Shown piece after piece: positions 1-36,348 of a stretch of 36,348 nt of DNA (its first letter is position 1; the number at the start of each line of letters is the position of its first letter). The stretch covers positions 1-36,348 of the forward strand of contig NZ_LMUQ01000011.1 of the NCBI RefSeq assembly GCF_009765865.1, given 5' to 3'. This DNA comes from Acidisoma sp. L85. GTDB lineage: Bacteria; Pseudomonadota; Alphaproteobacteria; Acetobacterales; Acetobacteraceae. Made by a program: the position numbers and the translations under genes. The notes beneath the pieces are model-generated. The model made no database searches. It was not told where the DNA came from and worked only from the letters and a program-made list of their open reading frames with translations.

Positions 1-83
1 CCACCCGCTACGACCGCTGCGCACACACCTTCTTCTCCGCCATCTGCATCGCAGCCAGTGTCACCTTCTATCTCAAAGAATGA
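1..83 (+). pseudogene. IS5-family transposase, C-terminal end (cut by window edge)
   Basis: Reading from base 3 to the TGA at 81-83 gives a peptide beginning TRYDRCAHTFFSAICIAA and ending YLKE. The pattern 'TRYDR..HTFFSAICIAA' is the characteristic C-terminus of IS5-family DDE transposases, just after the catalytic Glu region. Only the last 26 codons are inside the window, so whether the element is intact cannot be judged. It marks the left side of the window as IS-associated. Confidence 0.75.
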
Positions 84-145
84 GTCCTGACCCTAGGTAA
101 GGCCCCACAGCCGCGTCGGCGGCCCACGACACAGGGAAACTGACC

Positions 146-541
146 ATGGATATCAGACGCATTGGCTCACAACCCTCCGGCAAGGGACCAGCCGACTGGT
201 TCACCGGCACTGCCCGCATCGACCCTCTGTTCAGCGCGCCCGATCCGGCGCGGGTCGGGGGTGCCCTGGTGACCTTCGAACCCGGTGCCCGCACCGCATG
301 GCATACCCATCCCCTCGGGCAGACGCTGATCGTGACGGCCGGTTGCGGCCGGGTGCAGCGGGAGGGCGGACCCATCGAGGAAATCCGGCCCGGTGATGTC
401 ATCTGGTTCCCGGCCGGCGAGAAGCACTGGCACGGAGCATCACCGACCACGGCCATGAGCCACATCGCTATCCAGGAGAAGCTGAACGGCTCGCCAGTGG
501 ATTGGCTCGAGCACGTCAGCGACGCGCAATACGAGAGCTGA
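146..541 (+). CDS. Cupin-domain protein (131 aa)
   Basis: This is a small single-domain cupin with a conserved β-barrel fold and probable metal site. The first cupin motif is WHTHPLGQ (His53, His55) and the second is the [15 protein letters not shown] segment (His94, His96). The spacing suits the small cupins annotated as hydroxynitrile-lyase-like or carboxymuconolactone-decarboxylase-associated proteins. There is no signal peptide, so it is cytosolic. The ATG at 146 is preceded by a GGGA element about 8 nt upstream. The next gene, a broken SDR oxidoreductase, starts 29 nt downstream on the same strand, so the two were probably an operon. The substrate is not predictable from sequence. Confidence 0.85.
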
Positions 542-569
542 CCAGATCAGGCAGCGAAAGAGACAGACG

Positions 570-1190
570 ATGAACCATATCTATGACTTGAGAGGCCAGG
601 TTGCGCTCGTGACCGGCGCCAGTTCCGGCACGGGGCTGGCGACCGCTCGGCCTTCGCAGAAGCAGGCGCCGCCGTTGTGCTCGCCGACCGCAAGGAGGAG
701 GCGCTAACGGGCAGCCGTGGATGCCCTGACCGACAAGGGGCACCGGGCGGTCGGCGTCACCTGTGACGTGACGGATGAGCGTCAGGCAGCGGCGATGGTG
801 GAACGGACAGTCGCGGCGTTTGGCAGACTTGATATGGCGTACAACAACGCCGGTATCCTCGGCCCGATGGGCGACGTGACGGACGAGAGTGGTGAGGCCT
901 TCGACGAGGTCAATGCCGTCAATCTGCGTGGCGTCTGGACCTGCATGAAGCACGAGCTTCTGCACATGCGGCAGCAGGGCAGCGGCGCAATCGTCAACTG
1001 CTCATCCCTCGGCGGTCTTGTCGGTCTCGCCGGGCGCGCCGCGTACCATGCCAGCAAGCACGGCGTGATCGGCCTGACCAAGAGCGCCGCCCTGGATTAT
1101 GCAGCGAAGGGGATCCGCATCAACGCCGTCTGCCCTGGCTGCATCGACACGCCCATGGGTGACGCCATCGATCCGGCCGCGATGAGAGTT
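570..1190 (+). pseudogene. Short-chain dehydrogenase (SDR), frameshifted and 3'-truncated
   Basis: The gene starts at ATG 570 and encodes the cofactor motif VALVTGASSGTG. One base is missing near 651 (the expected ARAFAEAGA reading is lost), leading to an early TAA. An extra base near 709 then restores the original frame. Downstream the protein is good [11 protein letters not shown], the catalytic serine segment (NCSSLGG), YHASKHG (catalytic YxxxK) and INAVCPG. After about 1190 the reading frame stays open to 1415, but the sequence no longer resembles an SDR, and the usual C-terminal PEEIA and DGG motifs are absent. So there are two compensating indels plus loss of the last roughly 70 residues. 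The 1190-1463 stretch holds nothing I recognise. It probably lay in an operon with the upstream cupin. Confidence 0.8.
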
Positions 1191-1463
1191 TGGCGGGACG
1201 ATAGTCTAAGGAGAGCGGCGCGCCTTCCAGACATCCTAATTGGTCAGCCGTCTGACCTCTTTGCCGCAGTACCTATGGGCACGGTCGCCATGCTGAACAG
1301 TGCCAGGGCGGCCTTCGCTGTAGAGGCGCTTTCAAGGTGCAGGAGGTTGGCTGATGTATGCTGCGCCTTGGGCCCGCACTGGTTTGCAACGCAATTGGGC
1401 AGAAGTCGCGAGTAGCGGATCAGTAAGATTCGGAGCGACGAGCTTAAAAACCTTGGCCTGATG

Positions 1464-2417
1464 TCAACTAGTTCCTCGGTTTGCCCTGCCCGCCGCGATA
1501 GCCCGTAGCCTCTGTGGGGACTCACCGAAAACACGAATAAAGGCGCGGCGCATTCGTTCTTGATCTCCGAAGCCAGTCTCGCGCGCGACGACTTCAATCG
1601 GATGCCGGCCTTGCTCAATCATAAGCCGCGCCCTATCGAGCCGAAGACTCTCAATTGCTTTCGCAGGAGACGTCCCGGTTTCGGCATGAAAGGCGCGACT
1701 GAACTGACGGGGGCCAAGACCGGCTGACTGAGCGAGCTTCTGCACGGAAAGTGGTTTACACAAATTCTGCCTAGCATAGGCCAAAGCTTCTTGGATGCGG
1801 TCGGATTTAGGATTCAGCTCCAGCAATGCCGAATGCTGGGACTGCCCTCCTGAGCGCTGAGAGTCGACAACAAGAATGCGAGCGACCATGCGTGCAAGAT
1901 CAGAACCATAGTCTTCTTCCAACATATGAAGCGTTAGATCGATCCCGGCGGTGTTGCCCGCCGCTGTCCAAATCGGTCCGTCGACGATAAAAATGCGATC
2001 CTCAACCAGTTGGGCTTCAGGGAAGCGCGTCTTCAAATCTTCGGTGAAGAGCCAGTGCGTCGTGACACGGCGATCACCAAGTATGCCAGCATCGGCCAGG
2101 GCAAAGATGCCCGTGCAGATGGAAGAGATCCGGCGTGACGTCTTCGCCGCGCTTGAGACAAAGGCTAGTAAGCTGCGCGAGGTAGGCATGACGCGGGTGT
2201 TGCCGCCGATGATCACTGTGTCGAACCGTCCATTGTTGAAGGCCGCGGTCTCAAGGCTTGTGCCTGAAGCCGATGGGACGGGCATGCCGTCGTCGGATAA
2301 TATTTGGATGTCGTAGAGCTTCTCTCCGGAGCTGTGGTTAGCAAACTCGAATACCGAGAGCGCAGCAAGGCTCATGACAGGGAAGCCCGGCGTCACGACG
2401 AATCCCACTGTTAGCAT
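1464..2417 (-). CDS. GlxA-type AraC family regulator with DJ-1/PfpI domain (317 aa)
   Basis: This is a transcription regulator with two parts. Residues 1 to about 170 form a DJ-1/PfpI (glutamine amidotransferase-like) sensor, with Cys101 in SICTGIFALADAG followed by the VTTHW segment, the nucleophile-elbow area of this family. Residues about 215-310 form two AraC helix-turn-helix units (LSVQKLAQSAGLGPRQFSR and the VARETGFGDQERMRRAF segment). I chose the ATG at 2417 (MLTVGFVV) over one 13 codons upstream because homologues begin right at the β-strand. It is divergent from the NmrA-like oxidoreductase, with 109 bp between the starts, which suggests it controls that gene. The ligand is unknown. 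The gene looks intact. Confidence 0.9.
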   Translation of the reverse strand: MLTVGFVVTPGFPVMSLAALSVFEFANHSSGEKLYDIQILSDDGMPVPSASGTSLETAAFNNGRFDTVIIGGNTRVMPTSRSLLAFVSSAAKTSRRISSICTGIFALADAGILGDRRVTTHWLFTEDLKTRFPEAQLVEDRIFIVDGPIWTAAGNTAGIDLTLHMLEEDYGSDLARMVARILVVDSQRSGGQSQHSALLELNPKSDRIQEALAYARQNLCKPLSVQKLAQSAGLGPRQFSRAFHAETGTSPAKAIESLRLDRARLMIEQGRHPIEVVARETGFGDQERMRRAFIRVFGESPQRLRAIAAGRANRGTS

Positions 2418-2526
2418 GCCCGACCCTCGCGACCCGAAACGAGGGATATACGACATTTGGTTAGCTCCCGAAAGGCGCTACGCTCCGCCGTATACCGGCG
2501 TTAGGCGTCTTAGAGAGGGTTCCCCC

Positions 2527-3420
2527 GTGTCATCTCCCACTGATAGACGAACAGTCTTCATCGCCGGCGCGACTGGGGACACGGGACGCGTCGCTGTCAG
2601 AGAGTCGCTAGCGCTAGGACTGCAGGTCCGCGCAATGGTTCACAAGAAGGATTCACGATCGGACGCCTTAGAGAAGCTTGGCGCGGAGATCGCGGTCGGG
2701 GACCTGCTCGAAATCGACAGCATCCGCGCAGCGATGGAGGGTGTCGATGCGGCCTACTTTGTCTGGCCGGTCCAGACGGGCCTCATCAATGCAGTCGTCA
2801 ATTTCGCCCAGGCCGGGAAGGAAGCGGGCGGGCCGACCATCGTCAATTTGTCGCAGCGTTCGGCGCGCCGTGAGTCGAAGAGCCACTCCTGCCGAGACAG
2901 CTATATCGCCGAACAGGTTTTCAATTGGTCGGGCCTCCCCGTCGTGCACCTCCGGCCGACCTATTTCCTGGAGTGGCTGCTCTACCCCTGGCAGTTGCCA
3001 TACCTTCGTCAGGGTATCCTCCGGATGCCCGTCGGCAAAGGGCGGCATTCGCCAATCGCTGCGGACGACCAAGGACGCGCGATAGCTGCGATCCTGATGG
3101 CGCCCGAGCCGCATATCGGCAAAACCATCCCTCTGTCCGGCCCTGTCGAAATGGACCATGAGCAAATGGCGGCCGAACTTTCCGAAGCGCTCGGACGCAA
3201 GATCGTCTTTCAGGATCTGCCGATCACTGAGTATTGCGCCTCGCTCGAGGCGATGGGCGTGCCGGCCTACATCGTCCAGCATCTGAGCGGTGCGATGGAA
3301 GATTACCAAAATGGCGTGATGTCAGGTGCTGACGACAACGTCGAGCGGCTGACAGGGCGTAGGCCGATGACCGTACGTGAGTTCACTCGCGTTCACGCAG
3401 CGACGCTCAACGGATCCTGA
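2527..3420 (+). CDS. NmrA-like NAD(P)-binding oxidoreductase (297 aa)
   Basis: This is an atypical SDR of the NmrA/HSCARG or NAD(P)H:quinone-reductase-like type. The N-terminal dinucleotide loop FIAGATGDTGRVAV (GxxGxxG) is followed by the GDLLEIDSIRAAMEGVDAAY signature, typical of NmrA proteins. The C-terminal half has the usual PLSGPVEMDHEQMA segment. The chosen start is GTG 2527, preceded by AGAGAGGG about 8 nt upstream. The frame is open further upstream, but that extension would run into the divergent regulator and has no homologous character. It is probably a cytosolic reductase or redox sensor induced through the neighbouring GlxA-type regulator (inference from divergent arrangement). 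Confidence 0.88.
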   Translation: MSSPTDRRTVFIAGATGDTGRVAVRESLALGLQVRAMVHKKDSRSDALEKLGAEIAVGDLLEIDSIRAAMEGVDAAYFVWPVQTGLINAVVNFAQAGKEAGGPTIVNLSQRSARRESKSHSCRDSYIAEQVFNWSGLPVVHLRPTYFLEWLLYPWQLPYLRQGILRMPVGKGRHSPIAADDQGRAIAAILMAPEPHIGKTIPLSGPVEMDHEQMAAELSEALGRKIVFQDLPITEYCASLEAMGVPAYIVQHLSGAMEDYQNGVMSGADDNVERLTGRRPMTVREFTRVHAATLNGS

Positions 3421-3645
3421 GCCCGGTGAGAGACATCAGGATAACAAAAGGTCTGAAGCGTTCGCCTTGGGTGCTCGCGTCAATGTGGGACGCGCCTGCG
3501 CCGACTCCTTGAGCGTTGGACGCCAGGCCGGTGCTAACGCATGGGGCAACGCTGGCGAACCTGCCGGCGCCGCGACAAGCTCTGCGTAACCCTGGATCGG
3601 GCTTATCTTGAGGATACCTCCCGTAAGGTTTTTGAAAGGTTGAAA

Positions 3646-4197
3646 ATGGGTTTTATAGAGACAATAATCGAGAGAAACGAGACTTTTGCCCGCGACGGCT
3701 TTTCGGCAAGCCTCAAGATCATCCCATCAGCCAAGACGATTGTAGTTGGGTGCCTAGATCCACGGGTAGATCCACTGGATGTTCTGGGGCTTGAGCCCGG
3801 AGAGGCCGCGACTTTCCGCAATATAGGCGGTCGCATCAATCCGGCCTTGGTCGAAACGATGATTCTCTTGCCCACTGTAGCCATGGCCGCAGGCCAGATG
3901 ATGGGGCCGAGCTGGAACCTTGTCATTCTCCACCATACCGATTGTGGGATCATCGGCTGCTACAGGCACGCACCCGATCTTCTGGCGAAACATCTCGGAG
4001 TTACGCGGAAGCAGCTCGAATGCATGGAAGTGACTGATCCATATAAAGCGGTCGCCATGGACGTCGCCGCGTGGAGGGCCAATCAAGATATTCCGGGCGA
4101 GTTTACTATCTCAGGTATCGTCTACGACGTGAACTCCGGACGGATCAAGGTCGTCATTCCGCCTGCGATGCTACGCCAGACCAGTGACTCAGCATGA
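3646..4197 (+). CDS. β-class carbonic anhydrase (183 aa)
   Basis: The protein catalyses reversible hydration of CO2 to bicarbonate in the cytosol. The zinc-site residues of the β class are visible: Cys36 and the Asp38/Arg40 dyad in VGCLDPRVDP, then His97 and Cys100 in ILHHTDCG. The core RNIGGRINP segment is also typical. At 183 aa it belongs to the short bacterial clade. The ATG at 3646 follows GAAAGGTTGAAA, with AGG about 7 nt upstream. The frame is open back to 3541, but that extension is Arg-rich and unlike the family. It stands alone, with 225 bp of unassigned DNA before it. Confidence 0.9.
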   Translation: MGFIETIIERNETFARDGFSASLKIIPSAKTIVVGCLDPRVDPLDVLGLEPGEAATFRNIGGRINPALVETMILLPTVAMAAGQMMGPSWNLVILHHTDCGIIGCYRHAPDLLAKHLGVTRKQLECMEVTDPYKAVAMDVAAWRANQDIPGEFTISGIVYDVNSGRIKVVIPPAMLRQTSDSA

Positions 4198-4563
4198 GGT
4201 CAGCCTTCGAGAGCTCAGGGCACGATTAAGCCAATGTTGGCCACGTAGCATTAGATGAGGTTCCCGGCATAGAAAGTACTCTTCCCGACTTGGACGCCAA
4301 ACGGTTGGCGGCTCCGCGAAGATCGCGCGGGCGTCACTTTACAAGTCGAGGATAGAGCAGTCGATCGTTCCTCCCAGCTCAGCTTCTTGCGGGGCCTAGG
4401 CACTTGCTCCCCTGTTCATCAATCTCTCGGTTACGTTGCAATGACACGCGGAAAGAGAGCATCTCGCGTGTTGAACTCTACGAGGATCAGCCGTTGAAAG
4501 GGGAAGCTCGCGCCGACTGCGTTGTCGCCTTGCCGAGACCGGAACCTCCTCTGCCGCATTCAA
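4198..4563. other. Gene-free stretch, no recognised content
   Basis: No reading frame here resembles a known family on either strand, and there is no obvious promoter or terminator. The only point of note is CGCGTGTTGA near 4465, a partial copy of a motif that recurs in other gaps of this window (8644, 14222, 21435). Short frames such as 4404-4604 lack coding character. Confidence 0.5.
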
Positions 4564-4965
4564 TCATTCGATTTGGTTGGCCACCTCGTCAACCTCGTCA
4601 GTGAGCCGCCAACCACTGAGCATGCCAATAATCAACACTGGTATGAACGCCGCGAAAACCCGAAAGCCAGCCGACCGGGCCGCGGTCATGCCAGAAGCAA
4701 GCCCTGAAGCGTTGGCCGCTATACCCGCGGCTGCAGCCCTGACAGCATATCCCATCCTCTGAACAATTCCCACGGCCGCTGCAGCCAACGCTTGCTCATC
4801 TTCGACCGTGAAACGCACTGTCCGATGCACGATGGATGGCCAACACATACCGAACCCACCGCCTGCAACAAAAAACACGCGACCACTCCAACAAACGAGC
4901 CCATTGGCACCGTTAAGGCAAAGCCCGCTGCCCCATTCACAACTGAGACCACCCTACAGCGGATC
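4564..4965 (-). pseudogene. MFS transporter C-terminal remnant, frameshifted
   Basis: On the minus strand the segment reads as the last roughly 130 residues of a major facilitator transporter: hydrophobic helices around GAAGFALTVPMGSFVGVV, then GGGFGMCWPSIVHRTVR, a soluble stretch, and a last helix FAAFIPVLIIGMLSGWRL before the TGA. A one-base slip near 4875 separates the two parts (ACFLLQAVG in one frame, FFVAGGGFGMCW in the next). The first ten or so transmembrane helices are missing. In their place lies the start of an SDR gene, so this is a deletion junction and not a functional gene. Confidence 0.7.
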
Positions 4966-5019
4966 AGCATCTTACTGGCTGAAAAGGACGCGCTGGATAC
5001 CGCAATTGTGGCCAAACTC

Positions 5020-5138
5020 CAGGCCAGCCATGGACGACGACATTTACGCCTTCGTGCTAAAGCCATCGCGATTGCCTCGCCGATCCCCTTGCTGCTGCCT
5101 GTCACCAATGCCGTCTTGTCTTTGAGTTGCAGGTCCAT
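5020..5138 (-). pseudogene. SDR oxidoreductase N-terminal remnant
   Basis: ATG at 5138 (minus) begins MDLQLKDKTALVTGSSKGIG, the unmistakable N-terminus of a short-chain dehydrogenase with its TGxxxGIG cofactor loop. After AMALAR the frame slips; EGVNVVVHG, the next expected SDR strand, is visible in another frame. Beyond about 5020 SDR similarity ends, and MFS-like sequence follows by 4965. Only about 40 residues of the enzyme survive. It is divergent from the HxlR remnant with 45 bp between starts, the usual arrangement of an HxlR regulator and its target. Confidence 0.72.
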
Positions 5139-5183
5139 TGTCCGAAGCCCATTCCAAACTGCGGAAAAGGAGCCAGGTGGATC

Positions 5184-5580
5184 ATGACGACAGGTGAGGC
5201 AAGTACGCACTTTAAGGTGCCTGTCACAGCTGAGCACCGGGCTGTCTGTCTCGGGCCGGACGGTATAGCCATGCACGTGATCCGCGTGATTGAAATGATT
5301 CAAGGCCGCTGGAAGCTCCCGATCCTCTTTCGCCTTTTGCCGATCCAACCATGCGGTCTTCTCAGATCAAGCTCAAGATGCACGGCGGCGAGCACAACGC
5401 AATCGCTGCGGCGGCGCGGCGCTTCCAACGAATTCGGCCAACGCGCGGGACGCCCGCGCTGGTCGCGCCAAGTGCGTGTTTCATCATCAACCAGCGGCCG
5501 TCCGGGAGGCAACGAACCTCCTGCATATGTGGTCGACAACCTTGGCAACGACCTCCGGCACGCTCGAACGGCAAGTTGAC
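5184..5580 (+). pseudogene. HxlR-family regulator remnant, frameshifted
   Basis: The frame from ATG 5184 contains IEMIQGRWKLPILFRL, the signature of HxlR-type winged-helix regulators (consensus IGGKWKLPILxxL). A missing T near 5338 (CTTTTG where CTTTTTG is expected) shifts the frame. Continuing in the next frame from 5351, MRSSQIKLKMHGG corresponds to the MRFSDLKRxxPGV recognition helix region. Downstream, VFHHQP-like residues appear in yet another frame. Several indels make the gene non-functional. It faces away from the SDR remnant at 5138, which was probably its target. Confidence 0.65.
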
Positions 5581-5722
5581 TCAACTTGCACCAATGGGCG
5601 GGATAGAAAGACCGTAGTTCAGGACGGATCGGCATGCTCTACCATGCATTCCCTCGGCACCGATCCATAACACGGATCGCGAACGCGACGTTATACCTAG
5701 CGCGGTCGAAGCGTATTCGTTC

Positions 5723-5950
5723 TCAATGGTAATAGTAACGACCATGGCGATAGTAGCGGTGCCGGTAGTAAGCTCCTCTGTACTGATATGGATAATATCG
5801 GTGACGATAGTAGTAGACCTTCTCGATAGAACTATTGCTTGGGGCTAAAGTTATTCGCGACTGGATCGGCGTCGCTGGGCTGGCCGCCGCTTCATGAGAC
5901 ACAGGAAAACTCAATAGGCCAGCCACGATCATCATTGACAGCAGACGCAT
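5723..5950 (-). CDS. Small secreted Tyr/His/Arg-rich protein (75 aa)
   Basis: The chosen start is ATG 5950 (MRLLSMMIVAGLLSFPVS), with GGAAG about 9 nt upstream. The first 23 residues form a Sec signal peptide with likely cleavage after HEAAA. The mature part has a short linker followed by a C-terminal stretch of about 30 residues made almost only of Tyr, Arg and His (YYYRHRYYPYQYRG, YYRHRYYRHGRYYYH). Similar Tyr/His-rich tails occur in small uncharacterised periplasmic proteins of Alphaproteobacteria. The function is unknown; metal or surface binding is possible but unproven. An extended start at 6007 would bury the signal peptide and is unlikely. Confidence 0.7.
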   Translation of the reverse strand: MRLLSMMIVAGLLSFPVSHEAAASPATPIQSRITLAPSNSSIEKVYYYRHRYYPYQYRGAYYRHRYYRHGRYYYH

Positions 5951-6203
5951 GGGACTATTCTTCCTTGTCAGTTTGCGGCCCGGCAAGTCCTGCCCTCGGG
6001 CAACCAATCTAAGTTAGCCTTGAGCGCGACACCAGGAGGACCTTCTTAAGGCAGCGTGGGCTCCTGCCGGAAGCACCCCAGAGTTGGACGACCAAGCTGA
6101 AGCTAATTCCTGCGGTTGATGATCGACGCGGACCCCGCTCCACTAAAACTCATGGCTTCGGTGTAACCGCGTAGATGGAAAGAGAGGTTGAGGCGCCTAG
6201 CAC

Positions 6204-6602
6204 TCACTCCTCGAAATGCTCGGCGATCGCGTGGTCGGAAATGTTGGTCAAGTCCTTGCTGAGGCTCCGAGTGAGCTTCGCTGCCGTAAGCTTGTTAAGC
6301 CGCTCGCGGATGTCGTGCAGGACGTGACCAGGGGCGGCCAATACAATTGCCTGAACTTCAGATTCCGGCGCGAGGTTGAGATAGTCCGCAACGACGCGCG
6401 CGAACTCCTCCTTGATCTCGGCCTTGGGATCGGAGTGAGGCGCCTTTAGCTGATGCGCGCCCCTGGAGGCGTCGTCGTCGATGTCGCCGGCGCCCTCCGC
6501 ACTGAAGGTGTGGATCGTGTGGAAGTGGTCATCATGGCGGGAAAGGATACGGGCCTTGCCGCCATCAGCGACCACGTACCACGTCGTGTCATGTGTGCTC
6601 AT
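6204..6602 (-). CDS. Host-attachment family protein (132 aa)
   Basis: This is a member of the family annotated 'protein required for attachment to host cells' (Host_attach). The N-terminal WYVVADGGKARIL strand, the central HSDPKAEIKEEFARVVADYL and the VLAAPGHVLHDIRERL segment are diagnostic, and the length matches the family. It is a soluble protein without a signal peptide. The name comes from an Agrobacterium attachment phenotype; the biochemical activity is unknown, and the fold recalls eRF1/peptide-release-factor domain 2-like proteins. The start at 6602 is supported by AAAGGTG 6 nt upstream. It lies 125 bp downstream of the esterase gene on the same strand and may be co-transcribed. Confidence 0.85.
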   Translation of the reverse strand: MSTHDTTWYVVADGGKARILSRHDDHFHTIHTFSAEGAGDIDDDASRGAHQLKAPHSDPKAEIKEEFARVVADYLNLAPESEVQAIVLAAPGHVLHDIRERLNKLTAAKLTRSLSKDLTNISDHAIAEHFEE

Positions 6603-6727
6603 GCGTCACCTTTACCTGAAAGTCAGAGTGAGAAGAAAACACTGTTCCGGCATAAGCCAGAACGGTGGCTCACAGTTTCGAGGAACCTGGCGGCCCGCGC
6701 ATCGTGCCGAAGTCCTCGTCCGCTGTC

Positions 6728-7996
6728 CTACACCGACGCCGGGTGCGGGTGTTCTAGAAAGAAACGCAGCATCTCCGCTGTCGCATCCGGCCCGCGCGGC
6801 TCAGTGTAAGAGCCTGAAGGACTTCCACCAAACCAGGCGTGCCCGGCGCCTTTGACAAGCCACTGCTCGATCATTGTTGTTCCGGTCACGTTATAATGCA
6901 GGGTGCGGCTGTACGCCAAACCGCCTGGAACCTGGCCGCTTTCAACCTGCGTCCTCAGCGCCTCGCGCTGAGCGGACTGAACCACAACCGCGTCACCATT
7001 GAGCGGGTTTACCGTGGTATCACGGTCGCCATGAAAAACGATGGCGGGGACAAGTCGCCCAAGAGCCTCGGGTCGTGGAGACCTCGCTGACTCAGGCAGG
7101 AAGCCCCTGCCGCCACGCATCGCGGCGAACGCAGAGGGCATATCCCGTGCTGCCCCGCAGGGGAGCCCAGAATGCACGCCAATCGCGGCGTAGAGATCGG
7201 GGTAGGCGTTCCCCATAACCGCGGCGGCTGCCCCTCCCGCCGAAAGCCCGGCGACATAAACACGGCGTTCATCGATTTCAAAGTCGCGCAGTACTTCGCG
7301 AGTAATCCCCGCAAGAAGTGAGGGCTCGCCCCGATCACGCTGTTGGTCGCTTTCACTGAACCAATTCCAACACTTCTGCATATTTGCGGAACTTGTTTGC
7401 TCAGGATAGGCGATGATGGCGGTATGTTTCTCCGCAGCAGCATTCATTTGCGTGCCGACGGCGAAATCATCCGGCGACTGTGTGCAGCCGTGCAGCATCA
7501 CGATCAATGGCACAGCTTGGCCATGGTACCCGCTGGGCACGTAAAGCTTGTAAGGGCGGCTGCCGGCCTGGTTGCTGAAGGTCTTGGCAAGGAACCGCGC
7601 ACCATCCGGCACGATGACCGGCACCCGGTTCGCAGACAAAGGAGCAAGACCGCCGACCGGCAACTGGAAGGCGCCGTGGCTGCCCTGCTCAAAGAAACCG
7701 CACAACGGATTGGAGACCGCCGGCTTCAGATTGAACTCACCCGAGGCGAAGGTCCTGCCACCGCCGGCCGCACCGAACCGGGGCCATGCGCGTGGCGCGT
7801 AGTCACCCCAGGCCAATCTGGCCGGTTCGACCACGCCTTCAATGGTAGGAGGGTTGCGCTGTGCCGCCGGCTCGGCTTTGCCACTCGTTGCTCGGCCTGC
7901 GAGCATGTTCTGCAAAGCTGCGGTGGCCTCTGCAAGACGGCCTCCCGTTGTCAAACGTGTCGCCTGTAGCAGCCCGTCAGGCAGGTGATTCTTCAT
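6728..7996 (-). CDS. PHB-depolymerase-type esterase (422 aa)
   Basis: This is an α/β-hydrolase of the short-chain poly(3-hydroxyalkanoate) depolymerase / LpqC family. Numbering from ATG 7996, the oxyanion-hole strand is VPLIVMLHGCTQSPDDF (around 163-177). The nucleophile is Ser252 in VAGLSAGGAAA, the acid is Asp324 or Asp326 in FHGDRDTTVNP, and the His is His386 in GAGHAWFGG. There is no signal peptide, so it is probably intracellular; the first roughly 140 residues are a Gly/Pro-rich family-specific extension. I prefer ATG 7996 (MKNHLPDG), which has ACGGAAG 8 nt upstream, over 8026. The upstream RHH regulator gene (start 8532) is on the same strand and may control it. The natural substrate could be PHA oligomers or another ester. 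Confidence 0.88.
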   Translation of the reverse strand: MKNHLPDGLLQATRLTTGGRLAEATAALQNMLAGRATSGKAEPAAQRNPPTIEGVVEPARLAWGDYAPRAWPRFGAAGGGRTFASGEFNLKPAVSNPLCGFFEQGSHGAFQLPVGGLAPLSANRVPVIVPDGARFLAKTFSNQAGSRPYKLYVPSGYHGQAVPLIVMLHGCTQSPDDFAVGTQMNAAAEKHTAIIAYPEQTSSANMQKCWNWFSESDQQRDRGEPSLLAGITREVLRDFEIDERRVYVAGLSAGGAAAAVMGNAYPDLYAAIGVHSGLPCGAARDMPSAFAAMRGGRGFLPESARSPRPEALGRLVPAIVFHGDRDTTVNPLNGDAVVVQSAQREALRTQVESGQVPGGLAYSRTLHYNVTGTTMIEQWLVKGAGHAWFGGSPSGSYTEPRGPDATAEMLRFFLEHPHPASV

Positions 7997-8115
7997 CGCT
8001 GTGACTTCCGTGTTTTGGGACCCCATCAGGCATCCCGTGCGGAACCGATATCGGCTTCCGTCGATAGTGGATCGTCGTCATTTTGACGGGCGACGCTTGG
8101 CCCGTCGGCGTCGAT

Positions 8116-8532
8116 TTAGTTCGTTCGGTCCGCCAAGGCGGCCTTGACCTCGGCGCTGGCATGTAGCGCACCCAAGACCGTCACCGAGGCGATGGTCGCG
8201 CGGGCCAGCTCGGCCGTGACGTCTCGCGCGACGGTGGCCAAGCCGAGCACGTTGATGTGCAGCATCTCGCCGCGACTTTGCACCGCCTCAAGGTCGCTGC
8301 GGCCGTAATGCGCGAGACCAATGTCGAGGGTCTTTCGCGCCACGGACTGGCGTACAACGTCAGCGTGGCGATCGAGCTGATTGCGAATAGCGGTGCGAAT
8401 GAAGTCTGTCCGGTTAGAATAGAACCCATCCTTCACCATCAGATCGATATGGCCGAGATCGACATAACCCAGGTTGATCGTGATCTTCTCGCTATCGGCC
8501 GTTTTAGTCCGTATGTCATGCACCGTGCCCAC
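8116..8532 (-). CDS. Ribbon-helix-helix (CopG-type) transcription regulator (138 aa)
   Basis: The N-terminal half contains a ribbon-helix-helix DNA-binding unit: strand KITINLGYVDLGHID, then MVKDGFYSNRTDFIRTAIRNQL (helix-turn-helix with the SNRTDFIR turn). The C-terminal 70 residues are an uncharacterised extension rich in Ala and Val. The start is read as GTG 8532 with GGAGATGGCCG just upstream. It lies about 120 bp upstream of the PHB-depolymerase-like gene on the same strand, an association that suggests control of that gene and of itself. Three copies of the TGGATGG heptamer directly upstream are candidate operator half-sites. No toxin-like partner is present, so a toxin-antitoxin role is not supported. 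Confidence 0.82.
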   Translation of the reverse strand: MGTVHDIRTKTADSEKITINLGYVDLGHIDLMVKDGFYSNRTDFIRTAIRNQLDRHADVVRQSVARKTLDIGLAHYGRSDLEAVQSRGEMLHINVLGLATVARDVTAELARATIASVTVLGALHASAEVKAALADRTN

Positions 8533-8541
8533 CGGCCATCT

Positions 8542-8568
8542 CCATCCATCTGGATGGTATATGGATGG
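8542..8568. promoter_or_regulatory. Candidate RHH operator (three TGGATGG half-sites)
   Basis: CCATCCA at 8542-8548 and TGGATGG at 8551-8557 form a perfect inverted repeat with a 2-bp spacer. A third TGGATGG lies at 8562-8568. Heptamer half-sites in short tandem or inverted arrays are typical of RHH repressors. The array overlaps the predicted -10 box and the ribosome-binding area of the RHH gene itself, which fits autorepression (inference). Confidence 0.5.
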
Positions 8569-8585
8569 ATCGGCTTTGAGTGCAA
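8556..8585 (-). promoter_or_regulatory. Candidate σ70-type promoter of the RHH regulator
   Basis: On the minus strand, TTGCAC (8585-8580) is followed after 18 nt by TATACC (8561-8556), a reasonable -35/-10 pair about 25 nt upstream of the GTG start at 8532. It overlaps the TGGATGG repeats. Confidence 0.4.
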
Positions 8586-8782
8586 GGATCTTTCATGGGT
8601 GTTCTGACAGCCTGTTAGACCTATCAACACCCTAGAAGCTTCATTATCGCGTGTTAACATCACGCCGACTGATGCGCCGTGCAGGCTGCTCTCCTCAGGC
8701 ACCCATTCTGCCCGACACCCGGGAACTTGACCGGTGGGGTGGCTAGTCACGAGGATAGACCGCCCCATCTGCTTAAGGATGT

Positions 8783-8960
8783 GTTTTGGCATGGACGGAA
8801 CGTTGCTCGATTCTGTAGACCTGCACGCCGAGAGCTGGACGCCCATTCGCTCTTTTTGGGCATCAAACTCCGGTGGAGATCGTTCGCTCCTAGATTGGCA
8901 AGGGTGGCGATCGGGCCGCGGCTCGCCTTTCGAGGAGGAGAAGGCGTTGACGGGGTTGGA
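8783..8960 (+). pseudogene. HAD-superfamily phosphatase remnant
   Basis: The segment beginning around 8788 encodes FGMDGTLLDSVDLHAESW, which is HAD motif I (DxDGTLxDS, here with the first Asp read as Gly in GMDG) of a phosphoglycolate-phosphatase-like enzyme. In a shifted frame the next expected stretch is visible (FGHQTPVEIVRS, then IGKGGDR). One or more indels separate the pieces, and motifs II-IV cannot be recovered with confidence. It is non-functional. Confidence 0.6.
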
Positions 8961-9317
8961 GGCCAGCGCGCTGTCTGGTACTGGTAGCTGCACTGGATCG
9001 CCATAGTAGAAACCGGATCCTCAGCGCGGCTGACACTCATTGGGTTGCGGAAGACGCTCTTGCATATCGCGTTTCCGCTTCTGCACGCCGGCCGGGCCTA
9101 CGCGCTCACAGACAAAATGGTAGGTCCTACTGATTCCCCGCAATTACTGAGGGACGAAGGTTTCGAGGCGATTGGGGCTTACTCGAAGGACGACGCAATA
9201 TTCAATGCGGATAAAGCGGATCGGGCTTCGAACGATTTACCAACGTGAGCGGGGCTGAACCTTGTAAGAATAGAGGCAAGGACGACGTCCCTAGTGAAGG
9301 GGCCCAAGGAGGCAGAC
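8961..9317. other. Unassigned stretch after the HAD remnant
   Basis: A 67-codon frame at 9045-9248 (+) contains LLRDEGFEAIGAY, which weakly recalls the end of HAD phosphatases, so it may be the far end of the same decayed gene. No intact gene is visible. The AAGGAGG element at 9306-9312 belongs to the following AsmA gene. Confidence 0.4.
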
Positions 9318-11177
9318 GTGGTTCGCTGGTTCATCTACGTCTCCCTAGGACTGATGGGCTTACTATTCGTCGCTATTGTCGCGGTATACTTGCTGGTCGG
9401 ACATTTTAATTTAGCATCTCTCGCTTCGGGCCGCGCCAGCGCAGCTCTCGGCAGACAAGTGACGATTGATGCGCTGCACATAACCCCAGGGCGATGGATC
9501 ACAATCGAGGTCGATGCTGCGCGATTGGCCAATGTACCCGGTGGCAGTCGCCCGATGATGGTCGAGTTGCGCCACCTCACCGCCAAAGTCGACGCGCTGT
9601 CGCTTCTCCACCGTCCTCTGATTGTGCGGCGCCTAGTAATCGATGGCCTTTCAATCTTGGCGGAACGAACAGCCGGCCATACTCCTAACTGGAGATTTGG
9701 TGGGGCGAAGCCGAATCCTACAACGTCCGACAATCGATCTTGGTTTCCGACACTGCTTAATGCCCGTTTGAACGACAGCGAAGTTGTCTACCGCACCTCT
9801 GGCGGAGCGACCTTCCGCACGACGCTGACCAAGCTTTCGATCGTGACGCCAAACGTGACTCAACCGGTCAGGCTGACTGCCACTGGGGCATACAATGGCA
9901 CGCCCATCAGCCTTGCCGGAGAGCTGCAATCGATCGTAGCACTGAGAGATGGAACCATTCCCTACGGCATGGAACTCCACCTAAGATCGGACGAAACGAA
10001 GTTTTCGTTCAAAGGGACGATGACGGACCCGCTCGATGTAGACGGCGCCAAAGGCGCGGTCGTGCTTGAGGCCCCAACACCGAAAGCCCTACTGGCGCTT
10101 GCCGGGCTAACTAACAAATCTGACGTTTCACTGCAACTCGCCGGACAGTTACAACGGGATGGCGATTTGTGGAGCCTGACAGGTGCAACAGGCGAACTGA
10201 AAGACAATCCCATCACGGCAGCTTCGTTGCAATTGAAGGAGGGTAGCAAAGGTAAGCCTGACGAGGTGGCCACTAACATCACCTTCTCTCGGCTCGACCT
10301 CAGTGGCTTGCTCCGAGGCGGAAGCGGGGGTGGTGCGTCGGATGCCGATATTCCTATCGATGTTCCTCGATCGCCGGACCCACTCATCGACGCGCATTTG
10401 GCCGCCCGCCAGCTCGTCTACAATGGCATCCAAGGCTCCGATGTTAGCCTCTCCGCGGCGGTCACGCCTGGTCACATCGCCTTAAGGGCGCTGGCACTGA
10501 CTTATCTTGGCGCAAGCATCCGAGCTGATGGGCGGCTTGAAGCCGCGGGTAAAATTGGCCGCGTGTCGGCAAAGGTAGTCGTGTCAGGTGCCGACATTCA
10601 GCAACTGCGCCTCGTGCTGGGGCTTGCATCAGTACCCCTCTCCGGCAAGCTTGACGCACAACTTGTTGCTTCGTCGAGCGGCGCTACCTTCAACGCGGCG
10701 GCCCGCGCTGCCGATGTTGTCGCCGCCGTTTCGATGAAAGGAGGCACTATTGCCCGCCAGGTGATCGAAATGGCGTCAACCGACATACGCTTATTGTTCC
10801 GAAAAGCCCAAGGAACGACCCCAGTTTCCTGCCTCTTGGGTGTGTTGAATATGAACGACGGCGTAGGCACCATCTCGCCGCTGCGCATTCGGACAGCGTC
10901 CGGAACCGTTGTGGGCGAGGCCCGATTCGACCTCTACCGGCGCACATTAGACCTCATGATAGGCAGCCAGCCTGCATCGACGGGCATCTTCGCTCTGGAT
11001 ATTCCAATACGCGTCTATGGAACTTTCGCCAATCCGACGGTGCGGCCTGCTCAGTGGTCACCAGCCAGTCGAGCGAGGTTTGCGACCGCGACGGTGCCTA
11101 CCAGATTGCCGCCGAGCCTGCAGCAACTCGTAAACCAAAATCCTTGTCTGCACCCACGGGCTGGGCCGAGGCAATAG
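9318..11177 (+). CDS. AsmA-family protein (619 aa)
   Basis: This is a large inner-membrane-anchored periplasmic protein of the AsmA / bridge-like lipid-transfer group, implicated in phospholipid transport to the outer membrane. One transmembrane helix near residues 3-25 (YVSLGLMGLLFVAIVAVYLL) is followed by the AsmA N-domain (ASAALGRQVTIDALHI, then VELRHLTAKVDALSLL and PLIVRRLVIDGLSI). Long β-rich repeats follow, and the C-terminal AsmA_2-like part contains NMNDGVGTISPLRI and GEARFDLYRRTLDLMI. The start GTG 9318 has a perfect AAGGAGG 5 nt upstream, which decides it over GTG 9294. The gene is uninterrupted and stands alone between remnants. The exact cargo is unknown. Confidence 0.87.
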   Translation: MVRWFIYVSLGLMGLLFVAIVAVYLLVGHFNLASLASGRASAALGRQVTIDALHITPGRWITIEVDAARLANVPGGSRPMMVELRHLTAKVDALSLLHRPLIVRRLVIDGLSILAERTAGHTPNWRFGGAKPNPTTSDNRSWFPTLLNARLNDSEVVYRTSGGATFRTTLTKLSIVTPNVTQPVRLTATGAYNGTPISLAGELQSIVALRDGTIPYGMELHLRSDETKFSFKGTMTDPLDVDGAKGAVVLEAPTPKALLALAGLTNKSDVSLQLAGQLQRDGDLWSLTGATGELKDNPITAASLQLKEGSKGKPDEVATNITFSRLDLSGLLRGGSGGGASDADIPIDVPRSPDPLIDAHLAARQLVYNGIQGSDVSLSAAVTPGHIALRALALTYLGASIRADGRLEAAGKIGRVSAKVVVSGADIQQLRLVLGLASVPLSGKLDAQLVASSSGATFNAAARAADVVAAVSMKGGTIARQVIEMASTDIRLLFRKAQGTTPVSCLLGVLNMNDGVGTISPLRIRTASGTVVGEARFDLYRRTLDLMIGSQPASTGIFALDIPIRVYGTFANPTVRPAQWSPASRARFATATVPTRLPPSLQQLVNQNPCLHPRAGPRQ

Positions 11178-11235
11178 GGTGCAGACTTGCAACTGCCCGC
11201 GCAGCAGATTGCGGAGCCATCCCGCATAGCCAAAA

Positions 11236-11600
11236 TCACGCCGCCCGGGGAACGTTCCGCCGGGAGGACTGCTCAACGACGGTCTCTACAGCCTCAGCGA
11301 CCTGCCTCGTAGCTTGGTAGTGGATCATGTGCCCTGCCGTCCCTAACGACCTGGAGCACGCTGCCCGTGACTGCCGCTTTGAGCTGTCCGGATCGACGCT
11401 TGAACACAACCTTATCGCCCTCGCCCGCCATAATGACGACCGGCAGCGTCAAGTTTTTGTGGTGGCCACGAAGTCCAAGCGCGCCTGGGATCATCAAGGC
11501 GCCATCCTCCGATGTCGCCCTTATCTGGGAAGGGCGGATCGCCATGGCGGTCGAGAACCCTGCTTCGCTCTGGAATGCGATAGCCGGTCGGGGCGCAGCC
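11236..11600 (-). pseudogene. α/β-hydrolase C-terminal remnant, frameshifted
   Basis: On the minus strand the sequence STAMAIRPSQIRATSEDG, then LTLPVVIMAGEGDKVV, is the cap end and acid-residue strand (Asp in GEGD) of epoxide-hydrolase/dehalogenase-like α/β-hydrolases. After LQVVRDG the frame slips by one base near 11328. MIHYQATRQVAEAVETVV, which would follow the catalytic His, continues in the next frame to the TGA at 11238-11236. The N-terminal part with the nucleophile is absent. It is non-functional. Confidence 0.72.
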
Positions 11601-11610
11601 TTCTGAACAC

Positions 11611-11931
11611 GAAAGCGCTACCTCCGATGTTGTGAGGATACACAGGGGCCGAAAGGCGCCGGTGAGTCGGCTCTAGGAAACGGTGTCTCGGATCGAGTTT
11701 ATACCACTTTGCAACGTTAAGCTTGGGACGCCGAAAGCGCCATCGACATTCCACAAGTGGATGACCAGGTCGTTCAGCGTCCCTCAAATTTAAACTTCAG
11801 TTACGTTCTTGCGCTGATCGAGCACAACCTCAACGAGTACGCTCGGGGCAATTTGCCGCCGCTCAAGGCCTAAGTCGCCATTCCAGCAGTGAACGGTGAT
11901 GCGACTCAAAGTGTCGAGAGGCCCTCGCTCG
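11611..11931. other. Gene-free stretch, no recognised content
   Basis: No recognisable protein, RNA or repeat is visible on either strand. Minus-strand frames between 11521 and 11993 are open by chance and show no family features. Confidence 0.45.
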
Positions 11932-12501
11932 TCAGCCGGGCAGCATGGGCTTGCCTTCGTGGGCAACAAGGAGGTCATGCATGTCGTTAGCATGCTCCTC
12001 CTCGACGCCTAGAATACCTTCAAGCATCACGCGGGTTGTCGTATCGTCGTCACCGAAATAGCGGATCAACTCCCTGTAGTGTTCGACCGCGATGCGTTCC
12101 GCAACAAGGTTCTCACGGATCATGTCGACAAGGTTGTCTCCCTCGACATATTGCGACGCTGACCGGGTCGCGAGACCCTCAGGGTTAAAGTTTGGCTTGC
12201 CGCCCAGCTGATTGATCCGCTCGGCAACCGCGTTCATGTGTTCTTGTTCTTCTCGTGCATGCTCCGCAAACTCGGCCTTGACTCCTTCCGAGGAAATACC
12301 CGTCGCGGCGATCGAATGCATTGTGTAGCGCAGCACGCAGACGATCTCGGTCGCGAGGACAGTCTGTAGAATGTCGATGGTCTGATTAACATCACCCCGA
12401 TAGGCTGCCGTCACTGCCCCTTCGGAAATGTGCTGTCGCGCCATTTCGCGCAGGGCTTTCACGTCGCTCAAGAACGGCTTTTGGGGGTCGGGGATGGTCA
12501 T
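11932..12501 (-). CDS. Ferritin-like (bacterioferritin-type) protein (189 aa)
   Basis: This is a four-helix-bundle di-iron protein. The metal-ligand pattern is visible in order: Glu in LATEIVCVLRY (helix A), the EEQEH motif in EHAREEQEHM (helix B), Glu in ENLVAERIAVEHY (helix C) and EEEH in GVEEEHANDM (helix D). It belongs to the bacterioferritin-like/DUF892-related proteins common in Alphaproteobacteria with oxidative or desiccation stress functions. The start is taken at ATG 12501 (MTIPDP), where homologues usually begin; an upstream in-frame ATG at 12534 adds 11 residues, and neither has a strong ribosome-binding site. There is no signal peptide. It probably stores or oxidises iron. Confidence 0.85.
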   Translation of the reverse strand: MTIPDPQKPFLSDVKALREMARQHISEGAVTAAYRGDVNQTIDILQTVLATEIVCVLRYTMHSIAATGISSEGVKAEFAEHAREEQEHMNAVAERINQLGGKPNFNPEGLATRSASQYVEGDNLVDMIRENLVAERIAVEHYRELIRYFGDDDTTTRVMLEGILGVEEEHANDMHDLLVAHEGKPMLPG

Positions 12502-12534
12502 CGAGCAATCTCGCTGCTTGCTGAAAGTCAACAT

Positions 12535-12960
12535 GTTGTAGTCCGACTCTTGCCTCTCAGAAAGGCGCCTTGGGTCCGGTCAGCTCGCTCAAACCCGTTA
12601 CTCACGATAATGTCATTCAGAGCTCGCTCCGGCCGCGCTAAGCCCTCCGCGAAACGAACGGGCGGGAGCCTCGGCCGCTCGGGAGAGCGACTGTTAGAGA
12701 AGCGCGGCACGGAGAAACGGCGATTGTGCCGCGAGCTGCCCATCGCCGCGGATGCCGGCGGGTAGATCGCGGCTGGAGCGCTGAGCAGCAGCGACGTCGA
12801 CGATGCTTTGGAGGTTGCGTCGGCGCAGGGAAGAGTTCGTGATGCCCGGCTGGATGCCGAAGCGAATAGACTTTACACCATTGGGCGCGGTGTAGGTCGA
12901 AGGTCGCCTTCCTTATAGTGAAGTCATAGGGAAAGCCCGCGCTCAGCAGCTGAAGGTCCT
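12535..12960. other. Gene-free stretch, no recognised content
   Basis: This stretch is upstream of the ferritin-like gene and must carry its promoter, but no clear -35/-10 pair stands out. No protein family is recognisable on either strand. Confidence 0.4.
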
Positions 12961-13239
12961 GTGGTTCCTTTCTTGAAAAGAAACCACCCTTCCCTTGTTG
13001 GCAAGGAATGCCGCGGCTACGCCGAGGAGGCGCTTCGAAGGATTCTTGCCGATCGCTATGACCTGTCGTCGGCTGAAGTAGAAGAGCGGGTCGCAAAAGC
13101 GAAGCACGGAGTTGAATATGGAATTAGGAAAGTCGCGCCGCATTGCGCCGTGGACGTCGAGTATTTTGCGGCATGGAGATATCCTATTCTTTCAAAAGCA
13201 ATATTGCCGCTTACGGAGATCTACACCGCATATTCATGA
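12961..13239 (+). CDS. Hypothetical protein (about 92 aa)
   Basis: I do not recognise this protein. A GTG at 12961 opens a 92-codon frame with mixed helical character (YAEEALRRILADRYDLSSAE, then VEERVAKAKHGVEYGIRKVA) and a more hydrophobic C-terminus ending TEIYTAYS. There is no signal peptide, membrane helix or known motif, and no strong ribosome-binding site before 12961. It lies between the ferritin-like gene and a SnoaL pseudogene in a decayed zone, so it may itself be a fragment of a longer protein. Confidence 0.35.
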   Translation: MVPFLKRNHPSLVGKECRGYAEEALRRILADRYDLSSAEVEERVAKAKHGVEYGIRKVAPHCAVDVEYFAAWRYPILSKAILPLTEIYTAYS

Positions 13240-13380
13240 CGTGCGTCCTCCTGCTGCTAGGCTGTCTCCCCTAATGTGTTGATGCCGCCTGTCGATGATG
13301 AGTCTAGCCTCGTCAATTTCGTTGCAGATTCTCGTTTCTCATGTAATAGGATTAAGTCAAGCTAGCCAGCGGAGCACGCC

Positions 13381-13792
13381 ATGGCGACGATGATTGAGTT
13401 AGCCGAAGCTTTCTTTGTTTCGTGCGATACCGGCGGCGGTTGGGAGAAATGTAAGACCTTCTGTACTCCGACGCTAGCTTCGCATGCCAAAACACGGCGC
13501 TGTCCGATATTACAACGCTTAGCGCCTAACGGAGTGGATGAAGGGCCTTTTGGTCGCTCTGACAAACAGCAGTTACGAGGTAAAGTCGTTCGCCGCTGAT
13601 GAAACACGCGGGAACGTCATAGCCTATGGGGCTTTTACCGGCACCCACCTCAATGGCGGCCCAATTGCGCCCACAGGCAAGACCGCGATAACTGACTACG
13701 TCTATGTCATGCAGTTCGAGGGCGATCAGATCGTTCACATGACGAAGATATGGAATTCTGGATATGCTCTGAAACAACTCGGATGGAGGTGA
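13381..13792 (+). pseudogene. SnoaL/NTF2-like protein, two frameshifts
   Basis: ATG 13381 (GGAG about 7 nt upstream) starts MATMIELAEAFF and GGGWEKCKTFC. One base is missing near 13468: reading in the next frame gives ACQNTALSDITTLSA. A second missing base near 13522 leads to the third frame, EWMKGLLVALTNSSYEVK, which runs to VYVMQFEGDQIVHMTKIWN and the stop at 13792. The whole is a clear NTF2-fold (SnoaL-like) protein of about 137 aa if both bases are restored. Substrate unknown. Confidence 0.72.
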
Positions 13793-13830
13793 ATTGTTGC
13801 ATCGGTCGGTGCGACAGATACCATGTTCTG

Positions 13831-13875
13831 GCGCGACGATCAGGATCGGAAACGTGTTGACCCTGATCGTCGCGC
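13831..13875. repeat. 14-bp perfect inverted repeat (stem-loop)
   Basis: GCGCGACGATCAGG (13831-13844) and CCTGATCGTCGCGC (13862-13875) are perfect reverse complements separated by 17 nt. The stem is GC-rich and no T-run follows on either strand, so a simple intrinsic terminator is unlikely. It sits 38 nt after the SnoaL pseudogene stop. Confidence 0.6.
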
Positions 13876-14240
13876 AGCAACCGAGGCGTCCAGGTGCCTC
13901 CTTCAACGCCAACCGTATCGGCGCACTCCGCCCACCAGATAAGATCATACGCATCCCAATGCGTCTTCACTCTTTCACTTTGTGAGCCTTCATTTGAGCC
14001 TCTCAGGCTGCTCTTTCGTCTCAGGCGTTCACCGCCGCGCCTCACCACCTCAAATCAGAAAATGGGACCAGCAATGGGTCCAAAATAGTCGGTTCTAGAT
14101 TCCATGAGTGATATCGGCGTGCTATACGGAAGCCCTCGCGGAGTGGATAGATTCGAACTCCAGACCTCGACCCGAGCAGCATGCGGTATTATCGTTTCGT
14201 CATAAAACGCTGGAAGGACTGTTATCGCGTGTCGACTCTT
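13876..14240. other. Gene-free stretch
   Basis: No coding content is recognised. The stretch holds the TTATCGCGTGT motif (14222-14232), and near 14145 a tRNA-like T-loop sequence (TTCGAA) without a pairing stem. Confidence 0.45.
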
Positions 14241-14402
14241 TCAGGCGACTTGTAGCGACCCGCTACACAGAAGCTCCACTCTCAGCTTAACGCAGGTGAG
14301 GTTCGGGGATAGGTCGACGCTTCCACCCCAGCAGGATGTATCGGCCGCGTAAGCTGGCGACTGAAGTGCTACTGCGAAAATAGCCGTCGCGAGCCAACGC
14401 AT
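14241..14402 (-). CDS. Possible small secreted peptide (53 aa)
   Basis: ATG 14402 is preceded by GGGAGG about 5 nt upstream, and the peptide opens MRWLATAIFAVALQSPAYA, a textbook signal peptide with an AYA-A cleavage site. The mature part would be only about 34 residues (ADTSCWGGSVDLSPNL followed by a stretch with two more Cys). No family is recognised. It lies 258 bp downstream of the sugar permease operon on the same strand. It may be the truncated start of a longer secreted protein. Confidence 0.35.
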   Translation of the reverse strand: MRWLATAIFAVALQSPAYAADTSCWGGSVDLSPNLTCVKLRVELLCSGSLQVA

Positions 14403-14660
14403 CGCGCCCTCCCATTTCGTTCTCGGAAGAGTAGCTACCCACGCCAAGTAGATCAACTCCTCCGGGAAATCCGCCGATGCTCTGAAGTTTTGAGGGTGTG
14501 CTGAACTCGCGCACCCCCACTCGCAGGTAAAAGAGCGGTCGCTTAGTGGGTAGACCCAATACGGCGAGGCTAGGGAAGCGTAATCGCCAGATCGTAGTGT
14601 TCGCCCATGCCCTCATCCGCGCGATGTGTGAAAACCAAGGCGCTCACAGATGGCGCAGGC

Positions 14661-15491
14661 CTATTTGGCGGCGCCTTGCGTGATACCGGCAATGAAATGC
14701 TTTGAGAGGACGACGTAGAGAAGCGTAATCGGCAAGGCGGCGAGTGTGAGGCCCGTAAATAGAACACCCCAGTTCGTGACAAACTCGCCCATGAAAACGG
14801 TCAGCCCTTGAGGAAGGGTCTTGAGGTTGTCAGATGAAATAAAGATCAGCGGGAAGAAAAAGTCGTTCCAGATGGGCACCGCATTCTGAATGGCCACGAT
14901 CACCATCGCCGGCCGTGCCAAAGGCAGCATAATAGAAAGCATGATCCGCAGTTCACTCGCCCGATCCATGCGGGCGGCTTCCTCAAGCTCTTTCGGCAAC
15001 GAGCGGAGAAAGCCCGTCATGATGAAAACGGCTGAAGGCAGCCCCATGGCGACATAGACGAGAACGAGGCCCGCCAGGTTGTCGACCAGATGGAGGCGGT
15101 CGAGTTCAATGAACAGAGGGATGATCGCGAGTTTCAGAGGCACAGTCATTCCGCTGATGAAAAACATCAGAAACAATCCGCTCGCCCGAAACTGGTACCG
15201 GGCGATGGCATAAGCCGCCATCGTGCCGAAAAGGAGTATCAGCAGGATCGACGCCACTGTGACGCTGAGGGAGTTGGCGAGATAGCGGACGAAATTCGTG
15301 TCAGTCCAAACAGTTGCGATATTGGTGAGCGCGAAGCTTCGCGGAAGTGAAAATGGCGATGAGAACAGCTCGACATTCGTCTTGAACGACGACGTAACCA
15401 TGACGAGGAGCGGGTAGAGCATCACGAAGGCGTTGAACAGGAGCAGGATCTGAATCCCGCTATTCTTGATCCCCTCGTGCCGATTGGACAT
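14661..15491 (-). CDS. Carbohydrate ABC transporter permease, MalG/UgpE type (276 aa)
   Basis: This is the second inner-membrane permease of a CUT1-type sugar importer (binding-protein-dependent transport family). Six membrane helices are apparent, starting ILLLFNAFVMLYPLLVMVTS. The cytoplasmic EAA loop that docks to the ATPase reads EEAARMDRASELRIMLSIML, followed by LPLARPA. The C-terminus GITQGAAK is typical. The ATG at 15491 shares its A with the TGA of the upstream permease gene, so the two are translationally coupled. It is last in the three-gene operon, and no ATPase gene follows. Confidence 0.93.
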   Translation of the reverse strand: MSNRHEGIKNSGIQILLLFNAFVMLYPLLVMVTSSFKTNVELFSSPFSLPRSFALTNIATVWTDTNFVRYLANSLSVTVASILLILLFGTMAAYAIARYQFRASGLFLMFFISGMTVPLKLAIIPLFIELDRLHLVDNLAGLVLVYVAMGLPSAVFIMTGFLRSLPKELEEAARMDRASELRIMLSIMLPLARPAMVIVAIQNAVPIWNDFFFPLIFISSDNLKTLPQGLTVFMGEFVTNWGVLFTGLTLAALPITLLYVVLSKHFIAGITQGAAK

Positions 15492-16426
15492 CAGACCTCG
15501 ATCTCACGGCGACGTAGGTAGCGCAGCGCAACCGCGGTGGTTCCGGCGACGGCGATGAACATGAGGACAGCGAGCGCGCTTCCTTGCCCAAAGTTCTGGA
15601 TGCCGCTCGTCTCGCTGCCAAATGCCGTACGGTAAAAATACAGGCCCAGAACATCCGTGGAGCCTCCAGGCGAGCCATCGACGCCTGACATGATGTAAGG
15701 AAGCTCGAACCAGTTGAAACTGCCGATGAAGGTGAGCACACAGACGATCGTCACACTCGGCGCCATTAACGGCCAGATGATTCGGGTCAGGAGCGAGAAA
15801 TCTCCTGCACCGTCTAGCCGAGCGGCCTCCAGCAACTCCTTGCCCACGCGTTGCATCCCAGCGAGCAGGACAAGGGTGGGGAAGCCGATCCAACTCCATA
15901 TATTGGCGAAGATGATGCTGCCCAGTGCCGTCGACTCATCCCCAAGCCAGGCCCGGCCGGAAATATGGACAAGTGCGAGGGCATTGTTGACGAGGCCGAA
16001 AAGCGGGTGAAGGAATAGCTTCCAAAGAAACCCGACAATGACCGCGGACAGCACCACCGGCAGGAAGATGATGACCTGGTGTATACGGTGGCCCGGAAGT
16101 GCTTTCAGTAAGGCGAAGGCGATCAGGAACGCGGTCCCGTTCTCGAACACCATCAAGGCGATAAAGACGATGATATTGTGCCACAAGGCACGATAGGTGT
16201 TGTCGCTGAAGGGATGCTCCAGAAGGACCTGCCGGAAATTAGCCAAGCCGACGAAGTGCGATGGTTTCAGGCCGTTAAATTCATAGAAGGCGTATCGAAA
16301 GGCTGAGAGGAGCGGAAAAAGCACGAACGCCGTCATCACGATGACCGCAGGCGCCAATAGCAGTCCAATCCACAACGAGCGCATTGAAACTCGGGGTAAG
16401 AACGGCCACCGGCCCCTACGCGTCAT
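15491..16426 (-). CDS. Carbohydrate ABC transporter permease, MalF/UgpA type (311 aa)
   Basis: This is the first permease of the CUT1 sugar importer. The helices begin LWIGLLLAPAVIVMTAFVLF, and the EAA loop is EAARLDGAGDFSLLTRIIWP followed by LMAP. The preferred start is ATG 16426 (MTRRGRWP), one base after the TGA of the binding-protein gene and preceded by AGGGAAAATGAG. A start 12 codons further upstream would overlap that gene. The 3' end overlaps the MalG-type gene by one base. The membrane pair would form the translocation channel for the sugar delivered by the preceding binding protein. Confidence 0.93.
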   Translation of the reverse strand: MTRRGRWPFLPRVSMRSLWIGLLLAPAVIVMTAFVLFPLLSAFRYAFYEFNGLKPSHFVGLANFRQVLLEHPFSDNTYRALWHNIIVFIALMVFENGTAFLIAFALLKALPGHRIHQVIIFLPVVLSAVIVGFLWKLFLHPLFGLVNNALALVHISGRAWLGDESTALGSIIFANIWSWIGFPTLVLLAGMQRVGKELLEAARLDGAGDFSLLTRIIWPLMAPSVTIVCVLTFIGSFNWFELPYIMSGVDGSPGGSTDVLGLYFYRTAFGSETSGIQNFGQGSALAVLMFIAVAGTTAVALRYLRRREIEV

Positions 16427-16427
16427 C

Positions 16428-17675
16428 TCATTTTCCCTGGAATGGCGTGTACCATTTTGCAACCCCGGCCGTCACGTCAGCACCAAGCTGCGCGGGGGTT
16501 ATGCTGCCAGCCATCATCTTGGTGATGTTGGTCTGTAAAAGTTCGGACCCCGTCGGGCTCTGGAACCTGAAGTAGACGAGGTCGATTTGCGGCATGGCCG
16601 TGGCGTTCAACGCGGCCACTTTAGCCAGGAGAGGATCACTGATCGTCACGCCCTTGATGGGTGAGATATCCCCTAGCAGCGAAACCAACTTATCTCCGAA
16701 GGCGGGCGTGCCCATGTAATTCACCAATGTCAAAGCGGCAGCCTTTTGCGGCGACGCGGCGTTGACGGCATAGCCGCCGTCATAGAACTTGGTCACGTAA
16801 CCCGGGTCGCCGGCTTTAGGCGCGGGGGGCGCTATAAAATCCATGTTGAGCTGTGGGTTCTGAGTCTTGAAGTCGGCAATGTCGAAGCTGCCATCCGCGA
16901 GCATGGCGGCGCGGCCACTTAAAAAGAGCTGTCCCGAGGTCTCGTCATCCACGCCCTCGTAGCCGTCCGGCATATAGGAACGCAGCTCGAGGAGCTTGCT
17001 GAGAGCCGCGATATAGCGGGGGTCCTTGAAGGTCGTCTTGCCGGTCGTCAGATCATGCACGAAGTCCGGCCCAAGAAACGGATTTGTGAAGACCGCCACG
17101 AACATCTCGTTGAACCAGCTGGTTCCCAGGCCATTGGCCAGGGGCGTGATCCGCTTTTCCTTAAGCGCCTTGCTCACTGTCAGCAACTCGTCCCAAGTCT
17201 TTGGCGGCTGCAAACCGGCCTTGGCGAAAACATCCTTGTTGATGAGGAGACCGAGGGTCTGGGAGGCGAATGGCATCGCATAGACCTGACCATCGGCGCG
17301 ATAGCTGCCGGACAGCAGCGCGTCGGACGGAAGATTGCCGAGAGACGGCACCGTGGTCTTGTCGAGCTTGAGGAAGTAGCCGGCCTTGATGAATTGTTCG
17401 AGCCAGCCATAGGCATGGACATGGATGACATCGCCGCCTCGGCCGCCGGCAAGGGCGGTGGAGACGATGGTGGGATAGCTCTCGTCTGGAAAAGCCTCGA
17501 ACTTCACCGTTATATCAGGGTGGAGTTTGGTGAAATCCTTGAATATCTCGGTATAAGCGGCCCTATCTTCCTGACGCCAGGTCCAGAACGAAATCGTGGT
17601 CGCTCGCGCCGCCCCTGCGGCGAAACCCCAGATCAGTGTTGCCCCTAGGATGGCCAATCCTGCAGTCTTTTTCAT
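16428..17675 (-). CDS. Extracellular sugar-binding protein of ABC transporter (415 aa)
   Basis: This is the periplasmic solute-binding protein of family 1 (MalE/UgpB-like). ATG 17675 has GGAGG 6 nt upstream and starts a signal peptide (MKKTAGLAILGATLIWGFAA, cleavage after ARA). The mature protein opens TTISFWTWRQEDRAAY and contains the family pattern GGDVIHVHAYGWLEQFIKAG, and later LFLSGRAAMLADGSFDIADF. It is the first gene of the minus-strand operon with the two permeases. The divergent promoter region shared with the kinase contains a candidate ROK operator. Sugar specificity is not visible; the linked kinase and SIS protein point to an amino sugar (inference). Confidence 0.93.
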   Translation of the reverse strand: MKKTAGLAILGATLIWGFAAGAARATTISFWTWRQEDRAAYTEIFKDFTKLHPDITVKFEAFPDESYPTIVSTALAGGRGGDVIHVHAYGWLEQFIKAGYFLKLDKTTVPSLGNLPSDALLSGSYRADGQVYAMPFASQTLGLLINKDVFAKAGLQPPKTWDELLTVSKALKEKRITPLANGLGTSWFNEMFVAVFTNPFLGPDFVHDLTTGKTTFKDPRYIAALSKLLELRSYMPDGYEGVDDETSGQLFLSGRAAMLADGSFDIADFKTQNPQLNMDFIAPPAPKAGDPGYVTKFYDGGYAVNAASPQKAAALTLVNYMGTPAFGDKLVSLLGDISPIKGVTISDPLLAKVAALNATAMPQIDLVYFRFQSPTGSELLQTNITKMMAGSITPAQLGADVTAGVAKWYTPFQGK

Positions 17676-17748
17676 TGCCGCCTCCGAGATGTTCGAGACT
17701 TGAAGCACGATCAAATCATATCCCTTGCCAAGATTCCATAGAGTTCGT

Positions 17749-17764
17749 AAAGTTTCCTAACTTT
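17749..17764. promoter_or_regulatory. Candidate ROK-repressor operator in divergent promoter
   Basis: AAAGTT (17749-17754), a 4-nt spacer (TCCT) and AACTTT (17759-17764) form a perfect palindrome in the 133-bp region between the binding-protein gene and the kinase. ROK repressors typically bind palindromes with AAAGTTN-type arms. On the minus strand a -10-like TATGAT lies between the palindrome and the binding-protein gene. Confidence 0.5.
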
Positions 17765-17808
17765 CTAGCCGGCGGCAGCCGACAGCGGTCGCGAATAAGG
17801 ATGACGGC

Positions 17809-18717
17809 GTGGATGCGAATATCATTACCGGCGTCGATATCGGCGGCACTAAAACACAGATCCGCGTGATCAAAGGCAGTGTGATCCTAGCCGATCAGAT
17901 TATCGCGACGGATGAATGGCGCGTGCGCGATGCAAAGAGCGATGCCAAGACGCTGGTGGAGATTGTTAGGCGTGCCTGCCAGGGAAGAGCCCCTCAAGCG
18001 CTGGCCGTCGGCGCGCATGGTTGTGACACGGATGACCAGTGCCTCGCTGTCCAGGCCCATCTGAGTGCCGAGATCGCCTCCCTGGTCATGGTCGTAAACG
18101 ATTCCGAACTCATGGTTCCAGCAGCTGGTTTCATAGAGGGCATTGGCGTCGTGGCCGGTACAGGCTCTATTGCGGTCGCCCGAACACCTGACGGACGTAT
18201 GCTCACTGCGGGCGGCTGGGGCTGGATACTTGGTGACGAAGGCAGTGCGCCGGCTTTGGTGCGAGAAGCCGCGCGAGCGGTTCGGGGCGAGCTGGATCGC
18301 GGACGGGCTGATGATCCCCTTGTGAGAAGCCTGATGCAGAGCGTCGGCGCCGAAGATCCGACTATGCTCGGACGGCTGCTCGACGCCACACGTGGCTCCG
18401 TCGTCTGGGGCCGTTATGCTGCCTCGGTGTTTAGCGCCGCAGGCATGGGCTCTCAGCTCGCTCAACACGTGATCCGCGAGGGTGGTTCGGGACTCGCCAA
18501 CCTTGTCGGCATTCTCATCGAAAGAGGCGCCAACGCCGCGCGCGTCGTTGCGGGCGGCGGAGTGATCGCCGAACAGCCTCTCCTGATGCAGGCATTCAAG
18601 GAGGCTATGAAGCAAGTCTCCCCTCATAGCGACGTCCTACTGCTGCGTGCGCCTCCTGTGGCAGGTGCTGTCGCGCTAGCGCAACGGCTTCTTGCGACCT
18701 CGATCCACTCAACATGA
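17809..18717 (+). CDS. BadF/BadG-type sugar kinase, GlcNAc/glucosamine kinase-like (302 aa)
   Basis: This ASKHA-fold kinase phosphorylates a sugar with ATP. Phosphate-1 loop: GVDIGGTKTQIRV (residues about 8-20). Catalytic Asp: VVNDSELM. Phosphate-2 loop: GTGSIAVAR. Next comes the family-specific GGWGWILGDEGSAPAL stretch, which is shared with N-acetylglucosamine and glucosamine kinases. Adenosine motif: VAGGGVIAEQP. At 302 aa it is typical. The start is GTG 17809, with AGGAT about 7 nt upstream. Its TGA is followed after one base by the ATG of the SIS gene, so both are one operon, divergent from the ABC genes. Glucosamine is a likely substrate because no deacetylase is present, but GlcNAc or another amino sugar cannot be excluded. 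Confidence 0.88.
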   Translation: MDANIITGVDIGGTKTQIRVIKGSVILADQIIATDEWRVRDAKSDAKTLVEIVRRACQGRAPQALAVGAHGCDTDDQCLAVQAHLSAEIASLVMVVNDSELMVPAAGFIEGIGVVAGTGSIAVARTPDGRMLTAGGWGWILGDEGSAPALVREAARAVRGELDRGRADDPLVRSLMQSVGAEDPTMLGRLLDATRGSVVWGRYAASVFSAAGMGSQLAQHVIREGGSGLANLVGILIERGANAARVVAGGGVIAEQPLLMQAFKEAMKQVSPHSDVLLLRAPPVAGAVALAQRLLATSIHST

Positions 18718-18718
18718 G

Positions 18719-19756
18719 ATGAGCCATACCATGCAGCGCATAGGATATCGCGACGCTGTCGCCCGCCAGCCGGATTGCCTATCGACCGGCATCAAGGCCG
18801 TGCGCGAGACGCTCAAAGCGTTCGATCCAATCCCTTTCGCGAGCCGTTCAATTGGCTTCGCGGGAATTGGCGCGAGCTTTCAGGCGGCAATGATCGGAGC
18901 GACCTACGCCCGAAGCCTCGGCCTGCGCTCCTATGCCTATTGCCCGACCGACCTCTATGACGAACGCGCGGATGGTGCGGAGGCCTTTGTGGCTTTGTCG
19001 GCATCCGGCCAAAGCCGAGAGATCGCGGATGTTATGCGCATGCGACAACAGCTTCCCCGTATCGCCATATGCCGCGGAAGCGACAACCCCTTGGCCGCGA
19101 TCACGGGCGCGGTTGTTGCGACGGAATCCGGCTCGGACAACGGCGCAAGCTCTACCGGATATACCGGGATGCTGATGGCGATCGGTATGCTTGTGGAGCG
19201 CATCGCGCTGGGCACCCCGTCAGCCGCGTGGGACGGTTTGCCTCAGGCGGTCGCAGACGTCGTGACATCGGCCGCGATCGAAGCCGAGCAAGCAGCCATC
19301 CTTATTTCCAAGCGCACAACGATTGATATTGTTGGCAGCGGCGCGGGCTTCGCGACCGCGGGTGAAGCCGCCATGCTAATTCGCGAGGCGGTACGTGTTC
19401 CCGCTGCGGGCTGGGACACGCTCAATTATCTGCACGGCCCAATGGAATCGCAGGATTCCACCACAGGCCTTATGGCCTTTGGCGAAGGACGGGAGGTTAT
19501 GATCGCTTGTGACGTCGCGGGGTTTGGCTGTCCATCCGTGCTCATCACATGCCGCCCCGATGTGCCGACCGTCAGCAATCTCGTGACGATCAAAATGCCG
19601 TCCGTCGACCACGTGGTGATTGACGCCATTCTCAAGATCGTCATTGCTCAGATGATCGTCGGAGACATGCAGGATGCCGCGGGTCTGACGAACACGACCT
19701 TCCGCTATCGGCAAACCGATACCAAGCTGAAGCCCTGGTCTCCTACCGAAGTATAG
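18719..19756 (+). CDS. Double-SIS sugar-phosphate isomerase/deaminase (345 aa)
   Basis: The protein has two SIS domains arranged like the isomerase half of GlmS, as in AgaS and NagB-II type glucosamine-6-phosphate deaminases. First SIS: IGFAGIGASFQAAMIGATYA and FVALSASGQSREIADVMRM (Ser-rich phosphate loop). Second SIS: IDIVGSGAGFATAGEAAMLI and NYLHGPMESQDSTTGLM. It would convert the phosphorylated sugar made by the upstream kinase, probably to fructose 6-phosphate plus ammonia (inference). ATG 18719 comes one base after the kinase stop; ATG 18731 is an alternative. It ends 37 nt before the convergent ROK gene. Confidence 0.85.
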   Translation: MSHTMQRIGYRDAVARQPDCLSTGIKAVRETLKAFDPIPFASRSIGFAGIGASFQAAMIGATYARSLGLRSYAYCPTDLYDERADGAEAFVALSASGQSREIADVMRMRQQLPRIAICRGSDNPLAAITGAVVATESGSDNGASSTGYTGMLMAIGMLVERIALGTPSAAWDGLPQAVADVVTSAAIEAEQAAILISKRTTIDIVGSGAGFATAGEAAMLIREAVRVPAAGWDTLNYLHGPMESQDSTTGLMAFGEGREVMIACDVAGFGCPSVLITCRPDVPTVSNLVTIKMPSVDHVVIDAILKIVIAQMIVGDMQDAAGLTNTTFRYRQTDTKLKPWSPTEV

Positions 19757-19793
19757 TGTCTGCAAGGGGCGGGCCGGCATAATCCGGCAGCCG

Positions 19794-20969
19794 TCAGGGC
19801 AATGGTGGCAGAACCACCGCCGGATGGCGATCTTCCTTGAGGAGAAGACCCAGCCCATAATCCGCCGCCAGCTTCATGGCTCCAAGCACGGTGCCGTTTT
19901 CAGCGAGGGGGGTTATCGCGATCCGCGTTGGCCAGGTCAACTCTGTTGCCACGCGCGTGACTTCGTCAATGATCAGGGGATTCTGCCCAATGCCTCCGCC
20001 CAACACCACCAGACCCGGATCGAGCATGCCGATGCAACCCGCCACCAAACGTCCGATATCTGCCGCGTGGCTCGTCACGCAGGCGCGCGCGTAGAAGGAC
20101 CCGCCCTCGGCAAGCCGAAAAAGTTCTTTTGCCGAGGTTGGCGGTGGCCCGGAGTCAGACGGCCAGTTTGCTGTGCACCGCGCCATAAAGGCGGCTGCAC
20201 CAAGGAAATCCTCAAGCCCCTCACGGTATGGTTTGGTTGTCGGCGACCACGGGAAGGGCGTGCGGCCAATTTCGCCCGCCGCGCCGTTACCGCGAAAAAG
20301 ACGACCGTTCGCTATGATGCCAAGACCGATCCGCACACCGATTTGGAGATAGGCGAACGTCTCTTCGCCACGCGCGGCCCCATAGGACATTTCGGCAATT
20401 GCCGCGCAGTTTACATTGTTTTCAAGTATTATCGGGGCTTGGACGCGCTGTCGCAATTCGCGAAGGGCAGCCTCGGGCCCGGCCTGCGAATCTAGTCCGA
20501 GTTGTCGCTGCGCCACAATACGCGGAACCGCCACAGCAATGCTTCGAAGTGGCCCATGTTCACCCGCCGCGATCGAAATCAAATGACGGGCTGCGGCCCA
20601 GATGATGGGTCCGATTTGGGAGGCAAGACCCCAGTTTTCCAGTTCGATTGGGCTTTCGATCGTCGCTATTTGAGTTCCATCCAGCGCGTGCGCGACGCCC
20701 CGGACCTGCGCCGCGCCTACATCAAGTCCGATGACGTAGCCTGCAGACGAGCCGAGGCCGTATGTTGTTGCGGTGCGTCCCATCGGCCCCTTTGCCATGC
20801 CGCGCGGCGCAACTAGACCGAGAGCGCTTAATTCCACGACAGCGGCTGACATGGTCGGCTTGGAGAGATTGAGCAAGGTGCCAAGCTGGGGCCGTGTTAC
20901 CGGACCACCCAGTGCCAGTGCTCGTAAGACCGCGCGAGAGCTATCCATTAACGAGTCCGTGTCGTCCAA
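19794..20969 (-). CDS. ROK-family transcriptional repressor (391 aa)
   Basis: The N-terminal winged helix (RAVLRALALGGPVTRPQLGT, then LLNLSKPTMSAAVVELSALG) is followed by a ROK sugar-kinase-like domain (YVIGLDVGAAQVRGVA, then LVVLGGGIGQNPLI). The position that is Asp in ROK kinases (ENDxN) reads ENNVN here, so kinase activity is not expected. The Cys-rich zinc motif (CGxxGCxE) normally following GEIGRTP is absent; the loop has PWSPTTKPYREGLEDFLG in its place. The start is TTG 20969 or ATG 20948. It is convergent with the kinase/SIS operon and the obvious candidate regulator of the sugar cluster. The ligand is probably the imported sugar or its phosphate. Confidence 0.9.
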   Translation of the reverse strand: MDDTDSLMDSSRAVLRALALGGPVTRPQLGTLLNLSKPTMSAAVVELSALGLVAPRGMAKGPMGRTATTYGLGSSAGYVIGLDVGAAQVRGVAHALDGTQIATIESPIELENWGLASQIGPIIWAAARHLISIAAGEHGPLRSIAVAVPRIVAQRQLGLDSQAGPEAALRELRQRVQAPIILENNVNCAAIAEMSYGAARGEETFAYLQIGVRIGLGIIANGRLFRGNGAAGEIGRTPFPWSPTTKPYREGLEDFLGAAAFMARCTANWPSDSGPPPTSAKELFRLAEGGSFYARACVTSHAADIGRLVAGCIGMLDPGLVVLGGGIGQNPLIIDEVTRVATELTWPTRIAITPLAENGTVLGAMKLAADYGLGLLLKEDRHPAVVLPPLP

Positions 20970-21005
20970 AGAACCCCCGTCGTGTAGCGAATCAGGAATC
21001 TTAGT

Positions 21006-21366
21006 TCAATTGAGCTGTACACATATACTCAGACCTTCTAAAAGCAAAGTCTTAGTCTCCGCTGCACGAGTGTTTGGCCGATACCAGTCCGTCTCTCCGA
21101 GGCGAATAGTTTCCTTGATCAGAAGCCTTAGATCATCGTAGCGGATTCGATGATTGTTGATTGCGGCACGTAAACAGTAAGCGCCACGAACAGTCGTGTC
21201 CGAAATAATCGCCGTGCCCTCTTCCTGTAGCCTCAGCATGATCTAAGTGTTGATCGCTTTAAGCTTGTCATTGCTCACACCCGCCGGTTGATAGCGGTAG
21301 CAGACGATGTTGATACTCGTCGGCGCGACAGGTTTCAACCGCGGTTCGGCGTCGATCAACTGTCAC
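21006..21366 (-). pseudogene. Group II PLP-dependent decarboxylase, C-terminal remnant
   Basis: Minus-strand reading from about 21366 gives PRLKPVAPTSINIVCYRYQP, then AGVSNDKLKAINT, an in-frame TAG (about 21244-21242), and then IMLRLQEEGTAIISDTTVRG, followed by CLRAAINNHRIRYDDLRLL. This is the C-terminal subdomain of aromatic-L-amino-acid/glutamate decarboxylase-like enzymes. The PLP-lysine domain is missing and the internal stop interrupts what remains; only the last roughly 120 residues are left. Its upstream end abuts the region that holds the IS630 element. Confidence 0.72.
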
Positions 21367-21489
21367 TAATCCAGCCTTTGGCTAATGAATCTGCCGCTTG
21401 CGTCCGCCCTCCGGTCAACACTCGAGAGGCACAGTTATCGCGTGTTGACAGCTACGGGCGTCAGCCCCGGCAAGCTGCCGGTTACTCTA

Positions 21490-22526
21490 GAGCAGGATGG
21501 TTTTGGCTTGAATCAAGGAAGGATTCCCACGGCGGGGGAAATCTGATTCAAACGACCGGCCGGATGGAGGTCGGCGGTGATGCCTAGACCCTACTCTATG
21601 GATTTGAGGGATCGCGCGGTGGCTCGCGCATGGCTGGTGAAACGACACGCTCGGTTGCGGCGGTTCTGGAGGTCAGCGTGGCGAGCGTTGTGAAATGGTC
21701 ACAACGTTTTCATCGAACCGGCAGCGTTGCGCCTGGTCCGATGCACGGCCATCGGCCGCGTGTTTTGTTGCCTCATCGGGATTGGTTGATCGCGCGCACG
21801 GCGGCGATCAGCCGTTCACCCTGCGCGGCCTGCAAGCCGAGCTAGCCGAGCGTGGCGTGAGGGTCGATTACCGGACCGTGTGGGCCTTCGTGCATGCCGA
21901 GGGCCTCAGCTTCAAAAAAAGCGTGCTGCCAAGCGAGCAAGGCAGGCCTGATATCGCCCGCGAACGCGCCTTCTGGAAGAAGCATCAAGCTAGCATCGAC
22001 CCGCGACGGCTCGTGTTCATCGACGAGACCTGGACCAACATGGCACCGCTACGAGGCTGGGGGCCGCGGGGTCAGAGGCTCGATGCGAAGGTGCCTTACG
22101 GGCATTGGAAAACAATGACCTTCGTGGCGGCACTCCGCTGCGACCGGACCCGCGCCCCCTGCGAGTTCGACGGCCCGATCAACGCGCATAGCTTCCTGGC
22201 TTATGTGAACCACCAACTCGTGCCGGTCTTGAAGCCCCGCGACATCGTCGTTCTCGACAACCTCGGCAGTCATAAAGGACCGGCAGTGCGAGCCGCGATC
22301 CGCGCCGCGGGGGCCAGGCTCGTGTTTTTGCCACCTTACAGGCCAGACTTGAACCCTATCGAACAGGTATTCGCCAAGCTCAAGCATCTGATGCGAAAAG
22401 CCGCTGAACGAACCGTTGACGCCACGTGGAAGCGTACCGGCAAACTCCTCGATAACTTCAAGCCAGACGAATGCGGCCGATACCTTCAAAACTCTGGGTA
22501 TGCTTCAAGCTAAATGCATCACGCTC
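21490..22526 (+). mobile_element. IS630-family insertion sequence, about 1.04 kb
   Basis: The terminal inverted repeats are visible: the left end starts TAGAGCAGGATGG and continues TTTTGGCTTGAATCA; the right end read inwards starts TAGAGCGTGATGC and continues ATTTAGCTTGAAGCA (about 22 of 29 positions match). Each end is bordered by TA (21488-21489 and 22527-22528), the target duplication expected of IS630/Tc1-mariner elements. The element carries one transposase gene broken by two frame changes. Confidence 0.75.
21580..22513 (+). pseudogene. IS630-family transposase, two frame changes
   Basis: ATG 21580 starts MPRPYSMDLRDRAVARA. The reading continues one frame over from about 21630 (MAGETTRSVAAVLEVSVASV, HTH region), and again one frame over near 21810 to the C-terminal half, DQPFTLRGLQAELAERGVRV. 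The DDE catalytic residues are present: Asp in VFIDETWTNM, Asp in VVLDNLGSHKG and Glu in DLNPIEQVFAKLKHL. One -1 shift could be programmed, as known for some IS630 elements, but two make an active full-length protein unlikely. Confidence 0.8.
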
Positions 22527-22665
22527 TAGCTTCACCCTGTCGCTAACGCCGCCGCCCCCAGAGCTAAGCGACTTGAAGGTTTTGTGATCCCGGCATCGCC
22601 CCCAGAGTGCCGCGCAGGTGGTTGCGGGTTTGAAATGTAACGGCCTCAACCAGTTCTACGATACG

Positions 22666-22789
22666 ATGAGTCCCGACAGCGATCCTCTCTGGGTGCGAAT
22701 AATGACCGTTGTAGCATTGTATTTTGCAGCGATCGCGGTTCTGGCGCTCGCCCTCGCAATCCTACGGGCCCGGAACGTGTCAACGAAAG
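22666..22789 (+). pseudogene. Small membrane protein start, cut by IS3 element
   Basis: ATG 22666 opens MSPDSDPLWVRIMTVVALYF, continuing AAIAVLALALAILRARNVS, a single transmembrane helix with short termini. The natural frame runs straight into the IS3 left end at 22790, which would supply its last residues and stop. I recognise no family. It may be a truncated membrane protein or a chance frame. Confidence 0.35.
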
Positions 22790-22810
22790 TGAGACAGCCG
22801 GTTTTCGAGA

Positions 22811-23822
22811 TTAAGCTTGAACGGCGAGCTTTTGGTTCGGCGGATTAATCCAGACGGCGGTCGGTTTTCTCGGCGATTGGGGCGGCTTGTTGACGAAGCG
22901 GTTGGGATTGGCGTGGAAGGCCTGGTCGAGGATTTTCTGACGGGCGGTGTGTATTTCGTCTGCCTTCCCATAATGGACCTGATCAGGCGTCATGATGCCG
23001 ATGCCGAGATGATGGTGGTCCTTATTATACCAGTCAAAGAAGGCGCGGCAGAAAGTTTTGGCGTCCTGGATGCAGCCGAACCGTTTGGGGAACTGGGGTT
23101 GATACTTGAGGGTCTTGAAGCAGCTTTCCGAGAAGGGATTGTCGTTGGAGGTGTGAGGCCGGCTGTGAGATTTGGTAACGCCCAGATCGGCGAGCAGCAG
23201 GGCAGTCGTTTTGGCCTTCATAGATGGACCGCGATCGGCATGCAGGGTGAGTTGGCCGGGCGCAACGTCATACTTGGCGGCGGCATCCTCGAACAGTGGC
23301 TTGAAGAGAGAGGCGCTCTCAGTGTCGGCGACGCACCAGCCGACAACCCTCCGGCTGAAGATGTCGACAATCACATAGAGATAGAAATAGGTCCATTTAG
23401 CAGGGCCCATCAGCTTGCTAATATCCCAGGACCACACTTGGTTTGGGCCTTCGGCGATGAGTTCAGGCTTGGCGTAAACGGGATGGCGCAGCAGACGGCG
23501 GCGCTCCTTCACGTCGCCATGTCGGTGGAGGATCCGGTACATGGTGCGGATCGAGCAGTGATAGAGGCCCTCGTCGAGCAGGCTGGCGTAGATCTCGGCC
23601 GGGGCCTGATCGACGAACCGCGGCTCACGCAGCAGGTCGATGATGCCTTGGCGTTCATCCGCTTCCAGCGCCCGGGCAGGCTTGGGTCGGGGACGAGCTG
23701 CCGCTGGCGGCTGTGTCTACCTTGGCCCGGCGGCGGTGGAAGCTAGCGCGGGATAGCCCCAGCGCTGCGCAGACGGCGGCGATCACCCCTCGCTCAGGCG
23801 CCAGAGCGGCTACGGCATCCAT
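22811..23822 (-). pseudogene. IS3-family transposase ORFB, frameshifted
   Basis: ATG 23822 (AGGAG 5 nt upstream) begins MDAVAALAPERGVIAAVCAA, then LGLSRASFHRRRAK. A one-base change near 23722 shifts the frame; the rest reads RPRPKPARALEADERQG and runs to the stop at 22811. The integrase domain (rve) contains Asp in VWSWDISKLMG, Asp in LTLHADRGPSM and Glu in NDNPFSESCFKTLKYQP, the IS3 DDE triad. A leading HTH_21 segment is DEGLYHCSIRTMYRILHRHG. Its start overlaps the ORFA stop by one base (TGATG). Confidence 0.82.
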
Positions 23823-23960
23823 CAGGACTCCTCGTCGCTGACGATCGGCAGACCCAGAAGCGAAGCCACTTTTATGGGATGGCCCGCCCCTTATCTCTCC
23901 AATACCGCGAAGTTGGAGCGCTAAGCTGGCAAGGCAACCGGAGAAACAGGAGCGGGGCTG

Positions 23961-24990
23961 ATGGAGATCGCAGTATTAGGTATCGACCTGGGCAAGAACA
24001 GCTGCAGTGTCGTGGGGCTGGATACAACGGGCCGTGTTGTCCTGAAGCGTCGCCTCCATCGCGATGGCGTCGTCAAGCTTGCTGGGGGCCTACCTAGCTG
24101 CGTGATGGCGATGGAGGCCTGCTGTGGTGCGCACCATCTTGGCCGGATACTGCGCGATCACGGACACGATGTTCGGCTGATGTCGCCGGAATATGTCCGG
24201 CCCTACGTAAAGGCCCAGAAGAATGATGACCGGGATGCCGAGGCAATCGCCGAAGCGGCAACGCGGCCGACCATGCAGTTCGTGGAGCTGAAGAGTGAGA
24301 CACAGCTCGACATGCAGAGCCTGCACCGTGCCCGCGACCGGCTGATCGGCGAGAGGACGGCCCTGATCAACCAGCTGCGCGCCATCCTGCTGGAGCGTGG
24401 CATCATCATGCCACAAGGACGGCGAAAGCTGGAACTACACCTCGATACGCGGCTTGCTGGAGAAACCGTTGCATTGAGCACAAGGACCCGCCTGCTGGTT
24501 GACGACCTGCGCCTCGAGTGGCGCGAACTGGACCGCCGAATCGAGGTCTTTGACGCCGAGTTCGCAGCGCAGGCGCGCACCGACGAGACCGCCCGATTGT
24601 TGACCACGATCCCAGGTATTGGCCCCTTGAACGCAACGGCGCTGGCGGCCGCAATCGGCAACGCCCAGAACTTTCCAACGTGGACGCGACCTGGCAGCCT
24701 GGCTGGGGCTGGTGCCGAAGCAGATGACAACCGGCGGCAAGCCAAAGCTGTTGGGCATCAACAAGCGAGGCAACGGATACTTGCGCAAGATGCTGATCCA
24801 CGGGGCGCGAGCGGCCTTGCCGCCACTGTCCACGGGTGAGACGCCGATGGGCGACTGGTTGCGCGGTCTGCTCGCACGAGCGCATGTGAACACCGTGGTG
24901 GTCGCGCTGGCCGCCAAGCTGGCAAGGATCATCTGCGCAGTGCTGCGTAGCGGGCGGAAGTTCGAGCTTACGACTGCAACGGTATCATAA
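23961..24990 (+). pseudogene. IS110-family transposase (DEDD + Tnp_20), one frameshift
   Basis: ATG 23961 begins MEIAVLGIDLGKNSCSVVGL. The N-terminal RuvC-like DEDD residues are Asp9 (GIDLGK), Glu52 (AMEACCG), Asp89 and Asp92 (KNDDRDAEAIAEA). The C-terminal Tnp_20 domain starts LLTTIPGIGPLNATALAAAI. A one-base gain (or two-base loss) near 24685 shifts the frame: the expected RDLAAWLGLVPKQ appears in the next frame, which continues MTTGGKPKLLGINKRGNGYL to the stop at 24990. The conserved HxxR-type C-terminal region is thus separated from the DEDD domain and the protein is probably inactive. Confidence 0.85.
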
Positions 24991-24996
24991 CCAATA

Positions 24997-25230
24997 GAAT
25001 TGGCCAGCCGCGCTCATCCGGCGCGGACGGCTGATGGGGTCTGCGGGTGGTAAATGCGAGATGGCCTGACAGTCGATCGGCGTTCTGGAAACCTGGCCAA
25101 AAAAATGGCATTCGTCGCCGCCACTTTTATGAGGACCAGGACGTGCGGATCTCCATCTTGGCCGGGACTTGTCCCAAGGCCGGATACGTTGGCGTAGACT
25201 GACCAGATCGGATCGCAGAAATCGCTTGCA
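24997..25230 (+). ncRNA. Candidate bridge (guide) RNA of the IS110/IS1111 element
   Basis: The 3' non-coding region is rich in paired segments. A 5' hairpin has CCGCGC (25008-25013) paired with GCGCGG (25021-25026). A loop is closed by CCTGG (25092-25096) and CCAGG (25136-25140), with an inner TGGC/GCCA stem. A further hairpin has GGCCGGGA (25160-25167) paired with TCCC and GGCC (25172-25181, two-base bulge). The CCTGG/CCAGG loop carries GCCACTTTT (25120-25128), identical to the left insertion flank (23865-23873), and CCAAAAAA (25097-25104), complementary to the right flank TTTTTTGG (25249-25256). IS110-family elements are known to encode such bispecific bridge RNAs; in the IS1111 group they lie 3' of the transposase. 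Exact ends are inferred. Confidence 0.6.
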
Positions 25231-25724
25231 GACGGGGCGGGCCATACGTTTTTTGGATGTCGATGACCTGCCTCGGCACGACGGAGCTGGAGCGTGAGAC
25301 GCTTATTGTCGCGCACCAATTGGGCGTGTTCAACCACCACGGGATCGATCGGCGCGCATCTGGGGCCGCGCTTGACGGCCTTCAAGGCTTCATAGGCGCC
25401 AGCGTCACGTTGGCGGCGCCAGTCGGTCAGCGCCGACGAATAAAGCCCCTCGCGTCTCAAAATCCCGCCGGCGCCCCCCGGCCCCACGCGGTCGATCTCA
25501 CGGAGAATTCTGAGCTTGTCGGCAGCTGTGAACGTGCGCCGACGCGGACGGTCCTCAAGTTCGGGCGACGCTGCCGATGGCGCTGAAACCAGCGTCGGCC
25601 TAGGGCCATCCTCGTTTTCAGCGCCATCGGCAGCAAAGGGCTTTTCGGATGTCGTGCGGGGCATGACCATGTCGATGTTTCACCTGCGCCCTCAAGGCTA
25701 AACTTCCCGGACGTCAATGTCTCA

Positions 25725-25949
25725 TCGTCATTGGCACGGAGGGCCGCCCATCGCGCCGGCCGCTTGTGTTATGACTGCATTGCCGTTGTAGCCGCCGAAA
25801 CCAGACGATCGGTGTTGTTGAAGTTGTAAATGCCTTCTTGACCTCCTGCATGGCGACTGAAAGAGCTTTAGGCATCACTGACAGTTCGCGAAACAGGATG
25901 GAATTGCTCGCGCCGCCGACCAGCGTGCCGTTCCCAACTCCCGACGCAA
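25725..25949. other. Stretch between IS3 end and TetR gene
   Basis: No intact gene. On the minus strand a frame reads GVGNGTLVGGASNSILFREL, followed in a neighbouring frame by Asn/Asp-rich residues. It looks like a decayed secreted-protein fragment, but I cannot name a family. Confidence 0.3.
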
Positions 25950-26531
25950 TCACGCAGGTGGCGTCCTTGCTAGCAGCAGTGCCGCCTCGACGCCGCCTTC
26001 CAACATCCGTTCTGCGTTGGTGGCGCCCGTCACGGCGCGCGCTAACTGGAGGGTGCCAACCATGAGGGCGAAGATTGCGGTCGCGCGGCGACCGGCTACA
26101 GCGGAGTCGGCGTCTGGGAGCTGTGCTGCCAAAACAGAAATGTAGCTTTGTAACCCCTCCTCGTAGGCCTGCCGGGTTGGCGATGGCTGTCGAGCGATTT
26201 CCGGCAGCAAAGCCGCCGAAGGACATCCGCATGCTGGATTTCTGAGATGCTCACGACTCAGGTAGTTTCGGATTACGCCCTCAAGTTCGTGGCAGCCCCG
26301 CAGGCTTTCTTCAAGCCGATGTTGATGATCTCCGAGCGCGCTCGCAAGCGTCTCGCGAACAAGCTCTTCTTTGGACGCAAAGTGGGGGTAGAATGCGCCA
26401 TTGGTCAGGCCTGCTTCGGCCATGATTCCGGCGATCCCCGCAGCCGATATCCCTTCATGTCGGAACCGTTTCGAGGCCACCTCGAGAATGTGCTGTCGCG
26501 TTGCCGCTTTGTGTCCCTTCTCGAAACGCAT
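25950..26531 (-). CDS. TetR/AcrR-family transcriptional regulator (193 aa)
   Basis: The N-terminal HTH is HILEVASKRFRHEGISAAGI, then AGIMAEAGLTNGAFYPHFAS and KEELVRETL, the standard TetR recognition-helix pattern (LTxGAFYxHFxSKEEL). The C-terminal ligand domain is helical with CGCPSAALLPEIARQP, a form seen in the TetR_C_16/YP_-type subgroup with a conserved Cys-rich turn. ATG 26531 has GGAG about 8 nt upstream. It follows the amidase gene on the same strand after 17 bp, so it is probably co-transcribed with it and may regulate it. The inducer is unknown. Confidence 0.9.
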   Translation of the reverse strand: MRFEKGHKAATRQHILEVASKRFRHEGISAAGIAGIMAEAGLTNGAFYPHFASKEELVRETLASALGDHQHRLEESLRGCHELEGVIRNYLSREHLRNPACGCPSAALLPEIARQPSPTRQAYEEGLQSYISVLAAQLPDADSAVAGRRATAIFALMVGTLQLARAVTGATNAERMLEGGVEAALLLARTPPA

Positions 26532-26548
26532 AGTCTATTCTCCACCAT

Positions 26549-28015
26549 TCAATTCAGCCGGGCAGCCAAGACGCTTTCGATCCGGCGTGCAAGATTCAGG
26601 AGCGCCCGGTCACTGCCCACTGGCGCATCCAGCTCAAGGCCAATTGGGAGACCGCCCCGCGACAGGCCCACGGGAAGGCTGATGCCTGGCAGACCCAGAA
26701 AGCTCGCCACCACGGTGTGGTTCGCCAGCACCAGGTCGCTCACCGCGAGGCCGGCGATCGAAAAATTTGCCTGCTGATCGACCAGGGGAGCCGTGCAGGG
26801 CGTGGTCGGTTGCAAAATCGCCTGCACCCCGTGTTCGAGAAAAGCCGTGTCGAGACGACGCTGGATTTCCGGCCGGCTCACAGTCAGTGCGGCCTGATAG
26901 GTTTCGACCGAGGTCGCGCCACCGCCGTCCGGCATCACCATATAGCGCCACGCGCCCTGAAGTTCGGGCTTCAGACTATCGACGACCGCCTCGAAAGTGG
27001 TAGGAATATCATGTTGCCGAAGGAACTCAGACACAGCGCCCATCGTCTCATGGAAAAAGACGCTCCACGTGGCTGTTTGCGAAAGGGCGCCGAAATCATC
27101 GCCCAAGTCCACCTCGACTACCTCAGCGCCAGCACCCCGTAGCCTCTCCACCACTTCACGGAAGCGTGCATCGACATCCGGCTCGACAAGATCGAGAAAT
27201 TGCCGCGGCGCATAAGCCAGCCGAACATCCTTGACTCCAGCTGCAGCCGCGGAGAGTCCCGAAGACCGCTCGCCGGTGACGACCTGGTCTATAAGAGCGC
27301 AATCCTCGACGTTGCGGGCGATCACGCCCGTCGTATCGAGTGTATGCGAGATCGGCGCCACGCCGGCTGTGGGCCACCGCCTGGTCGTCGGCTTGAAACC
27401 GACCACGCCGCACAGTGATGCGGGCACGCGGATCGATCCGATCGTGTCGCCGCCCAAAGACGCGGGCACGATGCCGGCGGCTACGGATGCGGCAGAGCCA
27501 CTGGACGAACCGCCCGATATGCGACCAGGTGAGACCGGATTCTTCACCTGACCATAGCGGTCATTATGGCCGGTAAGCCCGAAAGACATCTCGACGAGGT
27601 TATTCTTACCGAACACCAGAGCACCCGCACCTTTGATCGCGCGAACAGCGTCCGCATCTTCGCGCGGGACGAAAAAGGCCAGCGATTCCAGGCCGAGGCT
27701 GGTGGGAATGCCTTTCGTCAAATAGCTATCCTTGATCCCGATCGGTACGCCCAAGAGCGGGGACGACGACCCGGCCGCCCTCGCCTCGTCCGCTTCGCGC
27801 GCCGCGTTGAGGACTGCGGTCTCGTCGATAGTGATGAAGGCGTTAAGATTGGCCTGCAACCGCGCGTTTCGCAACAGGGCGGTGGCGTAAACCTCAGAGG
27901 TGATTTCGCCGCTTCGGATCGCTTGGGCGGCTGCCGCGACCCCGAGTGAGGTAACGTCCGGTTCCTTGGGCGGTGCAGTGCGGCTGGAGATCGTAGTTGT
28001 TGCCGTGTTGGTCAT
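26549..28015 (-). CDS. Amidase-signature family hydrolase (488 aa)
   Basis: The enzyme hydrolyses a C-N amide bond through a Ser-cisSer-Lys triad. The lysine is Lys95 in GVPIGIKDSYLT, the cis-Ser region is GRISGGSSSGSAASVAAG (168-180), and the nucleophile is Ser194 in GGDTIGSIRVPAS. The length is typical of bacterial amidases. The chosen start is ATG 28015 (MTNTATTTISS), with GAGGAATT just upstream, rather than the ATG 7 codons earlier. No signal peptide. It precedes the TetR gene by 17 bp. The subclass (amide, urea, allophanate or indoleacetamide type) cannot be assigned from sequence alone. Confidence 0.9.
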   Translation of the reverse strand: MTNTATTTISSRTAPPKEPDVTSLGVAAAAQAIRSGEITSEVYATALLRNARLQANLNAFITIDETAVLNAAREADEARAAGSSSPLLGVPIGIKDSYLTKGIPTSLGLESLAFFVPREDADAVRAIKGAGALVFGKNNLVEMSFGLTGHNDRYGQVKNPVSPGRISGGSSSGSAASVAAGIVPASLGGDTIGSIRVPASLCGVVGFKPTTRRWPTAGVAPISHTLDTTGVIARNVEDCALIDQVVTGERSSGLSAAAAGVKDVRLAYAPRQFLDLVEPDVDARFREVVERLRGAGAEVVEVDLGDDFGALSQTATWSVFFHETMGAVSEFLRQHDIPTTFEAVVDSLKPELQGAWRYMVMPDGGGATSVETYQAALTVSRPEIQRRLDTAFLEHGVQAILQPTTPCTAPLVDQQANFSIAGLAVSDLVLANHTVVASFLGLPGISLPVGLSRGGLPIGLELDAPVGSDRALLNLARRIESVLAARLN

Positions 28016-28222
28016 AATTCCTCGCAAAAGTTGCAACCAGTCATTTCAGGGTCGCTGTGGGTCGCTAGCGGGCTTCTTCGGGCGCAAAGGAAAACGAGTT
28101 CGCATGACGACGGATACGTCCGGCATGCGGTGCGCCAAAATGCGCAGGAAACATCAGGTTTCATATGTTCTTCTCAACCTGCCGGGTGGCACTGAAAGCG
28201 CGACGTCGCTGAAACTAGGCGG
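28016..28222. other. Amidase upstream region
   Basis: This 207-bp gap lies between the MATE stop and the amidase start on the minus strand, and should hold the amidase promoter. I see no convincing -35/-10 pair or operator. Confidence 0.3.
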
Positions 28223-29707
28223 TCAAGACGACCGCGCCTTCGCGCCGGCGTTGTTAGCAGCGGTACGCCACAATGCACCGGACAGCGCTGCGGCCGCGCA
28301 TATGGTGGCTGCGGTGATCAAAGCGACCGCGACGAGTACAAAAAGTCCTGCTGCGGGAAAGCCGAATATAGCGACGGCGAGCCATCCTCCCCCGGCCGCG
28401 ATCACTAGCCGGATCGCTCCAGCGAGGAATATCCAACCCATACGGCCGCTGCCCTGCGCCGCGAAACCAAGCGCGAAAGTGATGCCATTGGCGGCGTAGA
28501 GAGGCGCGACGATCCGAAAATACAGCGATCCCGTCTCCAGGACAGCGCCGTCATGGGTAAACAGGCCGATCCAAAGCCAGGGAAAGATCGCGACCAAGAG
28601 GCCTACCGTCTCTGTGAAAGTCACGCTGACGACGGTCCCGAACCATGCGATTCTCTTCGCCCGCGCGATGTTGCCGGCGCCGATATTGGTGCCCACCATG
28701 GTCAGCACGGCCGTTCCCAGGCCGAACAGTATGGGAATGAGCACGTAGTCGAGCCGCGATGCCGTGCCGTAGCCACCGATCGCAGCGACACCGAACCGGC
28801 CAACGGCCGCCGTGACGAGCAGCACCATCAGATTCAATTGGATCGTGTTCAGGGCGGCAAGAAGACCGACCTTAAGAATGTCGCGGAACAACGACCAGCG
28901 CAGTCGATCGAGCAACAGGCGTAGGCCCGATCGCCCGATCGCCATGTATCGCACCATCACGGCTGCGGCCGCACAGTAGTAGAGCGTGACGGCAATGCCG
29001 GCGCCAGCGACTCCGAAGCCTGGAAACGGCCCGACGCCGAAGATGAGTGCCGGCGAGAGGGGCACGAGCACCGCAGCGCCGATAAATGTCACCAATGCCG
29101 GAACCCGCACGTTGCCGATACCTCGGAGTGCGGCGGACAGAAGATTGACGACCCAGATCGGCACTGCCGAGAGGAAGATGAAGTCCGAGTACACCAGTGC
29201 CGAGTGTAGAGCCTCGCCAGTTCCGCCTAACGCCCGGTAGAGAGGGCTGCCAAATCCGATGGCGAGGACCGAAAACAGCATGCCGAAGACTACGGCGATC
29301 ACGAGCGTATGCAGGACAAGGGCGTTCGCGTCCTCATGTCTGCCGGCGCCCGCGGCCCGTGCCACGGCGGAGGCCACCCCGCCGCCGATCCCTCCGGCGG
29401 CCATCATCGTCATCAGCATCCAGACGGGAAATACCAGCGCGACGCCGACCAGCGCATGGGTGCCGAGACGCGATACGTAAAAGGTCTCTGCGACATTCAC
29501 GAGAGTCTGTGCGACGAGAACGCCGATTGTCGGCAGCGCAAGCCGCATCATTATCTTGAAGATTGGGCCGTGTAGCATGGCCTCGCGCACCTGAAGTTTG
29601 GCCGCGCCATGCATATTCTTGGCGGTCCCACGTGTGGCTTTCGCATCAACGGACGCGTCGGCACTATTCGGCGCTGATTTGGCGCCTTCATTCATTCCGA
29701 TACTCAT
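28223..29707 (-). CDS. MATE-family multidrug/toxin exporter (494 aa)
   Basis: This is a twelve-helix inner-membrane antiporter (H+ or Na+ driven) of the MATE/DinF type. After a hydrophilic N-terminus of about 45 residues the first helices read MMRLALPTIGVLVAQTLVNV and TFYVSRLGTHALVGVALVFP. The internal repeat starts ILKVGLLAALNTIQLNLMVL, with a family-typical GGYGTASRLDYVLIPILFGL segment. ATG 29707 is used; an in-frame ATG lies 4 codons later. A palindromic element about 110 bp upstream (29817-29853) is a likely operator. Substrates are not predictable. Confidence 0.9.
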   Translation of the reverse strand: MSIGMNEGAKSAPNSADASVDAKATRGTAKNMHGAAKLQVREAMLHGPIFKIMMRLALPTIGVLVAQTLVNVAETFYVSRLGTHALVGVALVFPVWMLMTMMAAGGIGGGVASAVARAAGAGRHEDANALVLHTLVIAVVFGMLFSVLAIGFGSPLYRALGGTGEALHSALVYSDFIFLSAVPIWVVNLLSAALRGIGNVRVPALVTFIGAAVLVPLSPALIFGVGPFPGFGVAGAGIAVTLYYCAAAAVMVRYMAIGRSGLRLLLDRLRWSLFRDILKVGLLAALNTIQLNLMVLLVTAAVGRFGVAAIGGYGTASRLDYVLIPILFGLGTAVLTMVGTNIGAGNIARAKRIAWFGTVVSVTFTETVGLLVAIFPWLWIGLFTHDGAVLETGSLYFRIVAPLYAANGITFALGFAAQGSGRMGWIFLAGAIRLVIAAGGGWLAVAIFGFPAAGLFVLVAVALITAATICAAAALSGALWRTAANNAGAKARSS

Positions 29708-29816
29708 TGGATGCGCTTAAGCCTCAAGCGTGTTTCAGCTTCGAGGAAGAAACCGAACGCATTCGCTCTCCTCCTTGGCAACGACCCGACATTTCGGGAT
29801 CGAAGTGAACGCCTTT

Positions 29817-29853
29817 GCATTATGGTCATAATGCACGATTACGACCATAATGC
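29817..29853. promoter_or_regulatory. Palindromic operator candidate upstream of the MATE gene
   Basis: GCATTATG (29817-29824) and CATAATGC (29827-29834) are perfect inverted arms with a 2-bp spacer. A further CATAATGC arm occurs at 29846-29853, spaced 19 bp from the previous copy. On the minus strand TTGCAT and ATTATG, 17 nt apart, resemble a -35/-10 pair inside the array. Such an arrangement suits a dimeric repressor of the MarR or TetR type. Confidence 0.5.
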
Positions 29854-30028
29854 AAATTCGGTCATTCCTTCCAGCAATGCAATAAAAGCATGGGCCAGTC
29901 AGCCCCGTCGGCTTTCAGCCGACCTGGCCCCTTCGTGCTGCCGCCGAGTGCCGAGGATTATCCGGCGTGATAGTTCCGAGCAGTTGGAGTTCGTCGAGAC
30001 AGTCCGCAGCCCAGATAAATCCGGACCA
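29854..30028. repeat. Region 3' of the GNAT gene with a 7-bp stem-loop
   Basis: GTCGGCT (29907-29913) and AGCCGAC (29917-29923) form a stem with a 3-nt loop; GCCAG/CTGGC arms further out could extend it. It lies about 105 nt beyond the GNAT stop codon, with no T-run, so a terminator role is uncertain. No gene is recognised in this stretch. Confidence 0.4.
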
Positions 30029-30484
30029 TCAACCGGCCGCGACGCCCCGGTCCAATATCATCCAATTACTATTTGCCTCGCCCGGCCGGAATCCGTAGCG
30101 AGCATATAGTCCATGTGCATCCGCGGTTGTGAGCGTCCAGAGCGAGACAGTCGCGAGTTCGGGATGTGCCAGGATTGTTTCCACCAGTGCCTTGCCGAGA
30201 CCAAGCCCGCGCGAGGCCGGCTGGATAACGACATCGCCGAGATGAGCGCGAAAGGCGTAGTCGGTTAGCAGCCGGGCACAGCCGACCTGCGTCCCGTCGA
30301 TACTGTAGATGCCGAAGCACAGGCAATTGGCCCAGCTGCGCTCGGTCAGGGCGCGCGACCTGCCGATAGCCCAATAGGCGTCGGCCAACGCGCCATGGAC
30401 GAATTCCATGTCGAGACGCTCGCGGTCGTCGCTAATAACATAGCCGTTCGACAGACTGACCGCGTGCACCTGCGGCTTCACCAA
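30029..30484 (-). CDS. GNAT-family N-acetyltransferase (151 aa)
   Basis: The acetyl-CoA binding core is recognisable: GCARLLTDYAFRAHLGDVVI (β4 strand region), QPASRGLGLGKALVETIL (motif A, R/QxxGxG/A pyrophosphate loop) and SLWTLTTADAHGLYARYGF (motif B). It resembles the AttT/YitI-like small cytosolic acetyltransferases. The frame begins with TTG 30484 and GTG 30481; neither has a clear ribosome-binding site. It lies 55 bp after the helicase gene on the same strand and may be co-transcribed. The acceptor substrate is unknown. Confidence 0.87.
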   Translation of the reverse strand: MVKPQVHAVSLSNGYVISDDRERLDMEFVHGALADAYWAIGRSRALTERSWANCLCFGIYSIDGTQVGCARLLTDYAFRAHLGDVVIQPASRGLGLGKALVETILAHPELATVSLWTLTTADAHGLYARYGFRPGEANSNWMILDRGVAAG

Positions 30485-30539
30485 GGTTGAAATGGAGCCA
30501 GCTTTTGGACAGGAAGCCCGGCCACGACGTTAACCCGTC

Positions 30540-32612
30540 TCACCGCCACATGCCGCGCATACGCGCGCCGACGTCGATCCGGACCTGGCTGATCGCCGCT
30601 TGTCTTGCCACCTCGGTCGCAAGAATTGGCCAGGTGACGCTCTCGAACAGCGGCAGCAGATTGCCCGGGATGAACCGCGTGCGGGAGGCGTAGACATGGC
30701 GGTCGCCCATCGAAGCTTGGCCATGGGTGAAAAAACGGCGCGGTGTGACGAGATTCAGCGTGTCCTTGGCCCGCGTCATGGCGACGTAGAGCAGCCGCCG
30801 CTCCTCCTCGATCTCCGCCGTCGTTCCGGTTCCGAGGTCCGACGGTATGCAGCCATCCACCACGTTGAGCACGAAGACCGACTTCCATTCCTGTCCTTTT
30901 GCCGAATGGATGGTCGAGAGGCTCAGGTAATCCTCGTCCAACAGCGGTACACCGGCCTGATCGCTGGTGGCGTCCGGTGGATCGAGCGTGAGGTCAGTTA
31001 GAAAGCGCGTGCGGGACGCATAGCCGGCCGCGATCTGCTCGAGCTGCAGCAGATCGGTCTGCCGAATAGCGGGTTCTTCGTGCATCCGCTCGAGATGGGG
31101 CGTGTACCAGAGCCGCGCGTAGCCAATTTCCGCCGGCCAGCCCGCCTTACCCGACCGGAGTTGCAAAACAGTGGTCACGAGGTCCGTCCACCCCTTACCC
31201 GCTCGGGGCGGGGCGGTGATCTCCGCCAGCGCGCCAATTGGATCAACCTGATCCGCCATCGCCTCCAGCACACGTTGCGCTGATGTTGGGCCGATGCCGG
31301 GCAGCAGCTGCAGGACACGGAAACCGGCCACTTGGTCTCGCGGGTTCTCCACGAAACGTAGCAGCGCCAACAGATCCTTGACGTGCGCCGTGTCGAGGAA
31401 TTTGAGGCCACCAAATTTGACAAAGGGGATGTTGCGACGGGTCAGCTCGATTTCGAGAGGTCCGCTGTGACTTGATGTGCGGAACAACACGGCCTGGTGT
31501 TTCAGCTCTGTGCCCCCTTCCCTGTTCTCCAGCACGCGGTCGACCACGTAGCGAGCCTGATCAGCCTCGTCGCGGACGCTGACGAGTTCCGGCAATTCAC
31601 CCGATTGTCTCTCGGTCCAAAGGTTTTTAGTGAATCGCTCCGCGGCAAGGCCAATTACACCATTGGCGGCCGCGAGAATGGGCTGTGTCGAGCGGTAGTT
31701 TCGATCCAAGGTGATGATGGTGGCGGCCGGGCTGAACTGGCTGGGGAAATCGAGAATGTTGCGAACTGTCGCCGCGCGGAACGCATAGATGGATTGAGCG
31801 TCGTCCCCCACAACGGTCAGGCCCGCGCCCTCGGGCTTCAAAGCCATGAGGATGCTGGATTGGAGGCGATTGGTATCCTGGTATTCGTCCACGAGCACGT
31901 GATCGAAGCGCGCGCCGATATGGGATGCCAAGGCGGGCTCGCCGGCCATCTGCGCCCAATAAAGCAGTAGGTCGTCGTAATCGAGCACGCCTTGCGCCTG
32001 CTTGGCCTCAACGTAGCTCGCGAACAGCTCCCGCAGCTGCGTCTCCCAGGCGGCGCACCAGGGGAAGTGTCCCTTCAACACGGTCTCCAGCGGCGTCTCA
32101 GCGTTGACGGCTCGGGAGTAGATCGCCAAGCAAGTACCCTTGGTGGGAAATCGACTTTCCGTCTGGGAAAACCCGAGCCGATGACGAAACAGGTTCATCA
32201 GGTCGGATGAATCCTGCCGGTCATGGATCGTGAAATTGGGTTGCAGCCCAATCTGCTCAGCGTACTCCCGTAGTAATCTGGCGCCGATCGCGTGGAAGGT
32301 CCCGGCCCAGGAGAGTGCGTCCGACATAATGCCTGCTTTGGAGCCGAGAACCTTCAAACAGATGCTCTCGACACGCCGGCTCATCTCAGACGCGGCGCGG
32401 CGGGAAAAGGTCATCAGCAGAATGCGGCGGGGATCCACGCCGCTGACGATCAGATTGGCGACCCGATGGGCCAGGGTATTCGTCTTGCCCGATCCCGCTC
32501 CGGCGATGACGAGGAGCGGCCCTGCCAGGTCGCCAGCGTTCTCGCCGCCGATACCATGATCTACGGCCCGACGCTGCTCGGTATTTAATTTGGCGAGATG
32601 GTCGAGAGGCAT
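30540..32612 (-). CDS. UvrD/Rep-type superfamily 1 DNA helicase (690 aa)
   Basis: This is an ATP-dependent 3'-5' DNA helicase. The motifs in order are: Q-motif region LNTEQRRAVDH; Walker A VIAGAGSGKTNTLAHR (about 35-50); Ia LMTFSRRAASEM; II LVDEYQDTNRLQ; III VVGDDAQSIYAFRAA; IV LDRNYRSTQPIL; V STIHSAKGQEWKSVFVLNVV; VI RRLLYVAMTRAKDTLNLV. At 690 aa it is close to Rep/UvrD/PcrA, slightly short at the C-terminus. All key residues are present and the frame is uninterrupted. ATG 32612 lacks a strong ribosome-binding site. It may be an accessory helicase paralogue; a role in repair or element maintenance cannot be told apart from sequence. Confidence 0.93.
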   Translation of the reverse strand: MPLDHLAKLNTEQRRAVDHGIGGENAGDLAGPLLVIAGAGSGKTNTLAHRVANLIVSGVDPRRILLMTFSRRAASEMSRRVESICLKVLGSKAGIMSDALSWAGTFHAIGARLLREYAEQIGLQPNFTIHDRQDSSDLMNLFRHRLGFSQTESRFPTKGTCLAIYSRAVNAETPLETVLKGHFPWCAAWETQLRELFASYVEAKQAQGVLDYDDLLLYWAQMAGEPALASHIGARFDHVLVDEYQDTNRLQSSILMALKPEGAGLTVVGDDAQSIYAFRAATVRNILDFPSQFSPAATIITLDRNYRSTQPILAAANGVIGLAAERFTKNLWTERQSGELPELVSVRDEADQARYVVDRVLENREGGTELKHQAVLFRTSSHSGPLEIELTRRNIPFVKFGGLKFLDTAHVKDLLALLRFVENPRDQVAGFRVLQLLPGIGPTSAQRVLEAMADQVDPIGALAEITAPPRAGKGWTDLVTTVLQLRSGKAGWPAEIGYARLWYTPHLERMHEEPAIRQTDLLQLEQIAAGYASRTRFLTDLTLDPPDATSDQAGVPLLDEDYLSLSTIHSAKGQEWKSVFVLNVVDGCIPSDLGTGTTAEIEEERRLLYVAMTRAKDTLNLVTPRRFFTHGQASMGDRHVYASRTRFIPGNLLPLFESVTWPILATEVARQAAISQVRIDVGARMRGMWR

Positions 32613-32879
32613 CTATGCGCACCGGCGGTCAAAGGGACCGCAATCAACCATGTTTCTCGTTTTGTTCACAAGGGCGCTGTTGGGGCGGTCCATTCCGGCG
32701 TGCCGATGCATGCTTCAATTGACGCTGCTCGCTTGCTGGCAAACGAAAACGGCAAGATGAACGAAGCGCTCCCGCCAATCCTTCAGGAGCGTGCACTCCT
32801 AATCTCTTGACCGCGGCCTGCCGCCCGCGTCAGTCTTCTGGACTGTCTCCCAAGAGGTGAAATCGGGAGCTGCGTGGCA

Positions 32880-33195
32880 ATGGAAGACAACAAGCCGATT
32901 GCGCTGAACGTCCTAGGGGAACTTTCATCGACCGCGATTCGTCCGTCGGCTCCCGCTACTTCGTGCCGGGTAACGTCCGGCATAATCCAACCATTTCCGA
33001 TGGCCCCGGGACGATCGCGGCGATGATTGCGGGCTTCCCCGCCAATTTCCAATATGAACCAGGCATGGCTGTGGCGGACGGCGACCTGGTAATGGTGCAG
33101 GGCCGCTACACGGGGTGGGGTCCAAAGCCGATGATCGCCGCATCTTCCGGATAGCAACGGGCAAGTCGTGAGCACTGGGACGTGATGCATAAGCA
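32880..33195 (+). pseudogene. SnoaL-like protein, several frameshifts
   Basis: ATG 32880 starts MEDNKPIALNVLGEL. A missing base near 32925 shifts the frame to FIDRDSSVGSRYFVPGNVRH, continuing NPTISDGPGTIAAMIAGFPA and VADGDLVMVQGRYTGWGPKP. More indels near 33140 and 33165 separate IFRIATGK and the ending HWDVM. The pattern 'VxGRYTGWGP...DIFRI..GK..EHWDV' is typical of SnoaL-like NTF2-fold proteins (often annotated as nuclear transport factor 2 family). Its end runs directly into the TetR pseudogene. Confidence 0.72.
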
Positions 33196-33785
33196 GTTTG
33201 CAGCATCACGCGCTCGACGCCGCGACGCGCCTACTCTGGGAGCATGCTGCGAGAGGACCTCCTTCGCCGAACTCGGCTCGGCCATGCGCATTGGACACGC
33301 GACGTTCTACAGCAAGTTCAAGAGCAAAGAGGAGCTTTGCCGCGAAGCGGCCAGACATTACATCGCGGAATATGCGGGCTTCTTTTTCTGACGCCTTGAA
33401 AAGTGGCAACGACTCTAGGTCTGCGTTCCAATCTGTAATGGAAGCGAGTGCCTACGCATTTACGCGTGAAGGCCTCCCCAGAGGATGCATGGTCTCACTA
33501 GGCGGCACCCACCGCCCGCCGGGACTGGCCTCGGTGTGCGACGATATGGGTGATCTCCGGAGCTTTGGCGAAGCATCCTTGTTCGAGCGGCCGCGCCAGG
33601 GCATTGGCGACGGCGACATGTCGCCAGCTGCCGACGTGGAAGGACCGGCCTCGTTCCTGGAGGCCACCCTTCATGGGATGGCAGTGAAAGCCCATGACAG
33701 GGTTTCCCTTGAGCGCCTCCTGACGATCGGACGTATTGCAATGAAGGCCTGGCCCATCTCGGGAGAAGACCGAGCGAGAGACTAA
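33185..33785 (+). pseudogene. TetR-family regulator, frameshifted
   Basis: The pieces in order are HHALDAATRLLWEHA; then, after a one-base loss near 33250, TSFAELGSAMRIGHATFYSK and FKSKEELCREAARHYIAEYA (TetR HTH). After an extra T in the T-run near 33385 the frame returns: SDALKSGNDSRSAFQSVMEA through LPRGCMVSLGGTH and MAVKAHDRVSLERLLTIGRI, to the stop at 33785. The C-terminal domain belongs to the TetR_C subgroup with a conserved GC-M/P-turn. The ancestral start probably lay at ATG 33185. Neighbouring SnoaL debris suggests the two were a unit. Confidence 0.78.
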
Positions 33786-33803
33786 CCAACGAACCGGTGT
33801 AAC

Positions 33804-34148
33804 CTAATCAAGGAGCCGCCGGTATTGGGACGGCGTAAGCCCAGTGGCTTGCCCGAAAGCCGTTGTCAAGTGGCTGACATAGGGAAATCCGCAGACTTGG
33901 CCGATTTCCTTCGAGGAACGTGACCCCTCCGACAGTAGTTACTGCGCATACTTGATACCCCGGGACCTGATGTAGTTTATCGGATATGTTCCCACACTTC
34001 TGCGGAATTCCCGAAATAGATGACGCTCGCTGCGACCGGCGACCTCCGCAATGCTGGCGAGGCTCACTTGCTCTGACAAATGTTCCCGCATGTAGCTTTG
34101 ATTGACTTCAGCTGATTTGTCGTCGGCCCCCGTAGTGAAAAGGGACAC
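33804..34148 (-). pseudogene. AraC-family regulator C-terminal part with in-frame stop
   Basis: Minus-strand reading begins near 34148 and gives SYMREHLSEQVSLASIAEVA, GRSERHLFREFRRSVGTYPI and NYIRSRGIKYAQ, then an in-frame TAA (about 33941-33939). The same frame continues LLSEGSRSSKEIGQVCGFPY, VSHLTTAFGQATGLTPSQYR and RLLD to the TAG at 33804. Restoring the stop gives a complete AraC double HTH (GlxA/FtrA-like C-terminal domain). The N-terminal sensor domain is absent. A single nonsense change separates the two HTH units. Confidence 0.75.
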
Positions 34149-34220
34149 CTATGTCGTCAATACCGGGCGCGGTAATTCGTCGATCGTGGGGCTGTCGTCC
34201 GCACACTTGAGTCGAGGTAA

Positions 34221-34439
34221 TTGGCCGGATATTCGGGCGATGTGTGGTTTCCACAACCTGCGCCGGCTGACGATCCGGCAACGGACGCAGCAGGGTGCCT
34301 TACCGTCGAGATAGAGCTGTCCGTGCCATGCAACGACAACATCTTCGCGATTGGAGACCTGGTGGCTTCGAATGCCTGGAACGGAAAGCCAGGCATTGCT
34401 CAACAGCTTGCCGTTGGAGTTTGGTGTCCGAGCGCATAG
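34221..34439 (+). pseudogene. FAD-dependent (NDH-2-like) oxidoreductase remnant
   Basis: The plus frame contains CLTVEIELSVPCNDNIFAIG, then DLVASNAWNGKPGIAQQL. 'LTVExxLSVPGHxNIFAIGD' is the second FAD-binding motif (GD) of NADH:quinone oxidoreductase-like flavoproteins, normally followed by A-W-N-G-K-P-V-P-G-I-A-P-A-A-K-Q. Here two residues are missing in that loop and the N- and C-terminal domains cannot be found, so it is a fragment of about 60 residues. Confidence 0.55.
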
Positions 34440-34781
34440 GTCTCCCTGACGAAATCGGCAATCACACCATTGACGGCAAGCTTTCGACCCCGCTCGTCCA
34501 TCCGGCCCTCGGCACCGAGCACCCTACCTAGCCCATTCTGAGGCGGTTGCCGCCTCAGCCGGGACTGCACCGCGTCGCAGGATTTCGCAAAATTTCGGCG
34601 GCCGATCGGGAAGCTTTCGTTACGTAGCGACGGGACCGAACTATGACCTAACGTCTGACGCTTCGACCTCGCCGCCGCTCTCGGTTCGGGGAACACGGCT
34701 CTCCACACGGGGAGCTGCTGTTACACGGCTCCGTCGGCGACTGCGGAGATGCTCCATCAGGATGTTCAAAGGGAGTTAAAA
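34440..34781. other. Gene-free stretch before the YHS gene
   Basis: A minus-strand frame contains RMDERGRKLAVNGVIADFVR, which looks protein-like, but I cannot name a family and no complete gene is present. The 3' part should contain the YHS-gene promoter; GGGAG at about 34771-34775 is its ribosome-binding site. Confidence 0.35.
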
Positions 34782-35252
34782 ATGCGTACGACCAGTAAGG
34801 CGCTGACTTTGCTGACAATGGCTATCCTCGCGTTTCCAGCTTTCGCTGACACAGCTCCACAAATGAGCGGGATGCCAAGATTGGCCATTGGCGGCTACGA
34901 TACTGTTGCTTATTTTTCTGCTGGACGGGCCGTCCCAGGTACTCTTGAATATCAAACTATTTGGCATGGTGCGCGTTGGCAATTTGCCAGCAAAGAGGAT
35001 CTCGATCTCTTCACATCCAATCCTGAAAAATATGCAGCCCAATATGACGGACAATGTGCAATGGGTGTTGCCGTTGGGAATGGCCACAAAGCTACTGTCG
35101 ATCCTGAGGCTTTCACGATCGTCGGCGGCAAGCTGTATATCAATCATACGAAATACTGGACGACCGTATGGCGCAAGAACGAAGCCGAAAATATAAGTCG
35201 AGCAGACAAGAATTGGTCAATGGTCAAAGATACTCCTGAGCCAACAGAGTAA
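34782..35252 (+). CDS. Exported YHS-domain protein (156 aa)
   Basis: ATG 34782 has GGGAG 7 nt upstream and begins a signal peptide (MRTTSKALTLLTMAILAFPA, cleavage after AFA). The mature part is a YHS-domain family protein: GMPRLAIGGYDTVAYFSAGR, YQTIWHGARWQFASKEDLDL, FTSNPEKYAAQYDGQCAMGV and KLYINHTKYWTTVWRK. This periplasmic form is common in Alphaproteobacteria, often near metal- or redox-related genes, but its role is unproven. Base composition is noticeably lower in GC than neighbouring genes, which could reflect acquisition. It is intact and surrounded by remnants. Confidence 0.87.
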   Translation: MRTTSKALTLLTMAILAFPAFADTAPQMSGMPRLAIGGYDTVAYFSAGRAVPGTLEYQTIWHGARWQFASKEDLDLFTSNPEKYAAQYDGQCAMGVAVGNGHKATVDPEAFTIVGGKLYINHTKYWTTVWRKNEAENISRADKNWSMVKDTPEPTE

Positions 35253-35340
35253 GTTTGAAAAGAGAGGTCTTTTAGAAGGCGGCCTTTTCGGCTCTGGTGC
35301 AAAAGTGGCGCTCCTTGATCGGCTCTTCTGACGGCTGAAC

Positions 35341-35580
35341 TGATGGAGCGCTATTCGATTACTGGGCCGAAGGGCGTACGCTAGTATCTGCGGTTCAAGC
35401 CAAGCCTGCGCGACTTGGCGGAGATAAATAGGAGCGCGGTCTTCCCCTGACTCACACGACCGTGATGCGCTAGGTGCAGCGTTACGTGCCCGAGTTCGAG
35501 AAGTGGCGGAGACGGTTCGGCTCGTCGGTGGGTCCAGCTTGACGGGTCGACGAGATCGACGTCAAAATCGAGCCAGCTAC
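35341..35580 (+). pseudogene. IS6-family transposase remnant
   Basis: Translation in pieces gives YLRFKPSLRDLAEI (consensus VRWYLRFxLSxRDLxEM, here with Trp turned into TAG), then LTHTTVMR, a stop, VQRYVPEFEK and, after more shifts, RVDEIDVKI (consensus WRVDETYIKI, first catalytic Asp). The order and content match the N-terminal third of IS6/IS26-like transposases. It has several stops and indels and is non-functional. Confidence 0.65.
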
Positions 35581-35584
35581 GCCG

Positions 35585-36043
35585 AAGGGCACGTTGATGG
35601 AGACGGCCCAGCGCCACGGGCGTAGGTAGTCAGCGCCCGCTTAAAACAGGGCCCATCACGGGTCAGTTGCTGCAAGGCAAAGTCATATAGGTCATTACGG
35701 TGGCCAGTTGCTCCCACGGGAAGCTGCGAAGCAGGGTGAGCCGCTCGGCCGACGTCATCATCGCGCCGCCCCGCCGAACCCTCCGCGGCACTCAGGCCGC
35801 GAACAGCATCGGCAAGCGAATGCCAACCCGCAGAGCACGCGGCCGGCCGTAGCGACGCGCAGAGCCGGGGGGGTCACTCGCCGAGCGCTGAACCGATCAG
35901 CGAACCATCCGCTCACCGGAATAAGACGGCCAGCACGACCACATTGCTCGTGACCGTGAAGCTCATGCGCAGCAGTGCCGCGTGGAGGCTCTTCGACATA
36001 ACCGGATGGCGGCGATGGTCATCTTGGTGTCGAGTTGCTCCAT
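35585..36043 (-). pseudogene. DHA2-type MFS drug-efflux remnant
   Basis: Minus-strand pieces in several frames line up with the start of a 14-helix MFS exporter: MEQLDT at 36043, VMSKSLHAALLRMSFTVTSN, IPVSGWFADRFSARRV (motif A), CGLAF, MMTSAERLTLLRSFPWEQLA, PVMGPVL (motif C region) and a last VSINVPFG-like stretch before about 35585. At least four frame changes and two stops are present. The junction with the IS6 remnant near 35580 looks like a deletion or insertion breakpoint. Confidence 0.7.
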
Positions 36044-36348
36044 GGTGAGACCAACCGCAACAATCAACCCAATGGGCAGGTGCAGTCTAGCATAAGTCGA
36101 CCGCGAAGGTCGACGCACTCGGCTCTGAAGCAGGCTCCATGACTTGACGGCGCAGCGCCCCGAAGTGCGGTCAACAAGCCCGCTGCATCATCGGATTGAA
36201 GCCGACCGATTTTTGGCTTTCGTACGCGCGATCCAACTGCGCACATAAATGCGGCTCTGACTCACTTTTGATGGAATTGGGGTGCTTTCTGGCCTCGGAT
36301 CAGCGAGGGAGTTCGCCACTGTGCCCCAGACTTTTCGCGCCTCTGCTC
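36044..36348. other. Right window edge, no recognised gene
   Basis: No family is recognisable. A plus-strand stretch near 36178-36240 reads PLHHRIEADRFLAFVRAIQL before a stop and may be another gene fragment; too short to assign. Confidence 0.3.

Follow-up and report, generated by a model that had tools for sequence, protein, structure and literature searches.

The DNA analysed here, referred to as the window, is a stretch of 36,348 nucleotides from Acidisoma sp. L85 (contig NZ_LMUQ01000011.1), in which one insertion sequence lies inside another. The locus raises the question of what the non-coding region downstream of the inner transposase gene encodes, and whether it accounts for the place at which the element is found. 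The best explanation of the whole, in which we place high confidence, is that this region encodes the bridge (seek) RNA of an IS1111-group element, as put forward in a preliminary description of the locus. The explanation draws on the anatomy of the element, an empty site taken from host relatives, the correspondence between guides and flanks, a covarying fold and the frame relation in uninterrupted hosts. The element itself consists of the following features.

23872..25248, plus strand: IS1111-group insertion sequence of 1377 bp, with ends kept in relatives and placed by empty-site comparison
23872..23878, plus strand: left end extension TTATGGG, 7 bp, of which the first two bases are the TT core
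23879..23890, plus strand: left sub-terminal inverted repeat ATGGCCCGCCCC
23961..24990, plus strand: DEDD transposase gene, frame disrupted near 24667-24674 (Pfam; alignment to an intact 342-aa relative)
25234..25245, plus strand: right sub-terminal inverted repeat GGGGCGGGCCAT
25246..25248, plus strand: right end extension ACG, 3 bp

The sub-terminal inverted repeats match perfectly at 12 of 12 bp, within the 11-13 bp of IS1111 elements. The terminal extensions, TTATGGG and ACG, are delimited by an empty site with eight T residues in 9 of 11 host relatives, and they fit the extensions of 7 bp on the left and 3 bp on the right published for IS1111 (PMC11187229). The transposase contains the Pfam domains DEDD_Tnp_IS110 (2.8e-20) and Transposase_20 (4.4e-06), as in the IS1111 group. 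Two successive frames, 23961-24674 and then 24667-24990, are needed in turn for the alignment to the intact 342-aa relative, so the gene is frame-disrupted near 24667-24674 and no unbroken transposase gene is present in the window copy. The C-terminal stretch is mostly in the second frame, which contains the IS1111 C-terminal motif GL-P----S/TG as GLVPKQMTTG. A relative on a Lichenicola plasmid (L055) has an unbroken transposase CDS of 1029 nt. The non-coding region downstream of the transposase gene, typical of IS1111, is 244 bp long when counted from the gene end projected from L005, L057 and L089 to the right repeat. Because its transposase gene is disrupted, the window copy is probably immobile in cis, and it may move only with help in trans. 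The RNA region of this copy looks intact despite the disrupted gene.

The element is the only full-length match within its own genome, and three further short matches are located on two other contigs. Near a contig end of the same genome (G000:C20:5603-5986; L002, L003, L180, L222) lies another IS1111 relative, which is divergent and partial and has an identical left end. Elsewhere in the window, positions 14661-17714 contain ordinary ABC transport genes for two permeases and one solute-binding protein.

The insertion site and the interrupted host are described by four features.

22811..23871 (approximate), minus strand: orfB side of the interrupted IS3-type element (rve and rve_3 domains; DNA relatives)
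23865..23871, plus strand: left half of the target, GCCACTT (sequence; empty-site comparison)
25249..25256, plus strand: core TT and right half of the target, TTTTTTGG (sequence; empty-site comparison)
25249..25670 (approximate), minus strand: orfA side of the interrupted IS3-type element (DNA match to hosts including the annotated ISAzs23)

The proposed insertion into an IS3 element is borne out by the rve and rve_3 domains in orfB and by the uninterrupted DNA relatives, on which the IS3 identity of the host is based; its orfA side gave no Pfam hit. In the right part of the host, a 65-bp stretch (25570-25634) matches itself on the opposite strand with 82% identity and forms an imperfect palindrome. 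Uninterrupted host relatives were drawn from family members and plasmids and aligned with the joined flanks of the window. A search of the left flank against plasmids gave no match. Eleven host loci span the site, of which nine have eight T residues, L119 has seven and L103 has nine, and the closest uninterrupted relative, L090, reads GAC-T8-GG. Since four T residues at the left junction and six at the right exceed these eight by two, two T residues come from the element, which gives the core TT and the circle junction ACG-TT-ATGGG. The same comparison reveals no target bases duplicated at insertion. We infer RNA expression, protein binding and the chemistry of the reaction, in which the element would excise as a circle with this junction and the circle would integrate at TT without duplicating the target.

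IS3 elements use -1 frameshifting at A-runs. The target in the window, GCCAC-T8-GG, corresponds to an A8G run in the orfA/orfB overlap of the IS3-type element, which was entered antisense. In four uninterrupted IS3 hosts (L091, L104, L106, L120), orfA comprises 160-171 codons and runs on for 53-65 nt past the A8 run, where the long orfB, displaced by -1, is already open; the relation is clear, with a long open orfB, in these four of the 10 hosts laid out, and the second frame of the others is shorter or unclear. In L225 and L226, two uninterrupted relatives of the host of L010, the site reads CTC AAA AAA AGC and the -1 frame stays open for 339 codons. A run of seven to eight A residues inside the overlap, with orfB in the -1 frame, is found in the four hosts above and in L225 and L226. 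L120 contains a single annotated IS3-like transposase CDS of 1484 nt, and L225 and L226 contain IS3 CDSs of 1352 nt. Both lengths leave a remainder of 2 when divided by 3, as a product joined by a -1 shift would. Frames, motifs and annotated lengths thus suggest that the window target is the putative -1 frameshift site of the IS3 element.

The RNA region contains the following features, all on the plus strand.

About 25053..25204, plus strand: predicted core of the bridge/seek RNA in the consensus fold; the extent is that of the core and not of transcript ends (RNA alignment and consensus fold)
25078..25088, plus strand: 5' strand of a covarying helix below the target loop, with its partner at 25136-25147 (consensus fold)
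25092..25094, plus strand: CCU, closing the loop with AGG at 25132-25134 (consensus fold)
25097..25105, plus strand: right-target guide CCAAAAAAA, complement of the top strand of the right target (empty-site comparison; guide-flank test)
25106..25120, plus strand: small hairpin between the two guide arms (consensus fold)
25121..25128, plus strand: left-target guide CCACTTTT, identical to the top strand, which would pair with the bottom strand (empty-site comparison; guide-flank test)
25129..25131, plus strand: ATG directly 3' of the guide core, identical to the left end of the element; candidate handshake or junction pairing (loop parses; RNA alignment)
25136..25147, plus strand: 3' strand of the covarying helix (consensus fold)
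25184..25190, plus strand: ATACGTT, identical to the right end plus core at 25244-25250; candidate donor guide (sequence; RNA alignment)

The 12-mer GCCACTTTTATG is present in the loop at 25120-25131 and at the left junction at 23865-23876, as first described, and at no other place in the window with one mismatch or fewer. It is far beyond chance, with an expectation of 0.05 and with two places in none of 100 shuffles. Its match to the junction stands, and its reading as a left guide of 12 nt does not: GCCACTT is target, the TT that follows it is the shared core, and the final ATG belongs to the element. Base 25120, at its other end, pairs within the small hairpin in the consensus fold. The 8-nt right arm, CCAAAAAA, is also found where it was reported, at 25097-25104, with its complement at 25249-25256. 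This match alone is within chance (expected 0.68; two places in 10 of 100 shuffles), and the window sequence taken singly folds no better than its shuffles (z -0.47). Both observations favour the explanation that the loop matches arose by chance or as a captured copy of the flank, and that the RNA is structural or not made. However, the 8-mer match sits at the predicted place and its pattern recurs in relatives, and the arms of 49 elements track their flanks, the fold covaries, and single RNAs have repeated sites within one genome, as described below, which makes an origin by chance or capture extremely improbable.

The guide-flank test of the bridge RNA started from 51 elements with an ACG right end, including that of the window, of which 50 could be parsed and 49 distinct sites were scored. 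L077 gave no parse, L133 had the same site key as another element, and L124 was kept with a mis-parsed right arm. Automatic right-arm parses were wrong for several elements and were replaced before scoring. Loci for which both ends were not found (e.g. L026, L027, L042) and copies with the same flanks (e.g. L014, L034) are absent from all counts. All 49 elements were parsed with the complement of the top strand 5' of the bottom-strand match. On average, 5.00 of 7 left-arm positions agree with the element's own left flank, against 2.63 for swapped flanks, and 6.65 of 8 right-arm positions with its own right flank, against 4.90, and none of 20,000 permutations reached the observed score for either arm. 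In the 29 elements of group A, both arms discriminate (0 of 20,000 permutations). In the 20 elements of group B, which have C-rich left flanks, discrimination by the right arm is weak (61 of 20,000). The left arm of this group does not discriminate (score reached by 10,258 of 20,000 permutations), because nearly all of these left arms are C-rich. Own flanks ranked first in only 25 of the 49 elements, and arms fit poorly in L013, L024, L029, L038 and L136 of the scored set. Judged by eye and not fitted, the positions around the core that change with the site number about 4-7 in each arm. The loops of the homologues differ by site and match their own flanks, and are not the same everywhere regardless of flank. 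Together with the covarying fold, this supports the identification of a bridge RNA that pairs with opposite strands of its target, and the window copy's own RNA presumably directed its insertion into the IS3-type element.

Two element types, with two RNAs and two sets of sites, coexist in a single genome (G232), where the left-end pattern occurs 15 times and nine distinct complete elements were parsed. Seven of these share a first RNA and are located at TGTGA|TT (6 of 7) or TGTAA|TT (one), and two share a second RNA, both at GAATT|TT. We also inspected sixteen distant relatives, with 41-57% protein identity over the best segment, without statistical control. The junction dinucleotide is TG or CG on both sides in most of them, and the sides differ in L040, L041 and L163. 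A good fit of both arms is seen in L060 and L040 and of one arm in L088, L162 and L163, and L155 and L169 have arms without a clear fit. Some distant subfamilies with a TG or CG core keep the layout of the RNA.

The ATG that follows the left guide and the left end of the element both hardly vary within the clade, and in distant subfamilies mostly only A or AT is kept after the core. The columns of ATACGTT (25184-25190) are invariant or nearly so across 42 aligned RNAs. The conserved ATG at the end of the 12-nt match, being the left end of the element, would fit arms that recognise the element's own ends, i.e. the donor, rather than the target. We regard this as very unlikely, since what varies in the two arms goes with the external flanks while the ends are nearly constant, and elements with the same ends at different flanks have differing arms.

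For the fold of the target-guiding RNA, 42 of the 49 stretches prepared were aligned. L011, L024, L056, L126, L131, L133 and L141 were excluded as near-identical or as redundant or, for L024, because of a wrong start, and L125, L132 and L136 were unparsed for this alignment. The named structure has 26 pairs, and 97.5% of its 1092 cells are paired. Both-side changes occur in 11 of the 26 pairs (87 cells), a count equalled in none of 500 shuffles; this control is generous, since the sequences are relatives of one another and the counts were made on the very alignment that gave the fold. Pairing falls to 34-43% when the partner strand is slid. The 11-bp helix at 25078-25088/25136-25147 is paired in 96.1% of cells, with both-side changes in 7 of its 11 pairs, and CCU 25092-25094 with AGG 25132-25134 in 99.2%. 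The region thus has a conserved, covarying fold in the 42 RNAs. The closing of the loop by CCTGG/CCAGG, as originally described, was wrong in detail: that stem is paired in 71.0% of cells over the same sequences, and it also beats its own shuffles on some measures. An Rfam search of the window at the gathering threshold gave no match.

In the window, the right guide (25097-25105) precedes the left guide (25121-25128), which is the IS1111 order; the suggestion that a right-guide-first order is informative about this group agrees with the published rules. The arrangement of IS110 proper (IS621-like), with the RNA upstream of the transposase gene and the bottom-strand match first, is not found, as the RNA is downstream and its order is opposite. 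Both the IS1111 seekRNA itself and its arm order, overlap, programmability and natural re-targeting were established by Siddiquee et al. 2024 (PMC11187229). According to the predictions of Durrant et al. 2024 (PMC11208160), 93.0% of IS1111 elements have a bridge RNA, and Hiraizumi et al. 2024 (PMC11208158) described handshake guides. The window element shares with ISEc11, ISKpn4, ISPst6 and ISPa11 (PMC11187229) the downstream non-coding region, the sub-terminal repeats, the 7- and 3-bp extensions, the top-strand complement before the bottom-strand match, the overlapping matches and natural re-targeting. It differs from these four in its guide and target, a slippery-type stretch of IS3, and in that its transposase gene is frame-disrupted. 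Pairing of the loop with opposite strands of the left and right target around a shared core dinucleotide is common to the IS621 bridge RNA of the IS110 group (PMC11208160, PMC11208158), whereas IS110 RNAs are mostly located upstream of the transposase gene with a reversed arm order. The handshake positions 81-82 of the IS621 target loop are on the right-guide side (PMC11208158), whereas the candidate bases in the window would follow the left guide. ISEc21, of the IS110 group, is likewise an RNA-guided element that inserts into IS3 elements, but it targets the codons around the second catalytic D, and not the orfA/orfB overlap (PMC11187229). The window element belongs to a published kind, of which the arm order, programmability and RNA class have been known since 2024, and what is added here is a validated set of guides and sites and the habit of inserting into frameshift windows. 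The titles and abstract openings retrieved for IS110, IS1111 or bridge RNA in combination with frameshifting make no mention of the latter, which does not imply its absence from print.

The flanks of 52 distinct elements were searched by tblastn with seed transposase halves, after one extra L044 row with a false left end had been dropped. Both halves of one family were identified on the antisense strand in 28 of the 52 (14 IS5, 7 IS3, 7 IS630), one half only in 9 and neither in 15; these matches are partly self-matches, since the seeds came from the same loci, and Pfam serves as the independent check. L017, one of the 15, lies in sense orientation within an IS3 element, at a T6G run, and L126, another of them, has a DDE_Tnp_1 stretch on its left. 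Both flanks are transposase halves of IS3, IS630 or IS5 in 29 of the 52 (28 antisense, one sense), with one half in 9 and neither in 14, so the splitting of transposase genes is common and not universal. Among 30 loci searched with Pfam on both sides, 13 have both halves (L007, L008, L010, L011, L017, L019, L022, L030, L044, L055, L074, L129, L136), with one side of L011 below the cut-off and only an rve fragment in L136. The host of L019 has no near match on plasmids. The left flank of L031 is of the IS5-type DDE_Tnp_1, and its right flank matches an IS630-type seed by tblastn without a Pfam hit. Other neighbours are a cation-efflux gene (L013), a Mutator-type transposase (L070), a Fic-family stretch (L135) and a sigma-54 activator (L076). 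In the 28 antisense cases, the junction is placed where both frames are open, and the frame of orfB differs from that of orfA by -1 in 17 and by +1 in 6 and equals it in 5, so hosts that are decayed or unsplit, or whose T-runs were miscounted, are among them. For IS5, one host (L224) has a CDS of 782 nt with TAAAGGGGG at the site, and another (L227) has two overlapping ORFs in a -1 relation by coordinates. The A-run/G-run of IS5 may thus be a slippery site; the frame test of L224 does not favour a -1 reading, as the -1 frame stops at once at the motif and the +1 frame continues for 61 codons without a stop.

The insertion into frameshift windows could be a by-product: T-runs may be scarce in these GC-rich genomes except at slippery sites and terminators, in which case any guide with a preference for a T-rich core would land there. 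Consistently, L013 is located near the cation-efflux gene at a T-run, and of two identical elements with one T-run RNA, L074 is in an IS3 element and L131 in an ABC-transporter gene. However, IS5 hosts are entered at a short A-run followed by a G-run, with a differently composed guide, and the host type changes 17 times over four labels, 'none' included, along a tree of the 52 transposase genes. We consider the by-product possible but rather doubtful, and this applies to the target habit only.

We lean instead towards the view that this clade is a guild of hyperparasites, with guides adapted, and repeatedly readapted, to signals for translational frameshifting in other insertion sequences. If so, these signals would be the A6-A8 slippery runs of IS3 and IS630 and the A-run/G-run of IS5, a motif repeated across genomes and species and common to unrelated families, which would be conserved because the host insertion sequence needs it. 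An insertion at the motif would disable the fusion transposase of the host without harm to the cell. Since an identical A7G run is present in two unrelated transposon families, a single guide can serve both: L010 and L011, from two species, do not differ over 1340 bases, and their hosts, an IS3 and an IS630 element, respectively, were both entered at A7G. A class of elements used for programmable DNA insertion gains one well-documented natural member, together with some 50 relatives and the sites they occupy. The less expected part is that a conserved translational signal of other transposons can be a widespread landing site for an RNA-guided element.
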